From Serratia oryzae (GTDB taxonomy: Bacteria > Pseudomonadota > Gammaproteobacteria > Enterobacterales > Enterobacteriaceae): a DNA stretch of 64,000 nucleotides. The DNA lies in contig NZ_MOXD01000013.1 in NCBI RefSeq assembly GCF_001976145.1, positions 82,718 through 146,717 on the forward strand, given 5' to 3'. Under the pieces are notes generated by a model. The model did not search any database. It worked only from the letters and a program-made list of their open reading frames with translations, and was not told where the DNA came from. Each line of letters begins with the position of its first letter. The stretch's first letter is position 1. Made by a program: the position numbers and the translations under genes. This document shows, piece after piece, positions 1 to 64,000 of the stretch.

Positions 1-570
1 GATCTCCAGATAGAAAGGCGCACTTTTCATAATGGTGTAACGCTCCAGCGCTTCAGCTGGCAAACGGGCAATGGCACGCTCCAGCAACGCTGGTTCATCA
101 ATCATCATCACTTTCGGGAAGCGGATAGCGCGATCCATCTCGTCAACGCTGCGGTATTTCAACGGGATGCCGGTCATTGAGGCTTCGTGGACGGTGTATT
201 TGCCGATATCTCTGTTCGGTGTGTACAGGGTATCGAAGTCAAACGCCTGGAAATGAACACCAAACTCCCGCGACATCTGTTCAAAATAGAGATAATCCTC
301 AAAACCCAGCGTTTCCTGCAAAATGCAGGCACCATCCGCCGCTTGTAGCACCAAGGCACCGTTATAGGTAATACAGAAATCACCACTGCCCTGAATATCT
401 AACTGACGCAGATAGTCTTGCACGCCCACATAGGGCCGCCCGGTAGCTAACACCACATGCACTCCTTGGCTGCGTGCGGCGCTAATTGCCTGCTTTACCG
501 CGGGCGTAATCTGGTGCTGCGGATTAAGCAGAGTACCATCCATATCAATTGCAATCAGTTCAATAGCCAT
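1..570 (-). CDS. yidA: HAD-family sugar phosphatase YidA (partial, C-terminus cut by window edge)
   Basis: The frame is open from the ATG at 570 to the window edge, giving 190 codons. The N-terminus MAIELIAIDMDGTLLNPQ carries HAD motif I (DMDGT) with the nucleophilic Asp and the acid/base Asp two residues later. It is followed by ATGRPY, typical of the Cof/YidA subfamily (motif II region). YidA dephosphorylates sugar phosphates and similar metabolites in the cytosol. The C-terminal HAD motifs III/IV lie outside the window. It is downstream of gyrB in the same direction, separated by a terminator hairpin. Family identity is secure; the exact physiological substrate is not settled for the family. 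Confidence 0.93.
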   Translation of the reverse strand, partial: MAIELIAIDMDGTLLNPQHQITPAVKQAISAARSQGVHVVLATGRPYVGVQDYLRQLDIQGSGDFCITYNGALVLQAADGACILQETLGFEDYLYFEQMSREFGVHFQAFDFDTLYTPNRDIGKYTVHEASMTGIPLKYRSVDEMDRAIRFPKVMMIDEPALLERAIARLPAEALERYTIMKSAPFYLEI

Positions 571-643
571 TAAAGCCTCTCCCAGTGGTTTTTCCTTATG
601 CTAACGCGTTTCAGCTTGCCATATCAGGGCTAAAAACGGCATA

Positions 644-678
644 AAAAAATCCGCGCGAGTTGCCCGGCGCGGATTTTT
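644..678 (-). terminator. Rho-independent terminator after gyrB
   Basis: An inverted repeat AAAATCCGCGC / GCGCGGATTTTT encloses a short loop. A T-run follows when read on the minus strand, 18 bp past the gyrB stop. The A-run on the other side would also let it work in the opposite direction. Confidence 0.8.
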
Positions 679-695
679 AATCACTCATTAACGCG

Positions 696-3128
<2,433 letters not shown>

Positions 3129-4217
3129 TTAGTCCTGTGGTTGAACCTCTATTTTACCCTGTTCCACGCGGAACATCTTGCCCTTTTCACCCATCATGTC
3201 GGTTACTTGTTCAGCGCTGACGGCGCTGACAAAAACCTGAGCCTGGGTGGCTTTCAGGCGATCGGCCAGCAACCGGCGACGGCCGGTGTCCAGCTCGGAG
3301 GCAAAATCATCAATCAGATACAGGCAACGCCGCCCGCTCTGGCGGGTGAGAAACTCACCCTGCGCCAAGCGCAATGCGCACATCAGCAGCTTAAGCTGAC
3401 CGCGCGATAACATATCCTCTACCGGCGTGCCTTCGGCACGAATGCGGAAATCCGCTTTATGCGGCCCCAGCGCGGTATAGGTTAACGCTCTGTCGCGCTC
3501 AAACTGGCGCTCCAGCAGCTCTCCGTAGTCGCTCTCTTTATCCCAGCCGCGCTGGAAAGAGAAACTCAGGGCAAATTCGGGCAAAAACTGCGCGCAGGTC
3601 GCGGTGATATCCGCGGCAATTGCGTCACTGTAGGATGCCCGCCACTCGCTGATGCGTTCGGCCAACGGGATCAGTTCCTGATCCCAGGCGCGAATCTGCG
3701 CATAGCGGCTGACCTGGCGCAGCGCGGCATTGCGCTGCTTCAGTAACCTTTTCAGGTTGCTCCAGGCGGTGAAAAAACCAGGTTCATTGTGAAAACAACC
3801 CCAGTCCAGGAAAGCGCGCCGATATTTCGGCCCGCCGTTTAGCAGAGTAAAACCTTCAGGCGTGATCAACTGCATGGGCAATAGCTGGGCCAGTTCAGCC
3901 ACTTTGTGGCCATCGCTGCCATCAATACGCACTTTGCTGTCACCCTGACGGCTCTTGCTTAATCCTACCGACAACTCGCGCTCTGTGCCTTCGATGATCC
4001 GGCCATGCAGCACAAATTCCGCCTGATCGTGGCGGATCACCCGCCCGGCCTGCAAGCTGCGAAATGCACGACCATGGCCGAGCGTATACACCGCCTCCAA
4101 CACGCTGGTCTTGCCACTGCCGTTGGGCCCCACTAGGAAGTTAAATCCCGAGGCGGGTGCCAGATCGGCAGCTTCAATGTTACGGAAATCTTTAATCAGT
4201 AAGCGCGTTAATGCCAT
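3129..4217 (-). CDS. recF: DNA replication and repair protein RecF
   Basis: A 362-aa SMC-like ATPase that helps RecO and RecR load RecA on gapped DNA during recombination and replication restart. Walker A is visible as [13 protein letters not shown] (about 30-42), the ABC signature as [17 protein letters not shown] (about 270) and Walker B as [12 protein letters not shown] (about 300). The ATG start gives [13 protein letters not shown], matching the E. coli start. Unlike E. coli, where dnaN and recF nearly touch, a 149-bp spacer holding an ERIC-like repeat separates this gene from dnaN, so recF may need its own promoter or depend on read-through across a palindrome. Confidence 0.97.
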
Positions 4218-4248
4218 GCTGCAGTTATCTTAATCATCACACAATCCA

Positions 4249-4362
4249 GGGCGTTATCGTCGCAGGCCATTTGCGTGCGGCACAGCCACCGGAGCGTACA
4301 CAAAGTACGTAAGGATGGCGAGCACTGCCCAAGCGCAAACGGGCAAGTAGGATAGCCCGATA
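4249..4362. repeat. ERIC-like palindromic intergenic repeat between dnaN and recF
   Basis: About 114 bp. The outer ends match in inverted orientation (GGGCGTTATCG vs GCCCGATAAT), and so do inner arms (GCCATTTGCG vs CGCAAACGGGC). The centre CCGGAGCGTACACAAAGTAC followed by GTAAGGATGGCGAGCACTGC aligns with the ERIC core (GGAGCTTACATAAGTAAGTG... TGAGCGAGGGCAGC) as I remember it. It would be transcribed as a long hairpin in dnaN-recF mRNA. Confidence 0.7.
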
Positions 4363-4366
4363 ATTT

Positions 4367-5467
4367 CTACAGACGCATTGGCATGACGACATAGGCTGCG
4401 GACTTACTGGCACCGTCTTCGATCTGCACGCTGGAGACCGAATCGGTCAGCAACAGACGCACATCTTCACACTTGAGCGCATTCAGCACATCCAGCACGT
4501 AGCTGACGTTGAAACCAATCTCCATCTCGGTGCCGTCATAGCTGACATCGAGGATCTCTTCCGCCTCTTCCTGCTCAGGGTTGTTGGCGGTGATCTTGAG
4601 CTGGTTCTGGCTGACGTATAAACGCACACCGCGGAACTTCTCGTTCGACAGAATGGCCGCACGGGCAAACGCCTGCTTGAGCAGGTCGCAGCCCGCTTCC
4701 AGCGTTTTGTCCGGGTTCTTTGGCAATACGCGGCGATAATCCGGGAAACGGCCATCAACCAGCTTGGAAGTGAAGATAAAATCCCCCACGTGAGCGCGAA
4801 TGTTGTTGCTGCCAATCTGCACCCGCAGCAGCGTATCGCCACCGTCCAACAGGCGCACCAGCTCCATCACCCCTTTACGCGGCACGATCACCGAATGGGT
4901 TGGCAACGGCTGACCAATCGGCATTGAACACACCGCCAGGCGGTGGCCGTCGGTCGCTACGGTGCGCAGATCTTCCCCTTCGGTTTCGAACAGCATGCCG
5001 TTCAGGTAGTAACGCACATCCTGATGCGCCATCGAGAACTGGGTGGCTTCGATCAGGCGTTTCAGCGTCGCCTGCGGCAGGGTGAATTCAACTTCGCTCT
5101 GCCAGTCATCCAGGTTCGGGAAATCCGCAGCAGGCAGAGTAGATAGCGAAAAACGGCTGCGGCCAGAACGCACCAGCATCCGCTCGCCGTCAAGCTGCAC
5201 GGTAATCTCGGCACCTTCCGGCAGGCCACGGCAGATATCAAAAAATTTACGCGCGGGGACGGTGGTCGCGCCCGCCTCATGGGGCTGAGACAGGGCTACG
5301 CGCGCCACCATCTCCATCTCCAGATCGGTGCCTGTCAGCAACAGGGAACCTTCCGTTACCTGCAACAGCAGGTTACCCAGAATCGGCAGCGTCGGGCGGC
5401 CACCCAGTGGGCTGCTCACCTGTTGCAGCGGTTTTAGCAGATGCTCACGTTCAACGATAAATTTCAT
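4367..5467 (-). CDS. dnaN: DNA polymerase III beta sliding clamp
   Basis: A 366-aa ring-forming processivity clamp that tethers polymerase III and many repair proteins to DNA. The start MKFIVEREHLLKPLQQVSSP, the internal repeats of the clamp fold and the end YVVMPMRL are all typical, and the length equals E. coli DnaN. It lies 5 bp after dnaA, so the two are cotranscribed. A repeat-containing spacer follows before recF. Confidence 0.98.
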   Translation of the reverse strand: MKFIVEREHLLKPLQQVSSPLGGRPTLPILGNLLLQVTEGSLLLTGTDLEMEMVARVALSQPHEAGATTVPARKFFDICRGLPEGAEITVQLDGERMLVRSGRSRFSLSTLPAADFPNLDDWQSEVEFTLPQATLKRLIEATQFSMAHQDVRYYLNGMLFETEGEDLRTVATDGHRLAVCSMPIGQPLPTHSVIVPRKGVMELVRLLDGGDTLLRVQIGSNNIRAHVGDFIFTSKLVDGRFPDYRRVLPKNPDKTLEAGCDLLKQAFARAAILSNEKFRGVRLYVSQNQLKITANNPEQEEAEEILDVSYDGTEMEIGFNVSYVLDVLNALKCEDVRLLLTDSVSSVQIEDGASKSAAYVVMPMRL

Positions 5468-5472
5468 ATGCG

Positions 5473-6864
5473 CTATGACGACAATGTTCTGATTAAATTG
5501 GAGAAATCTTCTTTGATGTCGTGACTTTCCTCACGCAGCTGCTCAATCTTGCGGCAGGCGTGCAACACCGTGGTATGGTCGCGGCCACCAAACGCATCGC
5601 CGATTTCTGGCAGGCTGTGGTTGGTGAGCTCTTTTGCCAATGCCATCGCCATTTGGCGCGGGCGGGCAACCGAGCGCGAACGCCGTTTGGACAGCAAGTC
5701 CGCGATTTTGATTTTATAGTACTCCGCCACCGTCTTCTGAATGTTGTCGATGGTCACCAGCTTTTCCTGCAGTGCCAGCAGATCGCGCAGCGCTTCGCGC
5801 ACAAAGTCGATGGTAATGGCACGGCCGGTAAAATTTGCGTTGGCGATCACCCGGTTCAGCGCCCCTTCGAGCTCACGCACGTTGGAACGCAGACGCTTGG
5901 CGATAAAAAACGCCACTTCGCCCGGCAGACGGATATCGTTCTCGTCGGCCTTTTTCATCAGGATCGCCACGCGGGTTTCCAGCTCCGGCGGCTCGATCGC
6001 CACCGTCAGACCCCAGCCGAAGCGGGATTTCAGACGATCCTCCACACCGTTGATCTCTTTTGGATAACGATCCGAGGTCAGGATGATCTGTTGATTGCCT
6101 TCGAGCAGGGCGTTGAAGGTATGGAAAAACTCTTCCTGCGAACGCTCTTTGTTGGCAAAAAACTGGATGTCATCGATCAGCAGCGCATCAACCGAGCGGT
6201 AGTAACGCTTGAACTCTTCAATCGCGTTGTTCTGCAAAGCCTTGACCATGTCCTGCACAAAGCGCTCCGAGTGCATATAAACCACTTTGGCATTGGCTTT
6301 GCGCGCCATGATGCCGTTACCAACCGCATGCAACAAGTGGGTTTTACCCAGGCCGGTGCCGCCATAAAGGAACAGCGGGTTATACGCTCCACCTGGGTTA
6401 TCCGCTACCTGACGGGCAGCAGCGCGCGCCAGCTGGTTGGACTTACCCTCAACGAAGTTATCGAAGGTGTGCTTGGGGTTAACGTTGGAACGGTATGACA
6501 GCTCAGGAGGCGGTGCCGCGTTGTCCCAGCTCGGGCGCGACGGTGCAGCCCGCACCACCGGGGCCACGGGCGCACTGCTGACGCTGGCCGTAGCGGCTTG
6601 ATTAACCGTTTGTGTCAGCGGCTTACTGCCCACTTCAAAACGCAGCAACGGCGCATCCGTGCCGCAGAAATCGTTTAACAGGCCATTGATATTGTTTAAG
6701 TATTTATCGCGAACCCAATCCAGCACAAAACGATTGGGCGCATACAGCGCCAGGGTATTGTCACTCAGTTCCGCCTGCAATGGGCGTATCCACATACTAA
6801 ATTCTGTGGCAGGTAACTCATCCTGCAATCGGGCAAGACACTGCTGCCAAAGCGAAAGTGACAC
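5473..6864 (-). CDS. dnaA: Chromosomal replication initiator DnaA (GTG start)
   Basis: AAA+ initiator that binds DnaA boxes at oriC and melts the origin. The start chosen is GTG at 6864 (protein begins [18 protein letters not shown], 463 aa). It is preceded by GTGGAG 8 bp upstream, and the same GTG and leader sequence are used in E. coli. Domain I (1-90) is followed by a variable linker rich in Ala/Pro/Val. The AAA+ core has Walker [14 protein letters not shown] (about 168) and Walker [10 protein letters not shown] (about 230). Domain IV carries the DnaA signature [15 protein letters not shown] (about 430). It is divergent from rpmH across a 733-bp control region with DnaA boxes, consistent with autoregulation. 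Confidence 0.98.
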
Positions 6865-6999
6865 GGCGGACTCCACTCGAACAAGATCAATAAAAAGAAA
6901 AGAATCAGGCTACTTTTTTATAACTCATGATTTTTTGACACACGCCCGGCATCGGCCGAAAACCTGTGGGGCATGCGAACCGCCTTTCACGGTTTATGT

Positions 7000-7210
7000 C
7001 CCTGACGATCCCTCATTTGGGATCGCGATCGGAATGAAGGATCATAACGCAATACGCGCAAGAGATCCTCCCCTTCATCACAGATTAGATCCATTTTATC
7101 CACAGCCACTGATGAGCGGCTAGATTTTAACCGGTTATATCCTAACGCCGATGGAATCTGATCCTTTAGCACGCGGCTTTTATGGCATAAGCAAGTTATC
7201 CACGCAGGAT
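7000..7210 (-). promoter_or_regulatory. dnaA control region: DnaA boxes and GATC cluster
   Basis: A perfect DnaA box TTATCCACA lies at 7096-7104 and a one-mismatch box TTATCCACG at 7196-7204. About ten GATC (Dam) sites are spread over 7000-7260, far above chance, including overlapping GGATCC and GATCGCGATC. In E. coli the equivalent region carries dnaA promoters that are repressed by DnaA and sequestered by SeqA on hemimethylated GATC. Autoregulation here is inferred from these sites. Exact dnaA promoters could not be fixed by eye. Confidence 0.75.
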
Positions 7211-7245
7211 CCTGGCGTTAAACTCACAGGATCGCTCCGGGATCC

Positions 7246-7273
7246 TTGCGATTTCACCCCGAGTCCGTATAAT
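7246..7273 (+). promoter_or_regulatory. Candidate upstream sigma-70 promoter toward rpmH
   Basis: TTGCGA (7246-7251), a 16-bp spacer and a perfect TATAAT (7268-7273) face rpmH 325 bp downstream. It would give a long rpmH leader. It sits beside the GATC-rich dnaA control region. Confidence 0.55.
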
Positions 7274-7411
7274 CTTCGCCCTACGTGTGATACCTGGTTC
7301 CTCAACGGTGAGTCATTTGCCAGACAGGATTCTGCGGTGACCACGGGCTGAAGGCGGGATCTTCTCATTCCGCATTTGGCAAGCAACCAGGTAAGGCTAT
7401 GCCCAGCAGAT

Positions 7412-7453
7412 CTCAAGGTGCAGGAAGCTGCGGCGTGAAATATGCAGGGTTGA
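7412..7453. repeat. Possible short ERIC-family remnant
   Basis: The sequence CTCAAGGTGCAGGAAG...CTGCGGCGTGAAATATGCAG resembles the ends of an ERIC-type element with the core missing. A very similar arrangement is seen at 17943-18007 (CTCAGGTTGCAGGAG...CTGCAGCGTGAAGTATGACG). The alignment is short, so this is tentative. Confidence 0.4.
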
Positions 7454-7466
7454 TGCGTGATGCGAA

Positions 7467-7495
7467 TTGACTCAGGACTGTACAATTATTACAAT
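7467..7495 (+). promoter_or_regulatory. Strong sigma-70 promoter of rpmH-rnpA
   Basis: TTGACT (7467-7472), a 17-bp spacer and TACAAT (7490-7495) lie about 100 bp before the rpmH start. This is the best consensus promoter in the 733-bp dnaA-rpmH interval and fits the expected high expression of a ribosomal protein gene. Confidence 0.75.
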
Positions 7496-7585
7496 CCCGC
7501 CTCTTTATATGCGATTGAGGTGTCGGTAGTCTTCACGCCGAGTAGCCAAACGCATTTGACTTCTCAGTAATTCATTTAAGTTTAG

Positions 7586-7738
<153 letters not shown>

Positions 7739-7756
7739 TAAAAGCTAACCCGCTGA

Positions 7757-8116
7757 GTGGTTAAGCTCGCTTTTCCCAGGGAGTTACGTTTGTTAACTCC
7801 CACTCATTTCACTTTCGTCTTCCAGCAGCCACAACGGGCTGGCACGCCGCAAATCACCATCCTCGGCCGCCAAAACCAGCTGGGGCATCCCCGCATCGGT
7901 CTTACCGTCGCCAAAAAACACGTCAAACGCGCGCATGAACGCAACCGGATCAAACGCCTCACCCGCGAAAGCTTCCGTTTACGCCAGCACGAGTTACCGG
8001 CGATGGATTTTGTCGTGGTGGCGAAGAAAGGGATAGCGGATCTGGATAACCGCGCGCTGACGGAAGCTTTGGAAAAATTATGGCGTCGCCACTGTCGCCA
8101 GGCTCCCGCATCCTGA
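7757..8116 (+). CDS. rnpA: Ribonuclease P protein component
   Basis: A 119-aa basic protein subunit of RNase P. It binds the catalytic RNA and helps it trim the 5' leader of tRNA precursors. GTG start ([14 protein letters not shown]), as in E. coli. The RNP motif is visible as [18 protein letters not shown] (about 55-72), the conserved RNA-binding signature. It overlaps the start of yidD by 37 bp, suggesting translational coupling. Confidence 0.98.
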
Positions 8117-8337
8117 TCGGGCTGGTACGAGCGTATCAGCTCGCAATCAGTCCGCTGCTTGGGCCCCGTTGTCGCTTCCAGCCGACATGCTCTCATTACG
8201 CAATTGAGGCATTAAGCAGGTTTGGCATGTTAAAAGGCAGTTGGTTAACACTGAAACGCGTATTAAAATGCCACCCCTTGAACCCAGGTGGCGATGATCC
8301 CGTGCCGCCGAAAACCGACGATAACAGAGAACACTAA
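8080..8337 (+). CDS. yidD: Membrane protein insertion efficiency factor YidD
   Basis: 85 aa, matching the family (Pfam haemolytic-domain family, small inner-membrane-associated protein). The conserved pattern [16 protein letters not shown], with paired Cys, is present near residue 30, and a [13 protein letters not shown] motif near residue 60. It assists YidC-dependent membrane protein insertion. It begins inside rnpA and ends 2 bp before yidC, so rnpA-yidD-yidC form a tightly coupled unit. Confidence 0.95.
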
Positions 8338-8339
8338 CG

Positions 8340-9977
8340 ATGGATTCGCAACGCAATCTTTTTCTCATCGCTCTGCTGTTCGTGTCTTTCATGATCTGGC
8401 AGGCTTGGCAAACGGACAACGCTCCGCAACCAGCCGCTCAGACCACGCAACAGACTGCGAACACTGCTACCGGTGATGCTGCCAGCCAGGCTTTGCCAGC
8501 CAGTGGTCAGGGTAAACTGATTACTGTTACTACTGACGTACTGTCGCTGACCATCAACACCCGTGGTGGTGATATCGAACAGGCGAAACTGTTGGCCTAC
8601 CCGGACTCTTTGGGTTCATCGACACCATTCCAGTTGCTGGAAACCACACCGGCGTTTGTCTACCAGGCACAAAGCGGCCTGACGGGCAGAAATGGCCCAG
8701 ATAACCCAGCCAACGGCGAGCGTCCCCTGTTTGAAGCTACGCAAGATACCTTCACACTGGCAGATGGCCAGGATGAGCTGCGTATTCCGCTGACCTTTAC
8801 CGGTAAAGACGGTTCAGTGTTCACCAAGACGTTCGTTCTTAAGCGTAACCACTACGGCGTCGGCGTTGATTACACCATCGTCAACAAAAGTGAAGCCCCT
8901 CTGGAACTGACGCTGTTCGGCCAGCTCAAGCAAAGCATTGAGTTGCCAAAACACCGTGATACCGGCAGCAATAACTTTGCGCTGCACACCTTCCGTGGTG
9001 CGGCTTACTCTTCCAGTGACAATAAATACCAGAAGTATGCGTTCGATAAGGACGAGAGCCTGGATATCACCACGCAGGGTGGCTGGGTTGCCATGCTGCA
9101 GCAGTATTTCGCGACCGCGTGGGTGCCACAGACTCAGGGTAAAAACACCTTCTATACTGCTAAACCTGGCGACAACCTGTTCGCTATCGGCTTTAAGTCG
9201 ACCCCGGTGGTGGTGCAACCGGGTGCGCAGCAGCAACTGAATGCCACCCTGTGGGTTGGCCCTGAGCTGCAGGACAAGATGGCCGAACTGGCACCGCATC
9301 TCGATCTGACCGTGGATTACGGCTGGCTGTGGTTTATTTCCCAGCCGCTGTTCAAACTGCTGAAGTTTATCCATGGCTTTATCGGTAACTGGGGCTTCTC
9401 GATCATCATCATCACCTTCATCGTGCGCGGCATCATGTACCCGCTGACCAAAGCGCAGTACACCTCGATGGCCAAAATGCGCTTGCTGCAGCCAAAACTG
9501 CAGGCGATGCGTGAACGTATCGGTGACGACAAGCAGCGCATGAGCCAAGAAATGATGGCGCTGTACAAAGCAGAGAAAGTGAACCCACTGGGTGGCTGCC
9601 TGCCGTTGATCATCCAGATGCCAATCTTCCTGGCGTTGTACTACATGCTGATGAGCTCGGTGGAACTGCGTCACGCGCCGTTCATTCTGTGGATCCACGA
9701 TCTGTCAGCGCAGGACCCGTACTATATCCTGCCGATCCTGATGGGTGTGACCATGTACTTCATCCAGAAGATGTCACCGACCACCGTGACCGATCCGATG
9801 CAACAGAAGATCATGACCTTCATGCCGGTGATTTTCACCGTGTTCTTCCTGTGGTTCCCGTCTGGTCTGGTGCTGTACTATATCGTCAGTAACCTGGTAA
9901 CCATCCTCCAGCAGCAGATTATTTATCGCGGGCTGGAAAAGCGTGGCTTGCACAGCCGCGAAAAGAAGAAGTCCTAA
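8340..9977 (+). CDS. yidC: Membrane protein insertase YidC
   Basis: 545-aa insertase that integrates proteins into the inner membrane alone or with SecYEG. Seen: an N-terminal TM segment ([18 protein letters not shown]), a large periplasmic beta-domain typical of Gram-negative YidC (about 60-340), then the conserved five-helix core ([20 protein letters not shown] onward) with the hydrophilic-groove Arg in [16 protein letters not shown]. The C-terminus is basic ([16 protein letters not shown]), consistent with ribosome contact. A substrate in this same window, AtpE, is a known YidC client in E. coli. Confidence 0.98.
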
Positions 9978-10020
9978 TGTAGCCAAGGGGTTGCAGTTTG
10001 CGCCCCTTCTGCGAAACTCA

Positions 10021-10045
10021 AAGGCGGTCATTCGACCGCCTTTTT
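10021..10045 (+). terminator. Hairpin/terminator between yidC and mnmE
   Basis: AAGGCGGTC-ATTC-GACCGCCTTTTT forms a 9-bp stem with a T-run, 43 bp after yidC and 26 bp before mnmE. It probably ends most rpmH-yidC transcripts, leaving mnmE to read-through or its own promoter. Confidence 0.8.
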
Positions 10046-10071
10046 GCATATTGTCAGAGAGATAACCCGTT

Positions 10072-11436
10072 ATGAGCACCACCGATACTATCGCTGCCCT
10101 TGCCACCCCGCCGGGACGCGGCGGCGTCGGCATTCTGCGCATTTCTGGCCGCAACGCGAAGGATGTCGCCCATGCGTTGCTCGGCAAACTGCCAAAGCCA
10201 CGCTACGCTGATTACCTGCCATTCCGCGATGCCGCTGGCGCAACGCTCGATCAGGGGATCGCCTTATGGTTCCCTGGCCCGAACTCCTTCACCGGTGAAG
10301 ACGTGCTGGAACTGCAGGGCCACGGTGGGCCGGTGATCCTCGATCTGCTGCTCAAACGCGTGCTGGCACTGCCCGGCGTGCGCATCGCGCGGCCAGGTGA
10401 ATTCTCTGAACGTGCATTTCTCAACGACAAGCTGGATCTGGCGCAGGCTGAAGCGATTGCCGATCTGATCGATGCCAGTTCCGAACAGGCGGCTCGTTCG
10501 GCCATGAATTCGCTGCAGGGTGCGTTTTCCACCCGCATTCACCAACTGGTGGAAGCACTGACTCACCTGCGCATCTATGTAGAAGCGGCAATCGATTTTC
10601 CTGATGAAGAGATCGACTTCCTTTCCGACGGCAAAATCGAAGCGCAGCTTAACGGCGTGATGGACGATCTGAACAACGTGCGTACCGAAGCACGCCAGGG
10701 CAGCCTGCTGCGCGAAGGGATGAAAGTGGTGATTGCCGGGCGGCCCAACGCCGGGAAATCGAGCTTGCTCAATGAACTGGCCGGGCGTGAAGCGGCGATC
10801 GTTACCGACATCGCGGGCACCACGCGCGACGTGCTGCGTGAGCATATTCATATCGACGGCATGCCGCTGCACATTATTGACACCGCAGGCCTGCGCGAAG
10901 CCAGCGATGAAGTGGAGCGCATCGGCATCGAGCGTGCGTGGAATGAGATCGAACAGGCCGACCGCGTGCTGTTTATGGTTGATGGGACCACCACAGCCGC
11001 AACCGAGCCCAGCGAAATCTGGCCGGAGTTTATGGCCCGCCTGCCCAGCAATCTGCCAATTACCGTGGTGCGTAACAAGGCCGACATCACGGGCGAAACG
11101 CTGGGTATTAGCGAAGTGAATGGCCACTCACTTATTCGCCTGTCAGCACGTACCGGCGAAGGGATCGACCTGCTGCGCGAACACCTGAAGCAAAGCATGG
11201 GCTTTACCAGCAATATGGAGGGGGGCTTCCTGGCTCGGCGCCGCCATCTGCAAGCCTTAGAACTGGCCGCCCAGCATCTGGTGCAGGGCAAAGAACAGTT
11301 AGTGAGCGCTTACGCGGGGGAGTTGTTGGCCGAAGAATTACGCTTGGCGCAACAGGCACTGAGCGAGATCACCGGCGAATTCACCTCCGACGATCTATTA
11401 GGGCGTATTTTCTCCAGTTTCTGTATCGGGAAATAA
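10072..11436 (+). CDS. mnmE: tRNA uridine-5-carboxymethylaminomethyl modification GTPase MnmE
   Basis: 454 aa. Works with MnmG (also in this window, 47373-49262) to install the cmnm5 group on U34 of several tRNAs. The N-terminal tetrahydrofolate-binding domain starts [19 protein letters not shown]. The G domain shows G1 [14 protein letters not shown] (about 223), the GTTRD and DTAGLR motifs (G2/G3) and NKAD (G4). The C-terminus is the invariant CIGK with the catalytic-chemistry Cys. No closely following gene; a hairpin at 11464-11487 may mark the transcript end. Confidence 0.98.
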
Positions 11437-11463
11437 AGTCAGGTTTGCGGACGGTAACAATAA

Positions 11464-11487
11464 GGTGGTCAACAACCGTTGGCCACC
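11464..11487 (+). terminator. Hairpin downstream of mnmE (weak terminator candidate)
   Basis: GGTGGTCAAC-AACC-GTTGGCCACC is a 10-bp stem with one mismatch, 27 bp after the mnmE stop. No T-run follows, so it may serve as an mRNA 3' stabiliser rather than an intrinsic terminator. The rest of the 317-bp gap to yieE shows no convincing gene. Confidence 0.4.
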
Positions 11488-11753
11488 ACGTTAAGATCTC
11501 AACCGAAGCGCTAGTACATGGAACCGGAAAGCGTCGTTATTGCGTAATCCGCCGCAGCGTCCCAAGGTCTACGCGTTCTGGGCATCTCGGGTTCAAAAGC
11601 AGTTTTGCCGTCAATCTCATTGGTATTTTGCTTATCGAAACACATTTAAAATTCCAATAAATAAGACAATGCTCATACTATTTTTTGATGAAAAAACTTA
11701 ACGTTATGCTTAATCTAGCACTCCGGTTCTTAGCCTTGATCATGGAGTGAATA

Positions 11754-12467
11754 ATGGTTTGTCACTTTATCCGATGGGATACCACCTCGGAGACATTGAA
11801 CACTTATCGGCTATCCAGCGATCTGCTTGAAAAAACGCTAAATTTCTCCATTAAACGCCGCAGGCGTTTCCTGCAAGGCCGGATCCTGCTGGCTGAAATG
11901 ATGTTCTATCTGTATCGCCTGCCCGTTCTGCCCCCCATAACCACCACGCCCACCGGGCGGCCCTACTTTGTCGAACCCCATTTACCCGACTTCAGTTTTG
12001 CTTATGCAGGCAACACGGTGGGCGCATTGCTGAGCCTTGAAGGCAAAGTTGGATTAGATATTGAAGTGATGCGTGCTCGCGGCCGTAATCTGCAACGGCA
12101 ATATCAATCCGTTGCCGAGCAAGCCTGGATCGACGCGCAGGACGATCGGCTAGAGGCTGAAACTCAGCTCTGGAGCATTCGTCAGAGCGTGCTGAAACTT
12201 TCCGGGTTGGGTAACGATGAGCAAAGAACGCTGCATCTGCACCCCTTTTCTGGGCATTTACGCTCCAATACGATGCCGAATGTGCAGGTCATGAGCGACG
12301 CTGGCGAGTACTTGAGCTGGGCCTGCGCACGCTCACCGGGGTTGGATCGTCTGATTTGTTGGCAGTATGACGATCAACGAGGGTTGCAGAAAAGCGCTGA
12401 AATTTCATCGCGTAGCCCATCTCCTTCTCCACACTTTCTGAAACTGAGCAGCCTGACAGCACGATAA
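11754..12467 (+). CDS. yieE: YieE-like member of the 4'-phosphopantetheinyl transferase superfamily
   Basis: 237 aa. The middle part reads like a PPTase fold: GRPYF, then FSFAYAGNTVGALLS, then GLDIEVM (the Mg-binding Asp and Glu of the family). The second signature, normally W-x-x-K-E-x-x-x-K, here reads LWSIRQSVLKLSGLG: Trp and the last Lys are kept, but Lys-Glu has become Arg-Gln. As I recall it, E. coli YieE has RRSVLK at this place, so the loss looks typical of YieE rather than unique. The position just upstream of yieF matches E. coli. ATG start with GGAGTGA upstream. Carrier-protein modification is therefore doubtful; function unknown. Confidence 0.8.
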   Translation: MVCHFIRWDTTSETLNTYRLSSDLLEKTLNFSIKRRRRFLQGRILLAEMMFYLYRLPVLPPITTTPTGRPYFVEPHLPDFSFAYAGNTVGALLSLEGKVGLDIEVMRARGRNLQRQYQSVAEQAWIDAQDDRLEAETQLWSIRQSVLKLSGLGNDEQRTLHLHPFSGHLRSNTMPNVQVMSDAGEYLSWACARSPGLDRLICWQYDDQRGLQKSAEISSRSPSPSPHFLKLSSLTAR

Positions 12468-12615
12468 ACTGGCCCGCTAACGTCCCCTCATGGCTAACTA
12501 TCTGAAGTAAAAGTTTTTAAAAAATAAATTCCTACACTGAATTGTAAAAACAGATAAACATGTAGAATTAGCCTATTATCTGTTGAAAAATTGTCCTACT
12601 ATCTGCCGGCTGTTT

Positions 12616-12673
12616 TATACCCTTATTTTCTAAGCTGCAGTGCTCATCGGCTGCAACTTAAGCCCGAGGTATA
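12616..12673. repeat. Short palindromic element with TATACC ends (ERIC-family remnant)
   Basis: The left end TATACCCTTATTTTCTAAGC then TGCAG pairs imperfectly with the right end CTGCAACTTAAGCCCGAGG then TATA. These ends resemble ERIC termini without the ERIC core. It lies 38 bp upstream of yieF, in an otherwise AT-rich 243-bp gap. Confidence 0.55.
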
Positions 12674-12710
12674 AGCTGAATCTGTTCATTAGGAAGGGGA
12701 GAATCATCAC

Positions 12711-13271
12711 ATGTCAGAACTAAAAATCGTCACTTTGCTGGGCAGTCTGCGTAAAGGTTCTTATAACGCCATGATCGCCCACAGCTTACCCAAGCTGGCA
12801 CCGCATGGTGTCACCATCGAGGCACTTCCCTCGATTCGCGATATCCCTCTTTATGACGCAGACCGACAGCAAGAAGATGGCTTCCCAGCCACCATTGAAG
12901 CAATTGCAGAGCAGATCCGCCAGGCTGACGGGGTGATTATCGTCACACCAGAATACAACTACTCGGTTCCCGGCGGCCTGAAAAATGCCATCGACTGGCT
13001 GTCTCGCCTGCCCAATCAGCCGCTGGCCGGCAAGCCGGTTGCTATTCAAACCAGTTCCATGGGGCCGATCGGCGGCGCACGTTGCCAGTATCATCTGCGC
13101 CAGATCCTGGTCTTTCTTGATGCCATGGTCATGAATAAACCCGAATTTATGGGAGGAGTGATCCAGAGCAAGGTTGATGAGCAGGCGGGGGCATTGGTGG
13201 ATCAGGGTACGTTGGATTTTCTGGCTGGCCAACTGTCTGCATTCAGCGATTATATTCGTCGCGTTAAGTAA
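12711..13271 (+). CDS. yieF: NAD(P)H-dependent FMN quinone/chromate reductase YieF (ChrR)
   Basis: 186-aa flavodoxin-fold reductase that transfers electrons from NAD(P)H to quinones and, in E. coli, to chromate. The FMN phosphate-binding loop is LLGSLRKGSYNAMIAHSLP (about 9-27), and the family motif TPEYNYSVPGGLKNAIDWLSR (start about 81) is intact. Preceded by a GGAAGGGGAGA ribosome binding site. Length and order (yieE-yieF) match E. coli. Likely cytosolic antioxidant role. Confidence 0.93.
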   Translation: MSELKIVTLLGSLRKGSYNAMIAHSLPKLAPHGVTIEALPSIRDIPLYDADRQQEDGFPATIEAIAEQIRQADGVIIVTPEYNYSVPGGLKNAIDWLSRLPNQPLAGKPVAIQTSSMGPIGGARCQYHLRQILVFLDAMVMNKPEFMGGVIQSKVDEQAGALVDQGTLDFLAGQLSAFSDYIRRVK

Positions 13272-13367
13272 ACTTTCCTGCGGCGTCTTCTATACAGAAA
13301 ACAGAAAGGCGCCGCTCTTGGAAGTGACCGCACCATTTCATGTAGTAGAAAGCAAAGTAACACTATT

Positions 13368-14420
13368 ATGCGTTTTTTTATTCTAGCCATCATTGTGGTC
13401 TTCACCGCCAGTTCGCAGCTTGCGGCAGAAAGACGTTATCCTGCCGGAGAAGAACCGGTAGAGCTTCCTCCGCACAGTTCGCTGAATGCGCTGTTGCCGC
13501 GGCTTGGCTATAGCCAGGAAGATAGAAAGACTGAGGCTATGTCGCTGTATCTGAGGCTGATGCGCGAAGATGATCGAAACGTCTGGGCACCCTATCAACT
13601 GGCCGCCTCCTCGGCAGAAAAGGGCCAAACCGAGCTTGCAGAGCGTTATCTGCAATTAAGCGCCAAGCGTGGGCTGTGGTATTACTATAATCTGCTGGAA
13701 GACAGCGCATTTGAGAGTATTCAGCAAGGTGAAACCTACCGCTCTATCCTTGCCGAAACCAAGACCCGCTATCTGCAATACGCTTCACAGTTTGAAGGTC
13801 AAGCCTCTTATGCCGTCCCCAACGGCGAACCACCGTCTGAAGGCTGGCCGACCATCGTCTACCTGCACGCCTATGGTCAGGCTGCCGCAATTCATCCACA
13901 AGACCGATTGCTGTTTGCAGAAGCCGGTGTCGCCTATATTGAGCTGAATGGCACCCAGATGCTGGCGGAGAACAACTTCCGCTGGTCAAATTACAGCGAT
14001 GAAAGCACCCAAAGCGCTATCCAGCGTGCTCTGCAAAAGTTAACGCCGCTATTGAAGCTTAACCCCAACCAGGTGTACCTGACCGCTCGTGGGCAAGGAG
14101 CTCTGCACGGTGCCAATCTAATGGCTAAATATCCGCAGTTTTATGCAGGTGCCCTGCTGATTGCTCCAAACGGTGAGATCGCTCCGGCCAAGCATTCATT
14201 GGCCGAAAATAAGCGGATTATGATCGCGTATTACGATCGGCAGAATTTCGACGATCGGGCTCTGGCACTGTATTTCGCCGATCTGTTCAACGAAAGTAAT
14301 CAGGTCGAGCTTGAGCATTTTGCCCAGGGAGAGGATGCGATCGGTGGTTGGCAGGTACGTTTTAATCAGCCATTACGCTGGGTGATGGGCAAAACGGCGG
14401 ATGCATCGCCGGGGCTCTGA
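13368..14420 (+). CDS. Exported TPR-plus-hydrolase-fold protein lacking the nucleophile Ser
   Basis: 350 aa, not recognised as a named gene. Residues 1-20 form a signal peptide (MRFFILAIIVVFTASSQLAA, then ER). Residues 35-120 read as helical TPR-like repeats (LYLRLMREDDRNVWAPYQLA, then AERYLQLSAKRGLWYYY). From about 155 an alpha/beta-hydrolase pattern appears: PTIVYLHAYGQAA (strand plus oxyanion region), then VYLTARGQGALHGANLMAKYP. In an active enzyme this last motif would be G-x-S-x-G; here Ser is replaced by Gln (ARGQGALHG). Later LLIAPNGE and ENKRIMIAYYDRQNFDDRA fit the strand carrying the acid. Suggests a periplasmic pseudo-hydrolase or binding protein. It is inserted between yieF and adeP relative to E. 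coli. Weak ribosome binding site. Confidence 0.75.
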   Translation: MRFFILAIIVVFTASSQLAAERRYPAGEEPVELPPHSSLNALLPRLGYSQEDRKTEAMSLYLRLMREDDRNVWAPYQLAASSAEKGQTELAERYLQLSAKRGLWYYYNLLEDSAFESIQQGETYRSILAETKTRYLQYASQFEGQASYAVPNGEPPSEGWPTIVYLHAYGQAAAIHPQDRLLFAEAGVAYIELNGTQMLAENNFRWSNYSDESTQSAIQRALQKLTPLLKLNPNQVYLTARGQGALHGANLMAKYPQFYAGALLIAPNGEIAPAKHSLAENKRIMIAYYDRQNFDDRALALYFADLFNESNQVELEHFAQGEDAIGGWQVRFNQPLRWVMGKTADASPGL

Positions 14421-14427
14421 TGTAAAG

Positions 14428-14601
14428 AAGCCCAGCAAGCTGGGCCGAGGTTGATGACAAAGTGGCTTTTAAACCCGAGATACCCGGGCCTAGCGCACCG
14501 AGGGGCGCTCCGGCGGCTTACGCCGCTACGACCCCTTCGGCACGCTCTCCCTAATAACGGGCTTTGTCAGCAGTCTGAACCCAGCAAGCTGGGCCTCTTT
14601 T
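14428..14601. repeat. ~170-bp imperfect palindrome with twin terminator-like hairpins
   Basis: The hairpin CCCAGCAAGCTGGG occurs twice (14431-14444 and 14580-14593). Inside these, TGACAAAG (14454-14461) pairs with CTTTGTCA (14562-14569). The centre folds again: ACCGAGGGG with CCCCTTCGG, and GGCGG-CTTACG-CCGC. The right hairpin is followed by CCTCTTTT, so it can end transcription of the upstream plus-strand gene before the convergent adeP. Confidence 0.65.
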
Positions 14602-14607
14602 CTGCAC

Positions 14608-15945
14608 TCAATGCCCGTCAACAAACGCGATTTTAAGCACAAACAGCAGCGCTACCACGACCACGCATGGGCTGATCTCGCGCCAGCGGCCAGTGCCGAG
14701 CTTCATCACGCAGTAAGAGATAAAGCCCAGCGCAATGCCTTCGGTAATCGAGAAGCTGAAAGGCATCATGGCGGCGGTGACAAAGGCCGGAACCGCTTCG
14801 GTCATGTCTTCCCACTTCACGCGCGCCAGGCTGGAGGTCATCAGCACCCCGACGTAGATCAACGCACCGGCAGCGGCATAGGCGGGCACCATCCCCGCTA
14901 GCGGCGACAGGAAGATCACCAGCAGGAACAGAATCCCCACCACCACCGCAGTGAGGCCCGTGCGGCCACCGATGGAAACGCCAGCGGAGCTTTCAATATA
15001 GGCCGTCACCGAAGAGGTGCCGATGAATGAACCGGCGACCGAGCTGATGCTGTCAACGTACAGCGCCTGCTTCATGCGTGGGAATTGACCTTTATCATCC
15101 GTCAACCCGGCTTTATCGGTCACGCCAATCAATGTGCCTGAAGAGTCAAACAGGTTAACCAGCATAAAGGCGAAGATCACCCCAGCCAGGCTGAGATTCA
15201 ACGCGCCAGCCAGATCCACCTGCCCCACCACGGTAGTGATATCCGGCGGCATGGAGAATACACCACCGTATTTCACATCACCCAGCATCCAGCCGATCAG
15301 CGTAGTGACCACGATGGAAACCAGCACCGCCGCATGGATATTGCGTGAAGCCAGCACCGCAATGATAAAGAAGCCCAGCGCCCCAAGCAGCACGCTGTGG
15401 GAGGTCAGGTTACCTACCGCCACCAGCGTATCCGGGTTAGCCACCACAATACCGGCATTCTTCAGCCCCATCATGGCGATAAACAGGCCGATACCACTGG
15501 TGATACCCACGCGCAAACTCAGCGGGATATTGGCAATCATCCAGTAACGAATACGGAACACGGTCAACAGCAGTAGGCCAACGGCGCCCCAGAAAATCGC
15601 CCCCATGCCAACCTGCCATGAAATCCCCATCGCCCCTACCACCACAAACGCGAAGAAAGCGTTCAGGCCCATCGCCGGTGCCAGCGCGACCGGCAGGTTA
15701 GCCAGCAGCCCCATCAAGATGCTGCCGAAAGCGGCGATCAGGCAGGTGGTCACAAACACCGCCTGAGTATCCATGCCCGCCGCACCCAGGATCTGGGGGT
15801 TAACGAACACGATGTATACCATGGTTAAAAAGGTGGTAATACCGGCAATCGTTTCCGTTCTTGCCGTAGTGCCATGTTGCTTGAGTTTAAACACACGCTC
15901 AAGCAAGCCTTGCTTTGCATCAAGGCTGATGTCTTGTTTGCTCAT
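14608..15945 (-). CDS. adeP: Adenine permease AdeP (YieG), NCS2/AzgA-type
   Basis: 445 aa, the length of E. coli AdeP. An inner-membrane proton-coupled purine transporter with about 14 hydrophobic segments. Family motifs: TTARTETIAGITTFLTMVYI at the N-terminus, LAPAMGLNAFFAF in the substrate-site helix, and FDSSGTLIGVTDKAGL and GTSSVTAYIESSAGVSIGGR (start about 310) in the second half. Convergent with the upstream hydrolase-fold gene and divergent from yieH across 223 bp that include a 25-bp palindrome. Confidence 0.93.
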   Translation of the reverse strand: MSKQDISLDAKQGLLERVFKLKQHGTTARTETIAGITTFLTMVYIVFVNPQILGAAGMDTQAVFVTTCLIAAFGSILMGLLANLPVALAPAMGLNAFFAFVVVGAMGISWQVGMGAIFWGAVGLLLLTVFRIRYWMIANIPLSLRVGITSGIGLFIAMMGLKNAGIVVANPDTLVAVGNLTSHSVLLGALGFFIIAVLASRNIHAAVLVSIVVTTLIGWMLGDVKYGGVFSMPPDITTVVGQVDLAGALNLSLAGVIFAFMLVNLFDSSGTLIGVTDKAGLTDDKGQFPRMKQALYVDSISSVAGSFIGTSSVTAYIESSAGVSIGGRTGLTAVVVGILFLLVIFLSPLAGMVPAYAAAGALIYVGVLMTSSLARVKWEDMTEAVPAFVTAAMMPFSFSITEGIALGFISYCVMKLGTGRWREISPCVVVVALLFVLKIAFVDGH

Positions 15946-16068
15946 TATCAGAATTCCGAAGAGGGGAATGGACTGTCGGGCGCTATCCTATAACAAAATG
16001 TTGCCGTTTTGACCTTGCTCACCGGCTTTTTTCACCCGCTTTTTGGCTGAAATTTTCAACGGCTTGTA

Positions 16069-16093
16069 TTTATTGATATTCATCGTCAATAAA
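16069..16093. promoter_or_regulatory. Palindrome in the adeP-yieH divergent gap (operator candidate)
   Basis: TTTATTGA and TCAATAAA flank a 9-bp loop. It lies 76 bp upstream of yieH and 124 bp upstream of adeP. It does not look like a PurR box. It could be an operator of an unknown regulator or a small RNA hairpin. Confidence 0.35.
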
Positions 16094-16168
16094 TGTTTAA
16101 AGGGTCGCAATCCTGCACAATCCGGTTAAAGTGGCAACAATCATGGCTTAATTGAGGACCTTACCCCC

Positions 16169-16834
16169 ATGAATCAGGTTGAATGTGTGTTATTTGATTG
16201 CGACGGCACGTTAGTAGACAGCGAAGTTTTGTGCAGTAAAGCCTATGTGCACATGTTTGCGCACTTTGGCATTACGCTCGCGCTGGAAGAGGTGTTCAAG
16301 CAATTCAAAGGGATAAAACTGTACGAGATTATCGAACAGGTGAATGCCGAACAGGGTGTGAATTTACCGGTCAGTGAGCTGGAGCCGGTTTACCGCCAGG
16401 AAGTCGCGCGCCTATTTGACGCCGAGCTGCAACCCATCGCCGGGGCACGCGAGCTGTTGGCGCAGATGGCAGCGCCAATGTGCACCGTTTCCAACGGCCC
16501 AGTGAGCAAAATGCAGCATTCGCTGGGGCTGACCGGCATGCTGTCCTATTTTGATGACCGGTTGTTCAGCGGCTACGATATTCAACGCTGGAAGCCCGAT
16601 CCGGCCATCGTGTTCCACGCGGCAAAACAGATGCAGGTGCCGGTTGAGCGCTGCATTCTGGTGGATGATTCCGCAGCCGGTGCTCAGGCGGGTATTGCTG
16701 CCGGGATCCCGGTGTTTTACTTCTGCGCCGATCCACACAATAAACCGATCGCGCATCCGTTGGTGACCACGTTTGACGATCTGGCCCAGTTACCCGCGCT
16801 GTGGCAACAGCGTGGCTGGCAGCTTACGCGTTAA
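16169..16834 (+). CDS. yieH: HAD-family 6-phosphogluconate phosphatase YieH
   Basis: 221 aa, same length as E. coli YieH. Motif I FDCDGTLVDSE carries the nucleophile Asp; motif II is TVSNGP; motif III Lys is in RWKPDPAIVFHAAK; motif IV is LVDDSAAGAQAG. The cap domain lies between motifs I and II (about 15-90), as in beta-phosphoglucomutase-like HADs. In E. coli the enzyme acts on 6-phosphogluconate and related sugar phosphates. The 3' end overlaps the convergent LysR gene by 11 bp. Confidence 0.92.
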   Translation: MNQVECVLFDCDGTLVDSEVLCSKAYVHMFAHFGITLALEEVFKQFKGIKLYEIIEQVNAEQGVNLPVSELEPVYRQEVARLFDAELQPIAGARELLAQMAAPMCTVSNGPVSKMQHSLGLTGMLSYFDDRLFSGYDIQRWKPDPAIVFHAAKQMQVPVERCILVDDSAAGAQAGIAAGIPVFYFCADPHNKPIAHPLVTTFDDLAQLPALWQQRGWQLTR

Positions 16835-17735
16835 CCACGGCGGCCTCAGTCGGTTCCCCCCGGCCAATTTCTGCCCGTAGCCAATCGTGGAAGTAGCGCA
16901 CGCGCGGCAGTTCCCGCTTACCGGGCGGGATCTCCAGCCAATAGCCGTTGGTGCTTTTCAGCTCCAACGGTGAAAGCAGCACCAGCAAACCACTGTGCAA
17001 TTCATTGCGGATCATCATTTTATCCAGCACCGCGTAACCCGCGCCGGTGATACAGGCATTGATCACCTGATCCTGGGTACTGAACTCCAACCCCCCTTGC
17101 TCCTGCACTTCTGTGCGCCCAGCCGCCGCCAGCCAGCGTTGCCAGGTATCCATACGGTTATCACCATTGAGAATATGCAGCTGCGGCTGCGTATTCAGCG
17201 GGGGGAAAACACCGTTAATCATCAGCAACGGGCTGCCCACCAGCACCAGTTGTTCATGGCACAGCCATTCATCGCCAAAACGCTCTGCCCACTCACCAAA
17301 ACGCACCGCGCAGTCAAAATCGCAGTACTTTTGCCGCGCTTCGCTGATCAGGGCGATCTGCAATTGGCTATTGCGCTGACGCAGCGTAACCAGGCGCGGT
17401 GCCAGCCAACGGGTGGCAAACGTGGGGGCCACCTGCAACCGCAGGTGCTGTAAAGGGTTGTGCAACTGCACGTGGCGCACGCCTTCTTCCAGAATGTCCA
17501 GCGATTGCCGCACCACCGGCAGTAGCAGCATGGCATCCTGAGTCAGCGCCAGGCCGCTGTGGCTACGCACAAACAGTAACTTACCGAGAAACTCCTCCAA
17601 CTGCTTGATCTGGCGGCTGGCTGCACTCTGAGTAATAAACAGCGCTTCAGCTGCTTTGCTGAAACTCAGCGTCCGGCAGGTTTCTTCAAATACGCGCAAC
17701 ATACTGAGCGATGGCAGCTTTCTCACGATCCACAA
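16824..17735 (-). CDS. LysR-type transcriptional regulator, divergent from the Fae operon
   Basis: 303 aa. The N-terminal winged helix-turn-helix reads LSFSKAAEALFITQSAASRQ followed by IKQLEEFLG (about 22-50), followed by the co-inducer-binding domain of the GcvA-like branch (RFGEWAERFGDEWLCHEQLVLV, start about 160). It sits head-to-head with the MFS/Fae/AKR/ALDH operon, the usual layout of a LysR activator and its target. An alternative GTG start at codon 4 (RKLPSLSMLRVFEE) is also possible. The inducer cannot be read from the sequence. Confidence 0.88.
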   Translation of the reverse strand: MWIVRKLPSLSMLRVFEETCRTLSFSKAAEALFITQSAASRQIKQLEEFLGKLLFVRSHSGLALTQDAMLLLPVVRQSLDILEEGVRHVQLHNPLQHLRLQVAPTFATRWLAPRLVTLRQRNSQLQIALISEARQKYCDFDCAVRFGEWAERFGDEWLCHEQLVLVGSPLLMINGVFPPLNTQPQLHILNGDNRMDTWQRWLAAAGRTEVQEQGGLEFSTQDQVINACITGAGYAVLDKMMIRNELHSGLLVLLSPLELKSTNGYWLEIPPGKRELPRVRYFHDWLRAEIGRGEPTEAAVVNA

Positions 17736-17942
17736 ACCTCTGCATCATTTCCTTGATTGTTAACGACATGTTGCCAATCTGGTGGGTTTCATGCCTACCC
17801 GCAGCATTTATCTCCGTAAAACCAGAGGCAGATCACATGCATTTTCCGCTGAGGGGTATGACTAAAACGCACTCGCTTAGCGCCCCCCTCGCTGCCACAT
17901 TGTTAACGCAATAAAAACAAAAAACCAACATCACACCTACAG

Positions 17943-18007
17943 ACCCTAAATAACTCAGGTTGCAGGAGCAAGTAGCGCACCTGCAGCGTGAAGTATGACG
18001 GGTATAA
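17943..18007. repeat. Core-less ERIC-family element in the promoter region of the Fae operon
   Basis: The left end ACCCTAAATAACTCAGGTTG then CAGGAG pairs imperfectly with the right end CTGCAGCGTGAAGTATGACG then GGTATA. These correspond to both ends of ERIC-type repeats with nothing of the core between. The element ends 27 bp before the MFS start, so it is transcribed or overlaps the promoter. The remainder of the 299-bp LysR-MFS gap holds no gene I can support. Confidence 0.6.
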
Positions 18008-18034
18008 ACACCGCTCCAACAGGAGGACAGGTCA

Positions 18035-19396
18035 ATGCAACATCTGACACAACAATCTATCCGTATGGATGACGTGCCGTTAAACCGTTTCCATATCAAG
18101 ATCGCGGGGCTGACCTTCGGCGCCCACTTCACCGACGGCTACGTGCTGGGCGTTATCGGTTTCGCTCTGGCACAAATCAAACCGCAAATGGGTGTTTCCG
18201 CTTTCTGGGAAGGGATGCTAGGGAGCTCCGCTCTGATTGGTTTGTTTATCGGTAGCCTGATGTTTGGCTGGATTTCCGATTACATCGGCCGCCAGAAAAT
18301 CTTCTCTTTCAGTTTTATTATCATCACGCTCGCTTCCGCACTGCAGTTCTTTGTGAACACGCCAGAACAATTATTCCTGCTGCGCGTGATGATAGGCATC
18401 GGCTTAGGGGGGGATTTTGCGGTGGGGCACACCATGCTGGCCGAATTCTCACCACGTAAACATCGAGGCGTGCTGCTCGGCGCGTTCAGCGTGGTCTGGA
18501 CATTTGGCTACGTTGGCGCGGGGATCGCTGGCCATTTCCTGACGGCGATCGGCCCCGATGCCTGGCGCTGGCTGCTGTGCTCCTCCGCACTACCGGCGCT
18601 GGCGATTCTGCTGATGCGCATCGGCACGCCAGAATCACCACGCTGGCTGATGGGCAAAGGACGGCATGAACAGGCGATGGCAATCGTGCATAAGCATTTC
18701 GGGCCGAACGTGGCGCTCAACGATGAAGTACAGGCCGTGTCTCAGCAGCGTTTTCTGTCGCTGTTCGGTGCCAAATATCGCCGCCGCACCGCATTCAACA
18801 GCCTGTTTTTTGTCTGCCTAGTGATCCCTTATTTTTCGATCTACACCTTCCTGCCCTCGATTCTGCAAATCATGGGGCTGGACAATAACTTTGCTACCGA
18901 TCTGCTGCTCAATGGCCTGCTGATCGTTGGCGCGTTATTAGGGATCGTGCTCACGGTGATCTGTTCACGCCGCGGGTTCCTGATCGGCTCCTTTATCTTT
19001 CTTGCGGCCTGTCTGGTGATGCTGAGCCTGATTCCTGCCAGCCAGACCGCTTGGCTGATCGCCATCTTTGCCGCTTTTACGCTGGTCATGTCGGCAGTCA
19101 GCAATCTGGTGGGCGTATTCCCAGCCGAAAGCTTCCCCACTGAAGTTCGCTCCATGGGGGTGGGTTTTTCCTTGTCAATCAGCCGGTTGGGTTCTGCTAT
19201 CGGCACCAGCCTGCTGCCACTCTCGATTGCACATTACGGTATGCCCGCCACGACCGGCATGCTGGCATTGATTCTGATTATTGGCGCAATTGTTTCCATC
19301 GCCTGGGCACCGGAAACCAAAGGGCTGACGCTGGTGGATGCCGCACAGGACTCACAGCCTCAGGCAGAGAACGCATTCGCCGCAGTAGCGAAATAA
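18035..19396 (+). CDS. MFS transporter (organic/aromatic acid or sugar:H+ symporter type)
   Basis: 453 aa with 12 predicted transmembrane segments. MFS signature 1 between TM2 and TM3 reads GWISDYIGRQK (about 88). TM4 carries LLRVMIGIGLGGDFAVGHTM with an intramembrane Asp, as in the AAHS and sugar-porter branches. The second-half motif PAESFPTEVRSMG (start about 364) and PETKG near the end are sugar-porter-like. A strong AGGAGG site precedes the ATG. First gene of the operon, so it probably imports the substrate that the downstream enzymes use. Substrate unknown. Confidence 0.88.
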   Translation: MQHLTQQSIRMDDVPLNRFHIKIAGLTFGAHFTDGYVLGVIGFALAQIKPQMGVSAFWEGMLGSSALIGLFIGSLMFGWISDYIGRQKIFSFSFIIITLASALQFFVNTPEQLFLLRVMIGIGLGGDFAVGHTMLAEFSPRKHRGVLLGAFSVVWTFGYVGAGIAGHFLTAIGPDAWRWLLCSSALPALAILLMRIGTPESPRWLMGKGRHEQAMAIVHKHFGPNVALNDEVQAVSQQRFLSLFGAKYRRRTAFNSLFFVCLVIPYFSIYTFLPSILQIMGLDNNFATDLLLNGLLIVGALLGIVLTVICSRRGFLIGSFIFLAACLVMLSLIPASQTAWLIAIFAAFTLVMSAVSNLVGVFPAESFPTEVRSMGVGFSLSISRLGSAIGTSLLPLSIAHYGMPATTGMLALILIIGAIVSIAWAPETKGLTLVDAAQDSQPQAENAFAAVAK

Positions 19397-19425
19397 CATC
19401 ATCTTGAAAAACAGGAGATCTTTTA

Positions 19426-19929
19426 GTGGAAATGTATATCGGTGAAGGCTTTGCAGGTAATGGCGTGAATGCCTCACACATCAATATCATGATCGGTCCG
19501 CGTAATGGCGTGGTCGGCCAAGCGTTCTCTGCCAGCCTGGCCTCGCCCAGCCAAGGCCACTGCCCGTTCATGGTGGTGATCAAGCCTAACGTCCCGGCCA
19601 AACCGATGACGCTGTACGTTAACAAAGCGGAAATCAGCGGTGAACTGCACGGCAACGCCACCTGGGGAGCCTCACAGGCGGCGATCGCCAAAGCGGTCAC
19701 CGAGGCGCTGCTGGAAGGCATTCTGCCGGCTCAGGCCGAGGATGAATGGTGCATCGTCACCGCCAACTGGGTGAACCCTGGTTGTGACGATATTGATGAG
19801 GTTTACCGCAACAACTATCGTGCTTGTACTCAAGCGATCTATGCGGCGATGGAAAAATTACCAACGCGCCATCAGTTAACCCAAGCCTTGCCACAGTTGG
19901 GTAACCCGTTCTATACGCCAAAAGCCTGA
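19426..19929 (+). CDS. Formaldehyde-activating enzyme (Fae) family protein
   Basis: 167 aa, the usual Fae length. Fae in methylotrophs and methanogens condenses formaldehyde with tetrahydromethanopterin. Conserved blocks: GEGFAGNGVNASHINIMIGP (start about 6) aligns with Fae [20 protein letters not shown], keeping the His matching Fae His17 (here His18). PNVPAKPMTLYVNK aligns with PNLPCKPNTLMFNK, and the helix QAAIAKAVTEALLEGILPA aligns with the family C-half. The GTG start at 19426 is chosen because AGGAG lies 8 bp upstream. Enterobacteria are not known to make tetrahydromethanopterin, so the true acceptor or substrate is open. It sits 29 bp after the MFS gene and 10 bp before the aldo/keto reductase. 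Confidence 0.85.
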   Translation: MEMYIGEGFAGNGVNASHINIMIGPRNGVVGQAFSASLASPSQGHCPFMVVIKPNVPAKPMTLYVNKAEISGELHGNATWGASQAAIAKAVTEALLEGILPAQAEDEWCIVTANWVNPGCDDIDEVYRNNYRACTQAIYAAMEKLPTRHQLTQALPQLGNPFYTPKA

Positions 19930-19939
19930 GGAAAGTACC

Positions 19940-20986
19940 ATGGAATACGTCAATCTTGGCCAGTGTGGCCTGAAAGTCTCGCGTTTGTGCCTGGGCACCA
20001 TGAATATGGGCAGCAAGCAGTGGAAGCCGTGGATTTTTGATGAAGCGCAGAGCGAGCCATTGATCCGCCACGCCCTGGAGAACGGGATTAACTTTATCGA
20101 TCTCGCCGACTTTTACTCCAGCGGCGCAGGGGAAGAAGTGGTCGGGCGGGTGATTAACCGCATCGCCAACCGTGACGAACTGGTGCTGACCACCAAAGTG
20201 GGCTACCCGATCGGCGCTGGCCTCAATAACCAAGGGCACTCACGCAAGCACATTATGGAGAGCATCGACGCCAGCCTGCGCCGCCTCGGCACCGACTACG
20301 TGGATATCTATATGCTGCACTACTTCGACGTCAACACGCCGATCGAAGAAACCTGGGCCGCCATGAACGATATCGTGCGCTCTGGCAAAGCGCGCTATGT
20401 GGGCGTTTCCACCATGACGACCTGGCAGTTGGCCAAGATCCTGTGGTGCTGTGAGCGTAACGGCTACGCCAAGCCGATCAACATGCAGCTGCAGCTTAAC
20501 TGCGCTTACCGCGAAGAAGAGCGCGAAATGATCCCGTTCTGCCGCGATCAGGGGCTGGGCGTTTCGGTATTCAGCCCGCTGGCGCGCGGCTTGTTGAGCT
20601 GCGATTTCAATTCCGTGCGTAACAAAACCGACTTTTTCACCCAGGAAATGTATGCTGATGCCACTTCGCTTAACGTTGCACAGTCGGTCAGCCATGTCGC
20701 GCAACTGCGCGGTGTTCCCCCAGCACAGATCGCCCAGGCTTGGGTGATTAACCACCCTGGTGTGGATTGCATGCTGGTGGGCGCTGACTCCGTCCAACAG
20801 ATCGACAGCGCGGTGGCGGCACTGAACACGCCACTTAGCGAAGACGAACGCTATGAATTAGAACGCAATTACACGCCGTGCGATCTGATTAACGACTACA
20901 CCGCCGGTAAGCGGATTGCTCGCGAAAGCCGCCCGGCACGCGGTTTATTCGCCCTGGATAACGTAGAAAAAAGGAACATTGCATGA
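19940..20986 (+). CDS. Aldo/keto reductase
   Basis: 348-aa (beta/alpha)8 NAD(P)H oxidoreductase. Catalytic tetrad visible: Asp and Tyr in [13 protein letters not shown] (about 53-65), Lys in LTTKVGYP (about 81), His in YMLHYFD (about 116). The start [20 protein letters not shown] and the C-terminal nucleotide site region are typical of the YajO/Tas-type AKR branch. Third gene of the operon, overlapping the next gene by 4 bp (ATGA). Likely reduces an aldehyde or ketone, or runs in reverse on an alcohol; substrate not determined. Confidence 0.9.
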
Positions 20987-22428
20987 CGGCTTATTCTTCA
21001 CTGTTGCGCACCGGTTGGTATTGCAACGGGGCATGGCAAACCACAGCCCAAACCTATTCGGTGGACAACCCAGCCAACGGCGAAAAGGTGGCCGATGTGG
21101 CGCTGGCTGGCCGCGCAGAAACCACGGCGGCGATTGCCGCCGCAGCGGCCGCACTCCCGGCCTGGCGTGCGCTAACCGCCAAGGCGCGCGCAGAAATTTT
21201 GCAACGCTGGTTCCAGTTGATCATGCAGCATCAAAAAGCGCTGGCGGAATTGATGGTCACCGAGCAGGGCAAAGTGCTGAGCGAAGCGACCGGCGAAGTG
21301 GCCTATGCCGCCAGCTTTATCGAATGGTTTGCCGAAGAAGCCAAACGCGCCAACGGTAAAACCATTCCGGCAACCAAAGCAGGCAACCAGATCTTTACGT
21401 TCAAGGAGCCGGTTGGCGTGATTGCCGCCATCACCCCGTGGAACTTCCCGCTGGCGATGCTGACGCGCAAGCTCGGCCCAGCGCTGGCCGCTGGCTGCAC
21501 GGCGGTAATAAAACCGGCCAATGAAACGCCGCTTTCGGCCTTTGCGCTGATCGTGCTGGCGGAACAGGCCGGAGTTCCTGCGGGCGTGATCAATGCGGTT
21601 TCCGGGGATACCGTGGCTATCGGTGAAACATTAATGGCCAGCCCGCTGGTGCGTAAAGTCTCCTTCACTGGCTCCACGCCTACCGGTAAATTATTGATGC
21701 GCCAGGCGGCCGATACGGTGAAAAAGCTGTCGTTGGAGCTGGGTGGCAATGCGCCGTTTATCGTGTTCGACGATGCGGATCTCGACGCCGCCGTGGCCGG
21801 TGCGATGGCAGCAAAATTCCGCAACAGCGGGCAAACCTGCGTGTGCGTTAACCGTTTCTATATTCAGGCCAGTATTTACGATCGCTTTGTCCAGAAGCTG
21901 ACCGAAGCGGCTCAGGCGTTAAAAGTGGCACCGGGTATGACGCCGGGGGCGCAGCAGGGGCCGTTGATCCATCTGAAAGCGCTAGAAAAAGTAGAAGCCC
22001 ACGTGCAGGATGCGCTGAAGCTGGGTGCCAAACTGATGTGCGGCGGCGAGCGCCATGCGCTGGGGGGATCGTTCTTCCAGCCCACCGTGCTGGCAGAGGC
22101 CAACGAACAGATGCAGTTGGCACATGAAGAAACCTTCGGCCCACTGGCCGCCTGTTTCCGCTTTAGCGATGAGCAAGAAGCCATTGAGCGCGCCAATGCG
22201 ACGCCGTTCGGGCTGGCGGCTTATCTGTATACCCGCGATTTGGCGCGCGCCTTCCGCGTCAGCCAGGCGCTGGAAAGCGGCATGGTCGGCATCAACGAAG
22301 GGATTATCTCCACCGAAGTGGCACCTTTTGGTGGGGTGAAAGAGTCTGGCTTAGGGCGTGAAGGCTCGGACATTGGCCTGGATGAGTACATGGAAACCAA
22401 ATACGTCAATCTGGGGCAGTTGCTGTAA
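20983..22428 (+). CDS. NAD(P)-dependent aldehyde dehydrogenase, GabD-like
   Basis: 481 aa. Oxidises an aldehyde to the acid. The motifs are complete: [20 protein letters not shown] and [11 protein letters not shown] in the cofactor domain, FTGSTPTGK, catalytic-base Glu in [11 protein letters not shown] (about 250), catalytic Cys in [11 protein letters not shown] (about 285), and [13 protein letters not shown]. The Cys-x-Cys pair matches the redox-switch pair described in E. coli GabD. Closest by eye to succinate-semialdehyde dehydrogenases, but substrate is unproven. Its ATG is inside the last codons of the reductase gene (ATGA overlap), so translation is coupled. Confidence 0.9.
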
Positions 22429-22518
22429 TGTTCACATATTGAGACAAGGGGTTCGAGTCATTGTTTCGGTCGCTAAGCATGTTCTGTTCACTTGGCTATG
22501 TGGTGAACGCGACCGAGC

Positions 22519-22675
22519 TGGGGGCTCAAGAGCCAGCCCCCAGCACCCCGGCCCTTGCCCTATCAGGCGGCCGCTGCGCGGCTACCCTCACTCCGCCACC
22601 GCGCATCACGGCCGGCTACGATTCACATCCCTGTTCATCTCGCCTAAAATCGCCCTCCATGGCGATTTTGCCTAT
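22519..22675 (-). repeat. Structured intergenic repeat, copy A
   Basis: Read on the minus strand, this ~157-bp copy begins with a hairpin (AAAATCGCC-ATGGA-GGCGATTTT). It then has AGGCGAGA, GTAGCCG, GTAGCCGCGCAGCGG and ends with the hairpin CTGGGGGCTGGCTCTTGAGC then CCCCAG. The same order of blocks appears on the opposite strand at 22849-23002. Apparent open frames across it are not conserved between the copies, so it is taken as non-coding. Confidence 0.7.
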
Positions 22676-22848
22676 GCGCCGTGTCTCCGTTCGGCGCCTT
22701 CAATGGCGTCAACACCTGTGCTCATCCCACCAACGATAGGTTTGACACGCTGTTATCAGCGAGATTGTAAAGGTTACCCGGTACTCACAGATTAGGGTGT
22801 TGACGTTAAGCGCATCATGGCCTGCTGAGCAAGACTTCGTTGCTAGGG

Positions 22849-23002
22849 GAAATCGGCCACGGACGGCCGATTTAGGCGAGACAGGAAGGGACGCCTGTCG
22901 TAGCCGACCCGCCCGGCAACGGGGGTGCAGCGAAGGTACCCGCGCAGCGGGCAGGGCGTGTTAAGCGTGGGCGCGGGTGCAGGGCCCCGCCTTGGGCCCT
23001 GC
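22849..23002 (+). repeat. Structured intergenic repeat, copy B (inverted relative to copy A)
   Basis: Starts with hairpin AATCGGCC-ACGGAC-GGCCGATT, then AGGCGAGACAGGAAGGGACG, GTAGCCGACCCGCC, GTACCCGCGCAGCGGGC and a final hairpin GCAGGGCCC-CGCCTT-GGGCCCTGC. Matches copy A block by block. A further hairpin ATGGGATTGC/GCAATTCCCAT follows at 23026-23058. The two copies and their ~170-bp spacer fill most of the 674-bp gap between two operons whose 3' ends face each other here. Confidence 0.7.
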
Positions 23003-23102
23003 AATTGCCGCTCACTCTTGTTTCATGGGATTGCGCTCTGTTTACGGCAATTCCCATTACATCTTGCTTACAGAGACGAAGGAATTGTGTGTTACAGCGA
23101 GT

Positions 23103-23843
23103 TTAACTGGCCGATAACGCTGGCCGGTTGCGCCACCAGCGCCAGCCACGTTTCGGCACTTTGGCCTGTGGGCTGAAGCGCTTGTTCAGCGCGTTCGCCA
23201 AGATATCCAGCGTCAGGCAGAAGATGAAGTACACCAGCGCCACAAACAGAAACACCTCCATCGGGTACACCATACTGCGGTTATTCACCTGAGTTGCCAG
23301 GAAGGTCAGTTCACCGACGCCAACGATATAGGCCAGCGACGTATCTTTAATCAATGAGATCCACTGGTTGATAAACGAAGGCACCATCATGCGCAACGCC
23401 TGCGGCAGAACGATGAGCAACAGCACCTGCCAGCGGTTCAACCCCAAAGAGAGCCCTGCCTGCCACTGCCCGGCACCGATGGCGACGATCCCCGCCTTTA
23501 CGGCATGGGCCAGATAGGCCGCGGCGATCAGCGCCAGCGCGCACACTACGGTGGTGATTTCCGGGATATCGACTCCAAACACCATCGGCAGCAGGAAATA
23601 GGTCCAGAAAATCAGCATGATCACCGGGATGGCGCGGAAAAACCCTAACACCGCCGCCAGTAGCCCAGCCAACGCACCGCGCGACATCGCCAGCGCCACG
23701 CCCAGCAAAGTGCCCAAGATCGCCGAGGCGACCCCGGCCATCAGGCTGATCGCTAACGTCAATGCCGCACCGCCCAGAGGCCCATCAGGGAAAGTCCCCC
23801 ACAGCAGGTAGCCTAAGTTTTCCTGAATAACGGTGAAATCCAT
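23103..23843 (-). CDS. Polar amino-acid ABC transporter permease (GltK/HisM family)
   Basis: 246 aa from the ATG at 23843 (MDFTVIQENLGYLLWG). This start is preferred because it lies 1 bp after the stop of the preceding permease gene; a longer frame upstream overlaps that gene. Five hydrophobic segments; the EAA loop for ATPase docking reads GAGQWQAGLSLGLNRWQVLL followed by IVLPQALR (about 130-160). Pairs with the next permease as a heterodimer for import of glutamate-, aspartate- or similar polar amino acids. No ATP-binding subunit gene lies beside it. Confidence 0.9.
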   Translation of the reverse strand: MDFTVIQENLGYLLWGTFPDGPLGGAALTLAISLMAGVASAILGTLLGVALAMSRGALAGLLAAVLGFFRAIPVIMLIFWTYFLLPMVFGVDIPEITTVVCALALIAAAYLAHAVKAGIVAIGAGQWQAGLSLGLNRWQVLLLIVLPQALRMMVPSFINQWISLIKDTSLAYIVGVGELTFLATQVNNRSMVYPMEVFLFVALVYFIFCLTLDILANALNKRFSPQAKVPKRGWRWWRNRPALSAS

Positions 23844-23844
23844 C

Positions 23845-24570
23845 TTAGTGCCCCCCAAGCGGTTTGCGCTGTTGGCGCCACATGCCCCAGCCTTCCAGCA
23901 GGGCGATAATAGCGATATACAGCACCGTCGCCACGCCAAACGCCTGGAAGGTGCGCAAGGTTTCGGTTTCTACCTGGCGCGAAGCGTAAGACAGCTCCGC
24001 CACGCCGATGGCCATGGTCAGGGAGGAGTTCTTGATCAGGTTCATGTACTGCCCCAGCAGCGGCGGGAAAGCGATTTTCAGCGCCTGCGGCAACACCACA
24101 TAGCGCATAGATTGCCAGCCGGTCAGCCCCAGCGCGTTGGCGGCGTGCTTTTGCCCGGCGGCAACGCCACGGATACCGGAGCGGATCTCTTCGGCAATAA
24201 AGGCAGTGGAATAGAGCGTCAGGCCAAAGAAACCCGCCAGAAACTCAAACGAGGGCCATTCGAGCCATCCCAACGCATGTGGAGCATTTAGCCACTGCAT
24301 CGCGCCTGAGGGCAGGATTTGCCCGGCGGCGAAATACCAGAAGAACAGTTGCACCAGCAGGGGAGTATTACGAAATAGCGCGCTGTAAGCCACCGCCAGC
24401 CAGCTTAAGGGGCGCAGGGGGCTATCGCGCATAGCGGCCAGAGCAAATCCCAGCAGCGTGGCAGCCAGCCCGGCGCAGGCCGATAGCCAGAGCGTCAGCA
24501 GGAAGCCATGCCAGAGCCAGCTCAGATAGTGCGGTGCCAGCAGCCAATCTGAGAGTTGTTGCAAATTCAT
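23845..24570 (-). CDS. Polar amino-acid ABC transporter permease (GltJ-like)
   Basis: 241 aa. Conserved N-terminal part (WHGFLLTLWLSACAGLAATL), the RNTPLLVQLFFWYFA segment characteristic of the HisMQ family, and the EAA motif AAGQKHAANALGLTGWQSMR then YVVLPQALK (about 150-175). Sits after the binding-protein gene across a 54-bp gap with a strong hairpin, and 1 bp before the second permease. Inner-membrane channel half; substrate probably an acidic or polar amino acid. Confidence 0.9.
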   Translation of the reverse strand: MNLQQLSDWLLAPHYLSWLWHGFLLTLWLSACAGLAATLLGFALAAMRDSPLRPLSWLAVAYSALFRNTPLLVQLFFWYFAAGQILPSGAMQWLNAPHALGWLEWPSFEFLAGFFGLTLYSTAFIAEEIRSGIRGVAAGQKHAANALGLTGWQSMRYVVLPQALKIAFPPLLGQYMNLIKNSSLTMAIGVAELSYASRQVETETLRTFQAFGVATVLYIAIIALLEGWGMWRQQRKPLGGH

Positions 24571-24588
24571 GTGCGGTATTTCCCCTCA

Positions 24589-24620
24589 CCGGTGCCCTCC
24601 CCAACCGGAGAGGGCACCGG
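24589..24620 (-). terminator. Intercistronic hairpin between binding protein and permease genes
   Basis: CCGGTGCCCTC-CCCAACC... pairs with GGAGAGGGCACCGG, a stem of about 11 bp with a short loop and no T-run. In similar operons such hairpins raise the amount of binding-protein mRNA over permease mRNA by protecting its 3' end; that role is inferred here. Confidence 0.55.
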
Positions 24621-24624
24621 GAGA

Positions 24625-25464
24625 TTAGGCTTTAGGCTGTTGATCCAACGGGCCAATCTTGAAGCTGCCACGCGGCTGAGCGGAGTTGGTTTCCGGGCCG
24701 AACCAGCGATCGTAAAGCTTCACCGCTTCACCGTCTTGTTCCAGCTTGATCAGCGTATCGTTAATGGTGGCGGTCAGGCGCTCTTCACCCTTAGGAATGC
24801 CAACGCCCTGGTACTCTTTGGTGATGCTGAACGGGGAAATCTCAAAATCCGCTTTTTGCGCAGCAGGCAGGTTGCCCAACAGACCAACCAGCTTGGCGTC
24901 GTCCTGAGTAATCGCCTGTACGTTGCCGTTGCGCAGTGCAACAAACGCCAGCGGCGTATCGTCGTAAGAGATCACTTTCGCGGTGGGGTAATGCTCGCGC
25001 AGGGTAATTTCCTGCACCGTGCCTTTATCTGCACCAATGCGCAGTTTCTTGATGTCTTCCGGGGTTTTCAGCACGCCTTTATGAGCAATAAACTTCTGGC
25101 CGGTGGCGAAATAGGGCACGCTGAAGTTCACTTCTTTGGCGCGTTCATCGGTAATGGTGAAGTTAGCGGCGATCAGATCGACCTTGTTGGACACCAGCAG
25201 AGGAATACGGTTGGCCGGGTTGGTGGCACGCAGTTCGACTTTTACGCCCAGCGCTTTACCAATGGCATCTGCCACATCCACGTCATAGCCCACCAGCTTT
25301 TTGCTTTGCGGGTCGATGTAGCCAAACGGCGGGTTACTGTCGAATACCGCAATGCGCACCACACCGGCTTTTTTAATGTCGTCGAGTTTATCGGCATGGG
25401 CAGCCCCCACAACAAGGCTGGTCAGGCTGGCTAACAGAGTTAAAGCTAAAACGCGCTGTTTCAT
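24625..25464 (-). CDS. Periplasmic amino-acid-binding protein (SBP family 3)
   Basis: 279 aa. Signal peptide MKQRVLALTLLASLTSLVVG then AAHA, followed by the mature DKLDDIKKAGVVRIAVF. Family-3 motifs are present: FGYIDPQSKKLVGYDVDVAD, LVSNKVDLIAANFTITDERA (the Arg contacts the ligand carboxylate in related proteins), and NFSVPYFATGQ. Receptor of the ABC importer encoded by the next two genes. First gene of the operon; no ATPase gene is present, so one must be supplied from elsewhere. Upstream, the phoU terminator separates it from the pst operon. Confidence 0.9.
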   Translation of the reverse strand: MKQRVLALTLLASLTSLVVGAAHADKLDDIKKAGVVRIAVFDSNPPFGYIDPQSKKLVGYDVDVADAIGKALGVKVELRATNPANRIPLLVSNKVDLIAANFTITDERAKEVNFSVPYFATGQKFIAHKGVLKTPEDIKKLRIGADKGTVQEITLREHYPTAKVISYDDTPLAFVALRNGNVQAITQDDAKLVGLLGNLPAAQKADFEISPFSITKEYQGVGIPKGEERLTATINDTLIKLEQDGEAVKLYDRWFGPETNSAQPRGSFKIGPLDQQPKA

Positions 25465-25587
25465 GAGAGGCTCCTAAAAGGATTGATGTTCTGCTGATCG
25501 ACAAGCTAGCAAGCCTCACTTAGGTCAGGAAATAATATTAAACGCTATATTTATAACTATTTTAACTTTGCGGCTTTTAAATGTACA

Positions 25588-25611
25588 AAAGGCGCTGTTT
25601 TCAGCGCCTTT
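25588..25611 (-). terminator. Rho-independent terminator of the pst-phoU operon
   Basis: AAAGGCGCTG-TTTT-CAGCGCCTTT, a perfect 10-bp stem, lies 22 bp after the phoU stop; read on the minus strand it ends in CCTTTTGT. Confidence 0.85.
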
Positions 25612-25632
25612 GTAGGTAACTCATTGGGGGAT

Positions 25633-26364
25633 TTACGCTTTTTTCTCGTCTTTGCTTTCAGACAGCAGCGTTTCCAGCGCATCGCCGCCCAGATGACGGA
25701 AATCCTGGCCTTTAACGAAGTAGAAGATAAATTCGCAGATATTCTGGCAGCGATCGCCGATACGCTCGATTGAGCGGGCGCAGAACAGCGCGGTCAGCAC
25801 GCTTGGAATGGTGCGCGAATCTTCCATCATGTAGGTCATCAGTTGACGCACGATGCCTTCATATTCCTGGTCGACTTTTTTATCTTCACGGTAGATGCGG
25901 ATCGCTTCATCCAGATCCATACGCGCAAAGGCATCCAGCACGTCGTGCAGCATCTGCACGGTATGGCGGCCAAGCGACTCCAGGCTCACCAGCAATGGTT
26001 GGTGCTGATGGGAAAATTTCTCCAACGCGGTGCGGCAGATTTTGTCCGCCACGTCGCCGATGCGCTCCAGCTCGGAAATAGTTTTGATGATCGCCATCAC
26101 CAGGCGCAGATCGCTGGCCGTTGGCTGGCGTTTGGCAATGATGCGTACGCAGGCTTCGTCGATCGCCACTTCCATCATGTTGACCTTGGCATCGCCTTCG
26201 ATCACGCGCTTGGCCAACTCACCGTCCTGATTATGCATCGCGGTGATCGCGTCAGTCAGCTGTTGTTCCACCAGCCCGCCCATGGTCAACACCTGGGTGC
26301 GGATGTGCTCGAGCTCTGCGTTGAACTGACCGGAAATATGTTTGTTTAAATTCAGGTTATCCAT
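25633..26364 (-). CDS. phoU: Phosphate signalling protein PhoU
   Basis: 243-aa all-helical protein made of two PhoU repeats (about 15-110 and 120-220; e.g. [16 protein letters not shown] and [17 protein letters not shown], each with the E/D-x-x-D metal-binding pattern). It links the Pst transporter to the PhoR sensor kinase and represses the Pho regulon in high phosphate. Last gene of pstSCAB-phoU, 12 bp after pstB, as in E. coli. Confidence 0.97.
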
Positions 26365-26376
26365 GATGCATCCTCA

Positions 26377-27201
<825 letters not shown>

Positions 27202-28092
27202 TTATGAATGCTTTTTCTTGGCGAAAACCACACGCGCCAGGATATTCAGTAACAGTACGCACAGGGTGATCAACAGCACCCCAGCCCAGGCCAGCTGTTG
27301 CCATTCGGCAAACGGGCTCATGGCGAATTTGAAAATGGTCACCGGCAGGTTGGCGATCGGCTGCATCAAATCCGTGCTCCAGAACTGGTTCGACAGCGAA
27401 GTGAACAGCAGCGGCGCGGTTTCCCCCGCAATACGGGCGATCGCCAGCAGCACGCCGGTGATAATGCCGGAAACCGAGGCCTTTAAGGTGATCGCCGAGA
27501 TCATGCGCCATTTCGGCGTGCCCAAGGCATAGGCCGCTTCACGCAGTGTATCCGGCACCAGTTTGAGCATGTTCTCGGTGGTGCGGATCACAATCGGGAT
27601 CTGCAACAGGGCCAGCGCGATAATCCCCGCCCAGCCGGAGAAGTGTTGCATTTTCGCCACCACCACGGTGTAAACGAACAGGCCCACCACGATCGACGGC
27701 GCAGACAGCAGAATGTCGTTGATAAAGCGGATCACTTCCGCCAGCCAGGATTTACGGCCGTATTCTGCCAGGTAGATCCCCGCCATAATGCCGAGCGGCG
27801 TACCGAAAATGGTTGCCCACAGGATCAGCAGGCCGCTGCCGGCGATGGCGTTAGCCAGGCCGCCACCGGCGGTATTCGGCGGTGGTGTCATCTCAGTGAA
27901 CAGCGCCAGCGACATGCCGTCGATGCCTTTGGTCACGGTAGAAAACAGGATCCACACCAGCCAGAACAGGCCAAATACCATGGTCGCCATCGACAGAAAC
28001 AGCGCCAGGCGGTTTTTCTGGCGGCGCCAGGCCTGCATTTTGCGGCGGCTTTCAGCCAGCGCTGCGGAGTTTTGCATATCCATCGTTGCCAC
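27202..28092 (-). CDS. pstA: Phosphate ABC transporter permease PstA
   Basis: 296 aa, equal to E. coli PstA. Six TM segments; EAA loop [20 protein letters not shown] (about 200) docks PstB. Conserved [20 protein letters not shown] after TM1. Starts [20 protein letters not shown], 1 bp after the pstC stop. Confidence 0.97.
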
Positions 28093-28093
28093 G

Positions 28094-29050
28094 TTAGCGT
28101 CCCTCGTTCTTAGCCAGGCGCAAAATCATAAACTTCGACAGCGCCAGGACGATAAAGGTGATAACAAACAGGATCAGCCCCAACTGCATCAGTGCAGAAG
28201 TGTGCAGCCCAGACTCCGCTTCCGCGAATTCGTTAGCCAGCGCCGAGGTAATACTGTTGCCCGGCATAAACAGCGAGAAGCTGTCGAGCTGGTAGGTGTT
28301 GCCGATGATAAAGGTCACCGCCATGGTTTCCCCCAGCGCACGCCCGAGCCCGAGCATGATGCCGCCAATCACGCCGTTTTTGGTGAAAGGCAGCACGATG
28401 CGCCAGATCACTTCCCAGGTGGTGCAGCCGATGCCGTAAGCCGACTCCTTCATCATCACCGGGGTTTGTTCAAACACGTCGCGCATTACTGCGGCAATGT
28501 AGGGAATAATCATGATCGCCAGGATCACACCGGCGGCCAAGATCCCGATACCAAACGCCGGGCCGGAGAACAACTCACCGACAATCGGGATACCGGAAAG
28601 CACGTTGCCAACCGGTGTCTGGAAATATTGGGCAAAAAGCGGGGCAAACACGAACAGGCCCCACATGCCGTAAACAATGCTAGGGATCGCCGCCAGCAGC
28701 TCAATAGCGATGCCCAGCGGGCGTTTGAGCCAGTTGGGTGCCAGCTCGGTCAGGAACAGGGCGATACCAAAACTGACCGGTACGGCGATGATCAAGGCAA
28801 TCAGCGAGGTCACCACCGTGCCGTAGATCGGCACCAGCGCACCAAACTGTTCAGCCGGGGCATCCCACTCTTTGGTCCACAGGAAGGCGAAGCCGAACTT
28901 CTGCATGCTTGGCCAGGAGGCGATAATTAGCGAAACAATAATGCCGCCCAGCAACAATAGGGTAACCAGCGCTGCCAGTTTAACCAGCGCGCCGAAGATA
29001 ATGTCACCATTTTTACTTGGTGGTTTAATGGTCGGCCTAGATCCAGCCAT
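28094..29050 (-). CDS. pstC: Phosphate ABC transporter permease PstC
   Basis: 318 aa. Six TM segments with an EAA-type loop ([20 protein letters not shown], start about 205) and the [17 protein letters not shown] motif in the last third. Forms the inner-membrane channel with PstA. It follows pstS after a 92-bp spacer with several hairpins and abuts pstA. Confidence 0.97.
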
Positions 29051-29076
29051 AGATTACTCTTCTGTTAAAGCTTGGA

Positions 29077-29129
29077 GGGCCCAGCACGCTGAGCCCTGAC
29101 ACATCAGGCTGAGGCGCGGCCTATGCCGC
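29077..29129 (-). terminator. Cluster of three small hairpins between pstS and pstC
   Basis: GGGC..AGC-AC-GCT..GCCC (29077-29096), CCTGA-CACA-TCAGG (29095-29108) and GCGGC-CTAT-GCCGC (29116-29129) lie in the 92-bp gap. None has a T-run. They probably protect the pstS mRNA 3' end and reduce expression of pstC onward relative to pstS. Confidence 0.5.
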
Positions 29130-29142
29130 ACCCCCTGCATAG

Positions 29143-30183
29143 TTAGAACAACGCTTTACCGGAACTGTCTTTGATATTAGTTCTCCAGGCAGCACGGATT
29201 TGCTCAACCACTTCTGGTGGTAATGTGGCGTAATCCAGTTCGCTGGCCTGTTTGGCACCGGTTTTGTAAGCCCAGTCAAAGAACTTCAGCACTTCTGCGC
29301 CTTGTTCTGGCTTCTTCTGCTCTTTGTGTACCAGGATAAAGGTGGTGGAGGTGATCGGCCAGACGTTGTCGCCTTTCTGGTTGGTCAGGTCCTGAGCAAA
29401 AGTTTTACTCCAGTCCGCGCCTTTGGCCGCTGCGCTGAAGCTCTCTTCAGTGGGGCTGACCGGCTGGCCGTCTGCTGACACCAGTTTAGTGTAAGCCAGG
29501 TTATTTTGCTTGGCATAGGCGTATTCAACATAACCGATAGAGCCAGGCAGGCGCTGAACAAACGCCGCGATACCGTCATTCCCCTTGCCACCCAGGCCAG
29601 TCGGCCAGTTAACGGTTGAACCTGCACCGATTTTCTCTTTCCACTGTGCGTTAGCTTTAGACAGGTAGCTGGTGAAGACGAAAGAGGTGCCGGAACCGTC
29701 TGCGCGGCGTACCACCGCAATGTTCTGATCCGGTAGCTTCACGCCAGGGTTCAGCTTAACGATCGCCGGGTCATTCCATTTTTTGATGTTACCCAGGTAG
29801 ATATCACCCAAGGTTTGACCATCCAGGGTCAGTTCGCCGGATTTGATGCCCGGAATGTTCACTGCCAACACCACGCCGCCAATCACGGTAGGGAACTGAA
29901 ACAGGCCGTCTGCAGCCAGTTTGTCGTCAGACAGCGGGGCATCGGAAGCGCCAAAGTCAACGGTGTTGGCGATGATTTGCTTCACGCCGCCAGAGGAGCC
30001 GATCCCCTGATAGTTAACTTTGTTGCCGGTTTCTTTCTGATAAGAATCTGCCCACTTGGCGTAAACCGGAGCGGGGAATGTCGCACCTGCACCGGTCAGG
30101 CTAGCAGCAGCGAACGCAGACACAGAGGCCAGGGAAAAAGTCGCTGCCACAATACTGGCGACGGTGGTACGCATCAGTTTCAT
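29143..30183 (-). CDS. pstS: Periplasmic phosphate-binding protein PstS
   Basis: 346 aa, equal to E. coli PstS, from the ATG at 30183, which has AGGAGGG just upstream. A longer in-frame start is not needed. Signal peptide [20 protein letters not shown] then VSAFA, mature start near [19 protein letters not shown]. The phosphate-binding loops [25 protein letters not shown] and [10 protein letters not shown] are intact. High-affinity receptor for the PstCAB importer. Tandem Pho boxes lie 90-130 bp upstream. Confidence 0.98.
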
Positions 30184-30272
30184 AATCCCTCCTAATGGGA
30201 TATTCAAAAATCAACTTTGAGTTGTTTTCATCAGAGTAAGTATTGTTGCAAGAGGGAAAATAGGACAGTTTA

Positions 30273-30312
30273 GTGACAGAAAAATGTACGAAATATGACA
30301 GTTATATTACAG
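30273..30312 (-). promoter_or_regulatory. Tandem Pho boxes of the pst operon
   Basis: On the minus strand the first 18-mer (30295-30312) reads CTGTAATATAACTGTCAT and the second (30273-30290) reads CGTACATTTTTCTGTCAC. Both fit the PhoB consensus CTGTCATAWAWCTGTCAY, 22 bp apart, i.e. on the same helix face. A further CTGTC lies just downstream (30264-30268). Implies activation by PhoB under phosphate limitation. Confidence 0.88.
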
Positions 30313-30424
30313 TCACCCCAAAAACAGGTTAATTAACTTAAAAATCATCAAGATAATAATATCTTACTGGCAGATTTTCACTGCCAGCCGGGTTTAAATC
30401 CGCATATTATTACGCCGTTCACGC

Positions 30425-31708
30425 CTAGAAATAATAGGTAAGCGACATTTGCCAACGCCGTTCTGGCCGCACCGGTTCCACCTGCGATGCTTCAAAACGA
30501 TAGATTTTCTGCCACTGTAAGGCCAGATCCACCGGGCCAATATGACGACGGACTTCGGCAAACCCCATATTCCGCTGCTGTTGCAGATCGCGCTGCCAGA
30601 TCGCGTTAATATCGTAATGATCAACGATATCTTTCCAGTAGGCCTGGAGCAGCACGGAGCGACGGGGCATCAGCCAGTTTTGTGCCTGTAATGGGGCCTC
30701 ACCAAAAGAAACTCCCCCTTGAGCCAGGGCATAAGGAGGTTGGCTGGCAAGGAAATCCAGCGCCCGCCGGTTATCAGCGCTGCCGTTATAATGGCCCTCA
30801 GCGCGCAGCGTTAAGCGATTTTCCCCACTCCAGGTCACCCCATAAGCCAGGCGATTACGCCAGCGGCTTTCCTGCAATGACTCAGGCAATGCGGTTTGCC
30901 AACCGTAAGGCTGACGCCCTCCGGCCCACTCGGTGTAGAGCAGCGTGGAATGGGAGAGCACCCGTGAAAGGTTGAAACCCAACTGCGGCGAGCGGCCTTG
31001 CTCAGCGAGCAGTAACCCTTGCGGGTTCAGATTTTCCGCCCATTTATAGCTGCCCACCAGCAATAGACGCTGCCTGGGGTTGCTGGCCCCCCAATCCAGG
31101 CTGGCACTTTGCTGGCTTGGACGATCGCTGAGCTTAGGCGACCAGATGGCGGTCAACGCGGCTTGATCCCACAAATATTGCCAACGCAGCATGGCATTAC
31201 CCAGGCGGTTATTTCTCAACGTTTCTGGGTCGGCAGAGGTTACAGAGCGCACCGTGCCCTCGCCAAGAAAATCGGTAGGGTTATAACCGAATGCCAAGCC
31301 ATAGCGCGTGTTGACGCGCCCTGCATCCAGCAGTAAACGCGGCGTTACACGATAAGTCAGATAGGCTTCTTTTAGCGAGTTCACGCTGCTGTCACTGCGT
31401 AAACCCGGGGAGAAACGGCTATCAAAACGGTTAGCCAGCACAAAGCGCCAGTCCTGAGAGGGAGTGATCGCCAGAGGAGCATCCCAGCGCAGATCGAGCG
31501 AAACTCGCTGCTGGTTGCCGCCATTCTCATTCACGCTGCTGGCCGCTTCAGCCGACATGTTGAGCTTTTTGCTCTCCGTGGAAGAGAATTTCGTGTTGTC
31601 GGCCAGATCCAAAGCGGCCAGCGTGGCATCTTCTCCATAGGCTGAGTGGCCACACAGAACCGATAACGCCGCTATCCATGATAAAGAAGAGTGTCGCGCT
31701 TTCTTCAT
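30425..31708 (-). CDS. Predicted outer-membrane beta-barrel protein of the ABC/LolA-like operon
   Basis: 427 aa, no named family recognised. A signal peptide (MKKARHSSLSWIAALSVLCG then HSAYG) is followed by a mature part made of short alternating amphipathic strands (e.g. QRVSLDLRWDAPL, WRFVLANRFDSRF, RLTLRAEGHYNG, VDLALQWQKIYRF). The C-terminus is MSLTYYF, ending in the aromatic residue that the Bam machinery recognises. Last of four same-strand genes, 3 bp after the LolA-like gene. Likely an outer-membrane channel or acceptor for whatever the operon's ABC transporter moves. No gene of this kind lies between pstS and glmS in E. coli. Confidence 0.75.
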   Translation of the reverse strand: MKKARHSSLSWIAALSVLCGHSAYGEDATLAALDLADNTKFSSTESKKLNMSAEAASSVNENGGNQQRVSLDLRWDAPLAITPSQDWRFVLANRFDSRFSPGLRSDSSVNSLKEAYLTYRVTPRLLLDAGRVNTRYGLAFGYNPTDFLGEGTVRSVTSADPETLRNNRLGNAMLRWQYLWDQAALTAIWSPKLSDRPSQQSASLDWGASNPRQRLLLVGSYKWAENLNPQGLLLAEQGRSPQLGFNLSRVLSHSTLLYTEWAGGRQPYGWQTALPESLQESRWRNRLAYGVTWSGENRLTLRAEGHYNGSADNRRALDFLASQPPYALAQGGVSFGEAPLQAQNWLMPRRSVLLQAYWKDIVDHYDINAIWQRDLQQQRNMGFAEVRRHIGPVDLALQWQKIYRFEASQVEPVRPERRWQMSLTYYF

Positions 31709-31711
31709 CCG

Positions 31712-32485
31712 TCAGTCATCCTTGAAGTGCGGCAGGTAATCACGCTGCAGCCAGGCCTCTGGAACGTCATACCAGGCAAAATCCTGGTGCTTGAGCACGG
31801 TAACCAATTGCGAATTTATGCCATCGATAATCACCGCTTCCGTTGGGCGGCTTCCACCCAGCACCGGCTGGTAACCACGGAAATAGGTGGTCTTGAGCAA
31901 ACTGCCGTTAACGGCATAAAACTCGGCTTTACAGCTTTTGAAATCCTGTTTATCAACCCAAAGCTCCATAGAGGGATAGGCGGCGTCAGAATTGCGCGCC
32001 ACCAGATGCAGGCGATAACAGTCCCGCAGCTGCCGTTCTCCATCCAATACCTGCTCTTCTTTCACTAAGGTGGCCTGATAGTCGTAATTCCAGTTTGCCG
32101 TCACTACGTCACCGTTGGCAGCCTGCCCCAACAGGCGCTGCTGGGGGGAAATAGGCACGCTAGCCTGGCTGGCAGGATCATACAGCCACAGATCTTGGCC
32201 GCTCTTCAGCGTTAACTTACCGGCATCCCGCTGAGGGCTGACAAACTTCACCAGACTGCGAAACTGGCCGCTCGGATAGGCGCGGGAATAGAGACGCAAA
32301 GTGCTGGTTTCAAACTGCTTGCCGTTTTTATAGCTGACCAGGGTAGTGCTCAAGCTGAAAGAGCGGCTCGGGTTACGAACCTCATCGCTTTTTTTCAAGA
32401 TGTCTTGAGCGCTGAGCGTAGCCAATGCTTGGCCGCTGGCAAACAGGCTGAACAACAGGCCAGAGATCAATGAGAATCTCATCAT
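31712..32485 (-). CDS. Periplasmic LolA-like 'outer membrane lipoprotein-sorting' protein
   Basis: 257 aa. Signal peptide MMRFSLISGLLFSLFASGQA then LA, followed by LSAQDILKKSDEVRNPSRSF, which fits the COG2834-type LolA-like fold. Further strand-rich parts are FETSTLRLYSRAYPSGQFRS, LVKFVSPQRDAGKLTLKSG, DLWLYDPASQASVPISPQQR and SMELWVDKQDFKSCKAEFYA. True LolA shuttles lipoproteins; members of this wider group carry lipids or other hydrophobic cargo beside ABC or RND transporters. There is no lipobox Cys, so the protein should be soluble. 57 bp after the permease gene and 3 bp before the beta-barrel gene. Confidence 0.78.
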   Translation of the reverse strand: MMRFSLISGLLFSLFASGQALATLSAQDILKKSDEVRNPSRSFSLSTTLVSYKNGKQFETSTLRLYSRAYPSGQFRSLVKFVSPQRDAGKLTLKSGQDLWLYDPASQASVPISPQQRLLGQAANGDVVTANWNYDYQATLVKEEQVLDGERQLRDCYRLHLVARNSDAAYPSMELWVDKQDFKSCKAEFYAVNGSLLKTTYFRGYQPVLGGSRPTEAVIIDGINSQLVTVLKHQDFAWYDVPEAWLQRDYLPHFKDD

Positions 32486-32542
32486 GATGTGAATCTTCCT
32501 TGTAAGTAAAACAATAACTTCCCATCCTCCATTACGATGGGA

Positions 32543-33931
32543 TCAAGCATGTCGCAGAGCTTGGACGATACGAACGTTTGCCGCTCGCCGGGCAGGCCAC
32601 CAAGATGAAAACACCGCAGCAACCATCAGAATCGCCAGAACGCTTAGCAGCATCGTCCATTCCCCCCAGATCCTTATCTTGATTGGGATTGGCGCAATCA
32701 CCCCAGGTGGATGCCAGGTCAGGCCCGAGCGATTAATGAGATAGGCCAGAAACAGTGAAAGAGTAATCCCGGTAATACAGCCGATTATACCCAGTAAAAC
32801 GCCTTCATTAAGAAACAAACGCTGGATGTCCTGACGCTTAAGCCCCACCGCTCGTAGCGTACCGATCTCAATCGTGCGCTCCAGAACCGCCATGCTCATG
32901 GTGTTACTGATGGTGAACAACGCAATACATAAAATCAGTGCCAGCAGAAAATGAAATATCTTACCGAACATATCCAGGATCTGGTTATATAACGGCTGTA
33001 ACTGAGAAAAATCATAAACAACCAAGGGTTCATCAACCAGCGTGGTTTTGAATAACTGCTGCAGACGAGCGCGAGCCGCTTCCAGTTGTTCCGTACTACG
33101 CAGCTGCAGAGTAATGGCCGTGACGCCCGGTTGACTACGACCAAACACCAGTTGCTGAGCTTGTGCCAGATGAATACCAACGTAGCTGTCATCCAACTCT
33201 CTGGCGGCCTGCGGCTGCACGCCCTCGACCTTTGCACGAATGATATTAGGTGCTCCACCAACCGAGGCCGCCAACAGTTCGATTTGATCTCCAGTTGGCG
33301 GCTTCCTTTCCTCCCGCGTCTGCTGAGCGAGTTGCATCAGATCGTCAGGAAGCACCGTCGTATTGTTATCTACCGGAGGTGCCGAACTACCACAGGGTTG
33401 GTCAGTAACAAAATCACATAACTGCAGCATCCGCGCCACGCCTGCGCCGATCATGGCGGCATCGGGGGCATGTTCGTTGAGTGTCCTCTCCTGTCTCCCT
33501 TTGCCGAGATGATACTCATCCCATTTGTTCAACGCTGCTTGACCCACAGCTTCGCTGCCGTAAATCAATACGGGACGGGAAGTGCCAGCCGCATAATTTC
33601 CGGCGATACCATTCAGGATCAGCACCGGGGTTTTAACCACCACCATCTGGCTTAGCTCGGGATCCTGCTCAATCAGCGCCATGATTTTCTGGTAGTTTTT
33701 GATACTGTACTCTGCCGGGTTGGCCGAACCATTCAGCAAGTAATCCTTATGCTGTATTTGCAGATGGCCGGTGTCACGAACAAAGGTAGTTTGCAGACTG
33801 TATTCAATGGAACGGTTGTAGCCACCAAACAGCAAAATGCCGACGGCACCGACGGTGATCGCGCAAAGAGTCGATAGCGTCCGGCGTCTGTTACGCAGTA
33901 AGTTGCGTAAGGCCAGCTTGAATGTTTGCAT
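32543..33931 (-). CDS. ABC transporter permease, MacB/LolE (FtsX) type
   Basis: 462 aa. One N-terminal TM (RRTLSTLCAITVGAVGILLF), a large periplasmic domain (about 45-320), then three TM segments of the FtsX domain (FHFLLALILCIALFTISNTM, FLNEGVLLGIIGCITGITLS, WTMLLSVLAILMVAAVFSSW). The ERTIEIGTLRAVGLKRQDI motif is the coupling helix characteristic of LolC/LolE/MacB. Such type VII transporters do not pass cargo through the membrane but extract or push it from the periplasmic face. The periplasmic part has two nearby Cys (LQLCDFVTDQPCGS) that could form a disulfide. One subunit gene only, so presumably a homodimer. Confidence 0.88.
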   Translation of the reverse strand: MQTFKLALRNLLRNRRRTLSTLCAITVGAVGILLFGGYNRSIEYSLQTTFVRDTGHLQIQHKDYLLNGSANPAEYSIKNYQKIMALIEQDPELSQMVVVKTPVLILNGIAGNYAAGTSRPVLIYGSEAVGQAALNKWDEYHLGKGRQERTLNEHAPDAAMIGAGVARMLQLCDFVTDQPCGSSAPPVDNNTTVLPDDLMQLAQQTREERKPPTGDQIELLAASVGGAPNIIRAKVEGVQPQAARELDDSYVGIHLAQAQQLVFGRSQPGVTAITLQLRSTEQLEAARARLQQLFKTTLVDEPLVVYDFSQLQPLYNQILDMFGKIFHFLLALILCIALFTISNTMSMAVLERTIEIGTLRAVGLKRQDIQRLFLNEGVLLGIIGCITGITLSLFLAYLINRSGLTWHPPGVIAPIPIKIRIWGEWTMLLSVLAILMVAAVFSSWWPARRAANVRIVQALRHA

Positions 33932-33954
33932 AATAATTTTCTCCAGCGGGAAAC

Positions 33955-34638
33955 TTACTGCATGGCAATGCGGATTACATTACCGTCATGCACCTGATAG
34001 AGATCGTCTGCTGCCGCAATGACCTGCGGGTCATGGGAAGAAAAGACCACCGTTACCGAATGTTCCTGCTGCAAACGCCGCAGCAACTGCAAAATAGAGT
34101 TGCCGGTTTTGCTGTCCAGATTAGCCGTCGGTTCATCCGCCAGTACCAGAGAAGGGCGATGGATGAGGGCCCGGGCGATCGCAACGCGCTGACGTTGCCC
34201 ACCGGAAAGCTGCCCGGGAAGCGATCGCGCTTTGTCCGCCAAACCGACGGTTTCCAGCATATTCATGATGGCGGATTTTCGCTGCGCAACCGTTGTGCCT
34301 TGCAAGATCAGCGGGATTTCAACGTTTTCCCAAACGCTTAAGACGGGGATTAAATTAAAGTTCTGAAAAATAAATCCAAGGTTGCGGGCGCGAAATGCAC
34401 TGCGCTGATCGTCATTCAGCCGCGACATCTCTTGCCCGGCAATCATCAGGCTACCCCGATCGGGGCGATCGATACCGCCGATGACATTCAATAACGTCGT
34501 TTTGCCACTCCCAGACTGGCCAGATAATACGGTGAAACGTTGCGAGGCAATTTTTATATTAATATCCCTTAATGCCTCGACCTTGGACTGCCCCAATAAA
34601 TAATTTTTATAAATTCCTTTAATCTCTACTGCCCACAT
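33955..34638 (-). CDS. ABC transporter ATP-binding protein, LolD/MacB type
   Basis: 227 aa. Walker A LSGQSGSGKTTLLNVIGG (about 37), Q-loop in LGFIFQNFNLIPVLSV, signature LSGGQRQRVAIARALIHRP (about 136), Walker B LVLADEPTANLDS, and the switch His in VVFSSHDPQ are intact. The size and the ADEPTANLD sequence are typical of the LolD/MacB/FtsE branch. First gene of the four-gene operon, 23 bp before the permease. Confidence 0.92.
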   Translation of the reverse strand: MWAVEIKGIYKNYLLGQSKVEALRDINIKIASQRFTVLSGQSGSGKTTLLNVIGGIDRPDRGSLMIAGQEMSRLNDDQRSAFRARNLGFIFQNFNLIPVLSVWENVEIPLILQGTTVAQRKSAIMNMLETVGLADKARSLPGQLSGGQRQRVAIARALIHRPSLVLADEPTANLDSKTGNSILQLLRRLQQEHSVTVVFSSHDPQVIAAADDLYQVHDGNVIRIAMQ

Positions 34639-35246
34639 TTTTCTTTAATTCCTTTTAAATATGAAGACATCCCTTCACGAAAGAGCCGATAAAGTCAGTC
34701 AAACACACATAAATATAAATAATGTATCTTAGCAAAGCATATAAATATTTGAGTAATAACGCTACGTCAACGTATGGTAAGCGTTACCCTAAGCATCAAG
34801 TCATTATTTTTTAGCGAATCATCAAAACGATCAAGACCCAGAGCCACCAAGGCGATCAAATAATTCGAGTTGCTTGCAGGTGGCAAACGCGTGAATCCCT
34901 ATATCTGACTCGGGTAAACACGTGTAACCAACACTCAAGCAAACTGAAGTATGAAGAGTATATGTTTTTTCTTAACTATAAAACCATCATCAAGACAAAC
35001 CTATAAAAACCTGAACTGTATCATCGACGAAACGATTCAATAAGATTGATGTATTATTAATGCATTTTATAAGGCAACAAGATAAGAGTGATTATTAGTA
35101 CGACAACATAATCAGGTAAAAAATGCCATATTAGCTGGTCAAAATATAAGAAACCTCTCATCTATATAAGCAATATCTTATTTGAATTAGGCCCTGCCTT
35201 TGAAATCTCACATTTTAACTTTTTGTTAATTTTAATACGCCGAAAA
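34639..35246. other. AT-rich 600-bp intergenic stretch upstream of the ABC operon
   Basis: This gap between the ABC ATPase start and the glmS terminator is markedly AT-rich compared with the genes around it. It contains a degenerate ERIC element (34850-34966) and only two 31-codon open frames without ribosome binding sites. It must hold the promoter of the four-gene operon (minus strand), but no clear -35/-10 pair could be chosen. Confidence 0.5.
34850..34966. repeat. Degenerate ERIC element
   Basis: The sequence ATAATTCGAGTTGC...GGTGGCAAACGCGTGAATCC matches one side of ERIC (AATTCGAGTTGCAGGAAGG, then CGGCAAGCGAGTGAATCCC), and ACTGAAGTATGAAGAGTATA matches the other end. The core is eroded. 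Confidence 0.6.
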
Positions 35247-35270
35247 AAAACCGGCGCACAGGCCGGTTTT
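35247..35270 (-). terminator. Rho-independent terminator of glmUS
   Basis: AAAACCGGC-GCACAG-GCCGGTTTT, with an eight-residue T-run when read on the minus strand, 25 bp after the glmS stop. Confidence 0.9.
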
Positions 35271-35295
35271 GATATTATTGGCAGAACCCCATCCA

Positions 35296-37125
35296 TCACT
35301 CTACGGTAACGGACTTCGCCAGGTTACGCGGCTGATCCACGTCAGTACCTTTGATTAACGCCACATAATAGGACAGCAACTGCAACGGTACCGTATAGAA
35401 AATAGGCGCCACGATTTCTTCAACGTGTGGCAATTGAATGATGGTCATACCTTCGCTGCTGACAAAACCGGCATCCTGATCGGCAAACACGTACAGTTGC
35501 CCCCCGCGCGCGCGAACTTCTTCGATGTTGGACTTCAGCTTTTCCAGCAGTTCGTTGTTAGGAGCAACCACAATGACCGGCATATCTGCATCAATCAACG
35601 CCAATGGACCATGCTTTAACTCACCGGCAGCATAGGCTTCCGCATGAATATAGGAGATTTCTTTCAGCTTCAGCGCTCCTTCCATAGCGATCGGATACTG
35701 ATCGCCACGGCCCAGGAACAACGCATGGTGTTTGTCGGAGAAACCTTCCGCCAGCGCTTCAATGCTCTTATCCAGCGACAGCATCTGCTCGATACGCGCT
35801 GGCAGCGCTTGCAGACCGTGGACAATATCATGCTCAACGCTTTCAGCCATTCCCTTCAGGCGGCCAATGCGTGCCACCAGCATCAGCAACACGGCTAATT
35901 GGGTGGTGAAGGCTTTGGTGGAGGCTACACCAATTTCAGTACCTGCTTTGGTCATCAGAGCCAGATCGGATTCACGCACTAAAGAAGAACCGGCAACGTT
36001 ACACACCGCCAGCGATCCCAAGTAACCCAATTCTTTCGACAAGCGCAGCGCAGCAAGCGTATCGGCCGTTTCACCAGACTGTGACAGAGTTACAATCAGG
36101 CTGCCTGGGCGCACCGCAGATTTGCGGTAACGGAACTCCGAAGCAATTTCCACGTCGCATGGCACCCCCGCCAACGCTTCGAACCAGTAACGAGCCACCA
36201 TACCAGAGTGATAAGAGGTACCACAGGCGATGATCTGCACGTGCTGCACTTTTGCCAGCAGCTCATCGGCACGTGGGCCCAATTCACTGAGGTTGATCTG
36301 ACCATGGCTGAAACGCCCTTCAAGGGTGTTTTTCAACGCCATCGGCTGTTCAAAAATCTCTTTTTGCATGTAATGGCGATACGCGCCTTTATCACCGGCA
36401 TCGTATTGCACCTGAGATTCAATCTCTGGGCGCTCAACGGCATTACCCTGCTTATCAAAAATACTGACGGTGCGGCGAGTCACTTCCACCACGTCGCCTT
36501 CTTCCAGGAAAATAAAGCGGCGAGTGACCGGCAACAATGCCAGTTGATCGGAAGCAATAAAGTTTTCACCCACACCACGGCCAATGACCAGCGGGCTACC
36601 GGAACGAGCGGCGACCAATACGTTGGGATCGCGGCTGTCCATCACCACCGCACCGTAAGCACCACGCAGTTGTGGGATCACGCGCTGAACCACGTCCAGT
36701 AGCGTCCCCCCCTGCTTCTGCTCCCAGTGCACCAGGTGAGCAATCACTTCGGTATCGGTTTCTGAACTGAAGCGGTAACCGCGTTCAACCAGCAGTTCAC
36801 GCAGCGGTTCGTGGTTTTCGATAATGCCGTTATGCACCACGGTGATGTAATCAGAAACATGAGGATGCGCATTCGCCTCAGTAGGTTCACCGTGCGTTGC
36901 CCAGCGGGTGTGAGCAATGCCGGTTCCCCCATGCAGAGCATGTTGCTCCGCCGCTTCAGCCAGTTTTTGTACCTTGCCGACGCGGCGTAAACGGCTGACG
37001 TTACTTTCAGCATCAACCACGGCCAAGCCGGCTGAGTCATACCCACGATATTCCAGGCGACGTAAACCTTCTAACAGGATTTCTGCAATATCACGTTGCG
37101 CTACTGCACCTACAATTCCACACAT
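35296..37125 (-). CDS. glmS: Glutamine:fructose-6-phosphate aminotransferase
   Basis: 609 aa. First committed step of amino-sugar synthesis: makes glucosamine-6-phosphate from fructose-6-phosphate and glutamine. The N-terminal glutaminase begins [12 protein letters not shown] with nucleophile Cys2 after Met removal; [17 protein letters not shown] is the glutamine site. Two SIS domains follow (about 285-430 with CGTSYHSG and [11 protein letters not shown], and about 460-600), ending KSVTVE as in the E. coli enzyme. It follows glmU after 215 bp; in E. coli glmUS is cotranscribed and controlled by the GlmZ small RNA, which is likely here but not shown by sequence. Confidence 0.98.
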
Positions 37126-37276
37126 CAGTTTATATTCCTAATTAAACGCCTTTCAGGGCGCTTTCGATGCCTTGACCTGATTTTGCCGGTTTTTTTACCG
37201 TGCATCCCCGAGCCTGTAGATGGTGGGGTTATTATGTTTTGCTCTGCGCTCTAGGATAAAAGTACAGAGCAAAACA

Positions 37277-37334
37277 GGGGTGGGAGTGGCTTATTCCCCT
37301 CACCCCAGCCCTCCCACATAAGGAGAGGGAGCGG
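37277..37334. repeat. REP-like hairpin in the glmU-glmS gap
   Basis: The run CCCCTCACCCCAGCCCTCCC, ACATA, GGAGAGGGAG folds as a hairpin. It also pairs upstream with GGGGTGGGA. This CCTCACCCCAGCCCT-type sequence is common as a dispersed repeat in proteobacteria. It ends 6 bp before the glmU stop, so it lies at the 3' end of glmU in the transcript. Confidence 0.55.
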
Positions 37335-37340
37335 AACGAG

Positions 37341-38711
37341 TTACTTTTTCTTCGTTGGCCGCTGCCAGCCTTGAATATGAACTTGCTTAACGCGGCTCAG
37401 CACCAACTCATCGTCAGCGATATTCTGGGTAACCGTAGTACCCGCAGCGATAGTGGCACCTTTACCCACTGACACCGGGGCCACCAACTGGGTATCAGAA
37501 CCGACAAACACATCGTCACCAATAATGGTTTTGTGTTTGTTGGCACCGTCATAGTTACAGGTGATAGTCCCGGCACCGATATTCACATCGGCACCAATCT
37601 CGGCATCCCCCAGATAGCTGAGGTGACCCGCTTTGGAGCCTTTGCCCAACCGCGCTTTCTTGATTTCCACAAAGTTGCCGACGTGTGCCCCCTCAGCCAG
37701 CTCTGTACCTGGGCGCAGGCGGGCAAATGGCCCCACCGTGCACGCGGTTTCCAATTGCGCGTCTTCCAGTACGCTGTAGGGGCTGATCTCGCAATCATCG
37801 CCAATCACGCAGTTTTTCAGCACGCAGCCAGCACCGATCTTCACGCGGTGACCCAGCTTAACCTTGCCTTCAATGATGACGTTGGCATCGATGGAGATAT
37901 CGCGGCCATGTTCCAATTCACCACGCAGATCAAAACGCGCCGGATCCAGCAACATCACGCCCGCCAGCAGCAGTTTTTCAGCCTGCTCGGCCTGATAGAC
38001 GCGTTCCAGTTGAGACAATTGCAGGCGATTATTCACGCCTTCCACTTCGCTCAGGCGCGCAGGATGCACTGTTTCAATCTTTTTACCATCGGCATGAGCC
38101 AAAGCGATAATATCGGTGATATAGAACTCACCCTGCGCATTATTGTTATTCAACATCCCCAGCCAACGTTTCAGATCGCGGCCGCTAGCCACCAGGATAC
38201 CGGTGTTGATTTCATTAATCTGGCGTTGTTCATCGCTGGCATCTTTGTGTTCAACAATACCAACAACCTCACCGTTGCTACGCACAATGCGGCCATAACC
38301 GCTCGGATCGTCCAGTTTTACCGTCAACAGACCAATGCCACCCTGCGGTTTTGCTGCCAGCAGGCGCGTTAACGTGTCGACGGCAATCAATGGCACGTCG
38401 CCATACAGCATTAACACGTCTTCATCATCGGCAAAATGTGGGGCAGCCTGCTGCATGGCATGACCGGTACCCAACTGTTCCGCCTGTAGCACCCAGTTCA
38501 ATGCCTCATCCTTTAACCTGCTTTTCAGCAAGTCCCCACCGTGGCCATAAACCAGATGAACGTTCTGAGCGCCCAGCTTCATAGCTGCGTCAATGACGTG
38601 TTGCACCATCGGCTTGCCCGCCAACGGATGTAACACTTTGGGAAGATCGGAATACATGCGTGTTCCCTTGCCCGCGGCGAGGATAACCACGCTCATTGCG
38701 CTGTTCAACAT
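37341..38711 (-). CDS. glmU: Bifunctional UDP-GlcNAc pyrophosphorylase / GlcN-1-P acetyltransferase
   Basis: 456 aa from the ATG at 38711 ([20 protein letters not shown]), matching E. coli; a TTG two codons earlier is not used. The N-terminal uridyltransferase has [20 protein letters not shown] and the metal-binding YGDVPLI. The C-terminal half is a left-handed beta-helix of hexapeptide repeats (from about 250) with the acetyl-CoA site residues [16 protein letters not shown] and [19 protein letters not shown]. Makes UDP-GlcNAc for peptidoglycan and lipopolysaccharide. Lies after atpC and before glmS. Confidence 0.98.
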
Positions 38712-38947
38712 AAGCAACCTGATAACTCCATTTTGATGGACGAAAGTAAAACTCTTTGGTGATAAAAATACTACATATTTCTCTACACGAATTCAGTACA
38801 GGCCGCGTGGCTCTAAGCGTGCCGCTAAGCAGAACAATCTCGGCCTGTAGCGAAAAAAACTGTCGGCGATCGGAGACGCTTTAATGCCGCTGACAAAGCT
38901 AATACATCACAATGTTAACCCGGTTGAAATGCTTATTTTAAAGCAAA

Positions 38948-38973
38948 AAAAAAGCGACCACATGGGCCGCTTT
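38948..38973 (-). terminator. Rho-independent terminator of the atp operon
   Basis: On the minus strand AAAGCGGCC-CATGT-GGTCGCTTT followed by a long T-run, 34 bp after the atpC stop. Confidence 0.88.
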
Positions 38974-39006
38974 ATTATTCTGAGCGTTGCGCACAACGCC
39001 CTGATT

Positions 39007-39426
39007 TTACATCGCTTTTCTGGTGAGTTCGATAACGCGCAGTTTCGCGATCGCTTTCGCCAGTTCAGCGGATGCCTGAGCATAGTCGACATCACCATGA
39101 GAGCTACGGATGTGCTCTTCAGCTTTACGCTTAGCTTCCAGCGCTCTTGCTTCGTCAAGGTCCGTTCCACGGATGGCAGTGTCCGCCAACACGGTGACCA
39201 CGCTCGGCTGTACCTCAAGGATACCGCCGGACAGGTAGATGAACTCTTCTTCACCGTGCTGTTTAACAATACGCACCATGCCAGGCTTGATGGCAGTCAG
39301 CAGCGGCGCATGGCCAGGGAAGATCCCCAGTTCGCCTTCGCTACCTGTTACCTGGATCTTCTGTACCAGGCCGGAAAACATCTGTTTTTCCGCGCTGACA
39401 ACATCCAGATGGTAAGTCATAGCCAT
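39007..39426 (-). CDS. atpC: ATP synthase epsilon subunit
   Basis: 139 aa, equal to E. coli. N-terminal beta-sandwich ([20 protein letters not shown]) and C-terminal two-helix inhibitory domain ([17 protein letters not shown]...). Part of the F1 central stalk; regulates ATP hydrolysis. Last gene of the operon, 20 bp after atpD. Confidence 0.98.
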
Positions 39427-39446
39427 ATCACCCTCCTCTCAAGGCG

Positions 39447-40928
<1,482 letters not shown>

Positions 40929-40949
40929 CTATTTAGGGTAATAACCTGG

Positions 40950-41813
40950 TTAAACCGCGGAGGCTCCCGAAACGATCTCGGTGAGTTCCTGAGTGATGCT
41001 GGCCTGACGCGCCTTGTTGTATACCAACTGCAGCTCTTTGATCAGGCTACCGCCGTTATCGGTTGCGGCTTTCATCGCGACCATTCGTGCGGCCTGCTCG
41101 CTGGCCAGGTTTTCCACGACGCCCTGATAAACTTGCGATTCCACATAGCGACGCAGCAAGGTATCAAGCAGCACTTTTGGATCGGGTTCATACAGGTAAT
41201 CCCAGGATTTTTTCTTCAGCTCACCGTCTTCAGAAGGCGGTAATGGCAGAAGCTGCAGTATCTGCGGTTCCTGAGACATCGTATTGACAAATTTGTTGCT
41301 GACGATGTACAGCTTGTCCAAACGACCTTCGTCGTAGGCTTGCAGCATCACCTTCACTGGGCCGATCAGATCCGACAGAGAAGGGTTATCCCCCATGCCG
41401 GTCACCTGGGCTACCACTTTGCCGCCCACGGAACCAAAGAAAGAGGCTGCTTTTGAGCCAATCAGTGCCAAATCAGCTTCGACACCTTTTTCAGACCAGC
41501 CTTTCATCTCTGCCAACAGCTTTTTGAACAGGTTGATGTTCAAGCCACCGCAGAGACCACGGTCAGTAGACACCACCAGATACCCAACGCGCTTAACATC
41601 ACGCTCATCCAGGTACGGGTGCTTGTATTCCAGATTCCCTAACGCCAGGTGACCGATCACCTCGCGCATGGTCTCTGCATAAGGACGGCTGGCCGCCATG
41701 CGATCCTGCGATTTACGCATTTTGGAGGCGGCGACCATCTCCATCGCTTTAGTGATCTTTTGCGTGTTTTGCACGCTAGCGATCTTACTACGTATCTCTT
41801 TTGCGCCGGCCAT
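40950..41813 (-). CDS. atpG: ATP synthase gamma subunit
   Basis: 287 aa, the E. coli length. The N-terminal helix [20 protein letters not shown], then [14 protein letters not shown], and the C-terminal helix ([20 protein letters not shown]) form the rotor shaft coiled coil; the central Rossmann-like part has DRGLCGGLN. Couples rotation of the c-ring to beta-subunit catalysis. 58 bp after atpA. Confidence 0.99.
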
Positions 41814-41871
41814 CTCTGCTTCTCCTCATTGCCAGACAGCCTGCTGTCTTTCAACAGCAGGCTACTGTGCG

Positions 41872-43413
41872 TTACCAGGACTGGGTTGCCATGAAGCTAT
41901 CGAGGATGCCTTTCAGCTTGCCTTCGATCTCATCGTTATAAGCACCAGTTTGGTTGATGTGGTTCAGCAGTTCGGCATGCTCGCGATCTGCATAAGCAAC
42001 CAGAGCGGCCTCGAAGCTCACGACTTTCGCGACTTCAACGTCGTTCAGGTAGCCACGCTCAGCGGCAAACAGCACCAGAGACTGTTGTGCGACGGACATC
42101 GGCGCATACTGTTTCTGTTTCAGCAGCTCGGTCACTTTCTGACCGTGGCTCAGCTGTTTGCGGGTTGCATCGTCCAGATCGGAAGCGAACTGAGAGAACG
42201 CAGCCAGTTCACGGTACTGTGCCAGAGCGGTACGGATACCACCGGACAGTTTTTTCATGATCTTGGTCTGTGCTGCACCACCCACACGGGATACCGAGAT
42301 ACCCGGGTTAACTGCCGGACGGATACCGGAGTTAAACAGGTTGGATTCCAGGAAGATCTGACCATCGGTAATCGAGATTACGTTGGTCGGAACGAACGCG
42401 GAAACGTCACCCGCCTGGGTTTCAATGATCGGCAGAGCCGTCAGTGAACCGGTTTTCCCTTTGACTTCACCCTTGGTGAAAGCTTCAACGTATTCAGCGT
42501 TAACACGCGCAGCACGCTCCAGCAAACGGGAGTGCAGATAGAATACGTCACCAGGATAAGCTTCACGGCCTGGTGGACGACGAAGCAGCAGGGAAATCTG
42601 ACGATAAGCAACGGCCTGCTTGGACAGGTCATCGTAAACAATCAGGGCATCTTCACCGCGATCGCGGAAGTATTCACCCATTGCGCAACCGGCATATGGA
42701 GCCAGGTATTGCAGCGCAGCGGATTCAGATGCGGTAGCCACAACCACGATGGTGTTGGCCAGTGCACCGTGCTCTTCCAGTTTGCGCACCACGTTAGCAA
42801 TGGTGGACGCTTTCTGGCCGATAGCCACGTAAACACATTTGATACCAGAATCACGCTGGTTGATGATCGCATCGATCGCCAGAGCGGTTTTACCGGTCTG
42901 ACGGTCACCGATCACCAGCTCACGCTGGCCACGGCCGATTGGGATCATGGCATCTACAGACTTATAACCGGTCTGTACAGGCTGATCGACCGACTGACGC
43001 TCGATAACGCCAGGTGCGATGGTTTCAACCGGGGAGAAGCCGTCATGCTCAACCGGGCCTTTACCGTCGATAGGTGCACCCAGAGTGTTCACCACGCGGC
43101 CCAGCAGACCACGGCCTACTGGAACTTCCAGAATACGTCCGGTGCATTTTACCTTCATGCCTTCGGCTAGATCCGCGTACGGACCCATAACCACGGCACC
43201 TACAGAGTCACGCTCCAGGTTCAATGCGATTGCATAACGGTTGCCTGGCAGTGCGATCATTTCGCCCTGCATAACATCGGCCAGACCGTGTACGCGGATG
43301 ATCCCGTCACTGACGGAAACGATAGTACCTTCATTGTGAGCTTCGCTCACCACATTGAACTGAGCAATGCGCTGCTTGATCAGTTCGCTGATTTCGGTGG
43401 AATTCAGTTGCAT
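41872..43413 (-). CDS. atpA: ATP synthase alpha subunit
   Basis: 513 aa, the E. coli length. P-loop [15 protein letters not shown] (about 169); [15 protein letters not shown]; alpha/beta interface motif [17 protein letters not shown] (start about 363) with the arginine-finger Arg in SVSRVG. The N-terminal helix [19 protein letters not shown] binds the delta subunit. Non-catalytic hexamer partner of AtpD. Confidence 0.99.
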
Positions 43414-43425
43414 GCTCCAGTCCCC

Positions 43426-43959
43426 TTAAGACTGCAAGACGTCTGCCAGGCGTTCAAGACGACCGCGAACGCTGCCATCAATCACCATATCGCCAGCACG
43501 GATAATTACGCCGGCCAGTACAGACTTGTCAATTTTGCAATTCAGCTTAACTTTGCGTGACAGACGTTTTTCCATCGCAGCGGCAATCTTGGCCTGCTGT
43601 TCATCGCTCAGTGCGCTCGAAGAGAGCACGTCGACTTCGATAGTGGATTCCAGCGCAGCACGCAGTTCTATGAACTGTTGCAGTACCGCAGGAAGAACCA
43701 GTAAACGTCCATTTTCGGCCATTACACGGATAAAGTTCTGGCCATGTTCGTCGAGCTCATCACCACATACCGCAGTGAACGTCTTGGACAGCGTTTCTGG
43801 TGCAACAGCACCGGAAAGCAATTCAGCCATCTGTTCGTTGCGGGTGACTTCAGCACTAAACGCCAGCATTTGCTGCCAGCGCTCTACGCTTTGGTTCTCA
43901 ACGGCAAAGTCAAAAGCTGCTTTGGCGTAGGGGCGAGCTACAGTAACAAATTCAGACAT
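43426..43959 (-). CDS. atpH: ATP synthase delta subunit
   Basis: 177 aa. Helical N-terminal domain ([20 protein letters not shown]) that caps the alpha3beta3 ring and a C-terminal part ([20 protein letters not shown]) that binds the b-subunit stalk. 12 bp before atpA. Confidence 0.98.
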
Positions 43960-43973
43960 CAGCCCCTCCCTCC

Positions 43974-44444
43974 TTACAGTTCAGCGACCAGTTTATCAAC
44001 GATGTCGCTGTTAGCAGCTTCATCCACGGAACGTTCGATAATCTTCTCGGCGCCAGCAATTGCCAGCATCGCGACTTGCTTACGCAACTCTTCACGAGCG
44101 CGCTTACGTTCGGCTTCGATCTCAACCTGAGCCTGCGCCACGATTTTGTTACGTTCCTGCTCGGCTTCCGCTTTCGCTTCATCCATGATCTGAGCTTTGC
44201 GTTTGTTGGCTTGCTCGATGATCACCTGAGCTTCTGCTTTAGCAGTTTTCAGCTGGTCGGTCGCATGGGCTTGCGCTAAGTCCAAATCTTTTTTGCCACG
44301 CTCTGCAGAAGCGAGACCGTCAGCAATTTCTTTCTGACGCTTCTCAATGGCAGCCATGATCGGCGGCCATACATACTTCATACAGAACCAGACAAACAGG
44401 ATGAACGAGATAGCCTGGCCGAGGATTGTTGCGTTAAGATTCAC
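43974..44444 (-). CDS. atpF: ATP synthase b subunit
   Basis: 156 aa. One N-terminal TM helix ([20 protein letters not shown]) and a long charged coiled coil (about 30-135) with Ala-rich heptads, forming the peripheral stalk dimer. 14 bp before atpH. Confidence 0.98.
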
Positions 44445-44461
44445 AGCACAATGCCTCTTTA

Positions 44462-44760
<299 letters not shown>

Positions 44761-44791
44761 TCAGTTTAAAAGTGCAAGTGTTTTAAGAAAA

Positions 44792-45586
<795 letters not shown>

Positions 45587-45590
45587 TTAG

Positions 45591-45974
45591 TTAAGTTCGG
45601 TAACGGTTAATCACGGTCGGTGCCACTATCTGCACCACTAACACCGCTAAATAGGTCAGGCCAAGCGGGACAAAAGCCGCTTTGAACACCCCAAGCGCCA
45701 CGATCAGCAAAACGATGGTGATCACGACTTTTAATCCCTCGCCAATAGCAAACGACCATGCCACCCTGCCGGGCGCTGGCGTTTGCGCCTGATGGCGCAA
45801 GGCAAACAGCATAAACATGGCATTCGGCAACCAGGCAGCAAAACCACCCGCCAACGCCGAGCCGCTCCATTCCAGGCTTTTCAACCCGAAAGCAGCGCTG
45901 ATCAGAACAAAGGTCATTAACTGCAGGAACAGCAGTTTGCGTGCTACTTTTCCGCTGTAAAGGGACACAGACAT
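45591..45974 (-). CDS. atpI: ATP synthase-associated protein AtpI
   Basis: 127 aa with four hydrophobic segments (LLFLQLMTFVLISAAFGL; LAGGFAAWLPNAMFMLFAL; GLKVVITIVLLIVALGVFKA; LGLTYLAVLVVQIVAPTVI). The first gene of atp operons; in other bacteria it aids c-ring assembly or magnesium uptake and is not essential. 22 bp before atpB. Confidence 0.95.
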   Translation of the reverse strand: MSVSLYSGKVARKLLFLQLMTFVLISAAFGLKSLEWSGSALAGGFAAWLPNAMFMLFALRHQAQTPAPGRVAWSFAIGEGLKVVITIVLLIVALGVFKAAFVPLGLTYLAVLVVQIVAPTVINRYRT

Positions 45975-46611
45975 GACGTTTGTTCTCTCCGTACCCCAAA
46001 GGGTATGCTGAGTGACGTATGAAACTGTCTTTGCTGTTTTGAGTCAAGCAGCCAAAAACGAGCAAATTATACGGGCCACTCCAACGAATTCAATCGATAA
46101 GTAGCGAAAAGGTGAACAATTATTTAAATTTCCCTTTTTCGAGCGGCTTTCGCAAGAAAATAGCCGGAATAATCGTACAGGTTTAATTGTCTGATTATTC
46201 CTGCGTTGCGCCAGGAAATGTGCATCCGATCACAATAATAATCACCATAGATTTATACTCCACCGATTCAGCCTGAGTCTTTAGCTATTTGAGCGGTTAA
46301 AAATTATTATAAATCAAAATATTACAAGTTAACCTTTCAAAAACAATCTTTCTACCCAAGAAAAACCTTCTTTTGACATTCTCAGGACGAATATTGCAAC
46401 ACTAAATTAACATCGACAGCCAGACGGAATCGTTCACACATCATCACTAACGTGACTATTACATTCTGCAATTAAGCGCTTATTGGCATTGGTACCAGTG
46501 TTTTATGTTAATAAAAAGTTATTTCGCTTAAAAAGCGTCGATTTGATTAGCCTGCTTATCTTTACATTCCACGCCGCCATTTAGCAGGCACTTATTTGAT
46601 TCTGAGCAAAC
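45975..46611. other. 637-bp AT-rich gap between rsmG and atpI
   Basis: No gene is supported here. The atpI-side end carries the atp promoter; the rest is AT-rich with several short palindromes (for example GCAAAC-TCA-GTTTGC at the rsmG stop). As I recall, E. coli also has a gap of about 600 bp at this place, so a long control region here seems conserved. Confidence 0.5.
46066..46093 (-). promoter_or_regulatory. Candidate sigma-70 promoter of the atp operon
   Basis: On the minus strand TTGAAT (46088-46093), a 16-bp spacer and a perfect TATAAT (46066-46071), about 90 bp before the atpI start. Confidence 0.65.
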
Positions 46612-47232
46612 TCAGTTTGCCTTTAGTACCACCAGATGACGTTCCCCTTCCAGTTCAGGAACATGCAAACGAATCACTGACTCTACAGTCACACCTGCTG
46701 GCAACTGCGCCAGCTCATCTTCCGGGCGAACGCCTTTCAGCGCATAAAAACGCCCCTCTCCTTTGGTTGGCAGATGGCGGCACCAGGCCAACATATCCTG
46801 CAGTGAGGCGAAAGCACGGCTGATCACACCATCAAACGGCGGTTCGGCTGGAAAATCTTCCACACGGCTCTGTACCGGCTCGATATTTTTCAGCCCCAGT
46901 TCATGCTGCACCTGGCGCAGGAAGCGAACGCGCTTGCCCAGGCTGTCCAATAGCGTGAAATGCGAGTCAGGGCGCACAATCGCCAGTGGGATCCCCGGCA
47001 GCCCAGGGCCTGTTCCCACGTCAATAAAGCGTGAACCGTGCAGATGGGGCTCAACCACGATGCTATCGAGAATATGACGTATCAGCATCTGCTGCGGATC
47101 GCGCACCGAAGTAAGGTTGTAGGCCTTGTTCCACTTGTCGAGCATACCGACATAACCCAGCAATTGCTGTTTTTGTTGATCGGGAAGCGCAATTCCTGCC
47201 GCTGAGAGCAGCGAATCTAATTTTTTTTGCAC
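46612..47232 (-). CDS. rsmG: 16S rRNA (guanine527-N7)-methyltransferase RsmG
   Basis: 206 aa, GTG start at 47232 with AGAGGA upstream. SAM-binding Rossmann fold: [20 protein letters not shown] (start about 68) and [15 protein letters not shown]; the catalytic-region [14 protein letters not shown] is typical of the family (formerly GidB). Methylates G527 of 16S rRNA. Same strand as mnmG, 140 bp downstream of it. Confidence 0.97.
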
Positions 47233-47372
47233 AACGGAATCCTCTGACAGAAGTGGAACAGCAAGGCAAAATGGTGCTGAGCCATGAGGCGACTATGATA
47301 ATTCAGGCGTGGGGTGATGTCAGCGGCCGTTTGCTCAACGGATAAGCAAACGGCCTTGGTAAAGCACAGGAT

Positions 47373-49262
47373 TTATGCGCTGCGGCGCAGCAAGCCCTGC
47401 TTTTTCAGCCAGATCAGCAGAATGGAAATGGCCGCTGGGGTGATCCCTGAAATACGTGAGGCCTGGCCGATCGAGTTCGGTTTATGATCGTTAAGCTTGG
47501 CGATCACTTCATTCGATAATCCGGAAACCTGACGATAATCAAGATCCACCGGCAGCAGGGTATTCTCGTTGCGTTGCTGCTTCTCGATCTCTTCCTGCTG
47601 GCGCACGATATAGCCTTCATACTTCACCTGAATTTCCACCTGCTCAGCGGCTTGAGTATCTGCCAGTGCAGGAGCAAAAGCGGCAACTCCGGTCAGTTGG
47701 GTATAATCCATCTCAGGGCGGCGCAGCAGTTCTTCGCCGTTGGCTTCACGCGACAATGGTGCTTTCAACAGCGCGTTTACCTGTTCCACGTTCTCAGAGT
47801 GCGGGTGCACCCAGATATCGCGCAAGCGCTGGCGTTCCTGTTCAATATGCTCCAGTTTTTCGTTGTAGCGAGCCCAGCGGATATCGTCCACCAGCCCCAG
47901 TTCACGGCCTTTTTCGGTCAGACGCAGATCGGCGTTGTCTTCGCGCAGCATCAGGCGATATTCGGCACGTGATGTAAACATACGGTACGGTTCTTTAGTG
48001 CCCAATGTGCTGAGATCGTCTACCAGTACGCCCAGATAAGCCTGATCGCGGCGCGGTGACCAACCTTCATCATCCACCGCGTAACGTCCGGCGTTCAGAC
48101 CTGCCAACAGGCCTTGTGCCGCTGCTTCTTCATAGCCGGTCGTGCCGTTGATCTGGCCAGCAAAGAACAATCCTTGGATAAATTTGCTTTCCAACGTGGG
48201 CTTCAAATCGCGCGGGTCGAAGAAATCATACTCAATGGCGTAACCTGGGCGAACGATGCGAGCATTTTGCATCCCTTCCATCGAACGCACGATCTGCATT
48301 TGTACGTCAAACGGCAAGCTGGTGGAAATCCCGTTGGGATAGATCTCGTTACTGGTCAGCCCTTCCGGCTCCAGGAAGATCTGATGTGAGTTACGATCGG
48401 CGAAGCGCATCACCTTGTCTTCGATCGATGGGCAATAGCGTGGCCCAATCCCTTCGATGATCCCGGCATACATTGGGCTGCGATCCAGATTATTGCGGAT
48501 CACATCGTGGGTTTTTTCGTTGGTATGGGTGATATAGCACGGCATTTGTTGCGGATGCTGGCTGGAATTGCCCAGGAAGGAAAACACCGGGCTCGGCGTA
48601 TCGCCATGTTGTTCCGCCAGAACGCTGAAATCGATAGTGCGTGCATCAATACGGGGTGGTGTACCGGTTTTCAGACGGTTAACGCGCAAAGGTAGCTCAC
48701 GCAGGCGCTGTGATAACGAGATCGACGGAGGATCGCCAGCACGGCCACCGCTGTAGTTTTCCAGGCCAATGTGGATCTTACCATCCAGGAAGGTGCCAAC
48801 GGTCAGTACTACCGCTTTGGCGCGGAATTTAAGCCCCATCTGGGTCACTGCACCAACGACACGATCGTTTTCTACGATCAGATCCTCAACTGCCTGTTGG
48901 AAAATCATCAGGTTGGGTTGGTTCTCCAGAGCGGTACGGACAGCCTGGCGATACAGTACGCGATCGGCCTGAGCCCGGGTTGCCCTGACCGCAGGGCCTT
49001 TGCTGGCGTTTAGTATTCTAAACTGGATGCCGGCATGATCGATCGCAGTGGCCATCAGGCCGCCAAGTGCGTCAATTTCTTTAACCAGATGCCCTTTCCC
49101 AATACCACCAATCGCCGGATTGCAGGACATTTGCCCCAGGGTGTCGATATTGTGAGTCAGTAATAAAGTCTGACGGCCCATACGTGCTGCGGCCATGGCG
49201 GCTTCGGTACCGGCATGACCACCACCGATGATGATGACGTCAAATTGCTCTGGATAAAACAT
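47373..49262 (-). CDS. mnmG: tRNA uridine-5-carboxymethylaminomethyl modification enzyme MnmG
   Basis: 629 aa. FAD-binding partner of MnmE (10072-11436 in this window) in U34 modification. FAD dinucleotide fold at the N-terminus ([20 protein letters not shown]); family signature [20 protein letters not shown] (about 45-64) with the catalytic Cys; [12 protein letters not shown] with the second Cys (about 275); C-terminal helical domain that binds MnmE. Starts just left of oriC and is transcribed away from it, as in E. coli (gidA), where its transcription influences origin melting. Confidence 0.98.
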
Positions 49263-49369
49263 GGAACTGCACCTCGAAGTACTTGCGAACGATCTTGATC
49301 TGCCCTGGGGGGAGGATTCTACTCAAGTTTAGACGATCGACCAAGCGCTCAGGATCGTCGTTAATTAAA

Positions 49370-49620
49370 AGAAGATCTTTTTTATTTAAAGATCTCTTTA
49401 CTAGATCTCTTATTAGGATCGCGATCCTCTGTGGATAAGTGCTTATTCGCGATGAAGATCAGCAGATTAATGAGGATCGTTAGCTGTGAATGATCGGTGA
49501 TCCTAGCGCTGATAAGCTGGGATCTAAATGGTATGTTATACACAGCCTAGAAAGCGTACAGCGGTTGTTATTGGGATAACTACGGCTTTTACCCTGCTTT
49601 TAAGCATAGTTATACACATT
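49370..49620. other. oriC: Chromosomal replication origin oriC
   Basis: Lies between mnmG and mioC as in E. coli. The AT-rich unwinding element has three 13-mers: GATCTTTTTTATT (49374-49386), GATCTCTTTACTA (49391-49403) and GATCTCTTATTAG (49404-49416). DnaA boxes: R1 TGTGGATAA (49430-49438), R2 TTATACACA (49536-49544), R3 TTGGGATAA (49571-49579) and R4 TTATACACA (49610-49618). GATC sites are dense from about 49333 to 49532. The segment GTGAATGATCGGTGATCCT (49485-49503) is shared with E. coli oriC as I remember it. The R4 box differs from the perfect TTATCCACA of E. coli. Confidence 0.95.
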
Positions 49621-49643
49621 CGTTCGCGCGATCTTTAAGCAAA

Positions 49644-50084
49644 TTAGAGTAAATTGATCCAATTCTTTACCCATTCTTCTGCAGGATCCTCGGGAATTTC
49701 GTGCAGGGTTACGTCGATCTCGAGTCGATCGCCGATCCTTTTAGCTCCGCGAGCCACTAAAAGATCGTCGATCTGTTTGATCGCGCCACAGAAGGTATCG
49801 TATTCAGAACTGCCCAACCCGACTGCGCCGAATGTGATCTGGGAGAGATCGGGCTGCTGTTCGACGATCTGCTCCAGCAACGGCTGCAGATTATCCGGCA
49901 GATCGCCTGCGCCATGGGTGGAGGAAACCACCAGCCAGCGGCCATTCAGCGGCAGTTCATCTAATTCAGGGCCATGCAGCATTTTTGTGGAGAAACCAGC
50001 AGCTTCGAGCTGTTCAGCCAAATGTTCAGCGACGTATTCTGCACTGCCGAGCGTACTGCCACTGATCAGAGTGATGTCTGCCAT
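49644..50084 (-). CDS. mioC: Flavodoxin-like protein MioC
   Basis: 146 aa from the ATG at 50084 (MADITLISGSTLGSAEYVAE), matching E. coli; four further in-frame codons upstream are not needed. The FMN phosphate loop SGSTLGSAE (about 8-16), the isoalloxazine loop SSTHGAGDLPDN (about 51-62) and GLGSSEYDTFCGA (about 84) are intact. In E. coli it supports biotin synthase activity as an electron carrier. Transcribed toward oriC, so it can affect initiation. Confidence 0.97.
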   Translation of the reverse strand: MADITLISGSTLGSAEYVAEHLAEQLEAAGFSTKMLHGPELDELPLNGRWLVVSSTHGAGDLPDNLQPLLEQIVEQQPDLSQITFGAVGLGSSEYDTFCGAIKQIDDLLVARGAKRIGDRLEIDVTLHEIPEDPAEEWVKNWINLL

Positions 50085-50145
50085 AGATGATCCCAACCTT
50101 TCTGAAGAGGCAGCATTGTACGCTGTGAATGGGTTGGGATCTACC

Positions 50146-50154
50146 TGTGGATAA
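50146..50154 (-). promoter_or_regulatory. DnaA box upstream of mioC
   Basis: TGTGGATAA (perfect box TTATCCACA on the minus strand) lies 62 bp before the mioC start. In E. coli a DnaA box at the mioC promoter mediates repression by DnaA; the same is inferred here. Confidence 0.7.
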
Positions 50155-50175
50155 TAGGGGTATATAAATTGCCGA

Positions 50176-50637
50176 CTAAGGCGTAATGGTGCGCATAATG
50201 GGGTTCTGCAGCGAGATCAGGGTTTCGGTTGACTGGATCTCATCGATAGTCTGGATCTTGTTGATAAGTACCTGTTGCAACGCATCGATTGAGCGGCACA
50301 TCACCTTGATAAATACGCTGTAGTGCCCAGTGGTGTAGTAAGCCTCCACCACTTCTTCCAGGCTTTCGAGCTTTCTCAATGCGGAAGGATAATCCTTGGC
50401 ACTCTTTAATATGATACCGATAAAGCAACAGACGTCGTAACCCAGCTGTTTTGGGTTTACGTCCACCCGTGCGCCGGTAATGATGCCAGCCTGCTTCATT
50501 TTCTCTACCCGCACGTGGATCGTGCCGGGGCTGACGGCGAAAGTCTTTGCCAGTTCAGCGTAGGCGGTACGGGCATTGGCCATTAAAGCGTTGAGAATGC
50601 CGCGATCGAGATTATCGATCTGATAAATTTCCGCCAT
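50176..50637 (-). CDS. asnC: Lrp/AsnC-family regulator AsnC
   Basis: 153 aa. N-terminal winged helix-turn-helix (LDRGILNALMANARTAYAEL, then AKTFAVSPGTIHVRVEKMKQ) and C-terminal RAM ligand-binding domain (GYDVCCFIGIILKSAKDYPS ... VEAYYTTGHYSVFIKV). Activates the divergent asnA when asparagine is low and represses itself. 155-bp divergent gap to asnA. Confidence 0.97.
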   Translation of the reverse strand: MAEIYQIDNLDRGILNALMANARTAYAELAKTFAVSPGTIHVRVEKMKQAGIITGARVDVNPKQLGYDVCCFIGIILKSAKDYPSALRKLESLEEVVEAYYTTGHYSVFIKVMCRSIDALQQVLINKIQTIDEIQSTETLISLQNPIMRTITP

Positions 50638-50792
50638 TAAATCCCCCTTTAATTGCTGATTGTTGAATTATCACCGCTTAAAAATGAACGATTAAAAACG
50701 AAAAGGCAATATTGATTAATGGATATTGAATTGTGATGCCATTCTGTTGCTTAATCGTCGGCAATTAGACAGGTTATTTAAGAGATACGGTA

Positions 50793-51785
50793 ATGAAAAA
50801 GCAGTTTATCCAAAAACAACAACAAATCAGCTTCGTGAAATCCTTCTTTTCTCGCCAACTGGAACAACAGCTGGGTTTGATCGAGGTACAGGCACCGATC
50901 CTCAGCCGCCTGGGTGATGGCACGCAAGACAACCTTTCCGGCAGCGAGAAAGCGGTGCAGGTTAAAGTGAAAACCTTGCCAGATGCCACGTTTGAAGTGG
51001 TGCATTCCCTGGCGAAGTGGAAGCGTAAAACCCTGGGCAGCTACGATTTCAGTGCAGGCGAAGGTTTGTATACCCATATGAAAGCCCTGCGCCCGGATGA
51101 AGATCGCCTGACGCCGATCCACTCAGTGTATGTCGATCAATGGGATTGGGAACGTGTGATGGGGGATAGCGAACGCAATCTGGCCTATCTGCAAGATACC
51201 GTTACGCGCATCTATGCTTCTATAAAAGAAACGGAAGCGGCGGTGAGCCGTGAATATGGTCTGGCTCCTTTCCTGCCAGAGCAGATCCATTTTGTTCACA
51301 GTGAAACCCTGCTGCAACGCTACCCGGAGCTGGATGCCAAAGGCCGTGAGCGTGCCATTGCCAAAGAGCTGGGTGCGGTATTCCTGATTGGTATCGGTGG
51401 CAAACTGTCGCATGGCAAATCACATGACGTGCGTGCACCGGATTATGATGACTGGACGACACCGGCTGCCAATGGGTTGGCTGGCCTGAACGGCGATATC
51501 GTGGTGTGGAACCCGGTATTGCAGGATGCGTTTGAGCTGTCTTCCATGGGGATCCGCGTTGATGCTGCCGCGCTTAAGCATCAGTTGGCGCTGACCGAGG
51601 ATCAGGATCGCCTGAAGCTGGAATGGCATCAGTCATTACTGCGTGGTGAAATGCCGCAAACCATCGGTGGCGGCATCGGTCAATCACGCTTGGTGATGCT
51701 GCTGCTGCAACTGTCGCATATTGGCCAAGTGCAGTGTGGCGTGTGGGCACCCGAAGTGCGTGAAGCGGTTGAAGGCCTGCTGTAA
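50793..51785 (+). CDS. asnA: Aspartate-ammonia ligase (asparagine synthetase A)
   Basis: 330 aa, the E. coli length. Ammonia-dependent enzyme making asparagine from aspartate and ATP, with a class II aminoacyl-tRNA-synthetase-like fold. Conserved parts: [49 protein letters not shown], and the motif-3 region [15 protein letters not shown] (start about 290). Divergent from its regulator asnC; convergent with viaA, 7 bp away. Confidence 0.98.
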
Positions 51786-51792
51786 GCTGTTT

Positions 51793-53250
51793 TCAGCGCC
51801 GCCAGCGGCGCATTAAGCGGCTTTTTAACCCGGTATCAAAGCGCCAGATATGATCGAAGATGCGCATGATGCCGGGTTTGCCATAGGCAGACATCGCCAC
51901 CGCATGAAAACGCTGCTGGTGGCTTTGCTGCTGTAATTTCACCTTTTTTATCACGTCCTCTGGCAAGCGCTGGGCAATAAAGTCAGAAATAATTACCGCA
52001 TCGGCGTCGAACCAGCCACTCTCCGTCATTTTGCTGGCCGTTGCGCTCAGGCAGGCGGCCAGATCGGTTCCACCGCGGAAATGCTGGCCGAGAAAGCGCA
52101 CCGCTTGTTCAATACCGCTGGCGGCGGTCAGTTCGTAATGCACAATCTGATTAGCAAACAGCATGATATAGCAGCGGCGGTTGTCGGCCAGCGCGATGCG
52201 CAATAAGGCCAGGCAGAAGGCTTTGGCGCACTGTTCGTTAAAACCTCCCATTGAACCGGAAGTATCAACGCAGACGATAAAAGGCCCGCGTGGCTGTTGA
52301 TCCTGCTGTTTATGGGTGACCGGGCGCATCATGATCTGTTCCTGCCAGGCGTCGCCTTGCAGGCGATAACTCAGCAAACGCTTTTCAAGCAGCCGGCGGT
52401 AAAACTCAAACTCCAGTTCTTCAATGCCCAACGTCGCCAGTTCAGGTGGCAATAAACGCAGGATATCGTCACTTTGGTGAATACCGCTGACCTCTTCTGG
52501 CCGAATGGCGGGAACCTGTACCATGACTCGGAACGGTTCCGGTTGTGCATCCTGCTGAAGCACCGCTTTTGCTTCATAGCTGCGCCCTAACTGTTGTGCC
52601 AGTTTTTGTAATTCCGGTTGCTGTTGCAGGAAATTACCGTATTCCACCAGCCGCTGATAGTCGCCGCGCTGCAAATGCCCTTTGCTCATGTCCCACAAAC
52701 GCCCGGCGGCGGTGTCGTTTTCTGCCAGCAGCGGTTCCAGCGCGCCGCTAAGTGCCAACCGTTCCTGCAGCTCAGCCAGTAACTGTTCACGTTCCTGTTC
52801 AAGCAACTGGTGGTGCAGCATAGTCGCCTGCAGCGTCAGGCTGATGCGCCAGCGCTGTAAAAACAGGGTTTGGAAACTGTCTGGATGGTTGGCCAGATCG
52901 GCGGCGTCAGCCAGCTCTTGTGCCTGTTTATAAAATGGCGAAATCAATTGGCGCAGCAGTTCGAGCGTATCGTTGAGATGATGAAAGAATTGGGCGTTAT
53001 TTTCCAATTGGCACTGCTGGTATCGGTAAAACTCCTGCGCCAGTGCGGGGGGGATCATTGCCTGATGAATACGTTCTTTTAGCTGCAATCGCCAACGTGG
53101 CAGATCGCGGTTCAACGCTCGGCGTATCGCCGGGAATTTATTGAAAAACATCATTAGCTGTGGGGCTGCCAACATGCCAATGATCATCTCTTCGATCAGT
53201 TCCCCTTCGGCGATCGACAGCAGCAGATCAATCGTTTCAAGGCTGAGCAT
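51793..53250 (-). CDS. viaA: VWA-domain protein ViaA
   Basis: 485 aa. Helical N-terminal part (about 1-310) and a C-terminal von Willebrand A domain with complete MIDAS motif [17 protein letters not shown] (about 325), and later [12 protein letters not shown] (Thr) and ADAVIISDF (Asp). Partner of the RavA AAA+ ATPase; in E. coli RavA-ViaA acts at the inner membrane, interacts with respiratory complexes and affects aminoglycoside sensitivity. 2 bp after ravA. Confidence 0.95.
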
Positions 53251-53252
53251 CT

Positions 53253-54761
53253 TTATTGACCGCGCATCTGCTGGTACTGCTGCTTAATTTGTTCGGCAAC
53301 CTGCAGCAGGCTGGCTTCAATCTTCGCCAGGCCGCTGGCGGGAGTGAACAGGCACGGTTGATGCTGGCTGAATAACCGGCGTTGTTCCGCCAGGCGTTGG
53401 GTCAATGTTTCCATTTCGTCCAGCAGCGCCTGCGGTGTGCCACCGGTTGGTTTACCCGCTGAAGCCAATAATGATGGTTGACGGCTGACGTCCAGCACCG
53501 TCAAGTGCAATTGCTCATCCACTTCCAGTTCGATCTGCTGGGCAAAACCAATGCCGTTCAATTTAGCCCGCACATCCCCCCCTTTTTGCAGCCAGCTTTC
53601 CAATGCGCTGCTTTCGATACTGAGGTGGTTAACCTGGATATCATGCAGTTGCAGCGGTTTTTGCAGCAGCAGGGTCAAGGTGCTGCCAGCGAGCGGCGTT
53701 GCCAGCGCATACTGCGGTTTGCGGCTGAACATACCACCTTTTTTTATCAGGTAAATCGCTTGGCGATCGCTTTGCTGCTGCTGGTGTTGCATCCAACGGG
53801 TATGCGTCTGCTGTAGTTGGATTAGCAACGTCTGCTGCTGATAGGCCTGTTCAGCCAGCAGTTGGTCGATTTGTTGCTGCAGTAGTTTCAACGACGTGAG
53901 ATCGTGCCACAGGCAGTCTTTCAGCAGCATCAAATCCAGCGGAGCAATGGTATCGCGGCCGCTAAAGAACGCACTGGCCTGCAGCAAGCGCAGGGATTTT
54001 TTCCAGCGGCGGTCGGAAACATAAGGAGCCTGTTCCAAGGCATCTAGGCGCTGGCGCAGCATAAAGATCAGCTCAAAGCAGTTTTCCGGCAATTTGACTT
54101 TATCGATCTGCGGCTGCCACTGGTGGAATTCTTCGTCGCTGATACTCAACGCTTCGGGCACTGGGTTATCGCTTTCACTTTGGCGGTTAATCAGCAAAGA
54201 ACGGAAGTTCTGCTTATCCTGCACTTTATCGAGCCACAGGCGGATCAGCATCCGGTCATACAAGGCCTCAAGACTGTTGTCGGCTTCTGGCAGTTCGTTG
54301 GAAGCGGTGACCAGCAGGCGCAGTGGAATGGGATCTTCACTGTTGCCATTACGAAAGCGGCGTTCGTTGATCGCCGTCAGCAGCGTATTGAGGATCGCCG
54401 GGCCAGCCTTCCAGATCTCATCAAGAAACACGATTTCTGCTTCGGGCAAATAACCAGAGGTTAAGCGCTGGTAGCGCCCTTCATCTTTTAACGCCTGAAT
54501 CGACAAGGGGCCAAACACTTCTTCCGGCGTGGAAAAACGCGTCATCAGATATTCGAAGGAGCGGGCACTGCGGAAAGCGAATTTCAGCCGACGGGCGATC
54601 AGGCTTTTGGCGATCCCTGGCGGGCCTAACAGGAACACGCTTTCGCCGCATAACGCAGCCAGCAGGCATAAGCGGATGGCTTCCTGCCGTTCATAAAGGC
54701 CGCTCTCCAGCGCACTGCTGAGGCGGGAAATCCGTTCTGCCAGAAGGGGTGATGACGCCAT
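53253..54761 (-). CDS. ravA: MoxR-family AAA+ ATPase RavA
   Basis: 502 aa (E. coli 498). Walker [16 protein letters not shown] (about 41), Walker [21 protein letters not shown] (start about 108), sensor 1 [13 protein letters not shown], and the sensor 2 region. The C-terminal third holds the triple-helical and LARA domains that contact the lysine decarboxylase LdcI in E. coli. Forms hexamers with ViaA as partner. Divergent from kup across 375 bp. Confidence 0.96.
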
Positions 54762-54862
54762 AAATAATCCGCGTTGTCCGTGGGTTAAGGCCAGTTTAGT
54801 TGGCGGTTAATCAATCTTGCTGCAGAATTCGATGATAAACCACCTTTTTCTAAAAGGCATAG

Positions 54863-54898
54863 CCTGTTGATTAGTATTATTTTTCTGTTATCAACAGG
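54863..54898. promoter_or_regulatory. Inverted repeat in the ravA-kup gap
   Basis: CCTGTTGAT (54863-54871) and ATCAACAGG (54890-54898) form perfect 9-bp arms with an 18-bp AT-rich loop. It lies 102 bp upstream of ravA and 239 bp upstream of kup. The spacing does not fit an FNR site. It may be an operator bound at two half-sites. Nothing else was recognised in the 375-bp gap. Confidence 0.4.
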
Positions 54899-55136
54899 AT
54901 ATCTGGTTCACATTTTGTTGATTTTTAGCGGCAGAGATAAGGATGGGTAACCACGATAAATGGTGCATACTGTGCGCCTTTTATCTCCTTTGTCTTTCAA
55001 GCCATGGCAACATCGATCGGTTACTTGCGTTTGAAATCCATTCGGGAACGTGGGCGTAACGGATCATTAAGAGCCCGTATCTTTAGCTTGGTGCGGATGT
55101 AACGGCTGACGGATGTTCCAGTAAAAGAAACGAACT

Positions 55137-57005
55137 ATGAGCACAGAGCGTAAACAGTCTTTATCGGCGGTAACCTTGGCGGCTATCGGGGTGGTTTACG
55201 GTGATATCGGCACCAGCCCTCTCTATACCTTGAGAGAATGTTTCTCCGGCCATTATGGTTTTGATGTCCGTCCAGATGTGGTTTTTGGTTTTCTTTCCCT
55301 GATCTTCTGGATGCTGGTTGTTATCGTCTCCCTGAAGTATCTCACCTACGTGATGCGCGCAGATAACGCCGGTGAGGGCGGTATTCTGACGTTGATGTCG
55401 TTAGCCGGGCGCAATACCTCGCCGCGCACAACCTCATGGTTGGTGATCCTTGGCCTGATTGGTGGCAGCTTCTTCTATGGTGAAGTAGTGATCACCCCGG
55501 CAATCTCGGTGATGTCGGCCATTGAGGGGCTGGAAATCGCCGCGCCGTCGCTTGATCCTTACATTGTACCGCTGTCGATTCTGGTGCTGACCTTATTGTT
55601 CGTTATTCAAAAGCATGGCACCAGCAGCGTCGGTAAGCTGTTTGCTCCGGTGATGTTGCTGTGGTTCATTGCCTTGGCTTTGCTGGGTTTACGCAGCATT
55701 ATTGATAATCCCGAAGTGCTGCAGGCGTTGAATCCGAAGTGGGCGCTGAACTTCTTTATTGAATATAAGAAAGTCTCGTTCTTTGCACTTGGTGCGGTGG
55801 TGCTGTCGATTACCGGCGTAGAGGCTCTGTATGCTGATATGGGGCATTTTGGTAAATTCCCGATCCGCCTGGCCTGGTTTACGGTAGTACTACCTTCCCT
55901 GGTGCTTAACTATTTTGGTCAGGGGGCGCTGCTGTTGAAAAACCCTGAAGCGATCAAAAACCCTTTCTTCCTGCTGGCACCTGACTGGGCGCTGATTCCG
56001 TTACTGATCCTGGCGACCTTGGCCACGGTGATCGCCTCGCAGGCGGTAATTTCTGGCGTATTCTCCCTGACCCGGCAGGCGGTGCGTTTGGGTTATCTGT
56101 CGCCGATGCGTATTATCCACACCTCTGAGATGGAGTCGGGCCAAATCTATATCCCGGTCGTCAACTGGATACTGTACATCTCCGTCGTGCTAGTGATCGT
56201 GGGCTTTGAGCATTCAGGTAATCTGGCCGCAGCCTACGGTATTGCCGTTACCGGCACCATGGTATTAACCAGTATTCTTATCACATCGGTAGCGCTTAAA
56301 AACTGGCACTGGAACCGCTTCCTGGTGTTAGGCACCCTGACTATCCTGCTGATTATTGATGTACCGATGTTCTCTGCCAATGCGCTGAAACTGTTCTCAG
56401 GTGGTTGGCTGCCGCTGACGTTGGCGCTGGTGATGTTCATTATCATGACTACCTGGAAAAGCGAGCGTTTCAGCCTGCTGCGGCGTATCCATGAGCATGG
56501 CAATTCCCTTGAGGCGATGATTGCCTCGCTGGAAAAATCCCCGCCGGTGCGCGTGCCTGGCACCGCCGTGTTTATGTCACGTGCGATCAACGTGATCCCC
56601 TTTGCGCTGTTGCATAATCTAAAGCACAACAAAGTGCTGCATGAACGCGTGGTGATACTGACGTTGCGTACCGAAGATGCACCTTATGTGCACAACCTAC
56701 GCCGGGTGACCATCGAACAACTGTCGCCGACTTTCTGGCGGGTGGTAGCCAGCTATGGTTGGCGTGAAACACCGAACGTGGAAGAAGTGTTCCACCGCTG
56801 CGGTTTGGAAGGGTTGCCGTGCCGAATGATGGAAACCTCGTTCTTTATGTCACATGAGTCGCTGATCCTGACCAAGCGGCCATGGTATCTGTTCTTGCGC
56901 GGTAAGCTGTTTATTGCCCTGAGCCGCAACGCACTGCGCGCGCCCGATCAGTTTGAGATCCCGCCAAACCGCGTTATCGAACTGGGAACCCAGGTCGAGA
57001 TATAA
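55137..57005 (+). CDS. kup: Low-affinity potassium transporter Kup (TrkD)
   Basis: 622 aa, the E. coli length. About 12 TM segments in the first 430 residues, with the KUP signature [20 protein letters not shown] (start about 18) and the conserved [12 protein letters not shown] and [20 protein letters not shown]. The cytosolic C-terminal part (about 430-622) is typical. Proton-coupled K+ uptake, important at low pH and osmotic stress. Followed by a strong terminator before rbsD. Confidence 0.98.
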
Positions 57006-57010
57006 CGTTT

Positions 57011-57041
57011 TAAAGGCTCAGTTCATCAACTGAGCCTTTTT
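57011..57041 (+). terminator. Rho-independent terminator of kup
   Basis: AAAGGCTCAG-TTCATCAA-CTGAGCCTTTTT, a 10-bp stem with a T-run, 6 bp after the kup stop. Confidence 0.92.
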
Positions 57042-57063
57042 CTTTGTATCTTTGTCGACTGCG

Positions 57064-57079
57064 AGCGAAACGTTTCGAT
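57064..57079 (+). promoter_or_regulatory. Upstream RbsR operator
   Basis: AGCGAAACGTTTCGAT, a LacI-family palindrome with central ACGT, nearly identical to the proximal operator 79 bp downstream and to the E. coli RbsR site as I recall it. A TCACA half of a CRP site follows (57085-57089), but its other half is poor. Confidence 0.75.
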
Positions 57080-57142
57080 GGCGATCACATTTTTGCAACC
57101 TCATCATTGCCTTCCCCTGTTGTTTTTTTAAACTCTTCAACA

Positions 57143-57158
57143 AGCGAAACGTTTCGCT
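57143..57158 (+). promoter_or_regulatory. Proximal RbsR operator
   Basis: AGCGAAACGTTTCGCT is a perfect 16-bp palindrome ending 14 bp before the rbsD start, overlapping the leader. Together with the upstream site it could allow RbsR-mediated DNA looping; that part is inference. Confidence 0.85.
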
Positions 57159-57172
57159 GTTGGAGTGATAAC

Positions 57173-57592
57173 ATGAAAAAAGGCGTACTACTGAATTCTG
57201 ATGTTTCTGCCGTGGTGTCCCGCCTCGGTCATACCGATCAGATCACTATTTGCGATGCGGGATTACCGATCCCGGCTGGAACGCAGCGTATCGATCTGGC
57301 GCTGACTCAAGGAGTACCGACGTTTTTACAGGTGGTCGGGGTGGTCACACAGGAAATGCAAGTAGAAAACGCTATCCTGGCGGAAGAGATAGTTAAACAG
57401 AATCCGTCGCTCCATGAAGCGTTATTAGTTCAATTGCAACAACTTAGCCAACACCAGGGAAACACCATAAGCGTGAGCTATATCAGCCACAGCGAGTTTA
57501 AAACACAAACCGAGCACAGCCGAGCGGTGATCCGCAGTGGAGAATGTTCGCCGTATGCCAACGTCATTCTCTGCTCCGGCGTCACTTTCTGA
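57173..57592 (+). CDS. rbsD: D-ribose pyranase
   Basis: 139 aa from the ATG at 57173 ([20 protein letters not shown]). A longer in-frame start would begin upstream of both operators and is rejected. Converts beta-pyranose to beta-furanose ribose so that RbsK can act. Conserved catalytic His in RLGHTD (His20) and the C-terminal [15 protein letters not shown]. First gene of the ribose operon; the stop is 7 bp before rbsA. Confidence 0.97.
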
Positions 57593-57599
57593 GGCATCT

Positions 57600-59105
57600 A
57601 TGCAACCGTTACTGCAACTGCAAGGGATCGATAAAGCCTTTCCCGGCGTCAAAGCGCTTTCTGGTGCCGCTCTCAGCGTCTATCCCGGTAGGGTGATGGC
57701 GCTGGTGGGGGAAAACGGCGCTGGGAAATCCACCATGATGAAAGTGCTGACCGGCATCTATAGCAAAGATGCGGGCAGCCAGCATTTTCTGGGTAAAGAG
57801 GTGGCGTTTAACGGCCCGAAAGATTCTCAGGAAGCGGGTATCGGCATCATTCATCAGGAACTGAACCTGATCCCACAACTGACCATAGCTGAGAATATTT
57901 TTCTTGGCCGTGAGTTCGTTAACCGTTTTGGCCGCATTGACTGGAAACGCATGTATGCCGAGGCAGACAAACTGCTGGCACGCCTGAATCTGCGCTACAG
58001 CAGCCATCGGTTGGTGGGGGAATTGTCGATTGGCGATCAGCAGATGGTCGAAATTGCCAAGGTGCTGAGCTTCGAATCGAAGGTCATCATCATGGATGAA
58101 CCCACCGATGCGCTGACCGATACTGAAACCGCTTCTTTATTCAACGTCATCAATGAGCTGAAAGCCGAAGGACGCGGCATTGTTTATATCTCCCACCGTC
58201 TGAAAGAGATTTTTGAAATCTGCGACGATGTCACCGTGTTCCGTGACGGCCAGTTTATTGCCGAACGCCCGGTTACCGAGCTGCAAGAGGATTCGCTGAT
58301 TGAGATGATGGTGGGCCGTAAGCTGGAAGAACAGTATCCGCGCCTGAATCTGCCGCGCGGTGAAAAACGTCTGCAGGTCAGCCATGTTTCTGGGCCGGGC
58401 GTTCACGACGTCAGTTTTACCCTGTATCGTGGCGAAATTTTGGGCGTCGCTGGCTTGATGGGCGCCGGGCGCACAGAGTTGATGAAGATTCTGTACGGTG
58501 CAGCACCGCGTAACAGCGGCATCGTGAATCTTGATGGCCATGAAGTCGTCACCCATTCGCCGCAGGACGGGTTGGCAAACGGCATCGTCTATATTTCTGA
58601 AGATCGCAAGCGCGATGGTTTGGTGCTGGGGATGTCGGTGAAGGAAAACATGTCGCTGACCGCCCTGCGCTATTTCAGCCGCCGCGGTGGCAGCCTGAAA
58701 CACGCTGACGAACAGCAGGCGGTGGGCGATTTTATCCGTCTGTTCAATGTTAAAACGCCGTCAATGGAACAGCCGATTGGCCTGCTTTCTGGTGGTAACC
58801 AGCAGAAAGTGGCGATCGCCCGCGGGTTAATGACCCGGCCAAAGGTGCTGATCCTTGATGAACCCACACGTGGCGTCGATGTCGGCGCCAAGAAAGAGAT
58901 CTATCAGTTAATCAACCAGTTCAAACAGGAAGGGCTGAGTATCATTCTGGTGTCTTCGGAAATGCCGGAGGTGCTCGGCATGAGCGATCGCATTCTGGTG
59001 ATGCACGAAGGCCATCTCAGCGGTGAATTCCCGATTGAGCAGGCCACTCAGGAAGTGTTGATGGCAGCGGCCGTCGGCAAGCAATACGGCGTAAAGCAGG
59101 AGTAA
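57600..59105 (+). CDS. rbsA: Ribose ABC transporter ATP-binding protein
   Basis: 501 aa from the ATG at 57600 ([20 protein letters not shown]), with GAGG 5-8 bp upstream; the longer frame overlaps rbsD. Two fused ABC cassettes: first Walker [14 protein letters not shown] (about 37) with signature [14 protein letters not shown]; second half signature [15 protein letters not shown] (about 395) with Walker [12 protein letters not shown]. As in other sugar importers, the second cassette has a degenerate Walker A ([13 protein letters not shown]). Confidence 0.98.
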
Positions 59106-59111
59106 TCAGAT

Positions 59112-60077
59112 ATGAGTTCCCAGACTATCACAGCTAAGCGCTGGTTCAGTAAAGAGTGGCTGCTAGAGCAGAAATCACTGATCGCGCTGTTGGTGCTGAT
59201 CGCTGTGGTGTCTTCAATGAGCCCGAATTTCTTCACCGTCAATAATCTGTTTAATATTCTGCAGCAAACGTCGGTGAACGCCATTATGGCGGTGGGCATG
59301 ACGCTGGTGATACTGACTTCCGGTATCGATTTGTCGGTAGGTTCATTGCTGGCGTTGACCGGTGCGGTAGCGGCGTCGATCGTCGGCTTTGAAATCAATG
59401 CGGTGGTCGCCGTGGCGGCCGCCTTGGCGCTGGGGGCCGCTGTGGGGGCCTGTACCGGAGTGATCGTTGCCAAAGGCAAGGTGCAGGCGTTTATCGCCAC
59501 GCTGGTAATGATGCTGTTGCTGCGCGGTGTGACCATGGTGTATACCAACGGCAGCCCGATCAACACCGGGTTTACCGATGTGGCTGATGCGTTCGGCTGG
59601 TTCGGTATCGGCCGCCCATTGGGGGTGCCAACCCCGATCTGGATTATGGCGATCGTGTTTATCGCCGCGTGGTACATGCTGCATCACACCCGCCTGGGGC
59701 GCTACATTTATGCACTTGGCGGGAACGAAGCAGCTACCCGCTTGTCCGGCATCAGCGTCGATAAAGTGAAGATTATCGTTTATTCGCTGTGTGGGTTGCT
59801 GGCAGCTCTGGCCGGAGTGATCGAAGTGGCCCGTCTGTCATCCGCACAGCCAACCGCCGGTACTGGCTATGAGCTGGATGCCATTGCGGCGGTAGTGTTG
59901 GGGGGCACCAGTTTGGCGGGGGGCAAAGGGCGTATTGTTGGCACACTGATCGGTGCGCTGATCCTCGGTTTCCTGAACAATGGTTTGAATTTGTTGGGCG
60001 TTTCTTCCTACTACCAAATGATCGTGAAAGCAGCCGTTATTTTGCTGGCGGTTCTGGTAGATAACAAAAAGCAGTAA
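59112..60077 (+). CDS. rbsC: Ribose ABC transporter permease
   Basis: 321 aa, inner-membrane permease of the ribose importer. About ten hydrophobic segments; conserved [20 protein letters not shown] (start about 61) and [20 protein letters not shown], then [20 protein letters not shown]. 6 bp after rbsA. A hairpin follows in the gap to rbsB. Confidence 0.97.
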
Positions 60078-60089
60078 GTTTCTTTAGAG

Positions 60090-60108
60090 GCGGGCTTTGC
60101 CGGCCCGC
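60090..60108 (+). terminator. Intercistronic hairpin rbsC-rbsB
   Basis: GCGGGC-TTTGCCG-GCCCGC without a T-run in the 71-bp gap. Probably protects or partly attenuates the transcript rather than terminating it. Confidence 0.45.
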
Positions 60109-60148
60109 AGTATTCACGGACACTTCTTTTCTTACAGGAATCACGAAC

Positions 60149-61036
60149 ATGAAAATGAAAAAACTGGCTGTTTTCGCTTCGGCTATCGCTCTGTCGGCGA
60201 CTCTGAGTGCTAATGCGCTGGCTAAAGACACTATCGCACTGGTGGTTTCGACGCTGAATAACCCGTTCTTTGTTTCGATGAAAGACGGTGCACAACAGGA
60301 AGCTAACAAACTGGGTTACAACCTGGTGGTACTGGATTCGCAGAACAACCCGGCAAAAGAACTGGCCAACGTGCAGGATCTGATGGTGCAACAGCCGAAA
60401 CTGCTGCTGATCAACCCGACCGATTCTGACGCTGTCGGTAACGCGATCAAGATGGCCAACCAGGCCAAGATCCCGGTGATCACTCTGGACCGTGCGGCGG
60501 CTAAAGGTGAAGTGGTCAGCCACATTGCTTCCGATAACCGTGCAGGCGGTAAAATGGCCGGTGACTTCATTGCCAAGAAAGCGGGTGCAGACGCTAAAGT
60601 GATCCAACTGGAAGGTATTGCAGGGACTTCGGCGGCACGTGAGCGTGGTGAAGGCTTCAAACAGTCTCTGGAGCAGAACAAATTCAAACTGCTGGCCAGC
60701 CAACCGGCGGACTTTGATCGTACTAAAGGCTTGAACGTAATGCAGAACCTGCTGACCGCACATCCAGACGTGCAGGCAGTGTTCGCTCAGAACGATGAAA
60801 TGGCGCTGGGCGCACTGCGTGCGTTGCAAACTGCTGGCAAAACCGATGTGGTCGTCGTGGGCTTTGATGGCACCGATGACGGCGTGAAAGCGGTTGAAGG
60901 TGGCAAACTGGCTGCAACTGTGGCACAGCGCCCAGATCAAATCGGGGTGATTGGTATTGAAACCGCCGATAAAGTGTTAAAAGGCGAAAAAGTGCCAGCC
61001 ACTATTCCGGTCGATTTGAAGCTGGTGACCAAGTAA
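60149..61036 (+). CDS. rbsB: Periplasmic ribose-binding protein
   Basis: 295 aa. Signal peptide [20 protein letters not shown] then ANALA, mature start [20 protein letters not shown]. Ligand-site residues are in [31 protein letters not shown] and QNDEMALGA, all as in E. coli RbsB. Receptor for the RbsAC importer and, in E. coli, for the Trg chemoreceptor. Confidence 0.98.
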
Positions 61037-61039
61037 GTC

Positions 61040-61085
61040 ATACCCTTCACGTTGCTGCCAGGCGGCAACGTGAATATCTGGGTAA
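61040..61085. repeat. Short hairpin element with ATACCC/GGGTA ends between rbsB and rbsK
   Basis: TACCCTTCACGTTGC-TGCCAGGCG-GCAACGTGAATATCTGGGTA: an arm of about 11 bp with ERIC-like terminal sequence. It fills most of the 70-bp gap and may both stabilise rbsB mRNA and mark an old repeat insertion. Confidence 0.6.
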
Positions 61086-61106
61086 GCAATTTCAGGAATC
61101 AATGCG

Positions 61107-62033
61107 ATGGAAACAGGAAAGCTGGTGGTTCTGGGCAGTATCAATGCCGACCATATCCTTAATATTGAACAGTTTCCCCACCCAGGTGAAACGGTGATCG
61201 GGAAGCAGTATAACGTCGCTTTCGGTGGTAAAGGTGCCAACCAGGCTGTCGCAGCCGGGCGCAGCGGCGCGGAGATCGCCTTTATCGCTTGTGTTGGGGC
61301 TGACGATATGGGGGAGCGTATTCGCCAGCAACTGGCTACCGATCGCATTGACACTCAACCGATAGAAGCCATCGCCAACAAAACCACCGGCGTTGCGCTG
61401 ATTTTTGTTAATGCCGACGGTGAGAACGTGATCGGCATTGATGCGGGGGCCAATGCGGCCCTGACTCCAGAGTATCTCAATCGCTATCAGCAGAAAGTGA
61501 TTGATGCTGATGCGCTACTGATGCAGCTCGAATCCCCACTTGAGACGGTGATTGCCGCTGCCAAACTGGCCAAACAACATCAAACGCAGGTGATCCTCAA
61601 CCCTGCTCCGGCTCGTGAGTTACCGGAGGAATTACTGGCGATGATCGATATCATCACGCCAAACGAAACCGAAGCCCAGCGGCTGACCGGTATTGCCGTT
61701 AATAATGACAGTGATGCTGCTCGTGCTGCCAACGTGTTGCATGATAAAGGTATTGAATGCGTGATTATCACCCTCGGTAGCCGGGGGGTCTGGTTGAGTG
61801 AAAATCGCCGCGGCAAGCGGGTAGCAGGCTTTAAGGTGAAAGCGGTGGATACCATTGCGGCAGGGGATACGTTTAACGGTGCGCTGGTTACTGCTTTACT
61901 CGAAGGTAAAGCCATGGACGCAGCCGTGCGTTTTGCCCATGCGGCAGCCGCGATTGCCGTAACTCGCGCTGGTGCTCAGCCTTCCGTGCCCTGGCGCACA
62001 GAGATCGACGCCTTCCTGCAGCAACAGGGGTAA
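61107..62033 (+). CDS. rbsK: Ribokinase
   Basis: 308 aa, PfkB family. Phosphorylates ribose at O5. PfkB signature 1 [20 protein letters not shown] (start about 36), signature 2 [17 protein letters not shown] (about 250) with the catalytic-base Asp in AGDTFNG. The small lid domain lies in the N-terminal third. 4 bp before rbsR. Confidence 0.98.
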
Positions 62034-62037
62034 TGTT

Positions 62038-63042
62038 TTGGCCACTATGAAAGATGTTGCCCGTCTGGCAGGTGTTTCAACCTCGACGGTATCGCACGTG
62101 ATCAATAACAATCGCTTTGTCAGCGACAGCGTGCGCAGCAAAGTTATGGCGGCCGTCGAACAGCTTAATTATGCCCCGTCAGCATTGGCTCGCAGCCTGA
62201 AGCTCAATACCACGCATACTATCGGTATGCTGGTCACCTCGAGTAATAACCCATTTTATGCCGAAGTGGTGCGTGGTGTGGAGCGTAGCTGTTATGAACG
62301 CGGCTATAGCCTGATCCTGTGCAATACCGAAGAAGATGCCGCGCGTATGAACCGCAGCATGGAAACCTTGTTGCAAAAGCGTGTCGATGGCTTGCTGTTG
62401 ATGTGTACTGAAAGCCATCGCCCGTCGCCGGACGCGCTCAGCCGTTATCCCTCTTTACCTATTGTGATGATGGATTGGGCACCGTTTGAAGGGGCTAACG
62501 ATGTTATTCAGGATAACTCGTTGCTGGGTGGTGAAATGGCAACCGATCATCTGATTAGCCGTGGTTATCGCAAAATCGCCTGCATTGCCGGGCCGCAGGA
62601 TAAAACAACCGCATGCCATCGTCTGGCGGGTTATCGCCGCGCGATGCAACGTGCCGGGCTCAATATTCCGCCGGCTTATGAAGTGCATTGCAATTTTGAA
62701 TTTGAGGGTGGTGTTCAAGCTATGCAGCAACTGCTGGCGTTAGCCGAACCACCGCAGGCGGTGTTTGCCGGGAACGATGCGATCGCCGTGGGGATTTACC
62801 AGGCTTTGTACCAGGTTGGATTGGTGGTGCCGCAGGATATGGCGGTCATCGGGTATGATGATATTGAATTGGCTAAATATTTGACGCCGCCACTCAGCAC
62901 GATCCATCAACCGAAAGACTCTCTGGGGGAACTGGCCATTGATGCGTTGATCAATCGGCTGCAACACCCCGAACGTGATGCTCAAGTTCTGGTGTTGACG
63001 CCTGAATTGGTTGAACGTGCCTCCGTTGGCCACCTTATATAA
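62038..63042 (+). CDS. rbsR: Ribose operon repressor RbsR (probable TTG start)
   Basis: 334 aa, LacI family. The start is taken at TTG 62038 (protein [20 protein letters not shown]): AGGGG lies 8 bp upstream and the E. coli protein begins [10 protein letters not shown]. An ATG three codons later is the alternative. Helix-turn-helix at residues 4-24 with hinge region [11 protein letters not shown]; the ribose-binding core has [37 protein letters not shown] and [12 protein letters not shown]. Represses rbs through the palindromes at 57064 and 57143; ribose relieves repression. Confidence 0.95.
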
Positions 63043-63048
63043 AGAAGA

Positions 63049-63738
63049 TTACGCGTTATCTTGTAGCAGAGCTTGGCATGCGGCCATGGCTGTTGCACTG
63101 TCTCCTGCCACGATGGCATCGACGATCGCCTGATGGCTTTGCAACTTAATCACTTCATTACCAGTAATTGCCCGAAAGTAGTTTTGATAAACCGAACTGA
63201 ATAATTTGGCGAATGAGGTCAGAAAGGGGTTAGCGCTGGCGTTATATATTAACTGATGGTACTGGGTATCAACCTCAATCCAGCGTTCGCGATCAAAATC
63301 AGTGTGCAGCGTGCGCATCTCCTGCATCAGGTGCGTTAACTGTGCTTTCTGTTGCGCAGTGGCGTTGGTGGCTGCTAGAAAACATGCTTGAGGCTCAAGC
63401 GTGGTACGCAAAATCAGGAAGTGCTGCATTACCTGATCGAAATTCTCTTTTGTCATCCACCAAGCCAGTAAGTCTTGATCGAGGAAATTCCATTGGCTTT
63501 GTGGCATTACACGCGTACCGATACGTGGGCGTGGTAATAACATGCCTTTGGCGGCCAGCATTTTTACCGCTTCCCTGACCGCTGTGCGGCTGACACCAAA
63601 CTGTTCCCCCAATTCCATCTCACCCGGCAGGATGCTGCCCGCTTCATATTCGCCCGCCAGAATCTGTTGGCCGAGCTTTTCTGCCAGCAGGTAAGAAAGG
63701 TTTCTCTGTGCGGCCTGTTGTTGAACATCAAATTGCAT
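63049..63738 (-). CDS. yieP: FadR/GntR-family transcriptional regulator YieP
   Basis: 229 aa. N-terminal winged helix-turn-helix GEMELGEQFGVSRTAVREAV then KMLAAKGML (about 39-67), and an FCD ligand domain with metal-binding pattern (His in the WIEVDTQYHQLIY and LQSHQAIVDAIVAGD parts). Strongly similar to E. coli YieP and in the same place between rbsR and the rrn operon; the hsrA gene found between them in E. coli is absent here. Regulon poorly known. Convergent with rbsR, 6 bp apart. Confidence 0.94.
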   Translation of the reverse strand: MQFDVQQQAAQRNLSYLLAEKLGQQILAGEYEAGSILPGEMELGEQFGVSRTAVREAVKMLAAKGMLLPRPRIGTRVMPQSQWNFLDQDLLAWWMTKENFDQVMQHFLILRTTLEPQACFLAATNATAQQKAQLTHLMQEMRTLHTDFDRERWIEVDTQYHQLIYNASANPFLTSFAKLFSSVYQNYFRAITGNEVIKLQSHQAIVDAIVAGDSATAMAACQALLQDNA

Positions 63739-63892
63739 GGCTGCAGGTCCTTAGTCTTGCATTGTTATCTTTCATTTTACTCTAGGGTGCATCGGCTTTA
63801 GGGCTGATTTCGGGAAAAAGTGGCAAAAATGCTGCCTTATACAGCGTTTTGCTGAAAATATCCGCGCTTGAAACATTTTTTGAATTTAGGGG
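63739..63892. other. Upstream region of the rrn P1 promoter
   Basis: Region between the yieP start and the rRNA promoter. An A/T-rich stretch (AAACATTTTTTGAATTT, 63871-63887) lies immediately upstream of the -35 at the place of an UP element. Fis sites are expected further upstream but were not identified by eye. Confidence 0.45.
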
Positions 63893-63920
63893 TTGCGGCC
63901 GGCGCGGAACTCCCTATAAT
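63893..63920 (+). promoter_or_regulatory. rRNA operon P1 promoter
   Basis: -35 TTGCGG (63893-63898), 16-bp spacer and -10 TATAAT (63915-63920), followed by the GC-rich discriminator GCGCCTCC that makes rRNA promoters sensitive to ppGpp. The stretch AACTCCCTATAATGCGCC is the same as in E. coli rrn P1 promoters as I recall them. The 80 bases after it are rRNA leader; 16S itself is beyond the window. Confidence 0.92.
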
Positions 63921-64000
63921 GCGCCTCCACTGACCGGGAACAACGACTGACAAGGTCGCCCAGCCAGGAAGAACCAACCCAGTGAAAACACCGTTCTCAA

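Follow-up and report, generated by a model that had tools for sequence, protein, structure and literature searches.

Apart from lipopolysaccharide and lipoproteins, how lipids reach the outer membrane of Gram-negative bacteria has long been an unsettled matter. The nearest described system with a phenotype is AmeABCD of Castellaniella, an RND protein together with a LolA-superfamily protein and a DUF1302 protein, whose deletion was described as affecting terpene tolerance and Nile Red accumulation (PMC6394551). The set analyzed here, four genes within a 64,000-nucleotide stretch of Serratia oryzae DNA (hereafter the window), resembles AmeABCD in that an inner-membrane engine, a LolA-superfamily periplasmic protein and an outer-membrane protein are encoded in one cassette; however, as that account has it, the AmeABCD engine is RND, with DUF1329 as the carrier and DUF1302 at the outer membrane, and a further periplasmic protein, AmeC, is present. 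Neither DUF1329 nor DUF1302 matched the four proteins of the window at E 0.1, and their engine is ABC, not RND. The Borrelia BBJ23-BBJ29 cluster, seven genes that PMC13078400 reports only from Borrelia, likewise has a MacB-like permease (homodimeric in Borrelia), a separate ATPase, a LolA-like protein and an outer-membrane barrel, but its barrel is described there as Omp85-family, and two chaperones and one extra gene are included. The aryl polyene proteins ApeL-ApeM-ApeN share a LolA-like carrier, for which delivery of a polyketide-type lipid to the outer membrane was proposed, whereas the Ape system, in the same description, has an RND engine and a LolB-like receptor and is encoded inside a biosynthetic cluster (PMC8253772). 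Xanthomonadin-type clusters, as presented in PMC3949708, also contain LolA and exporter genes, but within the biosynthetic cluster. MacAB-TolC shares the MacB-type periplasmic domain and the FtsX permease; however, ATPase and permease are separate in the operon and fused in MacB, and no MacA-type adaptor or TolC-type factor was matched among the four ORFs by Pfam at E 0.1. Canonical LolABCDE is similar in having a type VII ABC transporter and a LolA-superfamily carrier, whereas the operon has one permease, a barrel in place of the LolB lipoprotein, and proteins that miss the LolD and LolCE cut-offs. A preliminary description of this DNA knew of no system of exactly this composition, and we likewise found none that joins a type VII ABC transporter with a single permease, a PF17131 carrier and this barrel in open-licence papers, where AmeABCD, BBJ25-28 and ApeLMN are described analogues. 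The components and the general idea are already known; the exact four-gene combination was not found described.

The set spans 34638-30425 on the minus strand. The features of the locus are as follows.

29143..30207, minus strand: pstS, downstream neighbour, outside the system (ORF).
30262-30312: Pho-box-like repeats in front of pstS.
30425..31708, minus strand: predicted outer-membrane beta-barrel of about 18 strands, 427 aa, with C-terminal YYF.
31712..32485, minus strand: LolA-like predicted periplasmic carrier (PF17131), 257 aa, from the PF17131 match and PDB 3buu.
32543..33931, minus strand: single type VII ABC permease, 462 aa, with an FtsX domain and a MacB-like periplasmic domain.
33955..34638, minus strand: ABC ATPase (LolD/MacB/FtsE-type), first gene, 227 aa, from the ORF and profile matches.
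34639..35295, no strand assigned: AT-rich intergenic region of 657 bases ahead of the set, GC 0.346, presumed promoter region.
35247-35270: stem-loop directly after glmS.
35296..37125, minus strand: glmS, upstream neighbour, outside the system (ORF).

All four ORFs were intact at exactly the positions first given, and their placement on one strand with small gaps was confirmed (23, 57 and 3 bases in the order ATPase, permease, LolA-like protein and barrel). A purine-rich stretch lies ahead of every start (AAGGAAT, GGAGAA, AGGAAG and AAGGATGA). As compared with Serratia sp. Ag1, dN/dS was 0.037 for the ATPase, 0.052 for the permease, 0.057 for the LolA-like protein and 0.116 for the barrel, indicating that all four genes are under purifying selection; values for the neighbours glmS and pstS were 0.010 and 0.028, respectively.

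The ATPase matched PF00005 with E 2.4e-33 in the Pfam profile search and carries the ABC motifs Walker A (40), LSGGQ (144), Walker B LVLADEP (164) and SSHD (200). Its best NCBIfam match was TIGR02211 (LolD), with 216.2 bits, below the cut-off of 307.75, and the earlier reading of a LolD/MacB-type ATPase is retained. The permease combines an FtsX fold with a MacB-like periplasmic domain; its structure model has four long membrane helices and is nearest to LolCDE chains, while its score against the LolC/LolE model TIGR02212 was 89.1 bits, below the cut-off of 362.45. As proposed at the outset, it is the only permease of the set; by profile it is LolCE/MacB-type. In hhalign comparisons, LolE aligned with the permease across most of its length (98.3%), and the alignment with LolC was confined to the C-terminal part, so that an equivalent of the LolC hook was not assignable. 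The LolA-like protein scored 119.3 bits against PF17131, above the gathering cut-off of 30; this was its sole Pfam match at E 0.1, and PF03548 (LolA proper) gave none. Its solved relative is PDB 3buu (E 3.2e-38), to which it is homologous and by which a LolA fold is assigned, in agreement with the carrier first suggested. The N-terminus reads by eye as a signal peptide and is without an N-terminal Cys for a lipobox. Known relatives in the LolA superfamily bind acyl chains.

No family for the barrel was found in Pfam (searched to E 0.1) or NCBIfam. The protein carries the conserved segment DxGRxNxRYGxxxGYNPTDF and has 292 homologues among the candidates scored, the closest named relatives being those of Serratia sp. 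D1N4 (86%), Serratia sp. Ag1 (81%) and Chania (79%). An AF2 model of P0001, which is 99% identical to the barrel, had a pLDDT of 67.5 and a pTM of 0.68, and Foldseek placed the barrel model with OprD/Occ and AlgE barrels at E about 1e-10. The protein does end in Tyr-Tyr-Phe, and these models predict, with about 18 strands, the beta-barrel that had been suspected from the letters. No Omp85 chain was among the structural matches listed. Note that two weak matches of the barrel profile in PDB (E 0.41 and 0.59) were to short designed proteins and were taken as chance.

A scan of named genomes gave 208 barrel relatives, and the best 80 of the 208 loci, including several near relatives, were kept. 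The LolA-like gene adjoins the barrel in 80/80 of these best loci, and all four genes are present in 71, in identical order in 71/71; unlinked genes in relatives, which the preliminary description would have taken as refuting its reading, were not the outcome. In three loci (L048, L060 and L082) the set is cut by the contig end. The other six, L052, L056, L062, L070 and L073 (Rhodoferax) and L050 (an uncultured betaproteobacterium), have the LolA-like gene and the barrel only, and all six genomes hold an ATPase-permease pair of the same family elsewhere, indicating that the set was split into inner-membrane and carrier-barrel halves and that both were kept. Other genes lie downstream of the ATPase-permease pair in these split genomes, each of which has one barrel and one close LolA; a second permease of the same family was found in G443, and a second, weaker LolA match in G446 and G448. 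The six split sets probably reflect one or few events. The set is kept whole in 77/80 loci or genomes, the remaining three being contig-cut, and the linkage of the four genes is far beyond chance. Pairwise distances among the four proteins were correlated at 0.835-0.901 (71 loci and the window, species history not subtracted). The set recurs in many Betaproteobacteria, and in one locus (L031) a further ATPase-permease-LolA set adjoins the complete operon.

Clustering of the neighbours in the 80 loci for a shared cargo gene gave no widely common partner beyond LytS/LytTR-like genes. One unnamed gene group was present in 12/80 loci, and synthesis genes were rare beside loci of the window family. 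Searching the window's own genome for ketosynthases gave seven matches (four strong); the sole one of the seven inspected, at C3, lies beside a MacB-like gene and is unlinked to the operon.

The LolA-like protein was also searched for among 59 relatives (19 with a match) and 398 genomes of the phylum (47 with a match, E up to 1e-10). From 23 and 57 listed places, 40 sister regions were fetched, many of them from close relatives and not independent; L146 and L157 were left out of the counts because the LolA ORF was lost in greedy ORF picking, and 38 remain. These comprise 22 ABC-type, 10 RND-type and 6 loci of neither type. In the RND-type loci (10/38), an RND-like gene is followed by the LolA-like gene and then by a protein of 398-451 aa; homology of this outer-membrane protein to the barrel was not detected (hhalign probability 0.45%). 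Among the ABC-type loci, L145 has a window-type barrel, and the L134 permease and the L148 ATPase are each spread over two ORFs. In 9/22 (L132-L139 and L149), the transport genes are interspersed with or directly flanked by ketosynthase-like and FabD-like genes, and in 6 of those 9 a ketoreductase-like gene sits between permease and LolA. In L135, the sole locus that was profile-searched, ketosynthase domains, an SDR of the enoyl/ketoacyl-reductase type and a FabD-type acyltransferase were identified, and holo-ACP-synthase-like, dehydratase-like and ACP-like genes were recognized by eye in the same cluster of that genome. A further ABC-type locus, L131, has divergent ketosynthase-like, acyl-CoA-dehydrogenase-like and AMP-ligase-like genes beside the operon (names partly by eye). 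Of the rest, 6 have a LytS/LytTR-like pair and 6 have neither. The barrels of L132-L139 and L149 are homologous to the window barrel (hhalign 95.0%, E 3.5e-8), as probably are the Vibrio-like barrels (86.6%, E 4.5e-6, from three rows only). The permeases of L131 and of the window family group together in the tree (100/100), separate from those of the remaining synthesis-linked loci, suggesting that the link to synthesis genes came about, or was retained, on two branches; note that the L131 permease has a long branch, and its placement is unsure.

On this evidence, we consider that the four genes probably encode an exporter that is dedicated to an amphiphilic lipid and works with a carrier, with cargo and direction judged from the sister operons and analogues. 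The preliminary description had proposed an exporter or sorter dedicated to a lipid, a lipoprotein or some other hydrophobic molecule; its parts and their linkage held, neither of the two refuting outcomes that it named was obtained (the LolA fold being judged by homology), and the cargo was narrowed toward a lipid or polyketide-type molecule because the sister operons sit among ketosynthase, ketoreductase and acyltransferase genes. The four genes would be co-transcribed. The ABC pump would extract an amphiphilic, lipid-like molecule from the inner membrane, the permease acting as a homodimer on two ATPases, and type VII mechanotransmission would lift the cargo off the outer leaflet rather than pass it through a pore. 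The soluble LolA-like protein would then take the cargo from the pump and shuttle it, and release would likely occur at the outer membrane, through or beside the dedicated barrel, which may stand in for LolB as the receptor and may bring the cargo to the surface. The expected cargo is a lipid of fatty-acyl or polyketide type and not a lipoprotein. Joint retention, the distance correlations, the LolCDE-like permease, 3buu, the sister operons, the RND versions and the comparison with AmeABCD and YbbAP-TesA incline us to a lipid exporter; as to the last of these, the YbbAP-TesA paper describes extracting molecules from the membrane as a role that has been proposed for many type VII ABC systems in common (PMC12646458).

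The regulatory genes bear on a second reading, in which the set is an inducible efflux system removing toxic hydrophobic compounds, such as membrane-inserted antibiotics, solvents or terpenes, from the inner membrane, and does not export a self-made lipid. In 12/80 loci a LytS-like gene of the same strand starts no more than 150 bases past the barrel (in L064 its called start overlaps the barrel), and a LytTR-like regulator follows it in 10 of those 12, the other two stopping at the contig end; Chitiniphilus is one environmental host with such a linked pair; the LytS and LytTR names are readings of the sequences by eye. These genes and the pairs in 6/22 ABC-type sister loci would fit a stress that the cell senses, the operon of the window has no linked synthesis genes, and AmeABCD deletion was described as lowering monoterpene tolerance (PMC6394551). 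However, the sister operons are built into biosynthetic-type clusters and the four genes come without a TolC-type factor or membrane-fusion adaptor, and we regard efflux as rather unlikely. No LytS/LytTR-like pair flanks the operon in the window, where the neighbours are glmS and pstS.

A third reading is a second lipoprotein-sorting route, in which the barrel replaces LolB and some of the lipoproteins are carried, perhaps as far as the cell surface. The set was first described as Lol-like except for the barrel in the place of LolB and the single permease, and this description holds. The operon proteins miss the Lol equivalog cut-offs, however, and none of the four matched PF03550 (LolB). The genome encodes LolB (C11, once), LolA with PF03548 (C53, once) and two over-cut-off LolCE permeases (C11) elsewhere, indicating that the operon is not the Lol pathway by profile; replacement of that pathway was rejected, since LolA, LolB, LolC and LolE are all encoded elsewhere. 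With 10/22 sister loci, moreover, sitting with lipid-synthesis-type genes, a lipoprotein-sorting role is improbable. That the ABC pair drives the barrel or the carrier mechanically without moving cargo, as FtsEX drives EnvC, would suit PMC12646458, according to which type VII ABC proteins frequently act in the periplasm without transporting anything, but the co-retained LolA-superfamily protein and the RND-driven versions argue for a cargo and make this reading very improbable.

A broader and more tentative proposal is that trans-envelope lipid exporters of this kind form a modular class, an ABC (type VII) engine in some and an RND engine in others being combined with a LolA-like shuttle and a dedicated outer-membrane barrel. 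In the window would lie the stand-alone ABC form, found in many Betaproteobacteria and sporadically in Enterobacterales, which might secrete an envelope lipid to the surface under LytS/LytTR-type control in some hosts. In the compact set, engine, carrier and presumed receptor are separately deletable; a cargo may be approached through the relatives inside polyketide/fatty-acid-type clusters, and mass spectrometry of the carrier is a tractable way to detect a bound lipid.

As for the surroundings, promoter and terminator consensus scans of the 34639..35295 region were not above shuffles. Four Pho-box-like matches were found in the window (3 before pstS and 1 inside the permease gene), with 4.49 expected by chance, and none was found upstream of the ATPase gene; control of the set by the Pho regulon was rejected on these grounds. 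The operon had been said to interrupt the pstS-glmS junction. It does sit there, as it does in Serratia sp. Ag1 (L021); however, when ORFs of at least 90 aa were counted, at least 2 other ORFs lay between glmS and pstS in three genomes of the same genus (G001, G003 and G004), different genes lay beside pstS in G002 (11 kb fetched, without glmS), and G022 and G023 each had one small ORF at the junction. The junction is thus variable in genus and family, so that interruption says little and the operon's position carries no functional hint. Nor is the operon marked as a recent foreign island by base composition (GC of the four genes 0.51-0.56, window 0.535). The set was found in 3/7 genomes of the genus, the window's own included, and one Paraburkholderia row falls inside the Enterobacterales group of the permease tree; this patchy presence and tree placement suggest possible horizontal transfer.

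The gene content of the glmS-pstS junction (window positions 30207-35296) varies across the genus and the family, and the junction is perhaps an insertion hotspot. In the single FtsX permease encoded there (32543-33931, minus strand), C172 and C180 were nearly invariant, being conserved in at least 90% of the 32 aligned homologues, and the two residues are possibly joined by a disulfide within the periplasmic domain.

Variants of the four-gene set were seen among the best 80 of 208 barrel loci in named genomes. Chromobacterium haemolyticum DSM 19808 (L031:2863-9920) has one barrel with a tandem second ATPase-permease-LolA set alongside. The barrel gene of Morganella psychrotolerans looks broken, because it is split over two overlapping ORFs (L034:9968-11246).

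Sister ABC-LolA-barrel genes were found interleaved within a type II fatty-acid/polyketide-like cluster in G001, a genome of the same genus (L171, L135 and L172); literature searches of open-licence papers directed at clusters of this kind found none on this one. A single region of another genome, G033 (L131, L173 and L175), contains an ABC-type LolA-barrel operon adjoining ketosynthase- and AMP-ligase-like genes, an RND-like gene several kb off that has a LolA-like gene next to it, and tryptophan-pathway-like genes in the surroundings, named by eye.

The genome that carries the four-gene set also has another cluster, at about 11.5-23 kb of G000:C3 (L211), whose product, possibly an acylated one, it may both synthesise and export. 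Its genes, named by eye except for the ketosynthase, are as follows:

Transport part: peptidase-type ABC transporter-like, MacA/MacB-like and outer-membrane-factor-like genes
Synthesis part, after the transport genes: ketosynthase, dehydratase-like, ACP-like and ketoreductase-like genes
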